Shown: positions 1 through 64,000 of the stretch, piece by piece
How the letters are laid out: every line of letters starts with the position of its first letter
Position numbering within the stretch: position 1 is the first letter of the stretch
Made by a program: the position numbers and the translations under genes
The notes under the pieces: model-generated
What the model saw: the letters and a program-made list of their open reading frames with translations, nothing else
Told to the model about the DNA's origin: nothing
Databases searched by the model: none
Assembly: GCF_003058365.1 (NCBI RefSeq)
Contig: NZ_CP028858.1
Location: forward strand, 2,344,836 to 2,408,835
Reading direction: 5' to 3'
DNA: 64,000 bases
Source: Halococcoides cellulosivorans
GTDB taxonomy: Archaea; Halobacteriota; Halobacteria; Halobacteriales; Haloarculaceae

Positions 1-3000
1 GTCCTCGCAGTCACGGCGACGATGGCCCCGATCGGGGTCGCGAGTGCCAACGACCCCGATCAAAACGACCCGCCAGTCACCGAACCGCTCGACATTCGCG
101 TCGAACCCGGTGAAACCGTCGAACGGGCGCTTCCCGTGACCGATCCCGACGGCGAACTCCAGACCGTCTACTGGGTCGAAAAGCCATCCGAGGGGAGCCT
201 TGAGATCATCCAGTCGAACGTCTCCTTTCGATACACCGCGCCCGAAGACTACGAGGGATACGTGACATTCGAGTACGCTGCCCAGGGCGACCGCGGACAG
301 ATCGTCCACGGAACCGTCACGATTCACGTCACCCCGAACGATCCACCGCAGGCGATCAACCAGAGCCTCGCGGGCCTCGAAGACCACCCGATCACTGGAT
401 CGTTCCCGGCGTACGATGGGAACGGTGACGCGCTGAACTACACCATCGAGACCCGCCCCGAAGAGGGGACACTCGGTGTCGACGGACACTCCTTTACCTA
501 CGAGCCACCGGTCGATTGGGTCGGAACGGCCGGCTTCGAGTACACCGTCTCCGACGGGAGCGCCACCGACCGGGGCCGCATCGCGATCACGATCCGCCCG
601 GTGAACGACCCACCCGTCGCGACCGATCAGTCGATCTCGATCGACGAAGACACGAACGCGACGGTCGCGTTGAACGTGACCGACCCCGACGACGCGACCC
701 ACAACTACTCGATCACGGACGCGCCAGCGCTCGGCCGGGCGACCATCGACAACGGCACGCTCACCTACGTGCCCGACGAGAACGCCGTCGGGACAGACCG
801 GGTCGTCTACGCCGTCAGCGACGGCCAGGAGACCACGACCGCCGCCGTCGACGTCGAAATCACGCCCGTCAACGACCCACCAGTCGCGCGGAACGTGAGC
901 ACGACCGTCGACGAAGACGCGTCGGTGACGGTCTCGGACCTGGCCAGCGATCCCGACGACACCGACCTCAACTACGGCGTCGTGAACGGGCCGCGCGTCG
1001 GGTCGGCCGGGTTCTCGGACGGATCGTTGACCTACCACGCCCCCGACGAGTTCGAGGGTCGCGTGACGGTGGACTACGTCGTCTTCGACGGTGAGTTCGC
1101 CGCCCAGGGTCGCGTGACGATCGACGTGCAGGCCGTCGACGACCCCCCGAGCGTCGAGGATCTGGCGCTCGACACCGACGAAGACACCGTCGTTCGCGCC
1201 CCGATCGAGGTGAGCGACCCCGACGACACGACCTTCGAGTACGCGATCGCTCGCCAGCCACAGCTCGGGTCGGCCACCGTCACGAGCGGCACCCTCGTCT
1301 ACGAGCCAGCCCCGAACGTTTCGGGCGAAGACAGATTGTCGGTCCACGTCTCGGACGGGACCACGGTCGTCGTGTCGTCGGTCACCGTCTCTATCGCCCC
1401 CGTGAACGACCCACCCGTCGCGCAGAACCTCTCGCTCGACACCGACGAAGACGAGGCCGTCTCGGGAACGCTCTCGATCAGCGATCCCGATAATTCGACG
1501 TTCTCGATCGATGTCGACGAGCCCGCGAACGGGTCGCTCACTCGCTCGAACCGCACCATCACGTACACGCCCGACTCGAACTGGGCCGGGACCGAGCGGG
1601 TCGCGTACACCGCCTCCGACGGCAACGCGACCGACCAGGGCTGGATTACCGTCGACGTCGCCCCGGTGAACGATCCGCCGGTCGCAGAGAACCTCTCGCT
1701 CGGCACCGACGAAGACGAGGCCGTCTCGGGAACGCTCTCGATCAGCGATCCCGACAATTCGACGTTCTCGATCGATGTCGACGAGCCCGCGAACGGGTCG
1801 GTCGATCGCTCGAACCGGACGATCACCTACACACCCGACCCCAATTGGGCCGGGACCGAACGGGTCGCGTACACCGCCTCCGACGGCAACGCGACCGACC
1901 AGGGCTGGATCACCGTCGACGTCGCCCCGGTGAACGATCCGCCGGTCGCAGAGAACCTCTCGCTCGGCACCGACGAAGACGAGGCCGTCTCGGGAACGCT
2001 CTCGATCAGCGATCCCGATAATTCGACGTTCTCGATCGATGTCGACGAGCCCGCGAACGGGTCGCTCACTCGCTCGAACCGCACCATCACGTACACGCCC
2101 GACTCGAACTGGGCCGGGACCGAGCGGGTCGCGTACACCGCCTCCGACGGCAACGCGACCGACCAGGGCTGGATTACCGTCGACGTCGCCCCGGTGAACG
2201 ATCCGCCGGTCGCAGAGAACCTCTCGCTCGGCACCGACGAAGACGAGGCCGTCTCGGGAACGCTCTCGATCAGCGATCCCGACAATTCGACGTTCTCGAT
2301 CGATGTCGACGAGCCCGCGAACGGGTCGGTCGAGAGATCGAACCACACCATCACGTACACGCCCGACCCCAACTGGTCCGGGACCGAGCGGGTCGCGTAC
2401 ACCGCCTCCGACGGCAACGCGACCGATCGGGGTTGGATCACTATCGAGGTTTCCCCGGTGAACGATCCGCCCGTCGCGGAGAATCTGACGCTCTCGGCGC
2501 TCACGGGAGAGACAGTCGAACACGCACTCCCGGTGAGCGATGTCGACGACCGGACGCTCGATATCACGGTCCAGAACGCGACGAACGCATCGGTCGAGAA
2601 CCGGACGCTCGTCTACGAGGCCACGACGGCCGGCGTCGATCGCTTCACGTACGTCGTCGACGACGGGGCGGCGACGGCGCGCGGAACGGTGACGGTCACC
2701 GTCACGGCCTCGAATCGCCCGCCGACGGCCACCAACCAGTCGATCGACACCGTGGGAACCGATCGCGTGCGAGTCGCGCTGAACGCGAGTGACCCCGACG
2801 GGGACGCGTTGAACTACACCATCGACGCGGTCTCGAACGGGTCGGCGGCCGTCTCGAACGACACGCTGCTGTTCGACCCCGTGGCAGTCGATCGAACGGC
2901 GATCGTGACCTACACCGTCTCGGACGGCACCTATTCGGCCAGCGCGGTCGTTCGGATCGCCGTCCACGAGAACCAGCCACCGACCGCCGACAACGCCACG

Positions 3001-3531
3001 CTGTCGGTCACCGAGGGCGGGACGGCGAGCACGGACCTCGACGCACGAGATCCCGACGGTGGCGACCTGGCGTTCGCCGTCGGGACCGGGCCGGCGAACG
3101 GGTCGGCCGAACTGAACGCCACGACCGGCGTGCTCACCTACACGCCAGACCCTGGCTTCGTGGGACGCGATACCGTCGTCGTCAGGGTCTCCGACGGTCA
3201 CGTGAACACCACCGCACGGGTGTCGATCACCGTCGCGGCGGCCTCGACACCGGGCGAGAGCGGCGGCGGGAGCGGTGGCTTCGGACTCCCCAGCCGCGAT
3301 ATCGACATCGAGACCACGACCCCGACCCCCGCGGGCGGGGCCGTTCGGACGCCCGTCGAGCGAACCACGACACCGACGGCCACGCAGACGACGACCCAGA
3401 CGACCAGCCGTGAGACGGCCGCGACGCCGGCCGTCCGACAGCGACCCGTCGATGGGAGTGGCCCCGGATTCGGTGCGATCGCGGCACTGCTCGCGATCTG
3501 TGCGGTGGGCGGGGTACTCGCTCGTCAGTAG
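1..3531 (+). CDS. Large tandem Ig/cadherin-like repeat surface protein with PGF-CTERM anchor (5' end outside window)
   Basis: The reading frame is open from base 1, and the first visible residues (VLAVTATMAPIGVASAND) look like the end of a signal peptide, so the true start lies upstream; an ATG at 22 is probably internal. About 1170 residues are visible. They form a chain of modules of roughly 90 residues, each opening with PVNDPPVA and carrying DEDxxV and YxxSDG motifs, as in bacterial cadherin-like or Ig-like tandem repeats. Many N-x-S/T sequons suggest N-glycosylation. A Thr/Pro-rich stretch is followed by GPGFG, a hydrophobic helix and a final Arg, the PGF-CTERM signal processed by archaeosortase A. 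The archaeosortase gene lies 48 bp downstream on the same strand. A lipid-anchored, cell-wall-exposed adhesin or scaffold is the likely role; its ligand is unknown. Confidence 0.88.
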   Translation, partial: VLAVTATMAPIGVASANDPDQNDPPVTEPLDIRVEPGETVERALPVTDPDGELQTVYWVEKPSEGSLEIIQSNVSFRYTAPEDYEGYVTFEYAAQGDRGQIVHGTVTIHVTPNDPPQAINQSLAGLEDHPITGSFPAYDGNGDALNYTIETRPEEGTLGVDGHSFTYEPPVDWVGTAGFEYTVSDGSATDRGRIAITIRPVNDPPVATDQSISIDEDTNATVALNVTDPDDATHNYSITDAPALGRATIDNGTLTYVPDENAVGTDRVVYAVSDGQETTTAAVDVEITPVNDPPVARNVSTTVDEDASVTVSDLASDPDDTDLNYGVVNGPRVGSAGFSDGSLTYHAPDEFEGRVTVDYVVFDGEFAAQGRVTIDVQAVDDPPSVEDLALDTDEDTVVRAPIEVSDPDDTTFEYAIARQPQLGSATVTSGTLVYEPAPNVSGEDRLSVHVSDGTTVVVSSVTVSIAPVNDPPVAQNLSLDTDEDEAVSGTLSISDPDNSTFSIDVDEPANGSLTRSNRTITYTPDSNWAGTERVAYTASDGNATDQGWITVDVAPVNDPPVAENLSLGTDEDEAVSGTLSISDPDNSTFSIDVDEPANGSVDRSNRTITYTPDPNWAGTERVAYTASDGNATDQGWITVDVAPVNDPPVAENLSLGTDEDEAVSGTLSISDPDNSTFSIDVDEPANGSLTRSNRTITYTPDSNWAGTERVAYTASDGNATDQGWITVDVAPVNDPPVAENLSLGTDEDEAVSGTLSISDPDNSTFSIDVDEPANGSVERSNHTITYTPDPNWSGTERVAYTASDGNATDRGWITIEVSPVNDPPVAENLTLSALTGETVEHALPVSDVDDRTLDITVQNATNASVENRTLVYEATTAGVDRFTYVVDDGAATARGTVTVTVTASNRPPTATNQSIDTVGTDRVRVALNASDPDGDALNYTIDAVSNGSAAVSNDTLLFDPVAVDRTAIVTYTVSDGTYSASAVVRIAVHENQPPTADNATLSVTEGGTASTDLDARDPDGGDLAFAVGTGPANGSAELNATTGVLTYTPDPGFVGRDTVVVRVSDGHVNTTARVSITVAAASTPGESGGGSGGFGLPSRDIDIETTTPTPAGGAVRTPVERTTTPTATQTTTQTTSRETAATPAVRQRPVDGSGPGFGAIAALLAICAVGGVLARQ
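1417..2472 (+). repeat. Four near-identical 264-bp tandem repeats inside the surface protein gene
   Basis: The string gtcgca(g)agaacctctcg recurs at exactly 264-bp spacing (about 1417, 1681, 1945, 2209), giving 88-residue modules. Copies 1 and 3 share silent variants (gataattcg, gactcgaactgg), and copies 2 and 4 share others (gacaattcg, gacccc). The latest event was therefore probably duplication of a two-module, 528-bp unit. Confidence 0.9.
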
Positions 3532-3579
3532 TCCTCCGGAACGACAAGACATTTGCCCGCCGCTCCGGAACGCTACCGC

Positions 3580-4662
3580 GTGATTACAGCGCTCGGTGAC
3601 GCACTCGCGTGGGTCCACGGGTTCGCGGATCCGATGATCTGGGTGGTCCTCGTGACCTTTCTCGCCGGCGCGCTCCTCGAACGCGCGGCCCATCGCTCGA
3701 CGATCGAGTGGGTGGACGATCGGTTGGTCCGGCGGGCCTATCTGCTCGCGTGGCTTGCGCTCGCGGCCTACTGGCTGACACAGATCCACTACTTCGTGTT
3801 CCAGGCTCGCAGCATCGTCGAAGCGCCCGCCGTCATCGCCGCCGCTCCCGTCTCCGTCTACGTCGGCGTCCTCGTCGCCCGCGGCCGGGCGCGCCTTTTG
3901 ACGCTGTCCCGAGCGATCGCCGTGATGTGGCTGGTTTACATGCCCTTTACCTCGCTGGCACTCCTCCGTCGCCCGCTGATCGAGGTCGTCACCCACCACA
4001 GCGAGTTCGTGCTTCGATTCCTGACTCGGGACTTCCGGGTCATCACCGGCGTCGCGACCGAGACGGGGATCCGCACCGGACCGCCGATCACGATGAACGG
4101 CGTGGAACTCGCGGCGAACCTCTCGATCGGTGAGAAACACTACCCCTACCGGAGCACGTTCCTGTTCGTCCAGGACGGCCACCCGATCATGTACACCATC
4201 CGCATCGCGTGTACGGGCATCGGGAGCATGGCCGTGTTCGCCGGTCTGATCGCCGCCGTGCGCGCACCGCTCAAGCGAAAGCTCACAGCGATCGCCACCG
4301 CCGCGGGGATCATCTACGTGCTCAACATCGCGCGGAACGTCTTCATCTCGTATACGTTCGGTCACCAGCGCCTGCACGTCGCCCCCGATCTGATCATGGG
4401 CCTGTTCGGCCTCAGCGATCCGTATCTGGTCTCGTATTACGTCAGCGATCGGATCATCAGCCAGTCGCTGTCGGTCGTCATCCTCGTCGCGATCACGTGG
4501 ATCGTCGTCCGGCAGGTCCCCGAAGTCCTCGCGATCGTCGAGGAAGGACTGGCCGTCCTGACCGGCCGGGAGTACGACCTCTCGACGGTGATCGAGAGTC
4601 GAAAAGCCGCACTCGACGGCGACACCGAGGACGCAGACGCGACCGACGAAGACGACGCCTGA
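3580..4662 (+). CDS. artA: Archaeosortase A (PGF-CTERM-specific transpeptidase)
   Basis: This polytopic membrane enzyme recognises PGF-CTERM tripartite tails, removes them and allows lipid attachment of the surface protein. The predicted protein has several hydrophobic helices and the family signature IACTGIGS. The catalytic Cys is about residue 211 counted from the GTG at 3580, followed by RNVFISYTFGHQ with the conserved Arg near residue 252. A TTG at 3553 is in frame, but the GTG gives an N-terminus (VITALGDALAWVHG) closer to the family. A hydrophilic acidic tail ends the protein. The gene follows a PGF-CTERM substrate gene, which is informative because substrates are usually scattered around the genome. 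It converges with dph5, with only 2 bp between the stop codons. Confidence 0.93.
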   Translation: MITALGDALAWVHGFADPMIWVVLVTFLAGALLERAAHRSTIEWVDDRLVRRAYLLAWLALAAYWLTQIHYFVFQARSIVEAPAVIAAAPVSVYVGVLVARGRARLLTLSRAIAVMWLVYMPFTSLALLRRPLIEVVTHHSEFVLRFLTRDFRVITGVATETGIRTGPPITMNGVELAANLSIGEKHYPYRSTFLFVQDGHPIMYTIRIACTGIGSMAVFAGLIAAVRAPLKRKLTAIATAAGIIYVLNIARNVFISYTFGHQRLHVAPDLIMGLFGLSDPYLVSYYVSDRIISQSLSVVILVAITWIVVRQVPEVLAIVEEGLAVLTGREYDLSTVIESRKAALDGDTEDADATDEDDA

Positions 4663-4664
4663 CG

Positions 4665-5429
4665 CTATTCGCTTTCGAGCAGGTCCGCTGGCGCGTCTCC
4701 GAGCGCTTCGAGTGCGTCCCGCTCCAGGGGGTGCAACGCCGCGGGCACGACCAGCATGTGGAGCGGATCGCCAAAGGAGCGGTCGGCCAGCGCGCTCAAC
4801 CGGTCGGCGTCGACCAGTGGCTCGGGACTGCCCGCCCGTGCGACGACGACACCCAGGCCGTCGTCCGCTTCAGCGAGCAGGCCCGCCGCGCGATCGGCCC
4901 GCAGATACCGGTCGTTCGCCCGATCGATGTCGAGGAAGGCCAGCGTGTGACAGTCCCGGGCTCGATTCTCTGCGATCCGGTCGGTGACACTGTCGGGCAG
5001 GCCGTCGTGGGTCTCGGGGAACGGAATCGTCGTCGCCGGGCCGAACCGATAGTTCTGGAGGCCCGTGAGCGACGAGGCGGCGGTCTGAGCGGTCGTGCCG
5101 TGGATCACGCGCGTCTCGATGTCGCGATCGATCGCGCGCAAGCGCAAGTCGACGTGCGTGGTCGCGATCATCGGATCACCGACGACACAGAAGACAGCGT
5201 CGCCGTCGGCAGCGGCGTCGAGGATCGGGTCGGGATTGCGCTCGACACGGTCGCGATCGCAGGGCTCGAACGACCGGTCGTGGGCGGCGTCGAGGTCCGC
5301 GATCGTCGCGCCCATCAATCGACTGGTGTAGGTCTCGACGAAGGCTCGGTCCGAACTCGCGATGGCGTCAGCACCGCGCTGGGTGACCGAGCGCTCGTCG
5401 TAGAGGCCAAGACCGACGAACGTGAGCAT
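4665..5429 (-). CDS. dph5: Diphthine synthase
   Basis: This SAM-dependent methyltransferase acts in diphthamide biosynthesis on the modified histidine of elongation factor 2. Recognisable family stretches are the N-terminal LTFVGLGLYDERSVT, the central VVGDPMIATTHVDL and IHGTTAQTAASSLTGLQNY followed by RFGPATTIPFPE. The predicted length of 254 residues is normal. The ATG at 5429 is chosen because it starts exactly at the conserved N-terminus; in-frame sequence further upstream is unrelated. Two GIDE-like membrane proteins are encoded upstream on the same strand, but nothing links them functionally to translation. Confidence 0.95.
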   Translation of the reverse strand: MLTFVGLGLYDERSVTQRGADAIASSDRAFVETYTSRLMGATIADLDAAHDRSFEPCDRDRVERNPDPILDAAADGDAVFCVVGDPMIATTHVDLRLRAIDRDIETRVIHGTTAQTAASSLTGLQNYRFGPATTIPFPETHDGLPDSVTDRIAENRARDCHTLAFLDIDRANDRYLRADRAAGLLAEADDGLGVVVARAGSPEPLVDADRLSALADRSFGDPLHMLVVPAALHPLERDALEALGDAPADLLESE

Positions 5430-5501
5430 ACCCGCTCGACGGTGGGAGCCCACACATGGGTTGCGATCGGTGCGCACCACGCGCGCGGCCAGGCCGCGGG
5501 C

Positions 5502-6302
5502 TCAAAACACCGCACCGAGGACGGACGAAAACGTGAGAGCGATCCACGCACCGAGTGCGACAAACGCCGCGCCGACAGCCACGAACAGCGCGCCGATCGC
5601 GGTCCCACGACGCACTGCACGCCCCTCGTCGCCGGCAGTGATCGAGCACTGGCTGTCGGCCGCCTCGACGACGGCGTCGACGCCGGTCCGGTCGGGCGTG
5701 CGCTCGCGACGTTGTGTCCCGTAGACGTGCACGTCCTCACCCGCAGTGATCGGTCGCACGGTGAAGCGACGCTTCCGGTCGTTCAACTGGGGCAGAATCG
5801 AGCCCATGTCGAACTCGTCGGTAAGCACCGACAGGCGAAGCCGTACGTCGTCCGCCAGCGCCGTGCTCGCGGTGTGTTTCGTCGAGGTCGCCGGCGCGAC
5901 CGACGCACCCTCGGGATCGACCGCGACACAGCCCGTCTCGTCTTCGACGAGGAAGGGGCGCCGGATCGTCCCCGACGTGACGGTGATCCATTTCGACCCG
6001 TTGCGACGCGACCCACCGGTACTCGACACACTGTCGGTCGCCCTGCGCTGTTTCCGGCGTTCGACCGTATAGCTCTCCAGAACGGTCTCCTCACCGGAAA
6101 AGGGCTCATCGAAGCTGTACTCGTCGATCGGGCGGACCGTCCCCTCGAACTCCGCGGGGCCGCTCGCACGGGCGGCCTCGCGGACGGACACGGGGTCGCT
6201 CCGCCAGATCTGAACGGACTGACGGAGTTTCAACGCGCCCAGGACGAACGCGAGGCCGCCGCTGGCGAGGAAAAAGAGCCCGAAGGCCAGTTCGTCGATC
6301 AT
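5502..6302 (-). CDS. GIDE-like domain membrane protein
   Basis: The 266-residue protein has one hydrophobic helix at the N-terminus (residues about 3-25) and another near the C-terminus (about 240-262), with a soluble domain between. The domain contains FEGTVRPIDEY, ETVLESYTVERR and PFLVEDETGCVAVDP, resembling the GIDE domain shared by eukaryotic MUL1/MAPL ubiquitin ligases and many archaeal membrane proteins. No RING domain is present, so ligase activity is not implied. A paralogue with the same layout lies directly upstream, 46 bp away on the same strand, so the two are probably co-transcribed and may interact. Cellular role unknown. Confidence 0.72.
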   Translation of the reverse strand: MIDELAFGLFFLASGGLAFVLGALKLRQSVQIWRSDPVSVREAARASGPAEFEGTVRPIDEYSFDEPFSGEETVLESYTVERRKQRRATDSVSSTGGSRRNGSKWITVTSGTIRRPFLVEDETGCVAVDPEGASVAPATSTKHTASTALADDVRLRLSVLTDEFDMGSILPQLNDRKRRFTVRPITAGEDVHVYGTQRRERTPDRTGVDAVVEAADSQCSITAGDEGRAVRRGTAIGALFVAVGAAFVALGAWIALTFSSVLGAVF

Positions 6303-6348
6303 CGTCGATCACCATCCACGCCGGCAGCCGGCTGCGAACGATCGCGGA

Positions 6349-7149
6349 TCACAGGATCGTCACCACCGTGAGCCCGTCTGAGAGGACGACAGCACCGACC
6401 CCAGAGAACACCGCCCCGAAGAGGAACACGAACAGGCCGCCAGCCACCGACCCCGCGATCGATCGGAGGTCGTCGTCCGCTCCGACCTCGGCGGGCGCCT
6501 CGGCAGCCAGACGGAACTCCCGAGAAGCCGCGGCGTCGATCCGGCGCCCCCGTTCGTCCTCGACGAGCGCGCCGTAGACCGCAATCTCGTCGCCGGGTTC
6601 GATCACGCCGTCCTCGTAGCGCCGCGGCTCGTCGACGCGACTGGCCAGCGCCTGGGGCTGAGCCTCGAAATCGTACGCCCCGCTCGACCCCAGACGGTCG
6701 CGCTGGGATGCAGACAGCGCCTCCTCGCCGTCGAGTTCGATCGACGCCGTCAGATCGGTCTCGGCGGGATCACCGCCGGGGTCGACTCGGAGCCGCTCGA
6801 CCGGCCCCTCGACGGCGAACTCGGTCGACGCACCGCTGTCGACGACCGTCCACCACCCAGCGCCCGCCGAGTGCTGGCGGAGGCGATGGCGGTACGCGAC
6901 TGCCTCGTCGCCCGAGACGGGCGTCTGGAGACGCTCGGCCGGATCGGCGGCCGTGCCGACGACGAGCGCGTGGCCCGACGCGGGCGCCTCGGAGGGGTCG
7001 ACCGGGTCGGTCACCGACGTGTGGACGGCGGCGATGACACGCTGAGCGCCGTCGGACAGTTCGCGAACACCGATCGCAGCGGCGACCAGGCCGAACAGAA
7101 TGAACGGCACCGAAATGGCGACCAGGCCGGGACTCTCGACGAGTGCCAT
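6349..7149 (-). CDS. GIDE-like domain membrane protein, paralogue of its neighbour
   Basis: This 266-residue protein has the same length and architecture as the 5502-6302 product: an N-terminal helix (VAISVPFILFGLVAAAIGV), a soluble domain and a C-terminal helix (GGLFVFLFGAVFSGVG). Family-like sequence includes ERLQTPVSGDEAVAYRHRLR and VEGPVERLRVDPGG, matching the GIDE pattern of a switch sequence, an aPxSG motif and a later vDP turn. It is divergent from the neighbour at sequence level, so the duplication is old. It is the first gene of a two-gene unit read leftwards and faces the PRC-barrel gene across about 80 bp. Function unknown. Confidence 0.66.
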   Translation of the reverse strand: MALVESPGLVAISVPFILFGLVAAAIGVRELSDGAQRVIAAVHTSVTDPVDPSEAPASGHALVVGTAADPAERLQTPVSGDEAVAYRHRLRQHSAGAGWWTVVDSGASTEFAVEGPVERLRVDPGGDPAETDLTASIELDGEEALSASQRDRLGSSGAYDFEAQPQALASRVDEPRRYEDGVIEPGDEIAVYGALVEDERGRRIDAAASREFRLAAEAPAEVGADDDLRSIAGSVAGGLFVFLFGAVFSGVGAVVLSDGLTVVTIL

Positions 7150-7232
7150 ACTCGTCGTGGGTGGCCACCCGACGAAAAGCGTACCGGAGTTGCGCCCACA
7201 TCCTTAAGGCCACGAGCGTCGACAAACGGGAC

Positions 7233-7544
7233 ATGGAACCCGAATCGACTGCCGCCCCGGCGGAGATCACCGCGCTCGTCGGCCGCGAAGTGTACACCAA
7301 CAACGGCGTCTTCGTCGGTGAAATCGAAGACCTGCGTCTGGATCTCGACGCCGAAGAGGTCACCGGCCTCGCGCTCGGCCGGACGAACGACGAACTGTTC
7401 GACGAGGACGTGCGGGCCGCCCGTGGCGTCATCGTCCCCTACCGGTGGGTCCAGTCGGTCGGTGACGTGGTGATCGCCACCGACCTCCTCGAACACCTCG
7501 ACGACGCCGAACGCGACGGCTCCGAGACCGAGATGGCCGTCTGA
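7233..7544 (+). CDS. Small PRC-barrel domain protein (CdpB-like candidate)
   Basis: The 103-residue protein is essentially one PRC-barrel domain: EITALVGREVYTNNGVFVGE, then EDLRLDLDAEEVTGLALG and a closing GVIVPYRWVQSVGDVVIA. The ATG at 7233 is preferred over in-frame codons further upstream because it starts just before the domain and lies 26 nt after a TA-containing box (ccttaagg, near 7203). Small haloarchaeal PRC-barrel proteins include CdpB1 and CdpB2, partners of the SepF/FtsZ division machinery. Size and composition fit that group, but assignment to division rather than another PRC-barrel role is inference. It converges with an RCK-DHH phosphoesterase gene, 9 bp apart. Confidence 0.75.
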   Translation: MEPESTAAPAEITALVGREVYTNNGVFVGEIEDLRLDLDAEEVTGLALGRTNDELFDEDVRAARGVIVPYRWVQSVGDVVIATDLLEHLDDAERDGSETEMAV

Positions 7545-7553
7545 GTCGGCCGA

Positions 7554-9005
7554 TCAGTTCCCGTTGCTGTCGCTGTCGACACCCATCGCGGCGAACAGCT
7601 TGGTCTTCACGGCCTGTTCGGTCAGCGTGAGCAGCGTCTCCTGGTTCTGTTCGGTGGCCTCGATGCCCGTGAAGATGCCCAGCGGGATCTCCGCGCTCGC
7701 GTCCGTCGAGTGGCCGGCGGCGTCACCGACTTCGGCAAACGCGTCGCTCAGGACGTTCCCGATGTTCATCCGGATGTCTTTCGAGCGCGCGGCGAGATAG
7801 ATGGTGTCTTCGGCAATCGCGAACACCGCCGACGTCGTGATGCCTTCGAGGTTGAGCAGTTGTTGGGCCGCCTGTGAGAGCGCGTCACGGTCGCGAATGA
7901 ACCCCGCGTTCGAGACGAGATGTGAGCCCCGCACCTCGCGATTGCGGATGGCCTCCGCGAGCACGTCGAGTGTCTCGGGGCTCATCGACGGTGATTCGAC
8001 CTGTTCGAGCGTGTCGTGATCGGCAAACGGATACAGGTACGCCGCCGCGGTCAGGTCGGCTGGTGTCGTGTCGCGCTTGAAATCCAGCGTCTCGGCGCGA
8101 ATGCCATAGAGGAGTGCGGTCGCGACTTCCTGGTCGAGCGTGATGTCGAACTCCTGGAGGTACTTCGTCAGGATCGTCGACGTGGCCGAGACGTTCGGGC
8201 GGACGTCCTCGAAACTCGCCTCCAGCCCGAGTTCGCCCTCGAAGTGGTCGATGATCACGTCGACCCGTCGCTCGTCGTCGAACGGTTGCATGCCGCTTTT
8301 CGAGTAATCGACCAGCGCGACGGTGTCGTAGTCGTCGAGATCGACCTCGGTCCGGGCGAACAGTTCGAGGCCGAGCAAATTGACGAACGCACGGTTCTCG
8401 TGGTGTCCGATCTCGCCGTCGTAAATCACGTCGGCGTCGATATCGCGACTCGCCGCGATCGACTTGAGTGCGGCGCCGCTCGCGATCGAGTCGGGGTCGG
8501 GCCCCCGGTGGATCAAAATCGCCATCCGGTCGTCGGTGGCGTCGATCTCCTCGGCAAGCCGGCCGGCGAGGTGTTCGAGTTCGCCGGTTTCGAGCGCGCG
8601 GAGTGCCGAATCCGCGATCACCGCCGACGGGTTGATCACCACGTCCGCACCCAACTCCGAGAGTTCGTCCGCCGAGACCGGATCCGAGGCGCGGACGACG
8701 ACGAACTGGTCGACCGCGTCGCCGCGGATGTGCTCGACGGCCGCGCGATTGGCATCGACCTCGGGCGTGAGAATGAGGACGGCGCCGTACCCCTCGATCT
8801 CGTCGACGATCGACGGCTCGCGGATGTCCGCCGTCCGGGCGTTGAGGTCCTGATCGCGCAACGCCTCGACGCGGCCCTCGTCTTTGTCGAGGATCAGGAC
8901 GTCTTTGCCCTCGGCCGTGAGGTCCTCGGCCACGGCGTGGCCGACGCTCCCACACCCCAGAATAGCGTACGAGGACATCGTGGCCATCGGCATGTCGGTA
9001 CTCAT
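7554..9005 (-). CDS. RCK-N (TrkA-N) plus DHH/DHHA1 phosphoesterase-family protein
   Basis: The 483-residue protein combines an N-terminal Rossmann RCK domain (YAILGCGSVGHAVAEDL, with the acidic residue of LILDKDE closing the NAD-type site) with a DHH-family phosphoesterase module and a C-terminal DHHA1 domain. DHH motifs are visible but altered: HRGPDPDSIASGAAL, VALVDYSKSG and IIDHFEG, where the usual DHH triad reads DHF. Relatives include phosphodiesterases acting on short oligonucleotides or cyclic dinucleotides. The RCK domain suggests ligand gating, perhaps by nucleotides. Alternative starts exist at 9005 and 8978 (MSSYAILG). Catalytic competence is uncertain because of the motif change. 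Confidence 0.82.
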   Translation of the reverse strand: MSTDMPMATMSSYAILGCGSVGHAVAEDLTAEGKDVLILDKDEGRVEALRDQDLNARTADIREPSIVDEIEGYGAVLILTPEVDANRAAVEHIRGDAVDQFVVVRASDPVSADELSELGADVVINPSAVIADSALRALETGELEHLAGRLAEEIDATDDRMAILIHRGPDPDSIASGAALKSIAASRDIDADVIYDGEIGHHENRAFVNLLGLELFARTEVDLDDYDTVALVDYSKSGMQPFDDERRVDVIIDHFEGELGLEASFEDVRPNVSATSTILTKYLQEFDITLDQEVATALLYGIRAETLDFKRDTTPADLTAAAYLYPFADHDTLEQVESPSMSPETLDVLAEAIRNREVRGSHLVSNAGFIRDRDALSQAAQQLLNLEGITTSAVFAIAEDTIYLAARSKDIRMNIGNVLSDAFAEVGDAAGHSTDASAEIPLGIFTGIEATEQNQETLLTLTEQAVKTKLFAAMGVDSDSNGN

Positions 9006-9123
9006 CGTCCGCCTAGAGCGCGAGGAGACACTTCAAACCACGCAGACGCGATTACCGCCGAAAAACGGACCGCTCGACGGGCCGAACGTCACGATGTGGC
9101 GACGAGCCGCGCCGCCCGCCCGA

Positions 9124-11334
9124 TCACTGCGGACTCGGACTGCCCGGGTTGACCGGTCCGTCGAGAGCGCGCCCCGTGATCGATTTGAGGCGGTCGACCA
9201 GCGAGTCCTTCTCGGGTTCGCCCGCGAGCGCGACCTCCAGCACTTCCGAGAGGTGTGAGACGGGGATGATCTCGATCTGGTCTTCGTACTCCTCTTCGAT
9301 CATGACGTCCTGTTCGTTCGCCTTCGGGATGATCACCCGGTCGAGGCCGGTCTTCGCGGCGGCCTCGATCTTGTGCGTGACGCCACCGACCGGGAGGACG
9401 TCGCCCCGGACCGACAGCGACCCCGTCATCGCGAGGTTCTGATCGATCGGGACGTTTTCGAGCGCGCTGATCACCGCCGTCGCGACGGTGACGCTGGCGG
9501 AGTCGCCCTCGACGCCCTCGTAGGACTGGACGAACTGGATGTGGATGTCTTTCTCCGAGATGTCCTCGTCGGAGAACTTCTTGATGATCGCACTCACGTT
9601 CTGGACGGCCTCCATCGCGATCTCCTGGAGTTTCCCCGTCGCGATCACCTCGCCGGGGCCCTGGGAGGGCGCGACCTCGGCCATGACGGGCATGACGATG
9701 CCCGAGTCCTCGCCCATGACCGCGAGCCCGTTGACCCGCCCGACCATGTCGCCGGCGTTGACCGTCAGCTCGTAGTCTTTCCGGCGGTCGATGTAGTTGT
9801 CCGCGAGTTGCTGTTCGATCGACCGGGAGCGCTTTTTCGCCTGGAGGACGTCCTCGCGCTCGGTGAACTCCTTGTCCGCGGCGCGCGCGACGTCGCCCGA
9901 GACGCGGACGAGCCCGCCCAGATCGCGGAGTTTCAGCGTCAGGTGGCCCTTCCGGCCCGCCCGCCGGCGGGCTTCGAGGATGACCTCGCGGACCGCGTCC
10001 GGGGTGAAATGCGGGAGGCGACCGTCTTTTTCGACCTCCTGGGCGACGAAGCGGGCGTACTTCCGGCGGATCTCGGGGTCGTCGTCGATGGTGTCGTCCA
10101 TGTAGACTTCGTACCCGTAGCCTTTGATTCGGTCGCGCAGGGCGGGGTGCATGTTCTCCATGGCGTCGAGGTTCCCCGCCGCGACCATGATGAAATCGGT
10201 CGGGACGGGTTCGGTCTGGACCATCGCGCCCGAGGAGCGCTCGCTCTGGCCGGTGATCGAGAACTCGCCCTCTTGAATCGCCGTCATCAGCTTCTGCTGG
10301 GAGCGGATGTCCAGCGTGTTGATCTCGTCGACGAAGAGCACGCCTTTGTTGCCCTTGTGGATCGCGCCGGCCTCGACCCGATCGTGGCTGGGCGTCTCCA
10401 TGCCGCCCGATTGGAACGGGTCGTGACGGACGTCACCGAGCAGCGCGCCGGCGTGGGCCCCGGTGGCGTCCTCGAACGGCGCGGTCTGGACGCCCGCGTT
10501 GTTCACCAGCAGGTTGGGGATGACCGCGTCGTCGCCCTGCATGAAGTACTGGAAGCCGAAGAAGATGACCGCGACGGCGACCAATCCGAGCAAGAGATTG
10601 CCCGTGATGAGGGCGTACCCACCGATCGCGACCATCAACACGAGCATGAGGAACGTCTTCATCTGCCGGCGCTTGTTGGCCTCCTCGCGGTGGGCGTCGA
10701 CGATCTGTTCGCCCTTGCCCGCGGGGACCGTCCGGACTTTCGGCTCGTTGCCGTCGTCCGGGTTGTGATAGATCAGCACGTCCTGGAGGTCCTCCGGCGG
10801 GAGGAGTTGGCTCATCGCTTTCGCGAGCATCGACTTGCCCGTCCCGGGCGAACCGATCATCATCACGTGGCGGCGCTGCTTGGCCGCCTTCTTGACGATA
10901 TCGCGAGCGTGCTCCTGGCCGATCACCTGATCGACCAACTGGTCGGGCACCTCGATGTCGGCCGTCGTCGAGATGTCCAGGCCACCGAGCAGTCCCTCGG
11001 CGTCGCCCTCGACCGCCGCATCGCCCTCGACGGACACCGTACTTCCGAGGTCGTCGGGGTCCTCTTCGAGACCGTCGTCAACCTCGTCGAGACCGCCGTC
11101 AGCGTCGGTGTCGTCGACGTCCACGCCCGCATCGGATCCCTCGGCGTCGTCCGCACCGAGATCCGGAATCGTCTGCGCCACGCTCTCCTCGCTCTCGGCA
11201 GTGTCGTCGGCCACCTCCTCGGGAGCCTCCGTCGGAGACGCGTCGGTGTCGTCGGCAGAGGGCGCGTCCGGGGACTCCTCGCGCTCGTCGTCGCTCGCTG
11301 CGTCCTCGTCGGGGGAGTCCGTGTAATCACTCAT
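9124..11334 (-). CDS. lonB: Archaeal LonB, membrane-anchored ATP-dependent protease
   Basis: This AAA+ Lon-type protease degrades misfolded and regulatory proteins at the membrane, and is implicated in control of lipid and carotenoid synthesis in haloarchaea. The 736-residue protein has an unusually long acidic N-terminal extension (about residues 1-115). Walker A GSPGTGKS is near residue 161. Two hydrophobic helices are inserted in the AAA domain ([19 protein letters not shown] and a following one), as in archaeal LonB, and Walker B is VLFVDEIN. The proteolytic domain has Ser612 in GDSASV and Lys655 in THKIEAA, 43 residues apart as expected for the Lon Ser-Lys dyad. The gene is complete and probably monocistronic. 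Confidence 0.96.
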
Positions 11335-11451
11335 TCTCCGGGATAGTACAGGACAGAACGCGCCGTCGCCTCAAATATGTTCTCCTACGGGCAGCGAACG
11401 GCGAGGCGATCGACCAGAAAGCATTCACCCGACACCTCGAAACCAGGGCAC

Positions 11452-12051
11452 GTGACGAACGTCCCAGATCTCGCGAGCGTGCTGTTCGTGCTTGTCGGCC
11501 TGCTCTCGATCGGGATCGCAATCACGCTGGTGGCGGGCTCGATCGTCGTGAGCCTCGTGGTCGCGTGGCTCACAGACATCGAGTTTCCAGTCGTCGTGAC
11601 TGGCGTGATCTCCATGCTGACGACCGTCACGTCGGTCCTGGGGCTGATCTGGCTTCATCTCACGACCTCGGGGATCGCCGTCAAGCTGGTCGGGATCTTC
11701 GTCGCGGCGGTGCTCGTGTGTTGTCTCCTTACCCTGGTGCCGATTGCTGTCGGCGGATGGATCAGCACACGGCTCCACGAGGATCTGACGCTGGGCCGTG
11801 GGACCCACGTCGTCGCCTGTGGCTGGCTCGTGGGACTGGGAGGGCATTTCGCGCTGTCGTCGGTCGTCGCGCCGATCGCCAGTGTGTCGCCGACAGTCGA
11901 AACGGTCGCTGTTGGCCTCTGGATACTCTCCCTGCTTTTGGTCCCGGTCGGAATGGCCGTCGCGGCGAGATACGCCGATCGCATCGCGGCGACGATCGAC
12001 CAGACCAGTCCCCACTGGGGACGACCGCTCCTGTCGATCCGGGTGCGATAA
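11452..12051 (+). CDS. Hypothetical polytopic membrane protein
   Basis: The protein is about 199 residues from the GTG at 11452, which directly precedes the first hydrophobic helix (DLASVLFVLVGLLSIGIAIT). In-frame sequence upstream of the GTG is basic and not membrane-like. About five transmembrane helices are visible with short loops, ending in a basic tail. I recognise no family motif. It lies between lonB (divergent) and nadM (same strand, about 60 bp downstream). A membrane protein next to lonB could be coincidental. Function unknown. Confidence 0.7.
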   Translation: MTNVPDLASVLFVLVGLLSIGIAITLVAGSIVVSLVVAWLTDIEFPVVVTGVISMLTTVTSVLGLIWLHLTTSGIAVKLVGIFVAAVLVCCLLTLVPIAVGGWISTRLHEDLTLGRGTHVVACGWLVGLGGHFALSSVVAPIASVSPTVETVAVGLWILSLLLVPVGMAVAARYADRIAATIDQTSPHWGRPLLSIRVR

Positions 12052-12112
12052 TCCAGAGGATCGACCGGGGACGACTCGCGGGGTTTTTCGTTCCTGGGCC
12101 CGACCAATGGGT

Positions 12113-12634
12113 ATGACGCGGGGCTTCTACATCGGTCGCTTCCAGCCCTACCACGACGGCCACCACACGATGGTCGACCACATCGCCGCCGACGTGGACG
12201 AACTCGTTCTGGGGATCGGGAGTGCGGGCGATTCACACACGTTCGCCAACCCGTTCACGGCGGGCGAGCGCATCATGATGATCACGAAGGCCGTCGAGGC
12301 GTTCGATCTCACGACCTACGTCGTCCCGATCGAGGACCTCGAACGCCACTCCGTGTGGGTGAGTCACGTCCAGTCGATGTGCCCGAACTTCGACGTGGCG
12401 TACTCGAACAACCCGCTGGTCGTACGCCTGTTCGAGGAGGCGGGCATCGAGGTCCGCCAGTCACCGATGTTCGACCGCGAGCGCCTGGAGGGCAGTCAGA
12501 TCCGCCAGCGCATGGTCGACGGCGACGGGTGGCGTGAGACCGTCCCCCAGGCCGCCATCGACGTCATCGAGGAGAGCGGTGGCGTCCGGCGGCTCCGCCA
12601 GATCGACCAGAGCGACGCGAACGGCAGTACGTGA
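12113..12634 (+). CDS. nadM: Nicotinamide-nucleotide adenylyltransferase (archaeal NadM type)
   Basis: The enzyme makes NAD from NMN and ATP. The 173-residue protein begins TRGFYIGRFQPYHDGHH, the nucleotidyltransferase signature with the HxGH motif, and has LEGSQIRQRM near residue 130, the second ATP-binding motif. Another ATG two codons upstream (12107) is possible; 12113 matches the usual start of the haloarchaeal family. In haloarchaea nadM is often next to the SAM hydrolase (DUF62) gene. Here about 1.8 kb separates them, filled by an oppositely oriented membrane-protein gene and a toxin-antitoxin pair, so this neighbourhood seems to have been interrupted. Confidence 0.94.
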   Translation: MTRGFYIGRFQPYHDGHHTMVDHIAADVDELVLGIGSAGDSHTFANPFTAGERIMMITKAVEAFDLTTYVVPIEDLERHSVWVSHVQSMCPNFDVAYSNNPLVVRLFEEAGIEVRQSPMFDRERLEGSQIRQRMVDGDGWRETVPQAAIDVIEESGGVRRLRQIDQSDANGST

Positions 12635-12659
12635 CTGGCCAGCGGGACCGACGCCGAGA

Positions 12660-13493
12660 TCAGACCCGTTCGGTGTCGCCGCTCTCGAACTCCCACCCGG
12701 TCGACGTATTGCGCCACTCGGCCAGGACGCGAGCCCCTTCGGCCAGAAACACACCGACCGTCAGGAGTCTGACCGCCCCGGTCAGCACGCCCAACTCCGG
12801 GCGTAAACACAGCGTGATCGTGGCGGCCACCAGCGAGAGGCCCCGGACCGTCGGTCGGTATCGCCGTTCAGGCGGCGTCAGACTCGCCAGGGAACGCTCG
12901 CCAATCGCTCCCCAGCGTCTGATGGCGACGACCGCCGCCATCAGCGCGACCACCACCGGTGACCACCAGGCGAACAGGTCGGTCGTGACCAACCCGATCG
13001 TGATTGCGATCGCACCGATCCAGAGTTCGGTGATCGCGTGATCGGGAGTCGTCTCGCCGTCGTCCGTGTCTGCCGCGCCGCCCTCGCTCTCCCAGAGGTC
13101 GTCCTCCGGACCGACGCCCGGCTGGTACGGCTCGTCGGTCGTCTCGGCGCTCGCCGCGCTTTCGTCGTTCGCCTCGGTCACGTCATCGCGCCACCAGATC
13201 GGGTCCTCGTCGTCCGTCCGCTCGTCGACGGTCGGTTCGCTGCGGTCCTCGCGCGCCTCGGTGTCCGCCGTCCACAGCCGTTCGTCGTCCCCACCGGTGT
13301 CCGTCCCGGCGCCCGCACCGGAGTCCGTCCCAGCGTCGTCGACGATATCGCCGTCTGCGTCGCGCCACCAGATCGGGTCCCCGTCGTCCGAACGGTCGTC
13401 TGGGACCGCCTCGCGCTCCTGGCCCGACCGATCGTCCCGTACAGTCACAACCAGTCGATCGACGGCCGGATAGAAATGATTACTGATGAACAC
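12660..13493 (-). CDS. Acidic membrane protein with repeated DPIWWRD motifs
   Basis: The frame gives up to 277 residues from a GTG at 13493; a second GTG at 13448 is also possible, so the start is unsure. The N-terminal two thirds is acidic and low in complexity and contains DGDPIWWRD and DEDPIWWRD about 60 residues apart, a short repeated tryptophan-rich peptide that could bind a partner. The C-terminal part has roughly four hydrophobic helices (TELWIGAIAITIGLVTTDLF onward). No family is recognised. It converges with nadM, 25 bp apart, and its start abuts the left copy of the 143-bp repeat described below. Function unknown. Confidence 0.62.
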   Translation of the reverse strand: MFISNHFYPAVDRLVVTVRDDRSGQEREAVPDDRSDDGDPIWWRDADGDIVDDAGTDSGAGAGTDTGGDDERLWTADTEAREDRSEPTVDERTDDEDPIWWRDDVTEANDESAASAETTDEPYQPGVGPEDDLWESEGGAADTDDGETTPDHAITELWIGAIAITIGLVTTDLFAWWSPVVVALMAAVVAIRRWGAIGERSLASLTPPERRYRPTVRGLSLVAATITLCLRPELGVLTGAVRLLTVGVFLAEGARVLAEWRNTSTGWEFESGDTERV

Positions 13494-13495
13494 TC

Positions 13496-13638
13496 GACGA
13501 GCGCGGCCTTCATTGGGACGGCGCCCAGTCGTGAGGTATGATCACGCTCAGCAGCGAGGTCGAGTCGCCGTATCCCGCCGCGATGTGCGGGGCGATCTGC
13601 CGCGAGTCCGAGGCGCGGATCGTCGAGATCAGCCACGA
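13496..13638 (+). repeat. Left 143-bp direct repeat: duplicated promoter and first codons of the SAM hydrolase gene
   Basis: The segment aligns without gaps to 14400-14542 at a constant offset of 904 bp. It covers the upstream region (gacgagcgcgg onward), the ATG and the first 33 codons of the SAM hydrolase gene. From the ATG on, 7 of 101 bases differ. The homology stops abruptly at 13638. Confidence 0.93.
13538..13638 (+). pseudogene. Truncated 5' fragment of a SAM hydrolase gene
   Basis: From the ATG at 13538 the frame reads MITLSSEVESPYPAAMCGA and onward to about codon 33, matching the intact gene at 14442. It then diverges into unrelated sequence (tggtccccagacggg). Three of the seven differences change residues of the DFG-type motif (SSDFGSP to SSEVESP), so it is decaying. 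It cannot encode a working enzyme. It marks the left edge of the segment that brought in the toxin-antitoxin pair. Confidence 0.88.
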
Positions 13639-13732
13639 TGGTCCCCAGACGGGACCAGAACCGGCCCGCCAGACGTGAAAACGGGCAATATACCGGGAAG
13701 ATTTTTTGTCGTTCCCGTCCAACGCTGACACC

Positions 13733-13996
13733 ATGTCGAGTTCGACCGACGAGCGGGGGCGGATCTACCTGCCAAAGGAGATGCGCGAGCGGTTCGGGGA
13801 GGAGTATCGCATCGTCGAGTTGCCGAGTCACGTCGCCCTCTTCCCCGTCGACGACGATCCGCTGGAGGGGCTCCGAGACGCCGTTGGCGACGCCTTCGCG
13901 GGGCGTGATCCAGACGACCTGAAAGCAGCAGCGCGTGAGGGACTGTCCCGAGACGTCCGGGCGGAAGCGGACGATCACTCCCAGACCGGTGAGTGA
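13733..13996 (+). CDS. AbrB/SpoVT-fold antitoxin (VapB-like)
   Basis: The 87-residue protein starts with a swapped-hairpin AbrB-type domain (SSTDERGRIYLPKEMRERFG, then YRIVELPSHVALFPVDDDP). An acidic, helix-prone tail follows that would wrap the toxin. The ATG at 13733 lies about 40 nt after a TATA-like aatatacc (near 13686). The PIN toxin gene begins 3 bp after the stop, the usual antitoxin-toxin order, and autoregulation by the AbrB domain is expected. The pair is flanked by direct repeats of the neighbouring gene, which indicates recent insertion. Confidence 0.85.
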   Translation: MSSSTDERGRIYLPKEMRERFGEEYRIVELPSHVALFPVDDDPLEGLRDAVGDAFAGRDPDDLKAAAREGLSRDVRAEADDHSQTGE

Positions 13997-13999
13997 CCC

Positions 14000-14401
14000 G
14001 TGTACGTCGAAACCGACTTTCTCACCGCGCTGGTGAAAGACGACGACTGGCTCCAGGACGCTGCCGTTCGCGCGCTCGACGAGCGCGGCGACATCCACAC
14101 CTCGATCCTCGCGTACGCAGAGGTCCTAACGTTGTTCTACGATCACGAGGCTGCCGCCTACGGGATCGACGCCCCGCGAGCGATCACGAATCTCCTCGAA
14201 CTGGTCCCGATCGAGCCAGCCGAGCACGAAGAGGCGGTCCTGGCCGCCGCAGCGTTCATCGACGAGTATGATCTCACCCCGTGCGATGCCCTCCACGCTG
14301 GCCTCGTCGCGACTGGCGACGAGCGTGTCCTCTCGACCGAGCAGGACTACGATTCGGTCGGGGTCGAGCGAGTCCCGCTCTCGCCAGACGCCTCAGAGTG
14401 A
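14000..14401 (+). CDS. PIN-domain ribonuclease toxin (VapC-like)
   Basis: The 133-residue protein starts at a GTG 3 bp after the antitoxin stop. PIN acidic residues are present at Asp6 (VETDFL), Glu41 (AYAEV), Asp96 (PCDALHA) and a later acidic position near Asp116 (STEQDYD), so the metal-binding site looks intact. VapC-type toxins cleave tRNA or rRNA; the target here cannot be told. Its stop codon overlaps the first bases of the right 143-bp repeat. Confidence 0.86.
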   Translation: MYVETDFLTALVKDDDWLQDAAVRALDERGDIHTSILAYAEVLTLFYDHEAAAYGIDAPRAITNLLELVPIEPAEHEEAVLAAAAFIDEYDLTPCDALHAGLVATGDERVLSTEQDYDSVGVERVPLSPDASE

Positions 14402-14542
14402 CGAGCGCGGTCTTATTGGGGCGGCCGCCCGAGCGATCGGTATGATCACGCTCAGCAGCGACTTCGGGTCGCCGTATCCCGCCGCGATGCGCGGGGTGAT
14501 CTGCCGCGAATCCGAGGCGCGGATCGTCGAGGTCAGCCACGA
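14400..14542 (+). repeat. Right 143-bp direct repeat (intact copy, start of the SAM hydrolase gene)
   Basis: This is the partner of 13496-13638. It contains the probable promoter (tcttattgg, 26 nt before the ATG at 14442) and the first 33 codons of the functional gene. The 761 bp between the two copies hold the antitoxin and toxin. Confidence 0.93.
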
Positions 14543-15200
14543 GTTTCCCCGCCAGGACGTCCGCGCGACGGCGTTCTGGCTGCGCGAACTCCTCCCCGAG
14601 TTCCCGCCGGCGGTCCACTGCGTCGTCGTCGATCCCGGCGTCGGCACCGATCGGGCGGCGCTCGCGATCGCGGCGGGCGAGCACGTCCTCGTCGGCCCGG
14701 ACAACGGCGTGTTGGTCCCGCCGGCCCGCGCGCTCGCTGACGGGAACGAGTTTACCGTCCACGAGATCGCGATCGACGACCCCGCGAGTTCGACCTTCCA
14801 CGGGCGGGACGTGTTCGCGCCTGCGGCCGCCGAGATTCACGACGCCGCGTCGGTCGAGGCGGTCGACGGCCTGACACGCCTCACCTCGTGGGTCGATCTC
14901 GAATTTCCCGACCCGACGCCCGTCGAGGACGGCGTCAACGGGACGGTGCTCACGGTCGACGACTTCGGCAACGCCATCACGAACGTGCCCGGCGCGATTC
15001 TCGACGAGCACCTCGGCGAGGCCGTCACCGTCAACGGCGTCTGGGCGCCCGCACGGCGGACCTACGCCGCGGTCGACGCCGGCAATCGGGTCGTGACGGT
15101 CGGCAGCCACGGGAACGTCGAACTCGCGGTCAACCAGGGCCGGGGCGACGACCGGTTCAGCGTCTCGCCGGGGTCGCGCGTCCGTCTGCGGTGGACGTGA
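14442..15200 (+). CDS. SAM hydroxide adenosyltransferase (DUF62 SAM hydrolase)
   Basis: The enzyme uses water or hydroxide to split S-adenosylmethionine into adenosine and methionine. The 252-residue protein shows family motifs: ITLSSDFGSPYPAAMRG at the N-terminus, VDPGVGTDRAALAI, VGPDNGVLVPPA and TVDDFGNAITNVP in the C-terminal domain. The ATG at 14442 follows a TA-containing box by 26 nt. The gene is complete, and the duplication upstream has left it its own promoter region. It converges with a deacylase-family gene, 15 bp apart. Confidence 0.93.
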   Translation: MITLSSDFGSPYPAAMRGVICRESEARIVEVSHEFPRQDVRATAFWLRELLPEFPPAVHCVVVDPGVGTDRAALAIAAGEHVLVGPDNGVLVPPARALADGNEFTVHEIAIDDPASSTFHGRDVFAPAAAEIHDAASVEAVDGLTRLTSWVDLEFPDPTPVEDGVNGTVLTVDDFGNAITNVPGAILDEHLGEAVTVNGVWAPARRTYAAVDAGNRVVTVGSHGNVELAVNQGRGDDRFSVSPGSRVRLRWT

Positions 15201-15215
15201 TTCGAGGAAAAACGG

Positions 15216-16172
15216 TCAACAGGTCCGCAGATCGGTCCCGACCGAACAGACGTACTCGCCGGTCCCGACCTGCGCCAGCCGTCGGGTGCGCCAGAACAGC
15301 CCACCCGTGTTCGCCGTGACGACCGCCTTCTCCGAGCCGAACACGTCCGTGACGCGGAAAAGCCGGTCGCCCGCCGCCACCGTCTCGCCGGGCTCGGCGC
15401 CGAACTCGACGATCCCGCCCGCGGGCGCGACGTACTGATCGAAATCGCGCGCACAGGTCTGCTCGCCGGGCGATGTCTCGCCGGGGAGGAAATCGTAGGA
15501 TCGACAGACGTTCATCAGTCCCTGGACCCCGACCTCGACGCTCGCGGGATCGATCCCGACCGCGCCGCCGAGTTCGGGATCGATCGTGGGGATGCCCTCG
15601 TCGGGGCCGACGCGGGCGAGTTGCCCCTCCGGGCCTTTCTGATCGAGGATCGTCCCCGCGTCGAACGCGCGTGCCAGATCGAGACACGCGTCGTGCATCC
15701 GGTGGTGGCGGCCACACCGGACGCGCACCTCGTGGATCATCCGGCTGGTCGAGCCCTGGTGCAGATCGACGATGTAGTCCGCGCGCGAGGCCGCCTCGAA
15801 CGTCGTCGCCGCGATACGCTCGCTGGTCGTCCCCGCGTCGTCACCGGGATAGGCCCGGTTGGTCTTGGTGTCGTCGAGCGGGTTGCGGTGTTCGCCGGCC
15901 TGGAAGCCGTGGTAGTTGACGATGCCGACGACGAGGATCGCACCGCGCAGGGCGGCGGGGTCGATCCGCGGGACGAACTCGCGGACGACGCCGACGCCGT
16001 TGGCCTCGTCGCCGTCGCTGGCGGCCTGGAGGTACAGCGTCTCGCCCGCCTCGGCCCCGTTGACGACCGCGACCGGCAGGCCCACCGACGACCCGTCACG
16101 CGTCTCACCGATCGGCAGTCGGCCAGTCGCCACCTCACCGGGGGCGGCCGCCGCCGAACCCAGACTGATCAT
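15216..16172 (-). CDS. Succinylglutamate desuccinylase/aspartoacylase-family zinc hydrolase
   Basis: The 318-residue protein resembles the AstE/AspA fold: a zinc-carboxypeptidase-like N-terminal domain (LPVAVVNGAEAGETLYLQ, then DGDEANGVGVVRE, NRAYPGD, and YIVDLHQGS, whose His is a likely zinc ligand) and a small C-terminal beta domain (GGIVEFGAEPGETVAAGD) of lipoyl-like shape. The usual HG(D/N)E zinc motif reads SDGDE here, so the first ligand is changed. The ATG at 16172 is chosen because the homologous region begins there. The substrate is unknown; such enzymes remove acyl groups from amino acids or ectoine-like compounds. Confidence 0.8.
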   Translation of the reverse strand: MISLGSAAAAPGEVATGRLPIGETRDGSSVGLPVAVVNGAEAGETLYLQAASDGDEANGVGVVREFVPRIDPAALRGAILVVGIVNYHGFQAGEHRNPLDDTKTNRAYPGDDAGTTSERIAATTFEAASRADYIVDLHQGSTSRMIHEVRVRCGRHHRMHDACLDLARAFDAGTILDQKGPEGQLARVGPDEGIPTIDPELGGAVGIDPASVEVGVQGLMNVCRSYDFLPGETSPGEQTCARDFDQYVAPAGGIVEFGAEPGETVAAGDRLFRVTDVFGSEKAVVTANTGGLFWRTRRLAQVGTGEYVCSVGTDLRTC

Positions 16173-16272
16173 CGTTCGCAGCCCGGACTGGGACGGCCTT
16201 GAGCGATTCGATGTGCGGCGGACGCGATGCGCGCCCTCTCTGGCGGGCATCGGAAAGTAGCGATGCGCGCCG

Positions 16273-17223
16273 TCAGTAGCCCGTCGCGTCGTCGCCCAGT
16301 TCCTCCCGGACGGCGGCGACCTCATCGCGGGTCACCGAAAAGAGTGGCCCGGGAACGGTCCGGGCCACCGCTCCGGCGGCGACCGCCCACGCGAGCGCCT
16401 CGTCCGGGCTATCGCCGTCGGCCAGCCGTTCGAGGAAGGCCCCGACGAACGCCGCGTGGTCGCCCGCCGCGTCGACGGTCTCGGTCTCGACAGGTGAGCG
16501 GTCGTGGATGACGTCGTCCTGCCAGACCACCGCCTCGCCGTCGGCCCGGCGGACGACGACCGTCTCGAAGTCGTGAGCGGCCGCGAGCGCGTGCGCGAGT
16601 TGCTGGGGTTGGCCGTCCTCGTCGAGGACGCGACGCACGTCCGCCGCCCGCGCGGTGAGCACGTCGACCGACTCGAACGTTCGCGTGACGGTCTCGCGAG
16701 CCTGTTCGGGCGTGGTCAGCGTCGGTTCGAAGGCCAGATCGAACGCGGTGGTCGACCCGCTGGTGGCACGCAGGACGGCACTCACGGTCTCGGCCGCAGT
16801 CTCGGAGAGCGCCATCGTCGACCCCGCACAGAAGACGACGTCCGCGGCCTGAATGTCGTCCATCGGGAGTTCGCCCGGTTCGAGCGTCGCCGCGGCGGCG
16901 TCGGCCCGGTCGGTGACGGTCACGTCGCTGCGCGGGTGCGCACCGGTCTCAGCGACGACCGTTCCGACGGTACCGTCTGCGACGGTGACCGGATCGGCGT
17001 CGACGCCGAACTGGCGGACCTCGCGGCTGATCCGCCGGCCCGTCGGGGTCGCCGGCAGTTTCGAATACCAGGTCGCGTCTGCGCCCATCCGTCGGGCAGC
17101 GATCGCGACGTCGCTCTCGATCCCACTCGCGACGAGTGTCGCTTCGTCGGCCATCTCGAAACGGGTCCGTCCGACCGGTTCGATCCGGAGTGGCGTCTCG
17201 CCAACGGCCACCACGTGACTCAT
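16273..17223 (-). CDS. PfkB-family carbohydrate kinase (2-keto-3-deoxygluconate kinase-like)
   Basis: The 316-residue protein has the ribokinase/PfkB fold: N-terminal VAVGETPLRIEP, the glycine-rich sugar region (ASGIESDVAIAARRMGADATW) and GRRISREVRQFGVDAD. The ATP/anion-hole motif reads DAAGDHAAFVGAF rather than the usual DTxGAGDAF; the catalytic-base Asp is retained but the first Gly is Ala. Haloarchaeal homologues are often annotated as KDG kinases of the semi-phosphorylative Entner-Doudoroff pathway, but the altered motif makes substrate and activity uncertain. No other sugar-degradation gene is adjacent. Confidence 0.75.
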   Translation of the reverse strand: MSHVVAVGETPLRIEPVGRTRFEMADEATLVASGIESDVAIAARRMGADATWYSKLPATPTGRRISREVRQFGVDADPVTVADGTVGTVVAETGAHPRSDVTVTDRADAAAATLEPGELPMDDIQAADVVFCAGSTMALSETAAETVSAVLRATSGSTTAFDLAFEPTLTTPEQARETVTRTFESVDVLTARAADVRRVLDEDGQPQQLAHALAAAHDFETVVVRRADGEAVVWQDDVIHDRSPVETETVDAAGDHAAFVGAFLERLADGDSPDEALAWAVAAGAVARTVPGPLFSVTRDEVAAVREELGDDATGY

Positions 17224-17274
17224 GTCCGTGACAATCGGGGGCGATCGACAAAGGTGTTCGTGATCCCGTCCCGC

Positions 17275-20200
17275 TCAGCCGAAGAAGAACCGCCGCATGA
17301 CCGAGACGGCGAGTTCGAGTGAGATGTCGCCGGTGAGGTAGTCGCCCTTTGCTTCCATGACCTCCGAGGGGTCGAGGTCGCCGTCACTCCCGACGTAGTC
17401 CTCGACGGTCGGAGGGTCGGTCGTGTACTGCATCGCCCCGATCGTCGGCAAATACGTCGCCGGCCACTTGACCTGGGCCTCCTCGGCGTCTTCGGGCGGT
17501 GCGGTCAGGTTCTGGGTGTTGATAAACGACTGCTCCTGTTTGGTCACGATCGGCAACATCGGCAGGTCCTGGTGAGTGACCCACGCCAACTCCTCGATCA
17601 GCGCGGCCTCTTCGTCCGCGTCGGTCGTCGTCGCGAGGCGGTCGAGCGCCTCGGGCACGTTGACTTCCATCGTGCCCGATCCGTCCATCGCGGGCACCTC
17701 GATCGGCTGTGCGTCGGCCATCCAGCCGGGGTATTTCTGCTGGTTGCCGAACGAACCGCCCAGGACGTGTCGCAGCGGGAAGTAGGGGAACGACGAGCGG
17801 GCGTTGCCGGGCAGCCACGCCCGACACGCGATCTGGAAGTTCCCGTTCGGGATCCGCTCGCCCACGATGGTGCCGTTGCCGATGAGGTTCACCTCCGCGT
17901 CGAAGCCAGCCTCGCGGAGTTCGTGACCGACGGTGTTGGCCATGACCTCCCAGTCGCTCCAGCCGTGCGGCGAGACGACTTCGATGGTCGCGACGCCGCG
18001 GTCGGGATGCTCCCAGTGGCCCTCGCTATTTTTCGAATAGCCGGCCTCGGCCATCAGGACCGCGACCTGCTCGTCGTCCTGCATCTCGGAGAACGTCCCA
18101 CCGACGTCGATCCACTGGCGTTGCACCGGGGGAGCGATCGCGGCGGGCGTCGGAGCCGGGGTCTTCACGCGCGGGCCGGCGTTGTCGGCACACTGCTGTC
18201 GGTCGACGGCGTTCGCGATGGCCTGTCGGACCGTGCGATCGCTGACGTGCGGTGCGTTCTCGGCGTCGTGGTTGAACAACAGTCCCATCCCCCAGTAGCC
18301 GGGGAACTTGTACTCGTTCCAGACGTCGTCGAGGTCGGCCACGATGCGGGACGGCGTGAACACGCTCATCACGGTGTCGAACTCGTTGTTCTCCATCGCC
18401 CGCCACTTCGAGATATTTCCCGGCGACGCGGTGAACTGATACCGCTCGAAGTTGATGTTGTCGGCGCCGTAGTACTCGGGGTTGCGCTCCAGCAGATAGT
18501 GCTCGTCGGTCATCTCGACGAACTCCATCGCGCCCGAGATGTGGTCCGGTTCGGAGGGCTTGTAGGAGGTGATCTCGGTGCCGACATCCGTCTCGTCGTT
18601 GGTCCAGTACCGATCGGCCCAGTCGGCGTAGTGGCCCTCGTCTTTGGCCTGGAGCAGATGCGAGAGGACGTTGAACTCCAGGATCGTCGGATTGAACGTC
18701 TCGGTCGCGGTGATTGCCAGCGTTTTCTCGTCGACAACGTCGAACGACTCGACCAGGTCGTCGAGGGGCCCACCCGCGGCCATCGAGCAGATCAGGTGGG
18801 TCTTGACGTCCGCGGCGGTGATCGGGTCACCGGTCGCCCACGTGGCGTCCTCGCGAACGAAGAGCGTGACCCGATCGTCGTCGATCGTCCAGTCCGTGAC
18901 CAGGCGGGGGATCCACTCCATGGTCTCCAGGTTGAACTGTGCGAGACGGTCGTTGACCAGCCAGCGACCCCAGATGTTCGGCCACGCGATGAACGCGGGA
19001 TTCCAGTGGAGGGTGTCCATCCCGAGCGCGGCGGCCCCGTCGACGGTGACGTCCTGGACGTCCGAGGGCACGATCGTCGAAGAGTCGTCCTCACCCGGAT
19101 CCCACTCCATCGCACCGGTCTTGGCGAGGTGGGCCGTCGGCCACTTGACGCTCGCCGCCTCGGTGTCCTCGGCGGGCGCGGAGAGGTTCTGGGTGTTGAT
19201 AAACGACTGCTCGCGTTTGGTGACGATCGGGAGCCACGGGAGGTCCTGGTGGGTCACCCACGCGAGTTTCTCGATCAGGGCGGCCGCTTCGGCATCGTCA
19301 GACGTCGTCGCCAGTTCGTCGAGCGTGGCGGGCACGTCGACGGTCATCGTCCCCGACCCGTCCATCGCCGGCACCTCGATCGGCTGTTCCTCGTCTTTCC
19401 AGCCAGGGTACTCGAACGTGTTGCCGAGCGCCCCACCGAGGACGTGTCGCAGCGAGAAGTAGGGGTGAGAGCCACGTTCGTTGCCCGGAAGCCACGCCCG
19501 ACAGGCGATCTGGAAATTGCCCTCCGGCATACGCTCGCCCACGATAATGCCGTTTTGGAGGCGATTTACCTCCGCGTCGAACCCGGCCCCGCGGAGTTCA
19601 CTCCCGACGGATTCGGCCATGACTTCCCAGTCACTCCAGCCCTGCGGGGCGAGAATCTCGATGGTCGCGACCCCGCGGTCCGGGTGCTCCCAGAGGTCGT
19701 CGCTATTCATCGTGTACCCGGCTTCTTCCATCAGCGACGCGACCTCGCTCGAACTCTGCATCCGCCCGAACGGATTGCCGACGTCGATCCAGTCGTCCTG
19801 GATCGTCGAGGCGATGGCGGCGGGCGTCGGAGCGGGGTCCTTGATGCGCGGCCCGGCGTTGTTCGCGACCGTCTCCCGATCGACGGCGTGTGCGATGGCC
19901 TGCCGAACCCGTCGGTCGCTCGTGTGGGGTGCCAGTTCGGCGTCGTGATTGAAGACGAGCCCCATCCCCCAGTAGCCCGGGAACTGGTACTCGGTCCATG
20001 CGTCGTCGAGGTCCGCGACGACATCTGACGGCGTGAAGACGCTCGTGACGGTGTCGAACTCGTTGTTCTTCATCGCCCGCCACTTCGTCGGGTTGCCCGG
20101 CGACGCCGTGAACTGGTACTGCTGGAAGTTGATGTTCGCGGCGTCGGGGTGGTCCGCCCGGCGTTCGAGCAGATAGTACTCGTCGGTCATCTCGACGAAC

Positions 20201-20868
20201 TCCATCGGCCCCGAGACGTGGTCCGGTGCGTCGGGCTTGTGACTCGAAATCTCAGATTCGACGTCCTCGCCGTCGTCCCAGTACCGATCGGCCCAGTCGG
20301 CGTACTGGCCCTCGTCTTTGGTCTGGAGCATCTCGGTGAGCACGAGGTGTTCGAGCAGATCGGGGTTGAGTGCGCGGTCGGTCGTGATCCGCAGCGTCGA
20401 GTCGTCGACGATGTCGAACGATTCGACGTGGTCCGCGAGGTCGCCGCCTGCAGCCATCCGACAGACGAGTTGGGTCCGCAGGTCGCTCGCGGTGACGGCG
20501 TCACCGTCGGCGTACGTCGAGTCCCGTAGCGAGAGTGTCATCGCGCGCCCGTCGACCGTCCAGTCCTCGACGATGCGAGGGATCCACTCGCGAGTCTCGT
20601 AGTTGAACTGCGCGAACCGATCGAAGGTCAGCCACCGACCCCAGATCTGCGGCCAGGTTTCAAAGCTGGGGTTCCAGTGGAGGATGTCCATCCCGAGGGC
20701 TGCCGCGCCGTCGACGGTTACCTCGTTGACCGTCGTCGCGTCGGCCGACGCGCCAGCGGCCGATCCAGCGCCGCCGAGCAGCGCCGCTCCGGACGCGCCT
20801 GCGAGTTTCGAGAACGACCGCCGGTCGAGGACGCCCCCGTACGAATCGGGAGTCTGATCTGACGACAT
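17275..20868 (-). CDS. Tat-exported double solute-binding protein (two fused SBP_bac_5-type domains)
   Basis: The 1197-residue protein begins at the ATG at 20868 and has a Tat signal (DRRSFSKLAGASGAALLGG). Two complete peptide/oligosaccharide ABC solute-binding domains of about 560 residues follow. Each starts VTVDGAAALGMDxLHWNPxF, and they align along their whole length. The second begins near residue 607. The joint (GEDDSSTIVPSDVQDVTVDG) has no second signal peptide, and only the second half carries the C-terminal tail (SDGDLDPSEVMEAKGDYL, then LELAVSVMRRFFFG). An in-frame internal duplication or fusion of tandem paralogues explains this. No permease or ATPase gene is nearby, so the partner transporter is elsewhere. 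mutL lies 104 bp upstream on the same strand. Confidence 0.9.
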   Translation of the reverse strand: MSSDQTPDSYGGVLDRRSFSKLAGASGAALLGGAGSAAGASADATTVNEVTVDGAAALGMDILHWNPSFETWPQIWGRWLTFDRFAQFNYETREWIPRIVEDWTVDGRAMTLSLRDSTYADGDAVTASDLRTQLVCRMAAGGDLADHVESFDIVDDSTLRITTDRALNPDLLEHLVLTEMLQTKDEGQYADWADRYWDDGEDVESEISSHKPDAPDHVSGPMEFVEMTDEYYLLERRADHPDAANINFQQYQFTASPGNPTKWRAMKNNEFDTVTSVFTPSDVVADLDDAWTEYQFPGYWGMGLVFNHDAELAPHTSDRRVRQAIAHAVDRETVANNAGPRIKDPAPTPAAIASTIQDDWIDVGNPFGRMQSSSEVASLMEEAGYTMNSDDLWEHPDRGVATIEILAPQGWSDWEVMAESVGSELRGAGFDAEVNRLQNGIIVGERMPEGNFQIACRAWLPGNERGSHPYFSLRHVLGGALGNTFEYPGWKDEEQPIEVPAMDGSGTMTVDVPATLDELATTSDDAEAAALIEKLAWVTHQDLPWLPIVTKREQSFINTQNLSAPAEDTEAASVKWPTAHLAKTGAMEWDPGEDDSSTIVPSDVQDVTVDGAAALGMDTLHWNPAFIAWPNIWGRWLVNDRLAQFNLETMEWIPRLVTDWTIDDDRVTLFVREDATWATGDPITAADVKTHLICSMAAGGPLDDLVESFDVVDEKTLAITATETFNPTILEFNVLSHLLQAKDEGHYADWADRYWTNDETDVGTEITSYKPSEPDHISGAMEFVEMTDEHYLLERNPEYYGADNINFERYQFTASPGNISKWRAMENNEFDTVMSVFTPSRIVADLDDVWNEYKFPGYWGMGLLFNHDAENAPHVSDRTVRQAIANAVDRQQCADNAGPRVKTPAPTPAAIAPPVQRQWIDVGGTFSEMQDDEQVAVLMAEAGYSKNSEGHWEHPDRGVATIEVVSPHGWSDWEVMANTVGHELREAGFDAEVNLIGNGTIVGERIPNGNFQIACRAWLPGNARSSFPYFPLRHVLGGSFGNQQKYPGWMADAQPIEVPAMDGSGTMEVNVPEALDRLATTTDADEEAALIEELAWVTHQDLPMLPIVTKQEQSFINTQNLTAPPEDAEEAQVKWPATYLPTIGAMQYTTDPPTVEDYVGSDGDLDPSEVMEAKGDYLTGDISLELAVSVMRRFFFG

Positions 20869-20972
20869 ACATTTACACTGCTCGCGGAGCCCTTTAAATT
20901 TTGAGATGTTGGGGGCACAACGGATAGCCGGCGATGGCGGGCCCGACACGCCGACGACGCTACGATCGGTCG

Positions 20973-23102
20973 TCAGTCGTGGCCCGGGTAGTCGCGCTCG
21001 AACCGGGTGGCGATCTCGCTTTGGTCGACGGTGACGATCGTCGGGCGGCCGTGCGGACACGAATAGGGGTGCTCGCAGTCGTCGAGTGCCGCCAACAGCG
21101 CCCGGATCGACCCCGTCGACAGCGACGTGTGAGCGGTCACCGCGGGCGCACACGCCAGGTCGGCCAGCAGGTCGTCGACCGCCGCTTCGACGGTGCTCGC
21201 GGGGTCCGCTCCGGCGAGTGCCTCGGAGAGTGCGTCGACGAGCCGATCGGGGTCGATCCCCTCCGCGAACACGGTCGGGACGGTCCGGAGTTCGAGCGTG
21301 CGGTCGTCGATCAACTCTGCGGTGAAGCCCAGTCGGGCGAGCGCGTCGACGAGCGTCTCGAAAACCGCCGCCTCGCCCGTGGTGACGGTCACGTCGACCG
21401 GGTCGGCCAGCGCCTGGGTCGCGACCTCGCCGTCGAGGCGGTCGCGCAGGCGCTCGTAGGCGATGCGCTCGTCGGCGGCGTGCTGATCGATCAAGAGGAG
21501 ATCCGCGCCCGCCGTGGCGACGAGATAGGTCTCGTCGAGTTGCCCGAGGAGGTTCATCGCGGGCAGCGCGTCGAACGCGAGGCTCGTGGCGTCGCTCCCC
21601 CCGAGATCGAGTTGGGTCGTCGGCAGGTGCGCCCGGCCGCCGGTCGACTGGCCAGAGTCTGTCTGTTCGGAGGTGCGCTCGGCGGTCGGCACCTCCGTCT
21701 GCGCGGACGTGGCTTGGCGCTCGGCCGGCGTGTCGGTCGTCTCGTGCGTCGGGGCCCCGAAGGACTCGGTGGACGTGTCCGCCGCGGTGGCCGCCGATCC
21801 CGCGTTCGCGTCCGGCGAGCCATCGCCGCTGTCGGCCCCGTCGCGCCGCGCGTGTTCCACGCCGCTGTCGCGGCGCTCTGATTCCGCGGCCCTGTCGCGC
21901 CGCGCGTGTTCCACGCCGCTGTCGCGGCGCGCTGGCGTCTCCGCGGTGTCCCGGAACGCCGCCCGGCGCTCGGTGGGTGCGTCGCTCGCGCCGTCGTCGC
22001 TCGCACTGGATCCATCGGCGCCGTCACCGGGCTCGATCGCCACGTCGGTCGGTGCGGATCCACCCCGAGGCGCGCCAGTCCGGATCACGCCCGCCTCCGA
22101 CAGCGCCGCGCGAACGGCCGTCCGGAGTTGCTCGCCAGCGGCCGTCTCGTCCGGAAAGCGCACTTCGAGTTTCCGGGGGTGAACGTTCACGTCGACGGCG
22201 CCGAGCGGCACCGACACGTCGATCACCGCGAACGGATAGCGATCGCCCCCGAGGTGGCCGCCGTAGGCGTCGATCACCGCGTCGCGGACCGTGCTCGCCC
22301 GGACGTAGCGCCCGTCGACGGCGGTCGTGGTGTACTCTCGACTCGATCGGGTCGTCTCGGGATGGCTGATCACGCCGTCGACCGCCTCCAGGGGCCCGTC
22401 GGGCAGGTCGGTCGCCTCGACGGTGATCATCGATTCAGCGACCTCACGGCCGTAGACCGCCATCACTGCCGACCGTCGGTCGCCGTCGCCCGCCGTCGCG
22501 AACACCTCGCGGTCGTCGTGGGTCAGACTGATCGCGACGTCGGGGTCGGTCAGCGCGTACCCCCGGACGATGCGGGTGACGTGGGCGAGTTCGGTCGACT
22601 CGGTCGCGAGGTACTTTCGGCGCGCGGGAACGTTATAAAAGAGGTCCTCGACGGTGACGGTCGTCCCCGTCCGCCGTCCGGCGGGGTCGACCCGTTCGAT
22701 TTCGCCACCCGCGACTTCGAGTTCCGTCCCGCGGTCGGCGCCGGCCGCCCGCGAGCAGATCGTCAGGCGGGTGACCGCGCCGATGGCGTGCAGCGCCTCG
22801 CCGCGAAAGCCGAGCGTCGAGACGCCCGCTTCGAGGTCGTCGATCGAGGTGATCTTGCTCGTGGTGTGTTCACGCACGGCGCGACGAAGTGCGCGCTCGC
22901 TCATCCCGTGGCCGTCGTCGCTGACGACGATCCGCTCGGTGCCGCCCGCCTCGGCGGTGACATCGATCCGGTCGGCCCCCGCGTCGAGCGCGTTCTCGAC
23001 GAGTTCTTTCACGACGGAGGCGGGCCGTTCGACGACCTCGCCCGCCGCGATACGCTCGACGGTCGTCGGATCGAGTTCGTGAATCTGACCCCCCTCGGAC
23101 AT
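20973..23102 (-). CDS. mutL: DNA mismatch repair endonuclease MutL
   Basis: The 709-residue protein has an N-terminal GHKL ATPase (ERIAAGEVVERPASVVKELV, then ENALDAGAD, and TLGFRGEAL), a transducer domain (FYNVPARRKYL, NVHPRKLEVRF), a long acidic low-complexity linker and a C-terminal dimerisation domain. That domain carries the endonuclease motif DQHAADERIAYE near residue 540 and the metal-site motif CPHGRP near the end, so nicking activity is expected. No mutS lies next to it in this window. The linker contains a duplicated 18-residue unit (described separately). Confidence 0.96.
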   Translation of the reverse strand: MSEGGQIHELDPTTVERIAAGEVVERPASVVKELVENALDAGADRIDVTAEAGGTERIVVSDDGHGMSERALRRAVREHTTSKITSIDDLEAGVSTLGFRGEALHAIGAVTRLTICSRAAGADRGTELEVAGGEIERVDPAGRRTGTTVTVEDLFYNVPARRKYLATESTELAHVTRIVRGYALTDPDVAISLTHDDREVFATAGDGDRRSAVMAVYGREVAESMITVEATDLPDGPLEAVDGVISHPETTRSSREYTTTAVDGRYVRASTVRDAVIDAYGGHLGGDRYPFAVIDVSVPLGAVDVNVHPRKLEVRFPDETAAGEQLRTAVRAALSEAGVIRTGAPRGGSAPTDVAIEPGDGADGSSASDDGASDAPTERRAAFRDTAETPARRDSGVEHARRDRAAESERRDSGVEHARRDGADSGDGSPDANAGSAATAADTSTESFGAPTHETTDTPAERQATSAQTEVPTAERTSEQTDSGQSTGGRAHLPTTQLDLGGSDATSLAFDALPAMNLLGQLDETYLVATAGADLLLIDQHAADERIAYERLRDRLDGEVATQALADPVDVTVTTGEAAVFETLVDALARLGFTAELIDDRTLELRTVPTVFAEGIDPDRLVDALSEALAGADPASTVEAAVDDLLADLACAPAVTAHTSLSTGSIRALLAALDDCEHPYSCPHGRPTIVTVDQSEIATRFERDYPGHD
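21841..21930 (-). repeat. Duplicated segment in the MutL linker
   Basis: The 36-bp sequences at 21841-21876 and 21895-21930 are identical and 54 bp apart. They add an 18-residue unit (core RRDSGVEHARRD) to the disordered linker of MutL. Confidence 0.9.
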
Positions 23103-23188
23103 ACCGGCGTTTCGGGGGCCCGATTGAAACCCTGTGCGGTCGCCGCGAGGCCGACCGATTGATGGGGGCTGCGATCCGAGAGGCAGGC

Positions 23189-23818
23189 ATGAGCCTCGAA
23201 GCGTTCCCCGACACGGTCGATATCGTCGACTCGAACTTCAAGACCAGTCAGCAACAGGAGGCCGCCGAGACGATCGCGGACAACTGGCCGGTCGACCTCG
23301 ACCGACTGGTCGAGGAGGGCGATCACGTCCGGGTGTTCTACCGACGCGTCATCGAGCAGTTCCTCGGCCCCGCGGGCGCGGACATGACGTTCGCGGAGAT
23401 CGAAACCGAGTACGGCGACGTCGCAGACTGGCCCGGCCCCGACGGGGACGGCGAGGAGCCAGCGGACGAGAGTAGCGGCGTGAGCGACGCCGAAGCGGCG
23501 GCCGCGGCCGTGGCGGCGTCGGCAGACGCAGGCGAGCAGGCGCAGACGGAGGCAGAGACGCCCACGGCGGAGGCAGAGACGCCTACGGCGGAGGCAGAGA
23601 CGCCTACGGCGGAGGCAGAGACCGACGGTATCGCGGCGGCCGACCAGGTCGAGTCCCCGTCCAGCGAGAGGTCGTCGATCGGTGACGCCGGGATCGAGGC
23701 CGCGCTGGGCGAGCGCAGCGACGACGTCGACGATCAGCGGCGGGCCTGGTTCGCGTCGGGCTTTCGCGAAGGGATCCTGTTCGCCCTGGAGAACCCCCAC
23801 CTCGTCCGCGATCGGTGA
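23189..23818 (+). CDS. Haloarchaeal protein of unknown function with ETPTAEA repeats
   Basis: The 209-residue protein runs from the ATG at 23189 (SLEAFPDTVDIVDSNFKT). The first 90 residues look like a small folded domain (VDLDRLVEEGDHVRVFYRR, then FAEIETEYGDVADW). An Ala/Glu-rich linker with three copies of the heptapeptide AETPTAE follows, then a short C-terminal segment (RRAWFASGFREGILFALENP) that looks conserved. An ATG at 23162 is also in frame but less likely. I recognise no domain. It is divergent from mutL, with about 86 bp between the starts. Function unknown. Confidence 0.72.
   Translation: MSLEAFPDTVDIVDSNFKTSQQQEAAETIADNWPVDLDRLVEEGDHVRVFYRRVIEQFLGPAGADMTFAEIETEYGDVADWPGPDGDGEEPADESSGVSDAEAAAAAVAASADAGEQAQTEAETPTAEAETPTAEAETPTAEAETDGIAAADQVESPSSERSSIGDAGIEAALGERSDDVDDQRRAWFASGFREGILFALENPHLVRDR
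23552..23614 (+). repeat. Three 21-bp tandem repeats in coding sequence
   Basis: The unit gcagagacgcctacggcgga, plus a closing g, repeats at 23552, 23573 and 23594. It encodes AETPTAE. The first copy has one C/T difference. Such in-frame repeats are prone to copy-number change. Confidence 0.9.
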
Positions 23819-23882
23819 GCGATCGATCGAACCGCCCGCCGTCGATCGTCGGGCTTTTCGCCGCGCGACAGGATCGATCGGC

Positions 23883-24425
23883 GTGGCCGACGCCCCCGAC
23901 TCGCCGGCGGAGCTTCGCCAGCGAGCGGCGGCCTACGCCGCGACCGTCGACATTCCGATCGACGTCGCGACGATCGAGTGGCAGGTCACCGAGCGCGCCC
24001 ACCGCCGCGCGGGCGTCTGTCGGTACGACCCCGCGAGTCGCGACCTGACGATCGAGCTCTCCTGGCCGGCCTGTCGCGACGGTGGGTGGGAACGCACGCG
24101 GGGGACGATCCGCCACGAACTCGTCCACGCCTGGGAGTTCCGCCGCTACGGGCGATCGGATCACGGCGATCGGTTCGCGCTGATGGCCCGATCGATCGAC
24201 GCGCCGCTCGACCGGGACTGTGCGATCGGGCGGGTCGAGTTGGCCTGTCGCGAGTGCTCGTGGTCGGATCCCCGATTTCGGGCCTCTCGGCCCGTTCGCC
24301 AGCCCGCGACCTACGCCTGTCCCGACTGTGCGGGCCCGCTCAGGGTCGCCCACCGCTGTGGCCCGACCTGGCGGACCGCCGTCGGCTATCGACTCGCGCG
24401 CCAGCAGTTGGGCGATCGGTGGTGA
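23883..24425 (+). CDS. SprT-like zinc metallopeptidase-fold protein with zinc ribbon
   Basis: The protein is about 180 residues from the GTG at 23883. It has the zincin motif IRHELVHAWEF with HExxH (HELVH), a later DHGDRFALMARSI that supplies the third ligand region, and a C-terminal zinc ribbon (ACRECSW paired with YACPDCAG). This order matches the SprT/SPRTN-like family; SPRTN relatives degrade DNA-protein crosslinks, while SprT bacterial functions are less clear. The GTG is preferred because sequence upstream of it belongs to the preceding gene in another frame. The stop is followed 3 bp later by a perfect palindrome. Confidence 0.85.
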   Translation: MADAPDSPAELRQRAAAYAATVDIPIDVATIEWQVTERAHRRAGVCRYDPASRDLTIELSWPACRDGGWERTRGTIRHELVHAWEFRRYGRSDHGDRFALMARSIDAPLDRDCAIGRVELACRECSWSDPRFRASRPVRQPATYACPDCAGPLRVAHRCGPTWRTAVGYRLARQQLGDRW

Positions 24426-24428
24426 GAG

Positions 24429-24483
24429 AAAATTGGGTATGCATACCCAATTTTTGATCCAGATTTTGGGAACGCATACCCAA
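24429..24483. promoter_or_regulatory. Perfect 26-bp palindrome plus a second related site, 33 bp centre to centre
   Basis: Bases 24429-24454 are a perfect palindrome with arms AAAATTGGGTATG and CATACCCAATTTT. A second site at 24466-24483 (TTGGGAACGCATACCCAA) differs from the central 18-mer (TTGGGTATGCATACCCAA, 24433-24450) at only two bases. The centres are 33 bp apart, about three helical turns. This looks like an operator pair for a dimeric regulator. It lies between the sprT-like stop and the aldo/keto reductase start (24597). Hairpin termination of the upstream gene is an alternative reading. Confidence 0.75.
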
Positions 24484-24596
24484 CTCCGTCGCGAGACAAG
24501 AGGACCTGCGAGAACGATCGACGATCGAGCGGGGAGAGTTCACGCCCCCCGATACGTGACGGTACCATTTTCAGGTCGCCGCCCGACTGGCGAGCC

Positions 24597-25574
24597 ATGG
24601 AGTACGTCACCCTCGGGACGACCGGCCTACAGGTCTCGGAACTGTGTCTTGGCACCTGGCGATTCGGGATGGCCCACGACGGCGTCGTCGAGACCGGGCG
24701 CGAGGAGGCCCACGACCTCCTCGACGCGTTCGTGGACCGTGGCGGGAACTTCATCGACACCGCGAACGGCTACGGCCAGGGCGACAGCGAGCGCTGGATC
24801 GGTGAGTGGCTCGCTGACCAGGACCGCGAGGACTACGTGATCGCCTCGAAGTGCTACTGGTCCGAAGAGTCGCGCTTCCAGGAGAACCTCTCCCGGAAGA
24901 ACGTCCGGGCCGAGGTGGAGGGGTCGCTCGACCGACTCGACACCGACTACCTCGACATCCTCTATCTCCATCGGTTCGACGACGACACGCCCATCGAGGT
25001 GACACTGCGCGCGCTCGACGACCTCGTGAGCGCGGGCAAAGTCCACTACATCGGCGCGTCGACGATGGCCGCCTGGAAACTGACGAAAGCGCTGTACACC
25101 GCCGACATCGCGAATCGCGAGCGGTTCCGCGTGACCCAGCCACTGTTTCACGCCGCCTACGACGAACCCGAGGTCAACGCGTATCTCGACGTCTGTGCCG
25201 ACCAGGATCTGGCGGTCTGTCCCTACTCCCCGCTCGCGGGCGGGTTTCTCACCGGGAAGTACGAACGCACCGCCGACGGCGGCGTCGAGGCCCCCGACGG
25301 ATCGCGGGGCGCGATCGACGAAATGTTCGACGACTGGTACGTCTCCGATCACGGCTGGGACGTCGTGGAGGTGCTGCGCGACGTCGCGGCGGACCTCGAC
25401 GCGACGCCCGCCCAGGTCACGCTCCGCTGGTTGATGGACCAGCGGGACGTGACCTGTGTCCCGATCGTCGGTGCGCGCACGGTCGACCAGATCGACGAGA
25501 ACGTCGGCGCCGCCGAGGTGACACTCACCGACGATCAGTACGATCGGATCGCGGCCGCCCGCCTCGGTGAGTAG
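24597..25574 (+). CDS. Aldo/keto reductase
   Basis: The 325-residue NAD(P)H-dependent oxidoreductase has the TIM-barrel AKR signature. Catalytic tetrad residues are Asp and Tyr of FIDTANGYGQGDSERWIG, Lys of VIASKCYW and His of ILYLHRFDDDTP. Further family sequence is GASTMAAWKL, YSPLAGGFLTGKY and the cofactor-phosphate region PIVGARTVDQIDENVGA. The ATG at 24597 lies 32 nt after the box ggtaccatttt. The substrate cannot be predicted. The palindromic site pair upstream suggests ligand-responsive control. It converges with the transducer gene, 2 bp apart. Confidence 0.92.
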   Translation: MEYVTLGTTGLQVSELCLGTWRFGMAHDGVVETGREEAHDLLDAFVDRGGNFIDTANGYGQGDSERWIGEWLADQDREDYVIASKCYWSEESRFQENLSRKNVRAEVEGSLDRLDTDYLDILYLHRFDDDTPIEVTLRALDDLVSAGKVHYIGASTMAAWKLTKALYTADIANRERFRVTQPLFHAAYDEPEVNAYLDVCADQDLAVCPYSPLAGGFLTGKYERTADGGVEAPDGSRGAIDEMFDDWYVSDHGWDVVEVLRDVAADLDATPAQVTLRWLMDQRDVTCVPIVGARTVDQIDENVGAAEVTLTDDQYDRIAAARLGE

Positions 25575-25576
25575 AG

Positions 25577-26566
25577 TCAGTCGTCCGCGACGGCCGAGCG
25601 CTCCAGATCGGCCACGAGGTCGTCGATCGCGCGGTCGATATCCGCGATCTGGTCGGTCTGTCCGGCCGCCCGGTCAGCGACGGCACTGGTCTGGTCAGCG
25701 ATCGACTCGGCGCTCGTGACGGTCTGGTCGACCATCGACGCGATCTCCTCGGTCGAGGCGGCCTGTTCGTCGGTCGCGTCGGCCACCTCTTCGATCCCGT
25801 CGGAGACCTCCTGGACGGCCCCGTGGATGTCGTCGAGGATGTCGACCGAGCGCTCGACCGAGTCGATGCCCGCGGAGATGCGATCGTTGTTCTCGTCGAG
25901 GCTCTCGACGGCGGTGTCGGTGTTGTCCTGGATCCGATCGACCATCGCTTCGATCTCGCTGGCGTGGTCCTGAGACTCCTCGGCCAGCGATTTGACCTCG
26001 CTGGCGACGACCGCAAAGCCACCGCCGGCCTCGCCCGCCCGCGCGGCCTCGATCGAGGCGTTCAACGCGAGCATGTTGGTCTGGTCTGCGATGTCGTTGA
26101 TCACCTCGACGATTTCGTCGATCTGTTCGACGCTCTCCTGGATCGTCCGGACGTCCGAAGCGACGTCGTCGGCGGCGGCCTGCAGTTCCTCCATCGAGCC
26201 CATCACATCGCTGGCGGCGTCCTGGCCCTCGTCTGCGAGGTCACGAGCCTCAGACCCGGCCGCCGAGACCTCCTCCGAGGAGGAGGCGATCTCCTCGACC
26301 GCCGCCGAGAGGTTCGAAATCTCGGTGGAGATCTGCGAGACAGCGTCGTGTTGCTCGGCGGCCTCGCCGCGCACGCTATCGGCCAGTTCGGCAATATCGA
26401 CGGCACCGTCTTGGAGTGCGGCCAGCGAGGACTGCACGTCGCTCGCCGCGGCGTGGTCGTAGCCCGCGTTCGCATCGAGGTCCGTGTCGACCGATTCGTC
26501 GATGTCTACGTCGAGATCGTCGTCAATGTCGCCAGCAGCGCCAGTTTCGGGTGGTGATTCACTCAT
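25577..26566 (-). CDS. Soluble methyl-accepting chemotaxis-type transducer without a sensor domain
   Basis: The 329-residue protein has an acidic N-terminus of about 45 residues and then only the coiled-coil signalling region of MCPs. The CheA/CheW-contacting hairpin tip is intact ([20 protein letters not shown], followed by [14 protein letters not shown]), flanked by heptad-rich methylation helices. No transmembrane helix, HAMP, PAS or GAF domain is visible, so it must receive its signal through another protein or bind a ligand in the coiled coil. Haloarchaea have several cytoplasmic Htr proteins. No che genes are in the window. Confidence 0.88.
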
Positions 26567-26732
26567 GGTGCGGTATGGAGATCACCGTATACGGTACAGA
26601 TACTTATCACTGCCACAATACTTCAGGCCCCCAGCAGTTGGGACAACTGTCGGTGTCGAAAATTCAACTGCGGAAACGAGATCGGGCCGGGAACGTAACG
26701 TATATCCTCGAACGGCGAAAATCGCCATGTGA

Positions 26733-26806
26733 GGGCCGGTAGCTCAGTCTGGCAGAGCGTCTGACTCTTAATCAGACGGTCGAGGGTTCAAATCCCTTCC
26801 GGCCCG
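26733..26806 (+). tRNA. tRNA-Lys (anticodon CTT)
   Basis: The 74-nt cloverleaf has acceptor arms GGGCCGG and CCGGCCC with discriminator G, a D-arm GCTCAGTCTGGCAGAGC, an anticodon stem TCTGA/TCAGA with loop CTCTTAA (anticodon CTT), and a T-arm with GGTTCAAATCC. No intron is seen and CCA is not encoded. Copies of its 3' part occur downstream. Confidence 0.97.
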
Positions 26807-27324
26807 TGCAGCGAGTTTTCGAACGGAGTGAGAAACGAGCGAACCGGACGGAGGGATTTGAACCCGGGGAGTCGCAGCCCGCACAGTGAGCGACAGCGAG
26901 GCTCGAACAATGTGAGAGCCTCGAAGCGGGCGGTGAAAGCGCGAGCGACAGCGAACGAGCAGGACCGTCTCCACTCGGTTCAAATCCCTTCCGGCCCGTG
27001 GAACGAGACGGTGAGCGGCAGCGAGGCTCGAACGAAGTGAGAGCCTCGAAACGGCGAACGGCATCGCCGTGAGCCAGCGAACCGGCCGAAGGGTTTTGAA
27101 TCAGGGAACGGAGCGCTTCGCGCGGAGTGACCGTGGTTCAAATCCAGCCCGTCGGCGCCGCCGTCGGTCGACCCTCGCGGCGACTTCCTCGCCGCTCAGT
27201 TCCGGCGAGTCCACTTCCTTCGCTCACTGCGTTCGTTCAGTCGTTCCCTCGCCGACCTTCGCGAAGCCTTCGGCTTCGGTCAGTCCCGTCTCGATCTGCA
27301 AAGGCGATCCCGATAGAACGCGCC
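26807..27324. repeat. Gene-free region with tRNA 3'-end copies and hairpin repeats
   Basis: No credible gene is seen in these 518 bases. A 24-bp exact copy of the tRNA-Lys 3' end (ggttcaaatcccttccggcc and cgtg) lies at 26977-27000, 192 bp from the original. A partial T-loop copy lies near 27134-27149, and an inverted one (ggatttgaaccc) near 26854. Two 32-bp hairpin-forming repeats (cagcgaggctcgaac...) lie at 26894-26925 and 27019-27050, differing at two bases. This pattern fits remnants of integrase-mediated insertions at a tRNA. Confidence 0.85.
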
Positions 27325-28536
27325 TCACACCGCCCGGACGGTGACGGCCGCGAGCGCGACGATCGCGATCAGCGCCGCCACGAGCGCGACGCCCGGGACG
27401 AACGACGCCCGGGCGGCCGGCGCATCGGTCGTCCCGGCCGCTCCGTCGGCGGCGGTCGTGGTGGGCGGCGTCTCCGACGCTCCCGGGAGCACCGTGACGG
27501 TCACGGCCGGTTCGTGCGTGACGAACAACTCGTAGGTGCCAGACTGGTCGAAAGCGTGGGCGAGCGTCAGCGTCTGCTCGCCGTCGGCGGGAATCTCGAC
27601 ACGCTGTTCGTCGACCAATCGCCCCGAGTGTGAGAGGTACGCGGTGTACTCGCCGGCGGCCGACCCCGTGTTCGCGACGGTGACGGTCACGCCGACCGCC
27701 GACCCGATCTGCACGGTCGTTCGGTTCGCTCGGGTGTCGGTCACTTCGAACTCCGGCCGATCGATCGATCGCTCGGCGGCGTCCGCGAACGCCGCGTCGA
27801 GAGTCTCACCGAGGCGATCGACAATTCGAGTGGCCGGTTCGTTCACGTCGATCCACTCGCCGTCGGTCCGGTTGGCGACCTCTCTGAGTTCGTTGTCCGT
27901 GCGGTCGTCACACGGCGGCGAGTGGACCGCACACGAACTCGTCGCCGGTCCGGCGGGCGAGATGGCGACGAGGTGGGCGTCCCCGAGCGCGTCGATCGCT
28001 GCCGCGCGGGTGGCGTTCGAACTGTCGTCGTCTTCGTCGGTCATGACGACGACGAGCGTCGTGGCGTTCGCGCGCAGATCGAGGTCGGTGGCGGTCAGGA
28101 TGGCGTCGGAGGCGTTCTCGCGGTTCCCGCCGACGGGGTAGTGCATCGCCCGCTCGATCGCCCCGAATGACGCGGTCATGTTCTGTTCGACCCGGGCCGT
28201 CGCGTTGTAGGTCACCAGTCCGTACCGGTCGTCGACGCCGTGGGCGTCGAGGGTGTCGTCGAGCCGTCCGATCTCCTGAGCCATGTGGTAGCGATTCTCG
28301 TTCGTGCTCTCCGATCGATCGAACACGAAGACCACGTCGATCTGGGTCTCGTTGGCGTCGTCGGCGGCATTCGCGAGCGCGGTCGTCTCGCTCGCGGCGG
28401 TCACCGGCAGGGCCATCAGCGCGAAAACGAGTGCCGTCAGCACGGCGACGGACACGGCCAGCCAGAGCATGCGACGCCGTGATCGGCGGTCGCCGTCCAC
28501 GTTGTCCGGTATCGGTCGGTCGGTCCTGAGAGACAT
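27325..28536 (-). CDS. Secreted or membrane von Willebrand factor type A domain protein
   Basis: The 403-residue protein has an N-terminal hydrophobic helix (MLWLAVSVAVLTALVFALMA) and a VWA domain with the MIDAS motif DRSES (VVFVFDRSESTNENRY) and later acidic residues (VVVMTDEDDD). A beta-sandwich region with adhesion-domain character follows (VQIGSAVGVTVTVANTGSAAGEY, shown in part; CARDB-like). A Thr-rich spacer and a C-terminal helix (FVPGVALVAALIAIVALA) end it. Two Cys in SCAVHSPPCDD could pair. The ATG at 28536 lies 30 nt from a GTAAGC...GTAAC promoter box. A metal-dependent adhesion role is plausible. It is divergent from the flippase operon. Confidence 0.8.
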   Translation of the reverse strand: MSLRTDRPIPDNVDGDRRSRRRMLWLAVSVAVLTALVFALMALPVTAASETTALANAADDANETQIDVVFVFDRSESTNENRYHMAQEIGRLDDTLDAHGVDDRYGLVTYNATARVEQNMTASFGAIERAMHYPVGGNRENASDAILTATDLDLRANATTLVVVMTDEDDDSSNATRAAAIDALGDAHLVAISPAGPATSSCAVHSPPCDDRTDNELREVANRTDGEWIDVNEPATRIVDRLGETLDAAFADAAERSIDRPEFEVTDTRANRTTVQIGSAVGVTVTVANTGSAAGEYTAYLSHSGRLVDEQRVEIPADGEQTLTLAHAFDQSGTYELFVTHEPAVTVTVLPGASETPPTTTAADGAAGTTDAPAARASFVPGVALVAALIAIVALAAVTVRAV

Positions 28537-28564
28537 GGTAGATCCTACTGCGAGAAGCGGCGTA

Positions 28565-28580
28565 GTTACGAGCGGCTTAC
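28565..28580 (-). promoter_or_regulatory. GTAAGC-N6-TAAC promoter box of the VWA gene
   Basis: Read towards the VWA gene the sequence is GTAAGCCGCTCGTAAC, followed by TAC. The TA of the TAAC lies 30 nt before the ATG at 28536, as expected for a leaderless archaeal promoter. Fifteen of nineteen or more bases (GTAAGCCGCTCGTAACTAC) recur before the polysaccharide deacetylase gene at the same distance. Confidence 0.65.
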
Positions 28581-28641
28581 TGTCACCGCTCGCGAACCGG
28601 TGCGCGCGACGGGGATGGACGCCAGGGGCCCCACACAGCGA

Positions 28642-28657
28642 GTAGGCGGTGGGTAAC
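28642..28657 (+). promoter_or_regulatory. GTAGGC-N6-TAAC promoter box of the flippase operon
   Basis: The sequence GTAGGCGGTGGGTAAC places its TA exactly 30 nt before a GTG at 28686. That GTG starts a short leader ORF rather than the flippase itself, whose ATG is 122 nt further from the box. Confidence 0.62.
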
Positions 28658-28685
28658 AACGACCGATCGTCTCGGTGTTCGACCC

Positions 28686-28781
28686 GTGACCGAACTGGGG
28701 ACCGTGGGCTGGCCGCGACCGTCCGTCGACGGTCAGCGTCGGCCGATCGGACAGACAGCGCCGTCTGACGCCGACCGATGA
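28686..28781 (+). CDS. Leader ORF of 31 codons overlapping the flippase start
   Basis: The ORF starts with GTG 30 nt after a TAAC box and encodes VTELGTVGWPRPSVDGQR and 13 more residues, rich in Arg, Pro and Gly. Its TGA (28779-28781) overlaps the flippase ATG (28778) as ATGA. This arrangement suggests a leaderless mRNA whose first ORF is translated and hands ribosomes to the flippase by translational coupling. Three other operons in this window have the same organisation. The peptide may have no function of its own. Expression is inferred from geometry only. Confidence 0.5.
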   Translation: MTELGTVGWPRPSVDGQRRPIGQTAPSDADR

Positions 28782-30256
28782 ACGCCCCGTCGGGGCTGAT
28801 CGGCCGCTTTCTCTCGCTGTTCGGCTCGAAAGTCGCCGCGACGGTGCTCGCGGTGCTCACGACGCCGATCATCGTCCGCTTGCTCGGGGCCGGCGCGTAC
28901 GGCGACTACGCCGTCGTGCTCTCGATCTATTCGCTGTACATGATCCCGATCAGCGCCGCCGTCGCCGAAGGCGTCCAGAAGTTCGTCGCCGAGTCTCGGG
29001 ACGATGGCTGGGTCGAGCGCGTCCTCCAGGTGTATTTCGTCCTCGGACTCGGCCTGGCGCTGCTCGGCAGCGCCGTCCTGATCGTCGCGACCCACCTCGG
29101 CGCGGGGCGACTGCTCGGAGAGGGGTTCTCCGGGTATCTGTACGTCCTCGCGGCGTTCATCCTCGTCGGTCAGTTTCGCGCACTGTCGACGCACACCCTG
29201 CTCGGGTTCAGCCTCGAATACGTCTCGGGGCCGCTCGACGTACTCAAGAAGGCGACGACCGTCACCGTCGGTATCGCGCTCGTCCTCGGCGGGCTGAGTG
29301 TCGTCGGCATGCTGATCGGCCACGTCGTCGCGAACGCGCTCGTCGCGGTGATCGCCGCGAGCGTCGTCCTCCGGCGGGTCTCCGTGCGCCGACTGGTGAC
29401 CGTCCCCCGGTCGGTCCCGATTCGGGAGTTGCTCTCCTTTAACCTGCTCAACGTCGCGGTGGTCTTTCTGGTGATGTCGCTGTTCCACATCGACGTGATC
29501 ATGGTCCGGACGCTGGTCGGTGACGACGCCACCGGATATTACAAGGCCGCGCTCGCGCTGGCCGAGTACCTCTGGATCGTCCCGATCGTCCTCCAGCAGT
29601 TGTTGATCCACTCGACCTCGCGGCTCTGGAGCGAACAGCGTCACGCGGCGATCACGGATCTCGCCAGTCGGATCACCCGCTACACCGCGTTGCTCGTCGG
29701 ACTCATGGCGATCGGACTCGCGGTGTTGGCCGACCGGGTGGTCGTGCTCTACTACGGTGGACCCTTCATCGTCGCCGCCACGCCGTTGATCGTATTGCTC
29801 CCCGGCGCGGTCGGGTTCGCCATCGCCCGACCGTTGCAGGCGATTTGTCAGGGATCGGGCCAACTCCGCGCGCTCGTCCTCGCGGTCGGCACGACGGCAG
29901 TGCTCAACGTCGTCCTCAACGGGATGCTCATCGTTCCCTTCGGCATTCTGGGCGCAGCGACCGCGACGAGTGTCGCGTACGGGTCGATGGTCGTCGCACT
30001 GGTCTGGACGTCGCGTCGGATCGGGTTCGACCCGTTGAGCGACCTCCGCCTCCCCAGGATCGGGGCGACCGTCCTGATCACGGGCATCGTGATTGTCGCC
30101 ATCGAGAGCGTCCTCGTCCGTGATATCGTCGCGCTCTCGATCGTCCCGCCGACCGGGGCCGCGGTGTTCGGCGCGACCGCGCTCGCCACCGGGGCCCTCG
30201 ACCGCGCGGAACTGCGCGACCTCGCGGAGCGATCGCCGCTGAACTGGCCGGTCTGA
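28778..30256 (+). CDS. Polysaccharide/oligosaccharide flippase (Wzx/MATE-like)
   Basis: The 492-residue protein has about 12-14 hydrophobic helices and the polysaccharide-synthesis flippase pattern: an N-terminal FLSLFGSKVAATVLAVLTTP, the early motif LLGAGAYGDYAVVLSIYSLY, and a central FHIDVIMVRTLVGDDATGYY typical of the family. It would translocate lipid-linked glycan across the membrane. The glycosyltransferase gene follows 69 bp downstream on the same strand. Its start overlaps the stop of a 31-codon leader ORF. Confidence 0.9.
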   Translation: MNAPSGLIGRFLSLFGSKVAATVLAVLTTPIIVRLLGAGAYGDYAVVLSIYSLYMIPISAAVAEGVQKFVAESRDDGWVERVLQVYFVLGLGLALLGSAVLIVATHLGAGRLLGEGFSGYLYVLAAFILVGQFRALSTHTLLGFSLEYVSGPLDVLKKATTVTVGIALVLGGLSVVGMLIGHVVANALVAVIAASVVLRRVSVRRLVTVPRSVPIRELLSFNLLNVAVVFLVMSLFHIDVIMVRTLVGDDATGYYKAALALAEYLWIVPIVLQQLLIHSTSRLWSEQRHAAITDLASRITRYTALLVGLMAIGLAVLADRVVVLYYGGPFIVAATPLIVLLPGAVGFAIARPLQAICQGSGQLRALVLAVGTTAVLNVVLNGMLIVPFGILGAATATSVAYGSMVVALVWTSRRIGFDPLSDLRLPRIGATVLITGIVIVAIESVLVRDIVALSIVPPTGAAVFGATALATGALDRAELRDLAERSPLNWPV

Positions 30257-30281
30257 GACTCCCCGTCGGTCGTCGCGGGCC

Positions 30282-30297
30282 GTAGCCGAGCCATAAC
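30282..30297 (+). promoter_or_regulatory. GTAGCC-N6-TAAC promoter box of the GT2 gene
   Basis: The box GTAGCCGAGCCATAAC has its TA 30 nt before the ATG at 30326. Despite following the flippase gene closely, the glycosyltransferase thus appears to have its own leaderless promoter. Confidence 0.58.
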
Positions 30298-30325
30298 CAA
30301 GGCCATCGGAGACCCCGATCGACCG

Positions 30326-31459
30326 ATGACGACGCCGGCAGGGCCATCGCCACGAGCGACGCCGAGCGACGATCGAGACGTGAGCGACGCCGCTCCTGAC
30401 GCCGCGAGCGACCGCGCGAGCGGTGCCGGGCGTGTCGCCGCGAGCGGACCCGGCCGCGACGCGCGCTGCGCGGACCGTGACGATTCGCGCTCCCCCGACC
30501 TGTCGGTCGTGATCGTGACCTACGACGAAGGCGAGCGGATCGCGACCTGTCTCGACGCGGTGCTGGCGGCGACCCGCGACCGCGATGCCGAGATCGTCCT
30601 CGTCGATTCGAACTCGACCGACGACACCGTCGAACGGGCCGCAGCGTTCCCGATCGCGATCTACCGGATCACCGACGACCGGGTGACGACGCCCGGCGCG
30701 GGCCGGTTCGTCGGGACGCAGGTCACCCGTGGCGATCGCGTCCTGTTCGTCGACGGCGACATGGCAATTCGGAGCGACTGGCTCGATCGGGCGCTCGCGG
30801 TGCTCGACACCCACCCCGACGTCGCGGGCGTCGACGGTCAGTTGAACACGCCCGCCGCGAGCGATAGCGTCGAGCCGGTCGATTCGGTGCGTGGTGTCGC
30901 GCTCTACCGCCGATCGGCGCTCGATCGGGTCGGCGGGTTCGACCCGTTCTTGCGATCGGTCGAGGACATCCACCTGGGGTTCGAACTCCGCGCGGCGGGC
31001 TATCGGTGCTGTCGGCTCCCCGAGGTCGCCGCCGAGCATCCCGAGCGGCGCGGACTGTCCGAACCGCTCCGACGCTGGCGACGCGGCTACGCCGTCGGGC
31101 CGGGCCAGGCGCTCCGGCGGTCGCTGTTCGATCCCGGCCTGCTCGCCCAGCACCTCGCGCGCATGCGGTATCGACTCGCACTGGGGGTCTGGGCCGCGCT
31201 CGGCGTCGCGACACTCGCCGTCCCGGGCGCGACGACGCTCTGGATCCTTCTTTCGGCGCTCGCCCTCGCTGGACTCGCGATCGCGCGTGGGCCACGCGAG
31301 GCGATCCAGCTTCTGGTCTCGAAGGGGCTCGGCCTCGTCGGCGTCGCCCGCGGACTCGCGATCGACGTGCGACCGCGGTCCGAATTCCCGATGCGTGCCG
31401 TCGAGTGCGTGCAGTCGGAGGATCGCGATCCGATCGAGCGGCGGCGAGTCGAGGAGTGA
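30326..31459 (+). CDS. Family 2 glycosyltransferase with C-terminal membrane helices
   Basis: The 377-residue protein has an N-terminal low-complexity stretch of about 50 residues, then a GT-A domain: LSVVIVTYDEGERIATCLDA, EIVLVDSNSTDDTVE, the metal-binding VLFVDGDMAI and an acceptor loop SVEDIHLGFELRAAGY. C-terminal hydrophobic helices (LALGVWAALGVATLAV and the next) anchor it in the membrane. It likely adds a sugar from a nucleotide or dolichol-phosphate donor to a lipid-linked glycan. It follows the flippase and converges with a beta-helix protein gene, ending directly beside it. Confidence 0.9.
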   Translation: MTTPAGPSPRATPSDDRDVSDAAPDAASDRASGAGRVAASGPGRDARCADRDDSRSPDLSVVIVTYDEGERIATCLDAVLAATRDRDAEIVLVDSNSTDDTVERAAAFPIAIYRITDDRVTTPGAGRFVGTQVTRGDRVLFVDGDMAIRSDWLDRALAVLDTHPDVAGVDGQLNTPAASDSVEPVDSVRGVALYRRSALDRVGGFDPFLRSVEDIHLGFELRAAGYRCCRLPEVAAEHPERRGLSEPLRRWRRGYAVGPGQALRRSLFDPGLLAQHLARMRYRLALGVWAALGVATLAVPGATTLWILLSALALAGLAIARGPREAIQLLVSKGLGLVGVARGLAIDVRPRSEFPMRAVECVQSEDRDPIERRRVEE

Positions 31460-32896
31460 TCAGACCCGAAGCGTCCCGTCGGTGACGGTCTCGCTGTCGA
31501 CATCGCGCTCGCCCCGGGGCGTCACGAGCCGGCAGTTCCGCACCGTCACGCGCCCGTTCTCGACGACGAGCGGGACGCCCTCGACCGCGATCTCGGTGTC
31601 TTCGATGGTGCAGTCGGTCGCGTCCGAGACGTAAATTCCGTCGCGCTCGGCTCCCGACTGCTCGATCCGGGAGGCCCGAATGCGCGATCCGTCACGGCCC
31701 TGAATCTGGACGCCGACGCCGCCCACCGCGCCCCCCTCGATCGTGACGTCGTCGACGGTCACGGCCCCGTCCCCGGTCGCCGGGGAGAGCGCGTGGATCG
31801 CCGGCACCGCGTCCCGATCGATCGTGATCGAACTCTCGCGGACGGTCGCCGCTCCGTTGTCGTGGTGGACGACGACGCCACCGAAACTCGCCGCCGCGTC
31901 GGTGCCGAAGGCGATCGAACAGTCCTCGATCACCTGCCCGGACTTGTTGCGGAGGCGAATGCCCCGGGCGTTCAACTGCCCCCACCCCGGCGGTTCGTCG
32001 TCGACGACGATGCTCACGCCCGTGGCGCGCGCGTCGGTCGACCCCAGGCGCACGCCCGCGACGTTGTTGTTGCGATACGTGCCCCCGAGGACCTCGACCG
32101 TGCCGTCCGCGCCCTCGGGCCCGCCCGGCGCGGACGCGTACAGGCCGTTGTCCGAGAACTCAGCGATCGAACAGTCCTGCACACGAAGCGTCCCGGCGTG
32201 GTCTTCGCCGACGAACAGCCCCGTGAGCGTCCGATTCCCGTCAGCGTTCCGGGCGGTGAGTCCCTCCAGGGTGGCCGTCCCCTCGGCGTCGAGCACCTCG
32301 ATACGCATCGCACTCAGCTGATTCGCACAGCTGCCCAGGACGTCGACGTCGCGCAGCGTCGAGTCGCCCGTGAGGTGGAGGTGGATCGGCCCGCCCGAAT
32401 CGGCCCCCGTGAGGTCGAACGCGACGTTCTCCAGGTGGAGGTCGCGAACGTTCTCCGCGGCGACCCAGGGGTGGCCGCCGAGGCAGTCGCCTGCCGTCGG
32501 GACGAACCGTGCGGGATCGGGCCCGGTCCCCACGAGGCCGACCCGACGCAGCCCCGAGAAGGCGGTGGGATCGAGCGCGTACGTCCCGGGCTCGAAGGCG
32601 ACGAGCGTGTCGTCGTCGGCCCAGTCCTCGATCAGCGGGGTGACCGGTTCCTCCCCGGTCGGGTCCGCCCCCGCCGCGACGGCGTCGATGCGCCGCTCGA
32701 AACCGCCGATGCGCTCTGGCTCGTCGGTCGTCGGTGTGGGTGTGTCCGGTCGGTCGGTCGTCCGCTCGGCGTCGGTCGGTGTCGGTCGATCGCGTGTCGA
32801 GTCGTCGGGATCGACGAAGACGCTGTACGCGCCCAGGCCGAGAAGTCCGGCCCCGCCGGCCGCCCCCATCGCTGCGAGAAGCTGTCTCCGGTTCAT
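31460..32896 (-). CDS. Secreted right-handed parallel beta-helix protein
   Basis: The 478-residue protein starts MNRRQLLAAMGAAGGAGLLG, a Tat-like signal or anchor. A Thr/Pro/Asp-rich spacer of about 40 residues follows, then a repetitive beta-helix with rung-like strings (NVRDLHLENVAFDLTG, ATLEGLTARNADG, TLRVQDCSIAEFSDNG, TIEDTEIAVEG, VTVRNCRLVTP). This is the pectate-lyase/PL6-like or carbohydrate-binding fold seen in surface proteins and polysaccharide-acting enzymes. No catalytic residues can be assigned. It sits in the glycan region and could act on or bind the exported polysaccharide. Confidence 0.82.
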   Translation of the reverse strand: MNRRQLLAAMGAAGGAGLLGLGAYSVFVDPDDSTRDRPTPTDAERTTDRPDTPTPTTDEPERIGGFERRIDAVAAGADPTGEEPVTPLIEDWADDDTLVAFEPGTYALDPTAFSGLRRVGLVGTGPDPARFVPTAGDCLGGHPWVAAENVRDLHLENVAFDLTGADSGGPIHLHLTGDSTLRDVDVLGSCANQLSAMRIEVLDAEGTATLEGLTARNADGNRTLTGLFVGEDHAGTLRVQDCSIAEFSDNGLYASAPGGPEGADGTVEVLGGTYRNNNVAGVRLGSTDARATGVSIVVDDEPPGWGQLNARGIRLRNKSGQVIEDCSIAFGTDAAASFGGVVVHHDNGAATVRESSITIDRDAVPAIHALSPATGDGAVTVDDVTIEGGAVGGVGVQIQGRDGSRIRASRIEQSGAERDGIYVSDATDCTIEDTEIAVEGVPLVVENGRVTVRNCRLVTPRGERDVDSETVTDGTLRV

Positions 32897-32925
32897 TGGG
32901 TCCGGCGAAGCCCGTCAGCCGTATC

Positions 32926-32941
32926 GTTATGTCGCGGGTAC
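32926..32941 (-). promoter_or_regulatory. GTACCC-N6-TAAC promoter box of the beta-helix gene
   Basis: Read towards the gene the sequence is GTACCCGCGACATAAC, with the TA 31 nt before the ATG at 32896. It is a weaker relative of the boxes at 28565 and 40875. Confidence 0.5.
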
Positions 32942-33382
32942 GGCGGCCGACGAACGCCTCGATCGGAGGGACGGGCCGAAACGGACGACCTACTCGTCAC
33001 CACCGAGACGGAACTGGCTATCAATCGGGGACTAGCTGCGCGACTCTGGGACGGTGAATTACGGGAACTCGTGCCGACAGATGAGGTTTGTAAATTGGGC
33101 AGGGGGTGAAATCAAGCGATGGCTGGCGATTCACCACGGGCCTATGTTTCGATCACTCGGCCTGTGCATAGGTTCGAATCACAAAGAATATTCGTCTTTA
33201 GCTGACTCGATGGGAATTCTGCTAACCCATGAGAACGTGGAACAAGATATGGGGCGCAAGAGACCGACCCGTGTTTCGTGCCATCGAGCACGTTTAGCTG
33301 ACTGGTCCTCGTGGATTTCATTGTCTGCTTGCTTGTTGGAGTACACATCCTCAGCAAGCAGACGTTCTAACTAACCATCTTT
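32942..33382. other. Gene-poor region with falling GC content
   Basis: No gene is supported here. GC content drops sharply from about 33.06 kb. An open frame at 33054-33374 would encode a Cys- and Ser-rich peptide without family resemblance or clear promoter. An 11-bp direct repeat (tttagctgact) occurs at 33197 and 33293. The sequence before 33109 contains a protein-like stretch (ELAINRGLAARLWDGELREL), possibly the tail of a lost gene. Confidence 0.5.
33323..33363 (-). terminator. Inverted repeat after the lipoprotein gene, possible terminator
   Basis: Arms gtctgcttgct (33323-33333) and agcaagcagac (33353-33363) are perfect 11-bp complements with a 19-nt loop. The hairpin starts 20 nt after the stop of the leftward lipoprotein gene. 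A terminator is the simplest reading; a remnant mobile-element end is also possible. Confidence 0.45.
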
Positions 33383-33925
33383 TTAAGGCACTGATAGGTA
33401 AAGCCGGATGACAAAGACAGTCCCCTCAAACTCGACGTACCACTCGAAACTACTGTGTGATCGCTCGCGACCAAGAACATCTTCGACACTCCGTGCGTCT
33501 TCCGGGGCTAATTTTCGCTCAACCAACGGTGATTGCAAATAGTACGGTTCATTCTCGTCGAGTTCGTCTTTCATTTCGGGATCGTATTCGCGATTGGCCT
33601 TTTCGAGGACTTCTTTCAGTATTTCGAAGTCCGTGAGATCGTCCTCTTTTGCGTGAACAACAGTGGCATCGTGGGGAACAGTGTTAGCGACGAAAACTCT
33701 AATTTGCCAATATTCTTCAATGTGAGTACTTATATTAGTAGTAGTATTTATATCGCCCTCGTCCTCAGATCCGTCGGTTCTCACCTCGGAGGTGTATCCA
33801 TCCGTATGAGTGTCGTCAGTCCCGTCGTTTTGATTATCAGTATTTTCAGTTTTGCCGTCGTCAGTGCACCCTCCGGCGACCGCGAGAGTACTCGCGCAGG
33901 CAAGGAGCAACGATCGGCGGTTCAT
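33383..33925 (-). CDS. Hypothetical secreted lipoprotein in an AT-rich island
   Basis: The 180-residue protein starts MNRRSLLLACASTLAVAGGC, a Tat-type signal with lipobox AGGC, so Cys20 should be lipidated. An acidic Thr/Asn/Asp-rich spacer follows, then a small domain of about 110 residues (WQIRVFVANTVPHDATVVHA, EVLEKANREYDPEMKDEL, FEWYVEFEGTVFVIRLYLSV) that I do not recognise. Codon use is much more AT-rich than that of its neighbours (frequent aaa, gaa, aat), suggesting recent transfer. It lies between two beta-helix genes on the same strand. Confidence 0.7.
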   Translation of the reverse strand: MNRRSLLLACASTLAVAGGCTDDGKTENTDNQNDGTDDTHTDGYTSEVRTDGSEDEGDINTTTNISTHIEEYWQIRVFVANTVPHDATVVHAKEDDLTDFEILKEVLEKANREYDPEMKDELDENEPYYLQSPLVERKLAPEDARSVEDVLGRERSHSSFEWYVEFEGTVFVIRLYLSVP

Positions 33926-34267
33926 TGTATCACGAAATGATTGCGTATCATTTCCATTACTGTAGAGGATGAATATGTTTTTTGGTCTTTCATAATATAC
34001 GTAGGCTCCCCTTTTGTCTGAAATGCCGTCAACTCAAGCGGTAATAGTACATCTACGATAGATCGAAGTGGGTATTTAAATACAATCGATACGTCCCAAA
34101 CGAGTTGAGAGGGCGTTACCCAATCCCGGCCGAGAAACGGGAGACACTGTCTCAGATCGACGGGGAGGGTCGGAACGCGGCGATCGCACCCGGGACGGTT
34201 CCTCGTGAGCTCGTGCCCGACTGCCTGCGGAGGCGTCGCTCTCAGTCGAGGACGCCGGAGCCGCCCT
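33926..34267. other. AT-rich intergenic stretch
   Basis: No gene is supported. The left half is AT-rich and includes the 12-bp palindrome gtatttaaatac (34072-34083), a strong TATA-like sequence with no evident gene at the right distance. Composition returns to GC-rich at about 34.1 kb, close to the end of the large beta-helix gene. Confidence 0.5.
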
Positions 34268-37057
34268 CTATCTCTCGTTGTTCTCGACGTAGACCTTCGA
34301 GAGGTCGTCGGTCGAGGAGGCGTTCTGGAGGACGATCTGGGTGCCCCAGTGGCCGTGCGTGCCACGCTCCCAACAGCCACCCGAGGCGGGCGCGTTGCCG
34401 GGCGAGACGTTGTTGCGGACCCAGACGCCGTCGGTCGGTTCGCCCCGAACGACCACGAGTCGGGTCTTCGCGCCGCCGCTGCCCCGGATCTCGTGGCGGT
34501 TGTGTTCGACGATGGCGTTGCCCGAGGGCGACCCACAGGCGTTCGGGCCCTGGGAGGTCCGATATTCGTTGGGCGCGCGGAGTTCGACGAAGTGGTCGGG
34601 ATCGAGGCCGATCGAGCCGAACGTGTGGTTGTCACGCACGTGATACCAGGCGTTCTCGGCGTTGATGAAGTGCCGGCCCAGATCGGAGAACTCGCTGTAC
34701 TCGATGGTGACCTTGTGGGCCTCGTCGTGGGCGTTGTAGTTGTTGTGGAAGCCGTACCCCGAGAAGTTCGAGAACTTACACTGGGTGAAGGTCGCCGCGG
34801 AGTTCACCCGGCGCATCCGGATGCCCATGTCGCTGGCGTCGGTAAAGGCACAGTTGAAGAAGGTCGCGTGCTGGCCGCGGACGGTGAGCGCCGCCCCGCC
34901 GCCGGGGCTGATAGCGAGTCCGTCCAGGGTGACGTCGTCGGCGGTGACGACGACCTCGTCGCGAATCTGCCCGTCGCTGCCGATCCCGCGATTGCCAGCG
35001 ATCGTCACGCCGGGCACGTCGACCGTGAACCCGCCGGCGCTGCCCTCGACGTAGATCAGATCGCCCGCACTCGAACTCGCGAGCGCGGCGTCGACGTTGC
35101 CGTCGGAGACGACGTGGTCGGCCTCGCTCGCGGTGTGGACGAGGTGAGCGGGCATGCCGCTGCCGCCGCCGATGGGGCCCTCGTAGCGGTCGTGGCGGAT
35201 GCCGATCGCCCCGCCGGTCGAGGGCTCGTCGGTCTCGTCTGTGACGCCCTCGCCGTCGGCGTGCCACGGGAATCCGGACTTCCAGCCGTCGCCGGTCGCC
35301 GCCGGCCGGGGATACCAGTCGAGATTCGAGGGGCTGCCGTCGACCAGCGCGTCGGCCTCACCGACGATCGTCACGTCGAGGACGGGCGTATCGAACGCGA
35401 ACGCGTGGGTCTCGCCGGGCAGCGCCCGGCCGGCGATCTTCTCGCCCGCCGCGTCGATCACGAACCGCCGGTAAGCGACCCGAGCCCCGTCGACCGTCGA
35501 GGGGATCGCGCCGCCCTCGGGTTCGACTTCGATGTAGTAGTCGACCGGATCGGACCCGGTCGCCGCCACCGCGTAGGTGTGGGCGCGCTGTTCGCCCGCG
35601 ATGTGCCACGGGAAGTAGCCCTTCCAGTGGTCACCGGTCGCGCCCTCGTGGGGGTAGAGGGTGAGATCCGAGGGGGTGCCGTCGACCAGCGCGTCGGCCG
35701 ATCCCTCGATCGTCACGTCGAGGACGGGCGTATCGAACGCGACCGCGTGGGTCTCGCCCGGGGCGACCCGACCCGCGGCCAACGTGCCGTCCGCGCTGGT
35801 CCACTGGGGAGCGGGGTCGGCTGTCGCTCCGTCGGCACTCGCGGAGACCATCGCGCCGCCGTCGTCGACCTCGACGTAGTAGTCGACCGGGTCGGTGCCA
35901 GTCGCCGCCACCGAGTAGGTGTGCGCGCGGTCGACGCCGTCGTCACTCTCGTCGTCGGTGGTCTCGTCGTCGGTGGTTTCGTCACCGTCGGTGGGCTCAC
36001 CGTCGTCGGCGCTCTCCGTCTGCCAGTCGAACCCGGACTTCCAGCCGTCGCCCGACGCGTCGGGCCGGGGGTACCAGTCCAGATTCGAGGGGCTGCCGTC
36101 GACCAGCGGGTCCGCTTCGCCGCGGACCGTCACGTCGAGCAGAAGGGTATCGAACGCGACCGCGTGGGTCTCACCCGGGGCGACCAGCCCGGCGGCGCGG
36201 GTCCCGTCCGCGCTCACCCACTGGCGGTCGGGCACGACGCGTGCGCCGTCGGCAGTCGCGGGCACCATCGCGCCCTCGGGTTCGACCTCGATGAAGTACT
36301 CGACCGACTCGGATCCGGTCGCCGTCACCGAGTAGGTGTGCGCGCGGTCGGCGGGCGGGCGCTCACCGGTCAGTTCGTACGCGGTCGTCGGTTCGCCGTC
36401 GACCGACAGCGAGAACGGCCCCGCCATCGGGGCAAAGGACGTGACCGACCCCGCGAAGCGGTAGGTGTCGCCGTAGCCGTTGCCCGTCAGGCCACGCGCC
36501 GTCCAGGTGTCGCCGCCCTCGACGGTGTCGTTTTCGACCTCGGCGGCCCCGTCGCCGGTGAGGACCTTCTCGATCGGGCCGGTCGTCGTGAATTCGTACT
36601 CGACCGATCCGTCGGGCGGCGTCTGGATCGCGAGGCGGCGCGACTGGACGAGGTCGTCGCGAGGGACGCGCTCGCCGTTGCGATACAGCGTCAGGCGGTC
36701 GGCGGGGGTGAGCGACTGGACCGGGCCCACGACGTCGAACGCGTCGCCGTAGCCGTCCGCGACCGTCCCCGCGACGGTCGTCACGCCGCCGGCGGTCGTG
36801 ATCTCGTCGTCGGATTCGGCGGCGGTGAAGCCGCGTGTGACACGCTCGACCGAGCCCGCGACGGTGAACTCGTAGTCGACGGTCTCGTCGCGCGGCGCGA
36901 CGAGTTCCACCCGGTCGGGGGCGGCGAGTGCCGATCCCACGCCCAGTCCGATCCCGGTCAGGCCCGCTGCCGCGAGCCCCATAATCCGTCGGCGGTTCAA
37001 ACGCCCGATCGTCCGTTCGGTCTCGTCGTCGGTAGGAACGCCTTTCTCATTTCCCAT
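34268..37057 (-). CDS. Large multi-domain secreted beta-helix protein
   Basis: The 929-residue protein starts at the ATG at 37057 and has a Tat signal (NRRRIMGLAAAGLTGIGLG). The N-terminal part has two or three small beta modules (VDYEFTVAGSVERVTRG, VEYEFTTTGPIEKVLTG). Three modules of about 105 residues follow, each opening with RAHTYSVxATG and containing GETHAFAFDTPVLDVTI and SNLDWYPRP. The C-terminal 290 residues form a parallel beta-helix (GVTIAGNRGIGSDG, VTLDGLAISPGGG, FTQCKFSNFSGYGFHNNYN), ending with a single cysteine loop region. The RAHTYSV modules look like carbohydrate-binding or spacer domains. It could be a polysaccharide lyase or a glycan-binding surface protein; catalytic residues are not evident. 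Confidence 0.84.
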   Translation of the reverse strand: MGNEKGVPTDDETERTIGRLNRRRIMGLAAAGLTGIGLGVGSALAAPDRVELVAPRDETVDYEFTVAGSVERVTRGFTAAESDDEITTAGGVTTVAGTVADGYGDAFDVVGPVQSLTPADRLTLYRNGERVPRDDLVQSRRLAIQTPPDGSVEYEFTTTGPIEKVLTGDGAAEVENDTVEGGDTWTARGLTGNGYGDTYRFAGSVTSFAPMAGPFSLSVDGEPTTAYELTGERPPADRAHTYSVTATGSESVEYFIEVEPEGAMVPATADGARVVPDRQWVSADGTRAAGLVAPGETHAVAFDTLLLDVTVRGEADPLVDGSPSNLDWYPRPDASGDGWKSGFDWQTESADDGEPTDGDETTDDETTDDESDDGVDRAHTYSVAATGTDPVDYYVEVDDGGAMVSASADGATADPAPQWTSADGTLAAGRVAPGETHAVAFDTPVLDVTIEGSADALVDGTPSDLTLYPHEGATGDHWKGYFPWHIAGEQRAHTYAVAATGSDPVDYYIEVEPEGGAIPSTVDGARVAYRRFVIDAAGEKIAGRALPGETHAFAFDTPVLDVTIVGEADALVDGSPSNLDWYPRPAATGDGWKSGFPWHADGEGVTDETDEPSTGGAIGIRHDRYEGPIGGGSGMPAHLVHTASEADHVVSDGNVDAALASSSAGDLIYVEGSAGGFTVDVPGVTIAGNRGIGSDGQIRDEVVVTADDVTLDGLAISPGGGAALTVRGQHATFFNCAFTDASDMGIRMRRVNSAATFTQCKFSNFSGYGFHNNYNAHDEAHKVTIEYSEFSDLGRHFINAENAWYHVRDNHTFGSIGLDPDHFVELRAPNEYRTSQGPNACGSPSGNAIVEHNRHEIRGSGGAKTRLVVVRGEPTDGVWVRNNVSPGNAPASGGCWERGTHGHWGTQIVLQNASSTDDLSKVYVENNER

Positions 37058-37166
37058 ACCCGGTATGGGCCGCTTACCTGAAAGGGCGTTTTTACGGGTT
37101 TGAGGCGTTTCAAGCGGCGTCCGTACCCAGTATGAGCCACCCGAGTACGTGTTGCCTACTGGGTAC
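37053..37166. promoter_or_regulatory. Palindrome at the beta-helix start and a longer inverted repeat upstream
   Basis: Bases 37053-37069 (CCCATACC-C-GGTATGGG) form a perfect 8-bp-arm palindrome across the start codon of the large beta-helix gene. Upstream, gtacccagta (37123-37132) and tactgggtac (37157-37166) are perfect 10-bp complements with a 24-bp spacer. Both could be regulator sites. TATA-like ccgtaaaaacg lies about 35 nt before the ATG on the minus strand. Confidence 0.5.
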
Positions 37167-37377
37167 AGTATCGTAGCGTCCGCGGGTGGGTCGACGCTGG
37201 GCTCGCGCGCTCGACCCGAAGGGAGTGCATACGTGTCGAAAGAAGCGCCTACTGGCCGTGAAACCCGACGAATGGGGGCCAAGGGCGGCGGTCAGGCGCA
37301 CGTCGCCGTCCCGATGCAGCCCACGGGGACCGGTACGCGGGGGCTACCTTTGGCCGCGGCTCACCATCGAGTGGACG

Positions 37378-38607
37378 ATGACCGATTCGAGCCGTCGCGA
37401 CGGGCGTCGCGCGCGCCGGTGGCGCCTCCTCGCCCCGGCCGTCACGCCGATCACGACCGGCGACCTCGCGGCCGGGATCAAGGGGCACGCCAAGCGGTCG
37501 GGCCGGGCGGCCTTTCGACGGGCGATCGTCGACGCGCTCGACGCCGCCCACGCGGCGACCTACACCTCCATTCGACGCGCGCTCGCGGCCAGTCTGATCG
37601 CGCTGGCCGACGACCGCGAGGGCGATCGGGTCCTGATCCCGGCGTTTTGCAGTCCGGACTTCCCGGCGGCGATTCGGGGCGTCGGCCTCGGCGTCGACCG
37701 GTACGACGTCGACCCCGCGACGCTCGCCGCCGACCCAGCGGCGGTCGAGGGTGCGATCGGCCCGGAGACGCTCGCGGTCGTCGCGGTCAACGTCCTCGGA
37801 TACAGTTCACCGATGGCGAGGCTCGCCGCCATCGCCAGCCGCGCGGACAGCGCGCTCGTCGAGGCGCTGGGCTATGCGCTCGGGAGTCGACTCGACGGCC
37901 AGCCACTGGGGACGTTCGGTGACTGTGCGGTCCTCAACTTCCAGCAGGGCAAGCCCATCCCCGTCGGCGGCGGGATGGTCCTCAGCCAATCGGGCGGGCC
38001 ACAGGTTGCGGACGCGGGCCGACCGGCAATCACCGCCAACGTTGGCGTCCTCGCGGGCTACGCGGCGCTCTCACACCCGCGGCCCTACTACGCGTACACG
38101 CGAGTGCGCGACGGCCTCGCCCGTCTCGGCCACTCGATCGACCGGCCGACGACCCACCCCGAGGGAGAGACCGACGTGGCCTACGACCCCCCGTTCGCGA
38201 CCGTATCGAACTTCCAGGGCGCGATCGGGCGGCGCGTGTTCGACCGTCTCGACCGCTATCAGCGCCACCGCCAGCGGGTGGCCCGCCAGTACGACGCGTC
38301 GTTCGCGGAGCTGTCCGGCGTCCAGACGATCGAGCCGATCGACGGCCTGGAGCGGCACCAGCACGTCCGATATCCCCTGCTCGTCGCGTCGAGCGATTGC
38401 CGCGAGCGCCTCCTCGCCGCGCTGGCCGACGCCGGCGTCCAGGCCACGACGATGTACGACTACCCGGCGATCGACCCCGACCAGTTCCCCGGCGCGGCCC
38501 GCCTCCAGCGCGAGATCCTCACGCTCCCCACTCACCCCTACGTCGATCAGCGCGACGTCGCGTCGATCGTCGGGACGGTCAGACGGGTCGTCACGGCGAC
38601 GACCTGA
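37378..38607 (+). CDS. DegT/DnrJ/EryC1/StrS-family sugar aminotransferase
   Basis: This PLP-dependent enzyme transfers an amino group to a keto-sugar nucleotide. The 409-residue protein has VLIPAFCSPDFPAAIRGVG, the strand VVAVNVLGYSSPM, the Schiff-base lysine region LNFQQGKPIPVGGGGM-like (NFQQGKPIPVGGGMV) and the C-terminal TMYDYPAIDPDQFPGA. It is not unmistakably of one sugar class. The ATG at 37378 lies 31 nt after ggctaccttt. With the Gfo/Idh and nucleotide-sugar dehydrogenase genes 3-5 kb downstream it could supply a WbpE-type 3-aminotransferase step; this is inference. Confidence 0.86.
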   Translation: MTDSSRRDGRRARRWRLLAPAVTPITTGDLAAGIKGHAKRSGRAAFRRAIVDALDAAHAATYTSIRRALAASLIALADDREGDRVLIPAFCSPDFPAAIRGVGLGVDRYDVDPATLAADPAAVEGAIGPETLAVVAVNVLGYSSPMARLAAIASRADSALVEALGYALGSRLDGQPLGTFGDCAVLNFQQGKPIPVGGGMVLSQSGGPQVADAGRPAITANVGVLAGYAALSHPRPYYAYTRVRDGLARLGHSIDRPTTHPEGETDVAYDPPFATVSNFQGAIGRRVFDRLDRYQRHRQRVARQYDASFAELSGVQTIEPIDGLERHQHVRYPLLVASSDCRERLLAALADAGVQATTMYDYPAIDPDQFPGAARLQREILTLPTHPYVDQRDVASIVGTVRRVVTATT

Positions 38608-38625
38608 GCGGTCAGCGAGCGACGG

Positions 38626-38639
38626 TACGGTCGGCTTAC
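38626..38639 (+). promoter_or_regulatory. TACGGTCGGCTTAC upstream element
   Basis: This 14-mer belongs to the TAYGGnCsGCYTAC family (also 50298 and 61468). It lies 49 nt before the ATG of the ATP-grasp gene and about 15 nt upstream of its TATA-like cattac box, which has its TA 30 nt before the start. Confidence 0.5.
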
Positions 38640-38688
38640 GCCGCGAAGTGAGACCATTACTTCACCCGCTGGGCACGCGAAATCACCC

Positions 38689-39876
38689 ATGACAGATTCC
38701 GATCGCGCCGCCGTCGTCCCCGCGGTCGGGACGCCAGGCTCGCTCAGCACGATTCGCTCGCTCGGGCGCGCGGGCGTCTACACGATTTCGGTCTCCGAGA
38801 TGTCGCGGCCGCCGTCGTTCAGCTCTCGGTACTGCGACGCGACCCGCGCGGTGCCCGACCCGACCGCCGACCTCGCAGGCTATCGCGACGCACTGCTCGC
38901 GCTCGCCGCCCGTGGCGACGTCGAGACGATCGTTCCGGTGCGGGAGGCAGACGTCCACGTGCTGGCCAGCCATCGCGAGCAGTTCGGCGCCCACATCGAA
39001 CCGCTCTGGCCCGATCGAGAGACGCTCGATTCCGTGCACGACCGCCTGGCGCTCACCGCGGCGGCCGAGCGCGCGGGCGTCGCCACGCCCGAGACCGTCC
39101 CGCTCGATGCGATCGACGACTGGGACCGCGAGCGGATCGTCAAAGCGCGCTACGCGTTGCTCACCGATCGGATGGGCGACGTGGCCCCGAACACCTGCCG
39201 GCAGCCCCCGACGACGCAGTTTCTCGCGCCCGGCGAGACGCCCGATATCGAGGCCCGCGTCGAGCAGATGGGCCACGTCCCCGTCGCCCAGACGTATCTC
39301 GACGGGCCGGAGTTCTGCCTGCGCGCGCTCTGTGTCGACGGCGAGGCAATCGTCACCTCACAGAAGCGGCTCCATCGCGGCTACAAGTACGCCCGCGGCC
39401 CGAGCGTCTACCACGAGGCCGTCGACGACCGCGCACTGACCGCGGCGGGCGAGGCGCTGCTCGCAGAACTCGACTACACGGGCCTCGCCTCGGTCGGGTT
39501 CATCCGCGACGAGGGCCGGTACCGCCTGCTGGAGATCAACCCGCGCGTGCCCGCGAGCATCCCGGTCGACATCCACGCCGGCGTCGACTATCCCCGGGCG
39601 TGCTGGCGACTGGCGACCGGGCGGGCGGTCGACCCAGCCGAGTACCGCCCGGGGACACACAGTCACCTCCTTCGAGGCGAACTCGTCCACCTCCACAGCG
39701 TGATCCGCGAGGAGTACCCCCTCGCCAAACGACCCGGAATCGGCGCGACGGTCGGGGCGATCGCCCGGTCGGTGCTCGAACATCCGAACTTCGATACGCT
39801 CAGCCGGGACGACCCCCGCCCGTTCGTCCGCGACGCGCTCAACGTCTCGCGATCGATGGTCCCGATCAGTCGGTGA
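38689..39876 (+). CDS. ATP-grasp ligase
   Basis: The 395-residue protein has the ATP-grasp layout: an N-terminal pre-ATP Rossmann-like domain (AVVPAVGTPGSLSTIRSLGR, TIVPVREADVHVL), a central ATP-binding part (VKARYALLTD, QTYLDGPEFCLRALCVDG) and the metal-binding RLLEINPRVPASI with the Glu and Asn expected in the family. Such enzymes join a carboxylate to an amine or thiol, so it might attach an amino acid or link sugar acids in the glycan. A GHVPVAQTYLDG stretch is typical of haloarchaeal ATP-grasp proteins found near polysaccharide genes. Its 3' end overlaps the convergent deacetylase gene by 11 bp. Confidence 0.88.
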   Translation: MTDSDRAAVVPAVGTPGSLSTIRSLGRAGVYTISVSEMSRPPSFSSRYCDATRAVPDPTADLAGYRDALLALAARGDVETIVPVREADVHVLASHREQFGAHIEPLWPDRETLDSVHDRLALTAAAERAGVATPETVPLDAIDDWDRERIVKARYALLTDRMGDVAPNTCRQPPTTQFLAPGETPDIEARVEQMGHVPVAQTYLDGPEFCLRALCVDGEAIVTSQKRLHRGYKYARGPSVYHEAVDDRALTAAGEALLAELDYTGLASVGFIRDEGRYRLLEINPRVPASIPVDIHAGVDYPRACWRLATGRAVDPAEYRPGTHSHLLRGELVHLHSVIREEYPLAKRPGIGATVGAIARSVLEHPNFDTLSRDDPRPFVRDALNVSRSMVPISR

Positions 39877-40846
39877 GTGGCGGGTCGGCCGGCACGGCCC
39901 GCTCGTCCGCGCTCGGCCTCGATGCGGCCTCACCAGCCAGGACACGCTCGGCGACCGTGCCCATCGTCTCGATACGCAACTGGCCCGCGTCGCGGCGCGC
40001 GGCGGCGTACGCGACGATCGACCGGACGCGGTCGACGTCGGCCGCGGTCTGGAGGTTGTTGGGGTGCAACCAGACGTGGAAGATCGCGCCCTCGCGACAC
40101 GCCCGGTCGATCCCGTGGCGGGCCTGCCGGACGATCGGATCGACCCCGAGGCGGTTCGCGACCTGCCGCGGGCGACCCTCGAACCCGAACAGATACAGCG
40201 ACGGCGGGATCGTGACGAGACCGTACGCGTCGATGCACGGCTCGACCAGGCGGGCCCGCGGGGTCGCGGCGTCACGGAGCTTCGCGGCCGTGCGGCGAAG
40301 CCGGCCCCGGGACGGGCCCCCGGCGCGGTAACAGGTGATCCCCGCGTCCACGAGCGCCTCGCGGTGGGCAATGGCGTTCCGGGGGAACACTGCGGAGTCG
40401 AGGTCGATCCCCCGGGCGTGGGCCACCCGCCGGTTCGCCGCGAGTTCGGCGCGAGCGATCGCTGGCGTCACGCGATCGTCCGCCAGCGGCGTATGCGAGA
40501 AGGTGTGTGCGGCGATCTCGTGGTCGGTCCGGCTCGTGGCGACGGCCGCAACGAGATCGGGCGCGAACCGCCACTCGGGGTGGGCGCGCCAGCCGTTGCG
40601 CTCGGCGGCGAACCAGTCGTCGATCGCGGGGTGGTCGGCGTGGGTGCGATCACACGCCGAGAGCAGCAAATGCCCGACGACCGCCCACGTCGCCGGGACG
40701 CGGTGGGCGTCGAGGACGGAGAGCAACCGTCGCCAGCCAGTCCGCGCCGCGGCGATCCGGTCGACGGGCCGGTCGTCGAGGTCGTGAAACCCCCAGCCGA
40801 GTTCCGCGTCGATCGAGATCACGAGCGTGCCCGCGGTCGCAGCCAT
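39866..40846 (-). CDS. Polysaccharide deacetylase (NodB-like)
   Basis: The 326-residue protein starts at the ATG at 40846 with TLVISIDAELGWGFHDLDD; SIDAELGW carries the catalytic Asp, as in carbohydrate esterase family 4 relatives. The metal-binding region is HEIAAHTFSHTPL (HxxxH). AVFPRNAIAHREAL and a C-terminal IFHVWLHPNNL supply the remaining active-site residues. No signal peptide is seen, so it is probably cytoplasmic and acts on a precursor. It is preceded by a GTAAGC-type promoter box 30 nt from the start, the same distance as for the VWA gene. Confidence 0.88.
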   Translation of the reverse strand: MAATAGTLVISIDAELGWGFHDLDDRPVDRIAAARTGWRRLLSVLDAHRVPATWAVVGHLLLSACDRTHADHPAIDDWFAAERNGWRAHPEWRFAPDLVAAVATSRTDHEIAAHTFSHTPLADDRVTPAIARAELAANRRVAHARGIDLDSAVFPRNAIAHREALVDAGITCYRAGGPSRGRLRRTAAKLRDAATPRARLVEPCIDAYGLVTIPPSLYLFGFEGRPRQVANRLGVDPIVRQARHGIDRACREGAIFHVWLHPNNLQTAADVDRVRSIVAYAAARRDAGQLRIETMGTVAERVLAGEAASRPSADERAVPADPPLTD

Positions 40847-40874
40847 GCATCGAAATCGGGCGCGTCGCCGGGTA

Positions 40875-40890
40875 GTTACGAGTGGCTTAG
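40875..40890 (-). promoter_or_regulatory. CTAAGC-N6-TAAC promoter box of the deacetylase gene
   Basis: Read towards the gene the sequence is CTAAGCCACTCGTAACTAC, differing at two positions from the VWA box. The TA is 30 nt before the ATG at 40846. Confidence 0.65.
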
Positions 40891-41021
40891 CCGATCGGCC
40901 GTCCGGGGGCGCTCGACGATCTGCCGATGGGGACCACACGGCCCGACTGCAGTCCGTCCACGCGGGCGGGCGTCGGTTCCGCACCCCACTGGATCACGGC
41001 GATAGGAGCGCCATACTGCGA

Positions 41022-41037
41022 ACAGGCGAACCATAAC
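41022..41037 (+). promoter_or_regulatory. AGGCG-N5-ATAAC promoter box of the Gfo/Idh operon
   Basis: The box ACAGGCGAACCATAAC has its TA 31 nt before the GTG at 41067, the start of a leader ORF, and 111 nt before the Gfo/Idh ATG. This fits transcription beginning at the leader ORF. The rest of the 300-bp gap (40847-41146) holds only the deacetylase promoter. Confidence 0.6.
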
Positions 41038-41066
41038 AAACCACGCGTGGAGCCGATCGACAGGCT

Positions 41067-41150
41067 GTGACTGAGCGCTATCGAAGCCCCCGAGTACCGA
41101 TCGAGAACAGCGAATTACGCGGCGGTGTGTCCGCCGGGAGGGCGCCATGA
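41067..41150 (+). CDS. Leader ORF of 27 codons overlapping the Gfo/Idh start
   Basis: Starting at GTG, the ORF encodes VTERYRSPRVPIENSELRGG and seven more residues. Its TGA (41148-41150) overlaps the ATG at 41147 as ATGA. Like the flippase leader it begins VTE and is Arg/Pro-rich. Translation is inferred from the promoter distance and the stop-start overlap. Confidence 0.5.
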   Translation: MTERYRSPRVPIENSELRGGVSAGRAP

Positions 41151-42115
41151 GCGAGCAACGGGCGGCGGGCGTCCTCGGCGTCGGATCCATGGGGAAACAC
41201 CACGCCCGCGTCTACGACGAACTCCCCGAGACCCGCCTCGTCGGGGTGAGCGACACCGACGACCAGCGCGCCCGTGAGGTCGCCAGCGGCACGACGGCCG
41301 CGGTGATGGACAGTGACGACCTCCTGGAGGCCGCCGACGTCGTCTCGGTCGCGGTGCCGACGCGCTTTCACGCCGACGCCGTCCAGGCCTGCATCGACCG
41401 GGGCGTCGACGTGCTCGTCGAGAAACCGTTCGTCGACGACCACCAGCGTGGCCGCGAAATCGCCGCGGCGGCCCGCGCGGCGGGCGTCACCCTCCAGGTC
41501 GGCCACATCGAGCGGTTCAACCCGGCCGTGCGCGTCCTCGACGACATCGTTCCCGACCTCGACGTCGTCGCCGTCGACATCGACCGACTCGGCCCGCCGA
41601 CCGACCGCGACAGCCAGGATTCGGTCGTCAAAGACCTCATGATCCACGACGTGGACATCCTGCTCGATCTGATCGACGCGGAGATCGAGACGCTCACCGC
41701 GGTCGCCCGCGACGACCAGCACGCGACCGCGCAGTTCCAGTTCGACACCGACACGGTCGCGACGCTCACCGCGAGTCGGCGCACCCAGCAGAAAGTCCGC
41801 GAACTCGTGATCACCGCCGAGTCCTGTCGGGTCACCGTGGATTTCATCGACCAACACGTCGAGATCCACCGCCGGTCGGTCCCCGAGTACGTCCAACACG
41901 ACGGCGACGTCCGGTATCGCCACGAGAGCGTCGTCGAACGCCCGACGGTAACGAACGGCGAACCGCTGAAAGCCCAACTCGAAGCGTTCGTCGCGGCCGC
42001 TCGGGACGGGACGGAGCCGCCGGTCACCGCCGAGGACGCTCTCGATGCGCTGGAGATCGTCGATCAGATCGAGGCGCTCGCGCTCGGGCGCGTCCCCGAG
42101 GAGGTGACCGCATGA
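41147..42115 (+). CDS. Gfo/Idh/MocA-family sugar-nucleotide dehydrogenase
   Basis: The 322-residue NAD(P)-dependent oxidoreductase has an N-terminal Rossmann motif (AAGVLGVGSMGKHHARVY), the catalytic-lysine motif VLVEKPF, GHIERFNPAVRVL and VVKDLMIHDVDILLDLI with the active-site His/Asp. This pattern matches UDP-N-acetylglucosamine/uronate 3-dehydrogenases (WbpB-like). It is the first large gene of a four-gene unit with overlapping ends (ATGA, GTGA, ATGA). Its own start overlaps a leader ORF. Confidence 0.9.
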   Translation: MSEQRAAGVLGVGSMGKHHARVYDELPETRLVGVSDTDDQRAREVASGTTAAVMDSDDLLEAADVVSVAVPTRFHADAVQACIDRGVDVLVEKPFVDDHQRGREIAAAARAAGVTLQVGHIERFNPAVRVLDDIVPDLDVVAVDIDRLGPPTDRDSQDSVVKDLMIHDVDILLDLIDAEIETLTAVARDDQHATAQFQFDTDTVATLTASRRTQQKVRELVITAESCRVTVDFIDQHVEIHRRSVPEYVQHDGDVRYRHESVVERPTVTNGEPLKAQLEAFVAAARDGTEPPVTAEDALDALEIVDQIEALALGRVPEEVTA

Positions 42116-43473
42116 GCCGAACAGCGTCGCGAGCGATCTACGACACGAGTGCGGACGACGATCAGTTGCGCGAGGCGTTCACGAGCGGCGAGTTGCCGGT
42201 CGCGATCTACGGGCTCGGCAAGATGGGGCTCCCGCTGGCGGGCGTGTACGCCGACGTGACCGGGGCGACCACCGGCGTCGACATCGACCAGCACGTCGTC
42301 GACCAGATCAACGCCGGCGAGTCACCGATCAAGCGCGAACCGGGGCTGCCCGAACTCGTCGAGCGCGTCGTCGCGGACGGCGCGCTCGAAGCCACGGCCG
42401 ACGCCGAGGGGGCCGCCGCCGACGCGACGATCCACGTCCTGATGGTGCCGACGCTGTTGACCGCCGAGAACGATCCCGACCTCTCGATCATGGACGAGGT
42501 GATCGAGACCGTCGGGCACGGCCTCGATCCGGGCGATCTGGTGATCGTCGAGTCGACGGTCCCGCCGCGGACGACCGTCGATCGATTCCTCCCGCGATTG
42601 CTCGAAACCAGCGGGCTCGACCCCGACCAGTTCGGCCTCGCGGCCTGTCCCGAGCGGACGGTCAGCGGGCAGGCCATCGCGGACGTGCGCGGGACGCACC
42701 CGAAGATCGTCGGCGGCGTCGACCCCGAGAGCACGCGCGCGGCCGCGATCGTCTACGACGAGATATCAGAGAATCGCGTCGTCGAGACCTCGAACGCGAC
42801 CGCCGCCGAGATGACGAAAGTGTTCGAGGGCGTGTTCCGAGACGTCAACATCGCGATCGCGAACGAACTCGCGACGTTCGCGAAGGCGCTCGACGTCGAC
42901 GTCCGCGAGGCGATCGACGCCGCCAACACCCAGCCGTTCTGTGACATCCACGACCCCGGCCCGGGCGTCGGCGGGCACTGCATCCCGATCTATCCGTACT
43001 TCCTCGCGGGGCAGTTCGACGTCGACGCCGACCTGCTGGAGACCGCCCGGGAGCGCAACGACGGGATGGCGATCTACACCGCCGACATGACCGAGGCGAT
43101 CCTCGACTCGGTCGGCGTGCCGATCGACGAGGCGACCGTCCTCCTGCTCGGGGTGACCTACAAGGCGAACATCGCGGAACTCCGAAACGCGCCCTCGATC
43201 CCGGTCGCCGAGTCGCTCAAACAGCGTGGCGCGACCGTCGAGGCCGTCGATCCGCTGATCGATAGGTGGCACGAGCTCGATGCGATGACGCCAGTCACGC
43301 TCGACGCCGCGGCCGATCGCGATCCCGACGCGGTCGTCGTCGTCACACCCCACGACGACTTCGCGGATCTGGACTGGGCGGCCTTCGACGCGCCGATCCT
43401 CGACGGCCGGTCGTCGATCGACGCGAGCGCGACCGACGCGCCCGTCTACGCGATCGGTGGGCCCTGGCCGTGA
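42112..43473 (+). CDS. Nucleotide-sugar 6-dehydrogenase (UDP-ManNAc/GlcNAc dehydrogenase type)
   Basis: The enzyme oxidises C6 of a UDP-sugar to a uronic acid in two NAD steps. The 453-residue protein has VAIYGLGKMGLPLAGVYAD, VESTVPPRTT, the acceptor region NATAAEMTKVFEGVFRDVN and catalytic Cys in GPGVGGHCIPIYP. The C-terminal binding domain has LLGVTYKANIAELRNAPSI. Residues point to the WecC/WbpA group rather than to UDP-glucose dehydrogenase. It overlaps Gfo/Idh by 4 bp (ATGA) and the DUF354 gene by 4 bp (GTGA), so the genes are surely co-translated. Confidence 0.93.
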   Translation: MSRTASRAIYDTSADDDQLREAFTSGELPVAIYGLGKMGLPLAGVYADVTGATTGVDIDQHVVDQINAGESPIKREPGLPELVERVVADGALEATADAEGAAADATIHVLMVPTLLTAENDPDLSIMDEVIETVGHGLDPGDLVIVESTVPPRTTVDRFLPRLLETSGLDPDQFGLAACPERTVSGQAIADVRGTHPKIVGGVDPESTRAAAIVYDEISENRVVETSNATAAEMTKVFEGVFRDVNIAIANELATFAKALDVDVREAIDAANTQPFCDIHDPGPGVGGHCIPIYPYFLAGQFDVDADLLETARERNDGMAIYTADMTEAILDSVGVPIDEATVLLLGVTYKANIAELRNAPSIPVAESLKQRGATVEAVDPLIDRWHELDAMTPVTLDAAADRDPDAVVVVTPHDDFADLDWAAFDAPILDGRSSIDASATDAPVYAIGGPWP

Positions 43474-44735
43474 CGACCAGCGATCGCGGTGGGCGATCGA
43501 GCGCCGACGCCGCGACCCACGAGGAGCGAGCTGAGAGCACGCCCGAGAGCGGGCCTCGTGGAGGCGACGCCACCCAGACGGCGAGTCTCCACCAGCGCCC
43601 CCACGACGCCGGTGAGAGCGAGACGCCCGATCGGGACGCGTCGGGCGACAACGGCCCCGCAGCGGCCGCGAGCGCGCCGCTTCGGGTCCTGTTCGACGTG
43701 GCCCACCCCGCACAGGTCCACCTGTTCCGGAACGCGATCACCGACCTCCAGACGCGTGGTCACGAGACGTTCGTCTCCGCGCGCGACAAGGAGGTCACGC
43801 TGGATCTGCTCGACGCCTACGGGATCGAGTATCGGTCGCTCTCGACGAAAGCCGACTCCTTGCCCGGCCTGATCGCCGAACACCTCGTCCGCGAGGTGCG
43901 TCTCGCCGCGCTCGCCCGCGAGTTCGACGCGGACGTGATCGTGAGTCGGCTGGGGCCCGTGCCCGCCCACGCCGCGACGCTCGCGGGCGCCCGCCACGTC
44001 GCCGTCAGCGACACGCGCGTCGGCAACGACCTCCTGCGACGCGTGCAACAGACGGTCACGCTCCCGTTCGTCGATACGATCTGTGCGCCGGCGGGGTTCG
44101 ATCTCCCGATCGACGACGCGTCGCGTCGCCCGCTCGACGTCCAGGAGTTGGCGTACCTCCATCCACGCTATTTCGAGCCCGACCCATCGGCGCTCGGTCC
44201 CGACCTCGATCCAGAAACGTTCTACGCCGTCATTCGGGTCGCGGGCTGGGACGCCTACCACGACGTGGGCGAGCGGGGGCTCTCACTGGCGGGGCTGCGC
44301 AGTCTCGTGGAGACCCTCGACGCCCACGGGACGGTCGTGATCTCTGCCGAGGGGTCTCTTCCCGACGATCTGGAGTCGTATCGCCTCGACATCGACCCGA
44401 GCGACATCCACCACGTCCTCGCGTTCGCGGACCTCTACGTCGGTGACTCGGGGACGATGTCCACGGAGGCAGCGGTGCTCGGGACGCCCGCGATCCGGAC
44501 GAACTCCGCAGTCGGAGACCGCGACGAACCCGTCTTCAAGACGCTCGACGCGTACGGACTGCTGGAGTCGTATGCCAACGAAGCGGACGCGCTCGCCGCC
44601 GTCGATCGGCTCCTCACCGCCGGCGTCGACCGCGAGGAGTCGCGCGCACGCCGCGAGCGCCTGATCGCGGACCGTCCCGACCCGACCGAACACATCGTCG
44701 AGACCATCCTCGAATCCGCCCCGGAGCAGCCATGA
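43470..44735 (+). CDS. DUF354-family glycosyltransferase-like protein
   Basis: The 421-residue protein starts at the GTG at 43470, which overlaps the previous stop. An unusual low-complexity N-terminus of about 70 residues precedes the conserved part. The DUF354 domain begins LRVLFDVAHPAQVHLFRNAI, then VSARDKEVTLDLLDAYGIEY, and has the later donor-site-like LYVGDSGTMSTEAAVLGTPA. The fold resembles GT-B transferases such as MurG or WecB-type 2-epimerase, so it may be a transferase or an epimerase of the glycan precursor. Its ATGA overlap with the next small gene continues the operon. Confidence 0.85.
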   Translation: MTTSDRGGRSSADAATHEERAESTPESGPRGGDATQTASLHQRPHDAGESETPDRDASGDNGPAAAASAPLRVLFDVAHPAQVHLFRNAITDLQTRGHETFVSARDKEVTLDLLDAYGIEYRSLSTKADSLPGLIAEHLVREVRLAALAREFDADVIVSRLGPVPAHAATLAGARHVAVSDTRVGNDLLRRVQQTVTLPFVDTICAPAGFDLPIDDASRRPLDVQELAYLHPRYFEPDPSALGPDLDPETFYAVIRVAGWDAYHDVGERGLSLAGLRSLVETLDAHGTVVISAEGSLPDDLESYRLDIDPSDIHHVLAFADLYVGDSGTMSTEAAVLGTPAIRTNSAVGDRDEPVFKTLDAYGLLESYANEADALAAVDRLLTAGVDREESRARRERLIADRPDPTEHIVETILESAPEQP

Positions 44736-44962
44736 GTGACCAACCCCCCACCACCAGCATCGAGATTCCGGATCGTATCGCCCGCGACATCGCGGCCCGG
44801 CGTGAGGGCACCGACTTCGAATCGGTCGACGCCTACGCCGCCCGCGCGCTCGACGAACTGCTCGCCGCGCTCGACCGCCGGGACGTCGAGGACGACCGCG
44901 GCGCCGTCAGCGAGACCGACGACCGCGTGGCCGATCGCCTCGAATCGCTCGGCTACCTCTAG
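44732..44962 (+). CDS. Small acidic protein with RHH-like helix and sulfatase-like ending
   Basis: The 76-residue protein overlaps the DUF354 gene by 4 bp (ATGA). Its first half (IEIPDRIARDIAARREGTDF) reads like a short strand and helix of a CopG-type ribbon-helix-helix protein. Its end (RVADRLESLGYL) is like the last residues of haloarchaeal sulfatase-family proteins, including the one at 55067 in this window (ARLEQLGYLQ). It may be a stand-alone version of a domain that is fused to sulfatases elsewhere, or a regulator. Function unknown. Confidence 0.62.
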   Translation: MSDQPPTTSIEIPDRIARDIAARREGTDFESVDAYAARALDELLAALDRRDVEDDRGAVSETDDRVADRLESLGYL

Positions 44963-45145
44963 TACGGCCCGCTGCGCTCGAATCCCCCGCTGACGCAGGA
45001 CGGTACGCTCCGTCCGATCCTCCATCGATTCCTCCCTTCGCCCGGTCGCGACTCAGACGCGCCATCGAGCGACGGCTCCGGGTGATCGGCGAGGCCGGCA
45101 GGAATCCGGCCGGTGGCCACGGGCCGGCCGCCCCGTTTCGGGCGG

Positions 45146-45161
45146 ATACGACCCGCCTAAC
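45146..45161 (+). promoter_or_regulatory. TAAC promoter box of the lipid-kinase operon
   Basis: The 338 bp after 44962 contain no long gene. The box ATACGACCCGCCTAAC places TA 28 nt before a GTG at 45188, which begins a leader ORF. It is less similar to the GTARGC consensus than the boxes near 28.6 and 40.9 kb. Confidence 0.5.
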
Positions 45162-45187
45162 AAACGCCACTGGTCCGCTCGATCGAC

Positions 45188-45304
45188 GTGAGACGAATGC
45201 ACGCCCCACACGCGACACCCGGTCCGGAGCGGTCCCAGTGGGCCACCACCGGCGTCGAGCGAGCGAATGGTCCGCCGACCGCGACGCGGGAGGCCCGGGG
45301 ATGA
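45188..45304 (+). CDS. Leader ORF of 38 codons overlapping the lipid-kinase start
   Basis: From GTG the ORF encodes VRRMHAPHATPGPERSQWAT and 18 more residues; an internal ATG lies at 45197. Its TGA (45302-45304) overlaps the ATG at 45301 as ATGA. Position relative to the TAAC box supports leaderless translation. The peptide is basic and Pro/Gly-rich, unlike the acidic proteome, so the act of translation may matter more than the product. Confidence 0.48.
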   Translation: MRRMHAPHATPGPERSQWATTGVERANGPPTATREARG

Positions 45305-46197
45305 CAGACACCAGGGTGATCGGGAACCCCCAGAGCGGCAGCGAAGACCACACCGATCGGATCGAGCAGATCGCCGACGACCGGAACGCGACCGTCGAGT
45401 GGACCGAGGCGGCGGGCGACGCGATCACGCTCGCGGCCGACGCCGCGGCGGCGGGGGCCTCGACGATCGTCGCCGCCGGTGGCGACGGCACCGTCAACGA
45501 AGTCGTCCGCGGGATCGACCGTGCCGACGCGTTCGACGACGTGACGCTGGCCATTTTCCCGCTCGGGACCGGCAACAACTTCGCGACCCAACTCGGCATT
45601 CCCGACCTGGAGACCGCAATCACAGTTCTCGAATCGGGCGAGCGCCGCCGCATCGACCTGGGCTGGGCGACCGACCGCCCCGTGGTGAACTCCTGTGTCG
45701 CGGGCCTGACCGCGAACGCGAGCGACGAGACGGACCCGGAACTCAAGCGCCGCTTCGGAGAGGTGGCGTACCTGATCACGACGCTGCGCGAACTCTCGGC
45801 GTTCGACGGCCTCCGACTCACCATCGACGCGAGCGACGCGACGGGCGACTGGACCGGTGAGGCGCTGGGCGTGCTGGTCGGGAACGGCCGGCGGTTCACG
45901 ACCGACGGCGACGCCCAGGCCGACATGGAAGACGCCCTCTTCGACGTCGTGGTCATCAAAGACGTCGCCGCACTCGATCTCGTGAGCGATTCGATCACCG
46001 AACGGCTGTTCGACCGCGAATCCGACCATATCGTCCGCTCGCAGGCCCCGTCGTTGACGATCACGAACCACGATCCGGAGACGATCGCGTTCAGCCTCGA
46101 CGGCGAGTTCGTCCGAGAGCGCGAACTCACCCTGGAGGTTCGCCCGGCGACGCTCCGTGTCGCCGTGGGCGAGGGCTACGAGCCGACGCCGGAGTGA
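45301..46197 (+). CDS. Diacylglycerol kinase-family (YegS/LCB5-like) lipid kinase
   Basis: The 298-residue protein has the DAGK catalytic fold: VIGNPQSGSEDHTDRI at the N-terminus, the nucleotide-binding TIVAAGGDGTVNEVVRGID and FPLGTGNNFATQLGIPD, and a C-terminal beta-sandwich (ALGVLVGNGRRFTTDGDAQ, FSLDGEFVRE). Such kinases phosphorylate diacylglycerol, sphingoid bases or, in archaea, possibly archaeol or dolichol-type lipids. Acting on polyprenyl lipid for the adjacent glycan genes is plausible but inferred. The PHP gene follows 22 bp later. Confidence 0.87.
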   Translation: MTDTRVIGNPQSGSEDHTDRIEQIADDRNATVEWTEAAGDAITLAADAAAAGASTIVAAGGDGTVNEVVRGIDRADAFDDVTLAIFPLGTGNNFATQLGIPDLETAITVLESGERRRIDLGWATDRPVVNSCVAGLTANASDETDPELKRRFGEVAYLITTLRELSAFDGLRLTIDASDATGDWTGEALGVLVGNGRRFTTDGDAQADMEDALFDVVVIKDVAALDLVSDSITERLFDRESDHIVRSQAPSLTITNHDPETIAFSLDGEFVRERELTLEVRPATLRVAVGEGYEPTPE

Positions 46198-46219
46198 CCG
46201 CCGAAATAGACTACACCAT

Positions 46220-46942
46220 ATGTTCACACTCGATCTCCACACGCATTCGCGGTTCTTTCACGGGTTCGAGAGCCGCCCGACGGCGTTCGACCCCGTGGGA
46301 GCGCGGCTCATCGACGCCGTCGCACGGGGCCACGGCCTCGACGGCGTCGCGCTCACGAATCACGATTACAATCCCGATCTGTCCTTCGACGGCATCGTCA
46401 CCATCCCCGGGATCGAGATCTCGACGACGCAGGGGCACGTCCTCGTGATCGGGGCGGACCCGCCGACAGCCACCGATCCCGGGGCGATGACCCCCGAGGC
46501 AGTGATCGATCTGGCGGCCGAGCGCGACTGTGCGACGATCATCGCCCACCCGTTTCGGGACAGCACCGTTCGGGGCGTCGACGCGCCGTTCGACGCCGTC
46601 GAACTCAACGGCAAACACCCACGAAACCGAGCGTTCGTCGAGCGGATCGCCCGCGAGCGCGAGATTCCGATCGTCGGGGGCAGCGACGCCCACTACCCCG
46701 TCGAGGTCGGACGCGCCTACACCGCCGTCGACGCCGACGAACTGACGCCCGCATCGGTCGTCGCCGCGATCCGCGACGGCCGGGTCGAGGCCCGGATCTC
46801 GGAGTGGCCACCACACGACCTGCTCCGCCGGGTGTATCGCCGCCTCCACCGATCGAAAGGCGTTCTGGAGACGCCGACGTGGGACAGCGAGCACACCGAC
46901 CGGACAGCCAGCGACGGCACATCTGGCCCCAACAGTCGCTAA
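46220..46942 (+). CDS. PHP-domain phosphoesterase
   Basis: The 240-residue protein opens with the PHP metal motif DLHTHSRFF and contains LTNHDYNPDLSF, VTIPGIEISTTQGHVLVIG, IIAHPFRDSTV and GGSDAHYPVEVGRAYTAVD. The expected His and Asp ligands for a trinuclear site are in place, so phosphoesterase activity is likely; the substrate is unknown. It is probably in the same operon as the lipid kinase. Confidence 0.88.
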   Translation: MFTLDLHTHSRFFHGFESRPTAFDPVGARLIDAVARGHGLDGVALTNHDYNPDLSFDGIVTIPGIEISTTQGHVLVIGADPPTATDPGAMTPEAVIDLAAERDCATIIAHPFRDSTVRGVDAPFDAVELNGKHPRNRAFVERIAREREIPIVGGSDAHYPVEVGRAYTAVDADELTPASVVAAIRDGRVEARISEWPPHDLLRRVYRRLHRSKGVLETPTWDSEHTDRTASDGTSGPNSR

Positions 46943-46979
46943 GCAGGAGTCAGAAAACGACGAGTTGTCGGCCCGACGG

Positions 46980-47336
46980 TCAGGGAGTGGCCATCTGCCG
47001 ACAGCTCTCGGCGGCCTCCGGGAGGAGTTCCGCACAGGCCTGGCAGTGGTCGGCGTCGTGTTGGGCACACTCTTCGGCACACGTCTCAGAGAGGTCGGCA
47101 CAGATCGTCGCGATCTGTGAACTCGACGTGGAGTTTCGCGCCAGAAGTCGAGCGTGCAGCGATGCGATGTCAGCCACGTCCCGACAGAGGCGCGCACAGT
47201 CTTCCATCTCGGCGTCACCCAGACATTCGTCCGCACACCACTCACAGAGCGTGGCGGCCTCGGTACACAGGTCGATACAGTCGCGTTCGTCGTCGTTCAG
47301 GTGGTCTGACGACGACCCACTTTCTGAGAGAGCCAT
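46980..47336 (-). CDS. Cys-rich four-helix-bundle protein (DUF326/Csp-like, putative copper binding)
   Basis: The 118-residue protein has twelve Cys, most in Cxx(x)C patterns along amphipathic helices (RDCIDLCTEAATLCEWCADE, DCARLCRD, TICADLSETCAEECAQ, HCQACAELL). This matches DUF326 and copper-storage Csp proteins, whose helices line a thiolate-filled core. The ATG at 47336 is chosen because homologous sequence begins soon after. No signal peptide is seen, so it would be a cytosolic store. A bat-type HTH gene lies 76 bp upstream on the same strand and may regulate it. Confidence 0.82.
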   Translation of the reverse strand: MALSESGSSSDHLNDDERDCIDLCTEAATLCEWCADECLGDAEMEDCARLCRDVADIASLHARLLARNSTSSSQIATICADLSETCAEECAQHDADHCQACAELLPEAAESCRQMATP

Positions 47337-47412
47337 TGCGTTTCCCCCACCGGCCCAGTCCGCCGTCACCGTTCGGCCTGCGATCGCAAGGGCGGCCGGT
47401 CGCGGACCGCGC

Positions 47413-48048
47413 TCACCGAAGCGTCGACTCGACGAGCGAGCCCATCCCCCGCCGGAGTCGTTCGGAGAGCGCCTGGTGGCTGACCGGCGCGTCGACGGCC
47501 AGTTCTTCGAGCGTACACTCCCGGGGGACCTCGAAAAAGCCTCGCTCCTGGGCGTCGCTCAGGAGCTGTCGCTGGCCCGGCGTCAGCCCGAACCGTTCGG
47601 ATGCCGTCGCGGGGTCCGTCCGAGACAGTCGTGTGGGCCGAAAGGTGACGGGGTGTTCGTCACAGTACTCGACGTAGCGCTGGAAGCTGTTCTCGTCGGG
47701 AAACTGGATGCGAAACCGCCAGCAATCACGGGTTCTGGTGCCGTCGAGAAACACCGCGCTCTCGTCGGCCCACCGGGGGTGGGTCATGAGCCGCCGTCCC
47801 TGTTCGGTCAGCGTGACGCGATAGCGACGCCAGTCGTCGGCCCCGGACAGTCGGACCCAGTCGGTGACGGTGTCGTCGGCGTCCAGGCCCGACTCGAACG
47901 AGGAAAACTCCTCGTCGACGACGTCCATGACGACGTCGAGACCGTTCGACGCACTCGCCGTCTGCTGGAGCAACGAGGCCTCCATCTGGGGCGATCTATC
48001 GAACGCTGCATCCATCACGGTCGTGTCGATGTCGAATTCTGCGATCAT
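47413..48048 (-). CDS. Bat-type helix-turn-helix transcriptional regulator
   Basis: The 211-residue protein has a divergent N-terminal domain (residues about 1-150, including DWRRYRVTLTEQGRRL and FRIQFPDENSFQRYVEYC) and a C-terminal HTH_10 (bat-type) domain: RFGLTPGQRQLLSDAQERGF, then CTLEELAVDAPVSHQALSER and LRRGMGSLVESTL. In this archaeal family the HTH lies at the extreme C-terminus, as here. Inducer unknown; a copper or redox signal is suggested only by the neighbouring Cys-rich protein. Confidence 0.88.
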   Translation of the reverse strand: MIAEFDIDTTVMDAAFDRSPQMEASLLQQTASASNGLDVVMDVVDEEFSSFESGLDADDTVTDWVRLSGADDWRRYRVTLTEQGRRLMTHPRWADESAVFLDGTRTRDCWRFRIQFPDENSFQRYVEYCDEHPVTFRPTRLSRTDPATASERFGLTPGQRQLLSDAQERGFFEVPRECTLEELAVDAPVSHQALSERLRRGMGSLVESTLR

Positions 48049-48381
48049 GGGTGGGGGTCGGGGAGGCAGTCGGGGACCGATCGTCTGGATCGGGGTCGTC
48101 TCCGGTCGGAGTCGGCTGGGATCGGGGTCGTCTCCGAGCGGACGATACCCGGGACGGTCGCGCTCGGCCGGTAAAGACCCGAAAGATCGTTCACCACCGT
48201 AGTTTTCGGCTACTCACGAGGACCGGCCGAGAAGGCCGTCTTTACCGGCGTCCAGCACTCGAACGACGACGCCGGTCCACCAGATCCGGACCCGGACAGC
48301 CATCGCGTCGGTTCGACGGCGACCGGGCGGGACGGACCGCGTCGCCCGTATCGTTATGTCGGCGGGGCCACGGGCAGGCAT
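48049..48381. promoter_or_regulatory. Intergenic region with divergent promoters
   Basis: No gene is seen in 333 bases between the HTH gene and the PPOX gene. For the rightward gene, cgtatcgttatg (48347-48358) gives a TA 31 nt before the ATG at 48382. The 15-mer cgtatcgttatgtcg there is identical to one at 32920-32934 before the beta-helix gene, in the opposite orientation to the gene served. Confidence 0.5.
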
Positions 48382-48771
48382 ATGGGAGACGCCGTGCCCC
48401 CGAACGCCGAGAAACTGCTGGAGAGCGAACCGCTCGTCGGCCACCTGGCGACGAGCACCGACGATCGACCCCACGTCGCGCCGGTGTGGTACTGCTACGA
48501 GGACGGAACGCTCGACATCACGACGACCGGGCAGAAACTGGCCGACGTCCGGGCGAACCCGCGGGTCGCGTTTTCGGTTCAGAGATCCGAGGACGGCATT
48601 CCCGAGTGGCAGGTCACCCTCCGAGGCACGGCGACCGTCGTCGAAGACCCGGAGACGACTCGTGAACGGAATCGGTCGATCAACGAGAAGTACGGCGTCG
48701 ATCCGGACGCCTACGCGGAGAACACGCTCGTCCGCATCGATGTCGGGTCCGCGAGCTACGAGACGTTCTGA
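48382..48771 (+). CDS. PPOX-class (pyridoxamine phosphate oxidase-like) flavin/F420-binding protein
   Basis: The 129-residue protein is a single split-barrel domain: AEKLLESEPLVGHLATSTDD, PHVAPVWYCYEDGTLDITTT, GQKLADVRANPRVAFSVQR and EWQVTLRGTATVVEDPE. These proteins bind FMN or F420 and act as reductases or haem/flavin-handling proteins; the family alone does not tell. It appears monocistronic, with a leaderless promoter. Confidence 0.85.
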   Translation: MGDAVPPNAEKLLESEPLVGHLATSTDDRPHVAPVWYCYEDGTLDITTTGQKLADVRANPRVAFSVQRSEDGIPEWQVTLRGTATVVEDPETTRERNRSINEKYGVDPDAYAENTLVRIDVGSASYETF

Positions 48772-48865
48772 TTCGGGGCCCCACCGCCAGTCTCGACCAG
48801 CCCGGAACGCCAGACGCTACCGAATCCGGTCGATAACTATGCCCCTTCCCCCGGAAGTCGAGACG

Positions 48866-50215
48866 ATGACAGACCCCCAGCCGAACATCGTACTCATTCA
48901 CTGTCACGACCTGGGGCGGTATCTGGGGTGTTACGACTACGACGTCGACACGCCGGCGATCGAGTCGCTCGCGGACTCGGGGGCGCTGTTCACGGAGCAC
49001 TACGGGACCGCGCCCCAGTGTTCGCCCAGCCGAGGGAGTCTGATGACCGGCCGGTACCCCCACGTCAACGGCCTCGTCGGCCTCGCCCACGGCGCGTGGG
49101 AACTCGACGATGGCGAGCGCATCCTGCCACACTACCTCCAGGACGCCGGCTACGAGACCCACATGTTCGGACTCCAGCACATCACCCAGGACACCGACCG
49201 ACTCCGCTACGACCGGATCCACTCGGAGGGCAACCTCTATCCCGGCGTCTCGCCCGTCGTCCACGAGTCCAACCGGGCGCGGACCGTCGCGTCGGTGGTC
49301 TCGGAGTGGCTGGAAAGCGGGGCGTTCGACACGCCGTTTTTCGCCTCGGTCGGGTTTTTCGAACTCCACCGCTCCCAGGAGGCCGACGGCCGCTTCGGGT
49401 TCGACCCGGACCGATACGAGAAACACGACCCCGACCGGATCCGGCCGCTGCCCTACCTGCCGGACCGGCGCGGGATCCGCACCGACCTCGCGGAGATGCA
49501 CGGGATGGTCACCGCCATCGACGACGGGGTCGGGGAGATCGTCGCGACGCTCGAAGACACCGGCCTCGACGAGGAGACGCTGGTCGTGTTCACGACCGAA
49601 CACGGCATCGCCTTCCCGCGCGCGAAAGGGAGTTGCTACGACGCGGGCCTCGAAGTCGCGCTCATCCTCCGCTATCCGGGCCTCGCAGACGGGGGTGAGA
49701 CCTACGACGAACTGACGAGCAACGTCGACGTGTTGCCGACGCTCCTCGAACTCGTCGGGATCGACCGTCCCGACGCGATCGACGGCCGGAGTTTTCTCTC
49801 CGTACTGACCGACGACGAGTACACAGAGCGCGAGCAGGTGTTCGCTGAGATGACCTGGCACGACGTGTACAACCCCGTCCGGGCGATCCGGACAGACCAG
49901 TACAAGTACATCCGGAGTTTCTGGTATCTCCCGAAGGTGTACCTCACGGCGGACGTGTTCGCGAGCGAGGCCGGACGCGAAGTCCGCGAGAAATACGGCG
50001 CTCCGGGCCGGCCCTACGAGGAACTGTACGACCTCCAGGAGACGCCCCAGGAAGACGAGAACGTCGTCCACGAACCCCGGTATCAGGACGTGCGCTGCGA
50101 TCTCTCCCGACGGCTCAAAGACTGGATGGTCGAGACCAACGATCCGCTACTCGACGGGCCGGTCGTCCCCGACGACTTCGACGTGATCCAGCGCTGGCCC
50201 CACGAGCAGGAGTGA
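48866..50215 (+). CDS. Sulfatase (formylglycine type, CxPSR motif)
   Basis: The 449-residue protein belongs to the alkaline phosphatase superfamily: N-terminal PNIVLIHCHDLGRYLGCYD, with two metal ligands. The sulfatase signature CSPSRGSLMTGRYP carries the Cys that is converted to formylglycine. Metal ligands follow in VVFTTEHGIAFPRAKG. The start is decided by the box cgataacta, whose TA (48834) is 30 nt before the ATG at 48866; an ATG at 48839 lies within that promoter. No signal peptide is visible, so a cytoplasmic role or Tat-independent export must be considered. No formylglycine-generating enzyme gene is in the window. Confidence 0.9.
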   Translation: MTDPQPNIVLIHCHDLGRYLGCYDYDVDTPAIESLADSGALFTEHYGTAPQCSPSRGSLMTGRYPHVNGLVGLAHGAWELDDGERILPHYLQDAGYETHMFGLQHITQDTDRLRYDRIHSEGNLYPGVSPVVHESNRARTVASVVSEWLESGAFDTPFFASVGFFELHRSQEADGRFGFDPDRYEKHDPDRIRPLPYLPDRRGIRTDLAEMHGMVTAIDDGVGEIVATLEDTGLDEETLVVFTTEHGIAFPRAKGSCYDAGLEVALILRYPGLADGGETYDELTSNVDVLPTLLELVGIDRPDAIDGRSFLSVLTDDEYTEREQVFAEMTWHDVYNPVRAIRTDQYKYIRSFWYLPKVYLTADVFASEAGREVREKYGAPGRPYEELYDLQETPQEDENVVHEPRYQDVRCDLSRRLKDWMVETNDPLLDGPVVPDDFDVIQRWPHEQE

Positions 50216-50297
50216 GGTCCAGGTGCGTCGTCGGGCCGGCGACGCTCGTCGACACGACACCGGCCGCCACCCGGCGTCGATCGGTCGAATCAGGCAG

Positions 50298-50332
50298 TAT
50301 GGACCGCCTACGCCGGTGAAGGGCCCCCCATA
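50298..50332 (+). promoter_or_regulatory. TATGGACCGCCTAC element and catag box before the GH15 gene
   Basis: The element at 50298-50311 lies 50 nt before the ATG at 50362. The TA of a catagcc box (50331-50332) lies 29 nt before it. The same two-part layout is seen before the ATP-grasp gene and the DUF7344 leader ORF. Confidence 0.52.
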
Positions 50333-50361
50333 GCCTTACGTGACACCGCGGTACCTATCGC

Positions 50362-52236
50362 ATGACCACCGACGGGTACACACCGATCAGCGCGTACGGC
50401 CTCATCGGCAACCTCGAAACGGCCGCGCTGGTGGGTGCAGACGGCTCGATCGACTGGTGTTGTCTGCCCTATCTCCAGTCACCGAGCGTGTTCGGCGCAC
50501 TCCTGGACGTCGAGAACGGCGGGCACTTCCGGATCCAGCCCGCCGAGCCCTTCGAGAGCTCCCAGCGCTACGAAGCACGGACGAACGTCTTGCGGACCGA
50601 CTTCGAGACCGACGCCGGCAGTGCCCGCTTGACGGATTTCATGCCGATTCTCAGCGCCGACCCGGCCGCGCCGTTCGCCCAGCCGTGGGTGTTCCGCAAG
50701 GTCGAGTGCACCGACGGGCGCGTTCCCCTCGACGTCGACTTTCGCCCGCGATTCGACTACGCGCGCGGCCGGACGACCGTCGAGTCCCTGAACGGCGAAA
50801 TCGTCGCCCGGGGCAACGGCGAGCATCTGTCGCTGTCGACCGACGCCGCCCTCCAGACCGACGGCGTCAGCGCGAGCGGGGTCGACCGCCTGGAGGCCGG
50901 CGACGTCCGCTGGCATACCGTCCAGTACGGCCAGCGCAAGCGCCCCGAATCCGTCGATCCGGAGACGCTGCTCGCGCGCGTCCGCGAGTACTGGCACAAC
51001 TGGACGCACGACTGTCGGACGGTGGCGACCGGAGCCTGTCCGTTCGAGGGGCCCCATCACGCGCTCGTCGAGCGATCGGAACTCGTCCTCAAGTTGCTCA
51101 TGCACCACCGGACCGGGGCGATCGCCGCCGCCCCGACGACGTCGCTGCCCGAACTGATCGGTGGGACGCGCAACTGGGACTACCGGTTCAGCTGGATTCG
51201 CGACGCCGCATTCACCATCCAGGCGCTCAACAAACTGGGCCACACCCGCGAATCGCGCGACTACTTCGACTGGTGTCTGGACGTGATCCACACCGAATCC
51301 GAGACGTTCCAGCCGTTCCAGCCGATGTTCGGCCTCCACGGCGACACCGAGATCACCGAGGAGACGCTCGATCACCTCTCGGGCTACCGGGGGTCGGCGC
51401 CCGTCAGGATCGGGAACGCCGCCCGCAATCAGTTGCAACTCGACGTGTTCGGTGAACTCGTCCACGCGCTGTACGAAACCTGCCAGTACGGCGAGACGAT
51501 CACGGAGACGAGTTGGGAGACGATCAGTGACGTCGTCGAGTACGTCTGCACGCTCTGGGACAAACGTGACGCGGGAATGTGGGAGGTCCGCAGCGACCCC
51601 GAACAGTTCGTCCACTCGAAGGTGATGTGCTGGGTCGCTCTGGACCGGGGGATCGAGATAGCCCGCGCCCACGACTTCGACGCGCCGATCGGACACTGGG
51701 CGTCGGTGCGATCGGACGTCCGTGAGGCCGTCATCGAACAGGGGTTCAGCGACGCGACGAACAGTTTCGGCCGGTCGTTCGAGTCCCCGGAGTTGCTGGA
51801 CGCGGCGGCACTCCGGATCCCGCTGGTCGGCTTCCTCCCGATCGACGACGACCGCGTCCAGGGGACGATCGACGCGATTCGCGACCGCCTGACCACCGAG
51901 GAGGGCCTGGTCTATCGCTACGAGGGCCGGGACGGAATCGCGGGCGGCGAAGGAGCGTTCCTGCTCTGTTCGTTCTGGCTCGTCGACTGTCTCGCGATGT
52001 CGGGCGACCTCCGGGAGGCCGAAGCGCTGTTCGAGACCATCGTCGAGTATGCCAGTCCGCTCGGCCTCTTCTCGGAGGAAGTCATCCCCCAGACCGGGGA
52101 ACTGCTCGGGAACTACCCGCAGGCGTTCAGCCACCTGGGGCTGATCAACAGCGTGCTCTACCTCCAGGCGGGCGAGGAGGGCGTCCCCAAGCCAGACCTC
52201 GACGGCGTCTCCTCGCACCCTCCGTCCGCGACGTAG
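50362..52236 (+). CDS. Glycoside hydrolase family 15 (glucoamylase/trehalase-like)
   Basis: The 624-residue protein has the archaeal GH15 layout: an N-terminal beta-sandwich beginning ISAYGLIGNLETAALVGADG, with SIDWCCLPYLQSPSVFGALL, and an (alpha/alpha)6 barrel. Barrel motifs include LPELIGGTRNWDYRFSWIRD and GGEGAFLLCSFWLVDCLA, whose Glu is a likely catalytic residue. No signal peptide is visible, so it is cytoplasmic. Several archaeal GH15 enzymes are trehalases, and otsA/otsB lie 4-7 kb away, so trehalose is a plausible substrate; starch-type oligosaccharides are the alternative. Confidence 0.88.
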   Translation: MTTDGYTPISAYGLIGNLETAALVGADGSIDWCCLPYLQSPSVFGALLDVENGGHFRIQPAEPFESSQRYEARTNVLRTDFETDAGSARLTDFMPILSADPAAPFAQPWVFRKVECTDGRVPLDVDFRPRFDYARGRTTVESLNGEIVARGNGEHLSLSTDAALQTDGVSASGVDRLEAGDVRWHTVQYGQRKRPESVDPETLLARVREYWHNWTHDCRTVATGACPFEGPHHALVERSELVLKLLMHHRTGAIAAAPTTSLPELIGGTRNWDYRFSWIRDAAFTIQALNKLGHTRESRDYFDWCLDVIHTESETFQPFQPMFGLHGDTEITEETLDHLSGYRGSAPVRIGNAARNQLQLDVFGELVHALYETCQYGETITETSWETISDVVEYVCTLWDKRDAGMWEVRSDPEQFVHSKVMCWVALDRGIEIARAHDFDAPIGHWASVRSDVREAVIEQGFSDATNSFGRSFESPELLDAAALRIPLVGFLPIDDDRVQGTIDAIRDRLTTEEGLVYRYEGRDGIAGGEGAFLLCSFWLVDCLAMSGDLREAEALFETIVEYASPLGLFSEEVIPQTGELLGNYPQAFSHLGLINSVLYLQAGEEGVPKPDLDGVSSHPPSAT

Positions 52237-52442
52237 CGTGCGTCTCGGACCGGCCGAGTCCCGACCAACGTGATTGGGGCCCGCTCCGCGGCGAGTAGGA
52301 GCGTAATACCCCGATTCGGCCGGACGTATACGGTCCATACTCCGTCGCAGATCGGCGCAATTCGGGGGTTTCGAGCCGTCTCACGCGATAAAGACGACCA
52401 CGCCCCCGGACGACCCGTCAAACACATTGACAGAGTGGAGAG

Positions 52443-52453
52443 AGTTATATAAT
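52443..52453 (+). promoter_or_regulatory. TATA box before the 52478 gene
   Basis: The sequence agttatataat is a textbook archaeal TATA box. The TA at 52446 lies 30 nt before the ATG at 52478, indicating a leaderless transcript. The rest of the gap from 52237 holds no gene. Confidence 0.7.
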
Positions 52454-52477
52454 GCAGTCCCTAATCTGTTCTCAGTC

Positions 52478-53191
52478 ATGAGTAGCCCTCCCTCCACAGC
52501 GACGACACAGTCCGAGATGGCCTCGACGACGACTGCGTCCGACGTGCTGACCCGAGACGGTGCGGTCGCTCTCGTCGTCGAGAACACCTCCGAGACGGGC
52601 CAGACGAGTCACTACTCGCTGCTCGTCCACGGCGACATCCAGGCGAGTTCCATCCTCTCGACCGACGACCCCGCACCGACGGTGACGGTGCTCGACGACG
52701 ACACGGTGCTGGTCGCCGGGAGCGTCACCGGCGGGACGGCCGGGTTCGTCCTGGACGGACAGGTCGTCGCCGCGGAGGTCGACGGCGCGGACCCGACCCT
52801 GACGGTCGGGGACCGAGTCGTCGATCCGGGCCGGTGGCCGACAGTCACGGCCTACACGGGCCACGGGCCAGAGGTCGAGCCCGTCACAGACCCGTTCCCG
52901 AACGGCGGGGAACTGGGCGCGACCCCGGAGGACCCGCTGTATCCCGAGGAGTACGTCCTCGAACTCTCGGCCAGCGGACTCGACGCCGCCGACGCCTACT
53001 GTTTCGACGTGGACGGCACCGTCCTCGATCACAGCGACGACGTGCGAGTCTCGGAGCTGGGCGACCGTGTCTACGGCAGTCTCCAGCCGGATTCGTCCGC
53101 CCGGATCGAGGTACGAGGGACGATCACGCGGATCGACACCGCCGACGGGATCGAGTTTGCTGTGCGGGCGCGTGACGACACGGCCGCCTGA
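52478..53191 (+). CDS. Hypothetical haloarchaeal protein, beta-rich
   Basis: The 237-residue protein starts at the ATG at 52478, with a short Ser/Thr-rich leader. The remainder reads as beta-strands: GAVALVVENTSETGQTSHYS, SLLVHGDIQASSI, VTVLDDDTVLVAGSVTGGT, GFVLDGQVVAAEVDG and YVLELSASGLDAADAYCFDV. No signal peptide or known catalytic motif is found. The product may be a cytoplasmic beta-sandwich protein. A strong TATA box suggests high expression. Function unknown. Confidence 0.72.
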   Translation: MSSPPSTATTQSEMASTTTASDVLTRDGAVALVVENTSETGQTSHYSLLVHGDIQASSILSTDDPAPTVTVLDDDTVLVAGSVTGGTAGFVLDGQVVAAEVDGADPTLTVGDRVVDPGRWPTVTAYTGHGPEVEPVTDPFPNGGELGATPEDPLYPEEYVLELSASGLDAADAYCFDVDGTVLDHSDDVRVSELGDRVYGSLQPDSSARIEVRGTITRIDTADGIEFAVRARDDTAA

Positions 53192-53402
53192 GGACCGCGT
53201 CCTCAGAGTGTGCGTCGTCGATGTGGGTCTCCCGTGGCGGTTCATCGGGCAGTTGTTTTTCCCAGGATATCCGGATCGAAGCCGTGGCTCTACCCACGCG
53301 GTTCGGGAACGAATCGGATCGGAACGGGACCGTCGCTGCGGTCGCCATGCGAGAGCCGGTCCCGCGAGACCAGCGAACGAGAACGGCGAAGATTAGAGGC
53401 GA

Positions 53403-53456
53403 GACTATTATAGTTGAGACTATTATAGTCTGATTCCTAACTTCGGCACTTATATC
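53403..53456 (+). promoter_or_regulatory. Two tandem GACTATTATAGTY palindromes and a TATA box before the ATPase gene
   Basis: Near-palindromic 13-mers (GACTATTATAGTT at 53403 and GACTATTATAGTC at 53418) are spaced 15 bp apart. The second is a perfect palindrome with a central T. The TATA-like cttatatct follows, with its TA at 53451, 28 nt before the ATG at 53481. The pair sits 20-47 nt upstream of the TATA, as expected for an activator or repressor site. Confidence 0.62.
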
Positions 53457-53480
53457 TATCTCCCACCACGACCAGAGTGT

Positions 53481-54896
53481 ATGGATCAGTTCGTCAATCG
53501 TCTCGATGAGCTCGATCGATTGGAGACGCTCTACGAGAGTGATGCCGCAGAACTCGCAATCATCTATGGGCGTCGCCAGATCGGGAAGAGCGAACTCGTC
53601 CGCCGATCGATTGCCGACCGCGACGATGCCGTGTACTATCAGGCAGTCCAAGGAACAGCGACGACACAGCTCAGGCGATTCGTCGAGGCGGCAGCGACGA
53701 CCTATCCAGACATCACGGCCGTCAAAGAGGAATGGGAACCGCTCCTGACGTACCTCACCGACAGAGACGCAGTCACCGTCATCGACGAATTCCCGTACCT
53801 CGTCGAATCGAACGAGGGGCTTCCATCGGTCATTCAACACCAGTGGGATACAGCCGTCGACGAGAGTCAGGCAGCGCTCGTCCTCACAGGCTCTGCAATC
53901 GGCATGATGCATACCCACGTTCTCGATGGCGGTGCGCCGCTCTATGGCCGGGTGTCCCAGACACCGAACGGCCGCCTCGAACTCACCCAATTGCCGTTTC
54001 GCTCCATCCAGGAGTTCGTACCGACGTACGATCCCGAAGAACGGGTGTTCGTCTATGGCGTCTTCGGCGGCACACCCCGATATCTGAGCCCGCTCGACCC
54101 ATCAGAGAGCTTCGGAGCGAACGTGACGCGGCTTCTCTGTGACCCTGATGGCCCACTCCACGACGAGCCCGAAACCGTCCTTCAGATGGAGCTCAACGAA
54201 GTGAACACGTATTTTTCGGTCCTAGAGTCGATAGCAAGCGGGAACCGTAGTCGAAACGAGATCGCCCAGGGGGCGGGCATCGAGAGCACAAATACGTCGT
54301 ATTACTTCGACCAGTTGGAAACGCTCCAGATCATCGAAAAGCATCATCCGGCACTCACCGATCCGGCGCGCAGCAAACGAACTCGATACCGGATTCGAGA
54401 CCCCGTATTCCGGTTTTACTTCCGATATCTCTACGGCCGCGAGGGGCAATACGACCTCTACGGCGAGAACGCCTACGCGGATCTCATCGAGCCAGAATTA
54501 CCCGACTTCGTCAGCGAAACGTTCGAATCGCTCTGTCACCAGGCGGTGTCAGCACTCTATGCAGACTACCAGCTCACAGCACCACCACACCAATGGTGGT
54601 ACAAGGGCCAGGAGATAGACGTCGTCGCACCGACTGACGAGTCGACGCTGATCGCTGGTGAAGCGAAATTTACCACCACTCCCCTCGGCTATGGCGTGCT
54701 CGCAGACCTCGAAGACGACGTGAAGCACATCGATTGGACACCCCCAGAGGGTGACGACCCGACGTACGAGTTCGCCTTGTTCAGCCGGTCTGGGTTCAAA
54801 TGCTCCGTCGAGGAAGCTGCAGACGAGCGGGACGATCTGCGTCTCTTCGATCTCTCCGACATCGTTGCCGTTCTCGAACGTGAAATCAGCCATTGA
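53481..54896 (+). CDS. Archaeal AAA ATPase with DUF234 nuclease-like C-terminus
   Basis: The 471-residue protein has a P-loop (LAIIYGRRQIGKSELVRRS; GRRQIGKS is Walker A), Walker B (AVTVIDEFPYLVE) and a sensor region (ALVLTGSAIGMM). A winged-helix segment (ASGNRSRNEIAQGAGIESTN, then TSYYFDQLETLQII) follows, and a C-terminal DUF234 domain with a PD-(D/E)xK-like core (QEIDVVAPTDESTLIAGEAK, with Asp, Glu and Lys). This is the archaeal ATPase family expanded in many archaea with largely unknown role, possibly genome defence or element maintenance. Base composition is less GC-rich than its neighbours, suggesting acquisition. Confidence 0.9.
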   Translation: MDQFVNRLDELDRLETLYESDAAELAIIYGRRQIGKSELVRRSIADRDDAVYYQAVQGTATTQLRRFVEAAATTYPDITAVKEEWEPLLTYLTDRDAVTVIDEFPYLVESNEGLPSVIQHQWDTAVDESQAALVLTGSAIGMMHTHVLDGGAPLYGRVSQTPNGRLELTQLPFRSIQEFVPTYDPEERVFVYGVFGGTPRYLSPLDPSESFGANVTRLLCDPDGPLHDEPETVLQMELNEVNTYFSVLESIASGNRSRNEIAQGAGIESTNTSYYFDQLETLQIIEKHHPALTDPARSKRTRYRIRDPVFRFYFRYLYGREGQYDLYGENAYADLIEPELPDFVSETFESLCHQAVSALYADYQLTAPPHQWWYKGQEIDVVAPTDESTLIAGEAKFTTTPLGYGVLADLEDDVKHIDWTPPEGDDPTYEFALFSRSGFKCSVEEAADERDDLRLFDLSDIVAVLEREISH

Positions 54897-55066
54897 CCCC
54901 AGAGATACGGTCTCACCACCCACTCGATACTGTGAACGGCACACATCACGGCGATTTTTCGAGATTCGCCCGGCATTAAAAAAACCACTGTGGGCGACCG
55001 GCGAGTCCGCGCTTCATCCCGCCCCAGTGAACGATCGACGGCGGCGCTGTCCGGCGATGCACCTGC

Positions 55067-56524
55067 TCACTGCAAGTATCCAAGCTGTTCGAGCCGCGCC
55101 TTTCGCTGGCCACCGATCGCGACCGAGCCGTCGGGGTCGGCGTGATCGAACGCGGACAGCCAGTCGTCGAGGCGGCGCTCTAATCTGCGGACGACGCGCG
55201 GATTCGACGCCGCGACGTCGCGCTGTTCGTCGGGATCGGTCGCGACGTCGTACAGTTCCGTCGTCCCGTCCGACCCCCGGACGAGTTTGTACTCGGCGGT
55301 CCGAATCGCTCGCAACGACCGGTCGAGATCGTAGACCGACGCGGGCAGGTCTCCGACGTGGTGTTCGAGCGCGTCGATCGACGGGACGGGGCCCCGATAC
55401 TCGCTGACGACGAATGCGCGGGGGTCGGCGTCGGCGGTCGGGTGGATGGAGCGGCCCTGAAATCCCGCCCGCGCGTCGGGGGCCTCGACACCGGCCGCGT
55501 CGAGCAGCGTCGGCACGATGTCGGCCAGACTCACGAACTCATGCAGGTCGCCCCACCCCTCGAACGCGCCGCCGCTGATCACGAGCGGGACGTGAACGAG
55601 CGAATCATAGAGACAGTACTGGTGGTCCATCAGCCCGTGATCGCCGAGGTTCTCGCCGTGGTCGGCGACGACGACGAAGACGGTGTTTTCGAGTTCGCCG
55701 GCGTCGGCGAGTGCCGCCCTGACCGCCGCGATCTGTTCGTCGATGTGGGCGATCTCGGCGCGATACAGTCCGCGCAAGGCGCGAAAGTCTCGATCGGACA
55801 TCGACACGTGGCCGGCGAGATACCCCCAGGGCGCCTGGGAGACCGCGATCGCCTCCTCGTACCCGATGTCCTCGGGGAGGTGGGCCGCCGCGAGTCGCCG
55901 GGGCGGGCGATAGTCGAGGTGGGGTTCGATGTAGTTCGCGAGCAAGAAGAAGGGGCGCTCGGCCGACCGGTCGGCCACCCAGTCGCGAATCCACCGGGTG
56001 GTTCGCTCCGCGCCGTCGTCGCCGCGGTGGTCCCGGTACAGGCGATACAGTGCGTTCGTGGTGTTGACGAGGGGATTCCCCTCGAACAGTGTGCTGGCGA
56101 CGGTGTGCAGTCGGTCCTCGTCGGTCACGTCGACGAGTTCGCTCAACGAGGTCGACGACTGGAGGAGTTGCCACATGTGATGAAAGTCGTCGAACCCCCG
56201 TTCGAACCCCGATTCGGCGGCCAGCCAGGTGTTGTTCGAGACACACTGCGTCTCGTAGCCCGCCTCCGAGAGGAGTCCGGGGAGCGTCGGAAGCGCGTCG
56301 TCGAGGAACTCGTGGTCGGCGTGCGCGCCGTGTTTCGAGGGGACGGTGCCGGTCAGAATCGACGCGTGTGAGGGGAGTGTCCACGGCGCGGTGGCGAACG
56401 CGTTCGTCGCGCGCAGTCCCCGATCCCCGAGCGCGGCGAGTGTCGGGGCGACCGAGTCGTCGTACGCGTCGTCGACGCGCGTCGTGTCCGTGACGAACAG
56501 CACGATGTTCGGCGGTGCAGCCAT
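55067..56524 (-). CDS. Sulfatase-fold protein lacking the formylglycine cysteine
   Basis: The 485-residue protein is of the alkaline phosphatase/sulfatase superfamily: PPNIVLFVTDTTRVDDAYDD with metal ligands, DRGLRATNAFATAPWTLPSH and VVVADHGENLGDHGLMDHQY. At the nucleophile position the sequence is PWTLPSH with Thr, not the Cys of sulfatases, so formylglycine chemistry is excluded and a phosphotransferase or phosphodiesterase is more likely. The ending ARLEQLGYLQ is typical of haloarchaeal members found in glycan clusters. No signal peptide is visible. Its promoter includes a GTAGGC-type box 30 nt from the ATG. Confidence 0.86.
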   Translation of the reverse strand: MAAPPNIVLFVTDTTRVDDAYDDSVAPTLAALGDRGLRATNAFATAPWTLPSHASILTGTVPSKHGAHADHEFLDDALPTLPGLLSEAGYETQCVSNNTWLAAESGFERGFDDFHHMWQLLQSSTSLSELVDVTDEDRLHTVASTLFEGNPLVNTTNALYRLYRDHRGDDGAERTTRWIRDWVADRSAERPFFLLANYIEPHLDYRPPRRLAAAHLPEDIGYEEAIAVSQAPWGYLAGHVSMSDRDFRALRGLYRAEIAHIDEQIAAVRAALADAGELENTVFVVVADHGENLGDHGLMDHQYCLYDSLVHVPLVISGGAFEGWGDLHEFVSLADIVPTLLDAAGVEAPDARAGFQGRSIHPTADADPRAFVVSEYRGPVPSIDALEHHVGDLPASVYDLDRSLRAIRTAEYKLVRGSDGTTELYDVATDPDEQRDVAASNPRVVRRLERRLDDWLSAFDHADPDGSVAIGGQRKARLEQLGYLQ

Positions 56525-56606
56525 TGACCACCGATCGAGGGCGACGGGGAAATCTAAACGGTGCCTACCGGCGGTATCGGACGGTCTACCCGGCGGCCAA
56601 GCTGGA

Positions 56607-57422
56607 TCACGACGGCGGCTGCACCGGGTGGCGGGCGCACGTGCTCACGAGCCAGCCGAGCAGGAGAGTCACACCCTGGGGGTCCGGGACGCGGACCGAC
56701 GCGGCCGTCGGGCGATCGCCCACCAAGACGCCGAACCCCGCGGGTTCCGCCGCGCGAAAGGCGTCCTCGTCGGTGATATCGTCGCCCACGGCCAGGACGC
56801 ACGCCCCGGGCCGGCGCTCGCGGAGGCGGTCGACGATGCGATCCTTGCCGACCGCGACGGCCGGGCGAACCTCGACGATCTGCTTGCCGGGGTGGCATTC
56901 GAGGCCGTCGACCGCGTCGACGACCGCTGTCGTCGTCTCGCGCACCGTCGAGACTGCCGATTCGGGGACGCACCGGGTGTGGACCGTCGCGGTCAGGCCC
57001 TTGTCCTCGACCGTACAGCCGGGCACGTCGGCCAGGCGAGATTCGAGGGTCTCGACGGTCGCATCGAGTGTCCGGGTCGCGCCCTGGGCGGCCTCGACGA
57101 CCTCCCGTCCGTCCGGGCCCTCGAACGCGAGGCCGTGGTTGCCGGCGTAGTGGACGCCCGTGAGGCCGACACGAGCGCGGAGGTCGTCGAGCGACCGGCC
57201 GCTCACGACGGCGACCGTGACGCTCGGCGTGTCGACCAGTTCCCGGAGGAGTCGCCGGTTCGCCGGGAGCATCGTCGCGTCGTCGGGGTCCTCGACGATG
57301 GGCGCGAGCGTGCCGTCGAAGTCGAGACAGACGATCAGGCCGTCTGCGCTCGCGAGCGCCGCCCGCACGCGCGACAGCCATTCGTGATCGAGTCGCGGCG
57401 CTCGATCAGTTGGGGCGGACAT
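56607..57422 (-). CDS. otsB: Trehalose-6-phosphate phosphatase
   Basis: This HAD-family enzyme removes phosphate from trehalose-6-phosphate. The 271-residue protein has the HAD motif LIVCLDFDGTLAPIVEDPDD with nucleophile Asp, then TVAVVSGRSLDDLRARVGLT, the family-typical VHYAGNHGLAFEGPDG and the metal-site motif CVLAVGDDITDEDAFRA. The ATG at 57422 overlaps the end of otsA by 17 bp, so the two are co-translated. Together they complete trehalose synthesis, whose product serves as a compatible solute. Confidence 0.94.
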   Translation of the reverse strand: MSAPTDRAPRLDHEWLSRVRAALASADGLIVCLDFDGTLAPIVEDPDDATMLPANRRLLRELVDTPSVTVAVVSGRSLDDLRARVGLTGVHYAGNHGLAFEGPDGREVVEAAQGATRTLDATVETLESRLADVPGCTVEDKGLTATVHTRCVPESAVSTVRETTTAVVDAVDGLECHPGKQIVEVRPAVAVGKDRIVDRLRERRPGACVLAVGDDITDEDAFRAAEPAGFGVLVGDRPTAASVRVPDPQGVTLLLGWLVSTCARHPVQPPS

Positions 57423-58914
57423 TGTGGTGGGTCCGCGATTCCCGGACGTCGTCGGCGGTCGCTGCGGCCTCGTCGAGCCACCACGCGAGGTCGGTCTCGT
57501 GGACCGCCCGGCGGAGACGCCGCATCCGCCGCCAGCGCTCGGCGTCGTCCATCTCGATCGCGCGTTCGATCGCTTCGGCCGCTCGATCCGTATCGTAGGG
57601 ATCGAACGCGACGGCGGCCTCCCCCAGTTGCTCGTAGGCACCTGTAAAGGGGCTGAGCAACAGCACACCGTCGGAGTCGACCTGCGCGGCGACGTACTCT
57701 TTGGCGACGAGGTTCATCCCGTCCCGGAGCGGGCTGACGATGGCCATGTCGCTGTGTCTGTACAGCGAGTAGAGGACGTCCCGATCGAGCGTCCGTGTGG
57801 TGTACACCACCGGCGACCACTCGTCGGTCCCGAAGCGGTCGTTCAGCGCCCGAATGCGGTCCTCGACGGTCTCTCGGAGGCGCTGATAGGCAGGAATGCC
57901 CTCCCGAGACGGCGCTCCCTTCTGGATGTACGTGAACTCACCGCGCAGATCGGGGCGGGTCTCGAACAGCCGTTCGAGCGCGTCCAGACGCCTGGGGATG
58001 CCTTTCGTGTAATCGAGGCGGTCGACGCCGATGGCGACGGTCTCCTCACCGACGTCGTGTCTGGCGCGGAACTGCGCCCAGGCGACCGAGTCGTCCGCGG
58101 CGACGGTGTCCCGGATCGTCGGGGCGTCGACTCCGAGCGGGATCGCCGCGAGCTGTGTGGTCCGGCCCTCGGAGACGACGCTGTCGGTGTCCCAGTCGAC
58201 GGTCGCACCGTCGCAGTGCTGGTCGACACACTGCAGAAAGTTCGCACAGTACCGGGGCGTGTGAAAGACGAGGAGGTCGTTGCCCAACAGGCCGTCGAGG
58301 ATCGCCTCGCTTTGCGGACAGAGGCGGAACACGTCCGGCGCGGGCCAGGGGATGTGAAAGAACTGCATCTGGAAGGCGTCGGGGGCGGCCGCTCTGACCA
58401 TCCGCGGCGCGAGCACGAAGTGATAGTCCTGGAACCAGACGGTGGTGTCGCTGTCGACGTGGCCGCTGACCACGTCGGCGAACTGCGCGTTGACGTCGCG
58501 ATACTGCTCCCAGTGGTCGGTCTCGAAGCTCACCCGGCCGGTCGCCGTGTGACAGAGCGGCCAGAGCGCCTGGTTGGCGTAGCCCTCGTAATACCCGCGG
58601 ACCTCATAGTCGGTGAGACCGATTCGTTCGAGCGTGTAAGCCGGGTCCGACGGAGGGACCTGCACCTGATCGTCACCGTCGACGACGTCGAAATCGGCGT
58701 CACCGTCGCCCCAGGCGATCCACGTCCCGTCGGTCCGCTGCATCACCGGGTCGATGGCGCTCGCCAGCCCACCCACGGGCGTATCGACCGTGACCTTGCC
58801 GTCGTCGTACTCGTGTCGGTAGGGCTGGCGATTGGACACGAGCACCAGATCGTCGATCGCCACGGTGGCGTCGTCTCGACGGTCGACCTCGACTGCCTCT
58901 CCTGTGTGAGTCAT
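57406..58914 (-). CDS. otsA: Alpha,alpha-trehalose-phosphate synthase (GT20)
   Basis: The 502-residue retaining GT-B enzyme makes trehalose-6-phosphate from a nucleotide-glucose and glucose-6-phosphate. Family stretches are LVLVSNRQPYRHEYDDGKV, VGGLASAIDPV, TTVWFQDYHFVLAPRMVR, FFHIPWPAPDVFRLCPQSEA, the acceptor/donor region IGVDRLDYTKGIPRRLDALE and IVSPLRDGMNLVAKEYVAAQ. All are intact and the length is normal. It precedes otsB with a 17-bp overlap. A TATA-like catttatatt lies about 60 bp upstream. Confidence 0.96.
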   Translation of the reverse strand: MTHTGEAVEVDRRDDATVAIDDLVLVSNRQPYRHEYDDGKVTVDTPVGGLASAIDPVMQRTDGTWIAWGDGDADFDVVDGDDQVQVPPSDPAYTLERIGLTDYEVRGYYEGYANQALWPLCHTATGRVSFETDHWEQYRDVNAQFADVVSGHVDSDTTVWFQDYHFVLAPRMVRAAAPDAFQMQFFHIPWPAPDVFRLCPQSEAILDGLLGNDLLVFHTPRYCANFLQCVDQHCDGATVDWDTDSVVSEGRTTQLAAIPLGVDAPTIRDTVAADDSVAWAQFRARHDVGEETVAIGVDRLDYTKGIPRRLDALERLFETRPDLRGEFTYIQKGAPSREGIPAYQRLRETVEDRIRALNDRFGTDEWSPVVYTTRTLDRDVLYSLYRHSDMAIVSPLRDGMNLVAKEYVAAQVDSDGVLLLSPFTGAYEQLGEAAVAFDPYDTDRAAEAIERAIEMDDAERWRRMRRLRRAVHETDLAWWLDEAAATADDVRESRTHHNVRPN

Positions 58915-59287
58915 TGCCGTGGACCTTCTTATCGGCTACGGGGAAAGAACGCACACCCGGCGTGTACAAGCCATTTATATTCCGTGGGGTACCGCTCGGC
59001 CAGCGAGTCGGGACAGGCCCGCGAGACCAGTGATTAGAGGGCTCACGACGTCGACACGGGAGAGAACCGGTGGACGATCGCGCTTCGGAACGACGGGGGG
59101 AATAGCGGCCCTCGCAGCCACATCCACGCCAGCGATCCACGGCGGAAGCGTCCGCGCGGGGTTCAGCGACCACCGGTTCGGAGTCAGCGCACGACCGGCG
59201 AGGACCTGCGGACCGGCACGCGATATTCGCTCGGAGTCGAGTGGCCAGCGACTGACCGGACGTGAACACACGTGTCAGTGCCGTCGC
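58915..59287. other. Intergenic region upstream of otsA
   Basis: No gene is seen in 373 bases. A TATA-like catttatatt (58972-58981; on the minus strand aatataaatg) could serve otsA with a leader of about 30 nt. Otherwise nothing recognised. Confidence 0.5.
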
Positions 59288-59770
59288 TCACGCCGAGACC
59301 GACCCGGACGCCCCACTCGTCTCGACGTGGCGGGCCAGGATCCGTGCGTTCCAGGCGTTAGCCTTCCAGACGGCGTCGAAGACGGACCCGAGCACCGGGA
59401 CCGAACCGACGACCAGGTCGATCGCCACGTAGGCACTCATGCGCGCGAGCGTCAGCACCCCCACGCCGAGACGGACCGCTTCGAGGAGGATGTACACCGA
59501 GAACAGGGCCGCGACCGTGTCGCCAGCGATGGGGAGCACGCCGATGATCGGGTCGAGACCGATCCGCTGGTCCGTCCCCGGAATCCGGACGGCATCGTCG
59601 AGCACGCGACCGACCAGTTCGACGCGACGGACGGCCGGATGCGTGGCCGCTCCGGTGGCATCGGCCGCTCCGGTGGCGTCGGCCGCTCCGGTGGCGTCGG
59701 CCGCTCCGGTGGCGTCGGCCGCTCCGGTGGCGTCGGCCGCTCCAACGGCGTCACTCGATGCGTGTCGCAT
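59288..59770 (-). CDS. DUF4112-family membrane protein with N-terminal tandem repeat
   Basis: The 160-residue protein starts at the ATG at 59770. A low-complexity N-terminus (five copies of an AADATG-type hexapeptide) is followed by the DUF4112 region: VELVGRVLDDAVRIPGTDQR, IGLDPIIGVLPIAGDTVAAL and LVVGSVPVLGSVFDAVWKAN. Two hydrophobic helices span the membrane. This family is widespread in bacteria and haloarchaea and its function is unknown. A rubredoxin-like gene lies on the other strand 173 bp away. Confidence 0.85.
   Translation of the reverse strand: MRHASSDAVGAADATGAADATGAADATGAADATGAADATGAATHPAVRRVELVGRVLDDAVRIPGTDQRIGLDPIIGVLPIAGDTVAALFSVYILLEAVRLGVGVLTLARMSAYVAIDLVVGSVPVLGSVFDAVWKANAWNARILARHVETSGASGSVSA
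59649..59738 (-). repeat. Five 18-bp tandem repeats in the DUF4112 gene
   Basis: The unit gctccggtggcgtcggcc (+ strand) repeats five times from 59649, with one base difference in the first copy. A sixth diverged copy follows at 59739. It encodes the Ala/Asp/Thr/Gly hexapeptide at the N-terminus. Confidence 0.92.
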
Positions 59771-59942
59771 AGGGGTTCCACGTCGGCCCGACCGATACCA
59801 GTTGCCCCCGCGTCCGCAAGCGCTGGCCCGCGATCGGTGCGCCGAATACATCGTGAACGGCGACCGCGATATCGTCTCGAAACCGTGGTGAGACGGGCAG
59901 TAACGACTGACGAACTAAACCGGCGGCGGTCGATCGTCGCCC

Positions 59943-60230
59943 ATGGACGAGCACCCAGCGATCGAGAGAGCGATAGAACCGGGCGAGCGAATCTACGACG
60001 GCGACGGACGACTGCTCGGCCACGTCAGCGGCCCGACCGAAGACGGGTTCGAAATCGCGCCGATCGACGACGACGCCGAAGAACTTCCCGGCCAGGAGTT
60101 CGGTGAAGGGTATCTGATGTGGCGGTGTTCGGAGTGCGGCGAGATGGGCGACATCGACGACGGGATGCCCGACCAGTGTCCGGTCTGTGACGCGCCACGA
60201 GAAGCGATCGAGAAAGTGCGCGAAGACTGA
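59943..60230 (+). CDS. Rubredoxin-like zinc-ribbon protein
   Basis: The 95-residue protein has an N-terminal beta region (GERIYDGDGRLLGHVSGPTE) and a C-terminal metal-binding knuckle pair: WRCSECGEMGD and DQCPVCDAPREA (two CxxC). This spacing is that of rubredoxin-like and zinc-ribbon proteins common in haloarchaea. It may bind iron or zinc; a redox role is not demonstrated. It is followed 28 bp later by a membrane protein gene on the same strand. Confidence 0.82.
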   Translation: MDEHPAIERAIEPGERIYDGDGRLLGHVSGPTEDGFEIAPIDDDAEELPGQEFGEGYLMWRCSECGEMGDIDDGMPDQCPVCDAPREAIEKVRED

Positions 60231-60258
60231 GCGGGACCCCGACGCTGAGACCCTACGT

Positions 60259-61260
60259 ATGCACGAGGAGACAGACGAACTGACGGTATCGAAGCGTGAC
60301 CCCGCCGGTGAGAGCCGGGTGGCACAGTGGGTACTGCTCGATGGCAACCGCCTCGTGATCACGGCGCTCCTGGTCGTCGCGATGTTCGTCTCCTTTGTCG
60401 GCGTCGTCGGAACGCTCGGGCCGCCCTTTGCCGATCAGATCGCTGCCGAGGACACGATCGAGACGATCTTCGCGACGATGCTGACGGTGATCGTGACCGG
60501 GACGACGCTGGTCGTCACGATCGGCCAACTGGTGTTGACCCAGGAGAACGGTCCGCTCGGCGACCAGCGCGACCGGATGGACGGGTCGATGGCCGTCCGG
60601 GAGTCCGTCGCGGAGTTGACCGGCGCACCGAGCCCACTCGATCCAGCGGCGTTCCTGCAGGTGATTCTCCAGACTGCGGCCCAGCGTGCGGAGGCCCTCC
60701 GCGCGTCGGTCGGAGACACCACCGATGGGATCGGTGCGGAGATCGACGAACTGGCCTCGAACGTTCTCACGGACGCCGAGACGGCCTGCAAGCGACTGGA
60801 CGGCGCGCAGTTCGGGACGTTCGAGGTCATCGCCGCCGCGCTCGGGTTCGACTACAGCACGAAGCTCTATCAGCTCGAACGGATCGTCGACAACGACAGT
60901 GAGACGCTGGACGCGGCGGACCGCCAGCACCTCGCGGAGCTTTCGGCGGCGCTCGAACTGTTCGGCCCCGCCCGGGAGCACATCAAGACACTGTATTTCC
61001 AGTGGGCGCTGATCGACCTCTCACAGTGGATTCTCTACGCGGCGGTCCCGGCGCTCGCCGTCGCGGGGGTCATGGTCGGCGTCGTCGACGCCGGGACCGT
61101 CCCGGGCGCGACGCTCGGTATCGATCACATCGTGATCGTCGTCGGGGCCGCCTTCGCGGTGACGCTCGTTCCGTTCATGCTCTTTGTCGCGTCCGTCCTC
61201 CGGATCCTCACCGTGGCGAAACGAACGCTCGCCATCGAGCCGTTGCTCTTGCGAGAGTGA
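60259..61260 (+). CDS. Membrane protein of unknown function (DUF2254/haloarchaeal type)
   Basis: The 333-residue protein has two N-terminal hydrophobic helices (LVITALLVVAMFVSFVGVVG and TIFATMLTVIVTGTTLVVTI), a central soluble domain of about 150 residues (GPLGDQRDRMDGSMAVRESV, FLQVILQTAAQRAEALRASV) with helix-rich character, and two C-terminal helices (WILYAAVPALAVAGVMVGVV and HIVIVVGAAFAVTLVPFMLF). The layout is like archaeal integral membrane sensors or channels, but I recognise no defined motif. It probably shares a promoter with the rubredoxin-like gene. Confidence 0.75.
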   Translation: MHEETDELTVSKRDPAGESRVAQWVLLDGNRLVITALLVVAMFVSFVGVVGTLGPPFADQIAAEDTIETIFATMLTVIVTGTTLVVTIGQLVLTQENGPLGDQRDRMDGSMAVRESVAELTGAPSPLDPAAFLQVILQTAAQRAEALRASVGDTTDGIGAEIDELASNVLTDAETACKRLDGAQFGTFEVIAAALGFDYSTKLYQLERIVDNDSETLDAADRQHLAELSAALELFGPAREHIKTLYFQWALIDLSQWILYAAVPALAVAGVMVGVVDAGTVPGATLGIDHIVIVVGAAFAVTLVPFMLFVASVLRILTVAKRTLAIEPLLLRE

Positions 61261-61467
61261 TCGGCGTGACCGACGCCCATCGCGTCGGACTCGTCGAGCG
61301 AGCAGCCCCGACGAGTGACGCGGGCGGTCGTCTCGATATGTCCTTCCTACGGACGCGTTCGATCGGCCCGGCCCCGGAGACCGCCGACTGCCGGCCGCGA
61401 CCGGGGGCCAGACCGCCACGAGACGGCGAGCCCCGAGCGCCCGTCTCAAACGGACGTAATCCGACGA

Positions 61468-61504
61468 TACGGACCGCTTACTCCCGTAATACCCCAGGCA
61501 TAAC
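61468..61504 (+). promoter_or_regulatory. TACGGACCGCTTAC element and cataac promoter box before the DUF7344 leader
   Basis: The element at 61468-61481 is followed by the 16-mer ATACCCCAGGCATAAC (61489-61504). Its TA lies 30 nt before the ATG at 61533, the start of a 14-codon leader ORF, and about 71 nt before the DUF7344 GTG. The rest of the 313-bp gap (61261-61573) holds no gene. Confidence 0.6.
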
Positions 61505-61532
61505 TATACCCAATCGAGGCCCATACTGTGGT

Positions 61533-61577
61533 ATGATCTGCCTCACCGATACATCCGAACGGGAGTCAGACTCGTGA
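61533..61577 (+). CDS. Leader ORF of 14 codons overlapping the DUF7344 start
   Basis: The ORF encodes MICLTDTSERESDS. Its TGA (61575-61577) overlaps the GTG at 61574 as GTGA. The ATG, not the GTG, lies at the 30-nt distance from the cataac box, so the leader should be translated first and pass ribosomes on. Too short to be a folded protein. Confidence 0.55.
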   Translation: MICLTDTSERESDS

Positions 61578-62266
61578 CGCCAGACACCGACGAGTCCGTC
61601 GCCTCCGAGACCGACGATCCCGAGACCCGATCGTCCAAAACCAGCGAGTCCGCCGCGGCCGAGACCGACGGGTCGGGGGCTCAATCGCCCGACGCCGGCG
61701 ATTCCGTCACGGCCGAGACCGACGGGTCGACGGCGCTCTCGCCCGACGACGTCTTCGAAATCCTGAGCAACCACCGCCGGCGGATGGTGTTGTACTACCT
61801 CCGCCATCACGGCGACAGTGCGACGGTGAACGAACTCGCTGACGAGATCGCCGCGATGGAAAACGAGGTCGAAGTCGACGAGATCACCAGCCAGCAGCGC
61901 AAGCGCGTGTACGTCTCACTGTACCAGACCCACCTGCCGAAAATGGACGATCACGACGTCCTCGAATACGACCAGGACGAGGGGGCAGTCAGTCTCGGCC
62001 CCCAGAGCGCGACGATCGACCGGTATCTCGGCGGCGGCGCGGTCAGCTCGAACCCGTGGACGCTCCGGCATCTCGCCGTCGTCCTGTTCGGCGGGACGAT
62101 CCTCGCGCTCTCGCTGTTCGGCGTCCCCGGTTTCGACGCCATCCCCTCGAACTGGGCCGGCCTCGGCCTCCTTTTTTTGTACGTGACGTCGGCCGGGTCG
62201 GGCTATTTCTTCCAGAAGCGACGAACCAATGAGATTCCGCTGGAGACCGACTACCCGAACAAGTAG
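61574..62266 (+). CDS. DUF7344-type winged-helix membrane protein
   Basis: The 230-residue protein starts at GTG. An acidic low-complexity N-terminus of about 55 residues with near-repeated AETDGS is followed by a wHTH-like DUF7344 domain: LSPDDVFEILSNHRRRMVLY, then YLRHHGDSATVNELADEIAA, and QQRKRVYVSLYQTHLPKMDD. Two C-terminal hydrophobic helices follow (VVLFGGTILALSLFGVPGF, then LGLLFLYVTSAGSGYFF). Such membrane-tethered HTH proteins are abundant in haloarchaea and often lie near surface-polysaccharide genes. It probably binds DNA from the membrane or a ligand in the helix domain. Confidence 0.84.
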   Translation: MTPDTDESVASETDDPETRSSKTSESAAAETDGSGAQSPDAGDSVTAETDGSTALSPDDVFEILSNHRRRMVLYYLRHHGDSATVNELADEIAAMENEVEVDEITSQQRKRVYVSLYQTHLPKMDDHDVLEYDQDEGAVSLGPQSATIDRYLGGGAVSSNPWTLRHLAVVLFGGTILALSLFGVPGFDAIPSNWAGLGLLFLYVTSAGSGYFFQKRRTNEIPLETDYPNK

Positions 62267-62272
62267 GCCGAC

Positions 62273-62479
62273 TCACCGACACTCGTCGAGGCGTTCGATG
62301 GCGTCCGGATCCACGACGACGAACTCGGCGTCTGAACTGTGATCGTCCTCGCTGGGCAGGAAAATGTACTTCTCGCCGCCTTCCTCGACGTGGACGACGG
62401 TCAGTGCGACTCCTTCGAACGGGGGGTCGGTTCGATCGGGCGTGGCCGATCCGGTCGTGTCGCTGTCGACACGACTCAT
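62273..62479 (-). CDS. Small hypothetical haloarchaeal protein
   Basis: The 68-residue protein (VALTVVHVEEGGEKYIFLPS, then AEFVVVDPDAIERLDECR) reads as two or three beta-strands with a helical end. No known motif. It is convergent with the DUF7344 gene, 6 bp apart. Small proteins of this type often accompany DUF7344 genes, but a role cannot be inferred. Confidence 0.6.
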   Translation of the reverse strand: MSRVDSDTTGSATPDRTDPPFEGVALTVVHVEEGGEKYIFLPSEDDHSSDAEFVVVDPDAIERLDECR

Positions 62480-62953
62480 CGTCGGCGCTCCATCGTTCGA
62501 CCCTGTCGCCAGCGTCGATGGTCGGTGCCGTCGGGGCGCGTATCCATAGCTAGTAGGGGGGGCTTACGAAAGATAACAGTTCGGACGAGATACAGTCCCG
62601 ATCCGGACTGAAACGATCTGTGCTCCGTTCAGGTTCCGACGCGATCGGTCCGTTTCGCCATCAAATCGAGGGGGCCCCAGACGGAACGTCACGCACTGCC
62701 TACCGACGAGAATGGGGTGCATACTGTGATCCCGACCGATCCAGTGGGACGCGAAACCGGCGTAAGATGTGAGTACAGCCGGTATCACCCGCATACCTGA
62801 AAGGGCCGGACTCGAACACTGAGACAGCCTCGGTCGCGGGTCTCGACACACCCTGGCCGACGACACCACCCATGATCCATCTCCACACCCTCGATCCGTG
62901 CTCGCCCACCCACCGCCCGCCGGCCGCCCGACAGCGGCCCACCGGAGGCGACG
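62480..62953. other. Intergenic region with little recognisable content
   Basis: No gene is supported in these 474 bases. The sequence TAGGGGGGGCTTAC (62554-62567) is a weak relative of the upstream element found at 61468. For the following gene an SD-like ggagg lies at 62944-62948. Confidence 0.5.
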
Positions 62954-63229
62954 ATGACTGACGACTGGGAGACCGTCGGCCACGTCGTCAGCTCGACCTA
63001 TCGCGTCGACGCCCTGGAGCGACTCGCGGAGTCGCCGGCGCCGCCGTCGACGATCGCAGACGACACCGGGTCGGCCGTCTCGCACGTCTCACGGGCGCTG
63101 CAGGACCTCCGTGAGAAGGGGTTGGTCGACCTGCTCGTCCCGGAATCGCGGAAGAAAGGACGGATCTACGGCATCACTGACGCGGGCCGTGAGGTCTGGG
63201 AGACCATCGAGGCCGAGAACCTGGCCTGA
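62954..63229 (+). CDS. Winged-helix (ArsR/MarR-like) transcriptional regulator
   Basis: The 91-residue protein is a single winged helix: HVVSSTYRVDALERLAESPA, PSTIADDTGSAVSHVSRALQ (recognition helix) and DLREKGLVDLLVPESRKKGR with a wing ending IYGITDAGREVWETI. It is preceded by the Shine-Dalgarno-like ggagg five bases before the ATG, so unlike many neighbours it probably has a leadered mRNA. Target and signal unknown. Confidence 0.88.
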   Translation: MTDDWETVGHVVSSTYRVDALERLAESPAPPSTIADDTGSAVSHVSRALQDLREKGLVDLLVPESRKKGRIYGITDAGREVWETIEAENLA

Positions 63230-63481
63230 GTGTGGGTGTGTCGGTGTCGTCGAGCGGTCCGCCGAGCCGAGCGCCCCCCGTCGAACTCCGCCGCCGAGCC
63301 GAACGGTCCCGTCCACAGCGATTGCTTTCGTCCGCGTCGAGTGCTCTGGGTGTTGAGTGCTCCTGAGTGGCGACCTGTTTCGTCGAATCCCGACCCACGA
63401 GCCCGTGGGCTCGATCAGATCGGTCACAGCGGAGTTCGACGAGCACCGACAGGGCGGTCCGTCGAAAAAAGTGGCCGTCAG

Positions 63482-63601
63482 CTACTCGTCGTTCAGCGTC
63501 TCTCCCTCGGGGAGGAGGATCTCGGGCGAGCGTTTGTACTTCGGCGTCGATGCGAACTCAGCGATGCGTTGCCGTTCGGTTTCGGACAGGGAACCGTCCA
63601 T
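63482..63601 (-). CDS. Very small haloarchaeal protein (39 residues)
   Basis: The frame reads MDGSLSETERQRIAEFASTP, then KYKRSPEILLPEGETLNDE, from the ATG at 63601 to TAG at 63482-63484. The acidic helix and the KYKRSPE segment are protein-like in composition. I believe short proteins of this kind are conserved in haloarchaea, but this needs a search. Function unknown. Confidence 0.6.
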   Translation of the reverse strand: MDGSLSETERQRIAEFASTPKYKRSPEILLPEGETLNDE

Positions 63602-63758
63602 ACACAGACCTCTGGAGACCCAACCGAATTAGTATACGTACCATACAGTTCCAGTGAGATCGGAACGAAGTCCCTACTCGCGGCGTTCGATGGTCTCGAA
63701 TGGTGTCGAACGGATCGCTACCGGTCGTTCGGAGGAACAGAGCTCGTCTCGGGACCGA

Positions 63759-63935
63759 TCACCGCATCGCTTCGGCGTCACAGTACGACCCCTCGCGGGC
63801 GGTGATCCACGCGGTCGTCTGTCGGGCTTCGTCCACCTCGCGTGGCGAGACCGTACACTCGTCTGGCGCGTGATCGTGACTGACGACGACGGCTTCGAGC
63901 TGACAGACCCGGGCAGGGCGACGGACGACGTCCAT
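63759..63935 (-). CDS. Small DUF7511-type protein
   Basis: From the ATG at 63935 the 58-residue product contains RVCQLEAVVVSHDHAPDECT and TAWITAREGSYCDAEAMR, the pattern of a common haloarchaeal family (DECTxxP and TAWxxA...AMR). Upstream ATGs (63989 and others) would lengthen it; 63935 fits the family's short length. The stop is at the left end, near 63759. Role unknown. Confidence 0.62.
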   Translation of the reverse strand: MDVVRRPARVCQLEAVVVSHDHAPDECTVSPREVDEARQTTAWITAREGSYCDAEAMR

Positions 63936-64000
63936 GGTTCGACCGACGACGGTCGAGGACTTCGTTACAACCTCCATACCACCGGTCACCCGGGACGGAC

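Follow-up and report, generated by a model that had tools for sequence, protein, structure and literature searches.

In four operons of the window, the 64-kb stretch of haloarchaeal DNA analysed here, a short open reading frame (ORF) starts about 32 nt downstream of a TAAC box and its stop codon overlaps the start codon of the first large gene. The same arrangement, at the same position relative to the box, recurs in many haloarchaeal genera, with the reading frame kept while the peptide evolves neutrally. The most probable explanation, in our view, is that ribosomes initiate on the short ORF of a leaderless transcript and then enter the enzyme gene by termination and reinitiation.

The coordinates, frames, lengths (31, 27, 38 and 14 aa) and overlaps (ATGA in three cases, GTGA in one) given for these ORFs in the original prediction were all verified (Table 1). 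The TAAC sequences start at 28654, 41034, 45158 and 61501, and the T of each box is 32, 33, 30 and 32 nt from the start of its ORF, which leaves a spacer of 26–29 nt after the box, slightly tighter than the 28–31 nt first proposed. The main start codons, estimated at about 70–140 nt from the box, are indeed far from it, at 124, 113, 143 and 73 nt from the T, and the leaders span 41–113 nt. Three of the four short ORFs start with GTG, and the exact start of the third is ambiguous owing to an in-frame ATG 9 nt downstream. Two of the peptides do begin with VTE, as had been noticed, but this means little because most orthologous peptides start otherwise. The main starts at 28778, 41147 and 61574 are the earliest possible starts of their own ORFs; close homologues align from residues 1–10 (flippase) and 1–7 (Gfo/Idh and lipid kinase), indicating that the main starts are sound, and the DUF7344 gene has no alternative in-frame start ahead of its conserved domain. 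A general promoter at its own start is absent for all four main genes (PWM −0.6 to −4.6). TAAC occurs only 17 times on the forward strand of the window.

Table 1. Coordinates of the four short ORFs, their promoters and main genes, and of three comparator genes in the window.
Feature	Position	Strand	Description	Basis or related loci
Composite T-box promoter 1	28643..28660	+	TA at −11/−10, TAACAAC	
Leader ORF 1	28686..28781	+	31 aa, GTG start 32 nt from T of TAAC, ATGA overlap	Same plan in orthologue loci L143, L144
Main gene 1, flippase (PF01943)	28778..30256	+	492 aa	
T-box 2	41034..41040	+	TAACAAA	
Leader ORF 2	41067..41150	+	27 aa, GTG start, ATGA overlap	Same plan in orthologue loci L053-L057
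SD-like GGGAGGG	41136-41142	+	Within leader ORF 2	
Main gene 2, Gfo/Idh oxidoreductase (PF01408)	41147..42115	+	322 aa	
Composite T-box promoter 3	45147..45164	+	TA ... TAACAAA	
Leader ORF 3	45188..45304	+	38 aa (or 35 aa from ATG at 45197), ATGA overlap	Similar plan in L083, L086, L089
SD-like GGGAGG	45288-45293	+	Within leader ORF 3	
Main gene 3, lipid kinase (DAGK_cat, YegS_C)	45301..46197	+	298 aa	
Composite T-box promoter 4	61490..61507	+	TA ... TAACTAT	
Leader ORF 4	61533..61577	+	14 aa, ATG start, GTGA overlap	Same plan in L114, L116, L117
Main gene 4, DUF7344 protein (PF24035)	61574..62266	+	230 aa	
Comparator, GT2 gene	30294..31459	+	T-box at 30294, main gene start at 30326 (32 nt)	Predicted leaderless
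Comparator, sulfatase	48834..50215	+	T-box at 48834, start at 48866 (32 nt)	Predicted leaderless
Comparator, polysaccharide deacetylase	39866..40878	−	T-box at 40878, start at 40846 (32 nt)	Predicted leaderless

The TAAC box belongs to a composite promoter. Among non-redundant functional boxes, A is found at −10 from the T in 90%, T or A at −11 in 84% and A at −1 in 74%, followed by TAAC[A/T]A[A/T], a preference for T at +21 and a start near +32; at −31/−30 from the T there is a weaker TA. Besides promoters 1, 3 and 4, composite boxes of the form [TA]A-N9-(A)TAACAA are present in the window at 30283-30300 on the forward strand and at 28579-28562 and 40889-40872 on the reverse strand. Main genes that start 32 nt from a TAAC box (30326 and 48866, forward; 28536 and 40846, reverse) would be leaderless. 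The leaderless main genes of this box class start at the same distance as the short ORFs, whose start codon sits at the predicted transcript start. In relatives with the composite box near the main gene, the called main start is at 30–35 nt in 22 of 29 cases; where the box is far, a start codon is found at 31–33 nt in 36 of 74, compared with 2–10 in control windows. About half of the far composite boxes thus have no ATG or GTG at 31–33 nt, which counts against the mechanism proposed below.

Genes behind the box encode, among others, DegT aminotransferases, GlmS, polysaccharide deacetylase, GT2, UDP-GlcNAc 2-epimerase, FemAB-like, DUF1616, CARDB and DUF7344 proteins, a list that looks like a cell-surface glycan regulon. 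A composite promoter common to glycan genes of many haloarchaeal genera suggests a dedicated activator or transcription factor. The box is repeatedly found ahead of DUF7344 genes (window 61574-62266; L113-L141, L227, L230), which sit near glycan clusters; should DUF7344 be a regulator, both the regulon and its own gene could be under its control. In lipid kinase orthologues (L085, L086, L089, L090) a GCTTAC element lies about 20–25 nt upstream of the CATAAC box, and GCTTAC/CTTACC is among the commoner 6-mers upstream of boxes generally. A TAAC box is also present 37 nt upstream of a tRNA-Lys (CTT) gene (window 26696-26806).

The homologue searches listed no genome of the same genus; the orthologues come from other genera and share roughly 50–70% protein identity. 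Absence of the ORFs or overlaps in relatives had been named as a test of the prediction. Orthologues of all four genes pass it, keeping the box, a start codon about 32 nt beyond it and a stop that coincides with the main start or falls close to it; their leader sequences look unrelated, with the plan kept. All five of the closest Gfo/Idh orthologues have a GTG at 31–32 nt that opens an ORF of 35–56 codons, stopping at −4 (three) or −8 (two) relative to the main start. The ORFs of two flippase orthologues (L143, 35 aa; L144, 18 aa) both stop at −4, those of lipid kinase orthologues at +2 (L083), +5 (L086) and −4 (L089), and those of DUF7344 orthologues at −4 (L114, L116, L117), with several more within about 10 nt. 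The ATGA or GTGA overlap emphasized in the prediction therefore holds for all four window cases and many relatives but is not required, as −1 overlaps (TGATG/TAATG), −8 overlaps and short gaps are seen as well. Among the genera that have the arrangement are Halapricum, Halonotius, Halorussus, Natrialba, Halogeometricum and Halorubrum. Ahead of polysaccharide deacetylase-like genes in two genera (L053 2671-2724, L142 494-547), the leader ORF has only 6 codons, a TAGTG overlap and a start 32 nt from the box.

Across all haloarchaeal loci outside the host genome, we counted 134 boxes at a distance of at least 60 nt from the main start, bearing in mind that these relatives are phylogenetically non-independent. 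An ATG or GTG is present at 31–33 nt in 43 of the 134, compared with 6–18 in control windows. Dinucleotide-shuffled leaders predict that 16.2 of the 44 ORFs outside the main frame should stop between −15 and +10 relative to the main start; 32 actually do (P = 6e-10), and the corresponding fractions for the other two frames are 3/33 and 5/16. Start codons elsewhere in the same leaders also reach the main start, in 71/169 cases, probably because many share the same open frame. The arrangement exceeds chance.

GlmS is an unusually clean test bed for this arrangement. Proteins beginning MCGI beside these clusters have the domains of GlmS, SIS and glutamine amidotransferase (Pfam, L227). In such enzymes the cysteine at residue 2 must become N-terminal; the glmS start codon is therefore certain and fusion with the leader is excluded. 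Both the box and the MCGI start are present in 27 of 30 GlmS homologues. In all 15 homologues with an ATG at 31–33 nt, representing five genera, the stop lies exactly at −1 (TGATG or TAATG). An ATGA overlap is impossible in glmS, as the second codon is TGC or TGT, and the overlap takes this other tight form. Two further homologues have a start at 35 nt and a stop at +2 or +1. Among the remaining ten, six (L312, L315, L322, L325, L333, L336) have an ATG 36–81 nt from the box and an ORF that stops at −1, three (L316, L317, L318) have an ATG at 66–69 nt and a stop at +2, and L323 alone lacks such an ATG close to the box. ORFs that start 36–81 nt from the box would not be strictly leaderless if the transcript starts at about 32 nt. 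The host's own glmS (L315, G000:C1:2439558-2441342; box at L315 3452) has a 43-codon leader ORF with its ATG 36 nt from the box and a −1 stop (TAATG).

The reading frame and the peptide have different evolutionary fates. In two genera, the pN/pS ratios of the leader ORFs (79 and 25 codons) are 0.86 and 1.02, compared with 0.12 and 0.28 for the first 200 glmS codons. Pooling six more pairings with no sequence in common (five glmS, one gfo) gives a leader pN/pS of 0.98; their pooled main-gene ratio is inflated by one misaligned pair, and the 0.12 and 0.28 values are therefore used. Just two indels, each of 6 nt and in frame, interrupt the aligned leader ORFs; indels of other sizes occur in the flanking upstream sequence. 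Together, the neutral ratios and in-frame indels indicate that the frame is under selection and the peptide is not. The emphasis of the original prediction on a leader peptide was thus misplaced. That the arrangement recurs across many genera even though the peptide evolves freely suggests that the act of translation matters and its product does not. Despite the kept frame, the composition of the leader ORFs looks non-coding: GC3 is 0.67 compared with 0.87 in the main genes, and the peptides contain 8.7% acidic and 16.6% basic residues, compared with 15.6% and 8.4% in the main proteins.

Based on the box, the ORF positions and the comparative data, we propose that transcripts from the composite promoter TA-N9-TAACAA begin about 32 nt past the T of TAAC. 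In part of the promoter class the enzyme gene would begin at this point and be leaderless. In the remaining members, the enzyme start is further downstream by tens of nucleotides to over 200 nt, and the transcript would open with the short ORF. A ribosome would start leaderless on this ORF, translate it, terminate on a codon that overlaps or touches the enzyme start and reinitiate there, often near a Shine-Dalgarno (SD)-like sequence. The short ORF would act as a ribosome delivery track whose peptide is not used. We infer where the transcript starts, that the short ORF is translated and that the enzyme depends on it. In Haloferax, 72% of protein-coding transcripts are leaderless and 28% have a 5'-UTR (PMC4983044), SD was not the driver of initiation in one tested 5'-UTR (PMC3986360), and all nine tested gene pairs with overlaps or near-overlaps were strictly coupled (PMC6728339). 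Under these conditions, an ORF that runs from the 5' end to the start codon of a distant main gene would benefit that gene. GTG is the start of 11 of 32 leader ORFs but only 1 of 16 leaderless main genes with this box, and its higher use may set a lower ribosome input. GTG is a poor leaderless start in reporter studies cited by PMC4983044, where 118 natural cases are also mentioned; its use in three of the four window ORFs therefore counts against the proposed mechanism.

Other explanations account for parts of these data. Leaders in GC-rich DNA can be long and poor in stops, NTGA starts occur in roughly 30–45% of leading genes, and about 37% of shuffled leaders (16.2/44) run through to the main start; any one of the window cases could still be an accident. 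For the class taken together, chance is already refuted by the position control, the frame control, the conservation and the GlmS test, and we give it the least credence of all. That the short ORFs encode functional small proteins of the same operon is highly improbable: small proteins are common in haloarchaea (PMC4983044), but a conserved sequence with the acidic coding bias of haloarchaea is not what we find. The peptides have pN/pS near 1, a basic composition and low GC3 relative to the main proteins, match no Pfam family and are unrelated in sequence at orthologous loci.

A regulatory attenuator, in which stalling of the ribosome on particular codons or on the nascent peptide controls the downstream gene, would fit short leader ORFs ahead of biosynthetic genes, and GTG starts could tune the input. 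We consider it very unlikely. The peptides share no residues or codon runs, as conserved regulatory codons would require, and their neutral pN/pS also argues against it; nor do the leaders point to an alternative structure or terminator, since they fold no better than shuffled sequences (z −0.63 to 1.67) and match no known leader RNA family, the sole match to known RNA families being a tRNA. The remaining alternative, direct SD-aided initiation of the main genes on an ordinary 5'-UTR with the short ORFs incidental or mildly useful, is unlikely. SD-like 4-mers precede 24 of 46 coupled main starts, compared with 2–7 in shifted windows; this enrichment matches a helper role in reinitiation but could also mean direct initiation at the main start, and the 28% of Haloferax protein-coding transcripts with a 5'-UTR likewise speak for it. 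Direct initiation leaves unexplained why start codons lie exactly at the predicted transcript start, why the frames stay intact with in-frame indels and why the stops fall exactly at −1 or −4, and the failure of SD to drive initiation in the tested Haloferax 5'-UTR speaks against it.

For the host genome we sampled 40 stretches of 20 kb, with genes called by a purpose-made gene finder. The general promoter, learned from 237 leading genes, is ACGTTTA-like and lies about 33 nt ahead of the start; about 77% of these genes were assigned a motif near this distance, consistent with a mostly leaderless transcriptome. At host boxes far from the main start, start codons cluster at 32–33 nt and stops fall at the main start. 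Two more cases are found near the window in locus L049, a 19-aa ORF that stops at −4 ahead of a sulfatase gene and a 26-aa ORF that stops at −8 ahead of the gene for a protein of 652 aa. A T-box is present at 5 of 145 overlap-type starts compared with 2 of 1415 other starts, a count that alone is no independent proof, as four of the five are the discovery cases. An extension of the arrangement to general ACGTTTA-type promoters genome-wide was abandoned: the signal in the host was weak (6/145 overlap-type starts compared with 24/1415 others), the overlap test for general promoters in the relative G001 gave no significance, and T[AG]ATG was not enriched at genes without a proximal promoter. At a few genes behind ordinary ACGTTTA-type promoters (L037 17412-, L051 16578-, L176 2331- and 18515-), the predicted transcript likewise begins with a short ORF that overlaps the gene at −4; the enrichment is weak.

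The arrangement has relatives among known systems. In mycobacteria, leaderless coupled (RTGA) small ORFs maintain their linkage but not the small protein sequence (Shell et al., 2015, PMC4633059). Here, too, the stop overlaps the downstream start in all four window cases and many relatives, and linkage rather than peptide is conserved. The mycobacterial system is bacterial, is documented by transcription start and ribosome profiling data and is not described as tied to one promoter class (PMC4633059), whereas the present one is archaeal, is linked to one composite promoter and to glycan genes and includes −1 overlaps. In Haloferax volcanii, gene pairs that overlap by 4 nt (AUGA) or 1 nt, in many cases with an internal SD motif, are translated by termination-reinitiation (Huber et al., 2019, PMC6728339). 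In the present arrangement, stop and start likewise overlap or lie within a few nucleotides; in Haloferax the tested upstream partners are ordinary genes, in contrast to the short and apparently functionless ORF at the predicted mRNA 5' end. The same species has 16 uORFs of 15–31 aa and low pI in UTRs of 150–250 nt, including one ahead of agl15, a glycan flippase gene (Babski et al., 2016, PMC4983044). These resemble the window ORFs in being short and upstream of main genes, but no overlap, coupling or conservation was claimed for them, and the window has shorter leaders and peptides that are basic overall. Haloferax flippase loci show no clear T-box with a leader ORF, with only one 4-codon case (L348), and the agl15 uORF could therefore not be linked to the composite promoter. 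A bicistronic expression cassette on a leaderless promoter of Corynebacterium glutamicum, as outlined in PMC10367133, is an engineered design; the present arrangement occurs naturally and is conserved in archaea. According to a 2025 review, one proposed function of coupling is that a short upstream ORF delivers ribosomes.

The original prediction of systematic short ORFs on predicted leaderless mRNAs of glycan genes, coupled by overlap, is thus supported by orthologues in other genera. The idea does have a precedent, as coupled leaderless ORFs are known in mycobacteria; our literature search, which covered few subscription papers, turned up no description of a haloarchaeal class that is conserved and linked to a promoter element. 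The parts are known, namely mycobacterial coupled leaderless ORFs and Haloferax ATGA coupling, and the conserved haloarchaeal version tied to the TA-N9-TAACAA promoter of glycan genes appears to be new.

For annotation, the finding is a warning that ORFs conserved in frame and position may nevertheless have no functional protein product, as is probably the case here. A more far-reaching reading is that obligatory leaderless mini-ORFs and a dedicated promoter element act jointly in the haloarchaeal glycan regulon, with enzymes unable to initiate alone and output gated at mini-ORF initiation. We regard this as doubtful; if true, it would constitute a translational control layer specific to a cell-surface regulon and conserved across the order. 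Haloarchaeal transcripts are mostly leaderless, and SD was not what drove initiation in the tested Haloferax 5'-UTR. For genes of one promoter class that start far from the transcript 5' end, a conserved delivery ORF of neutral sequence would be a concrete route to translation, and a parallel to what mycobacteria evolved in another domain of life.
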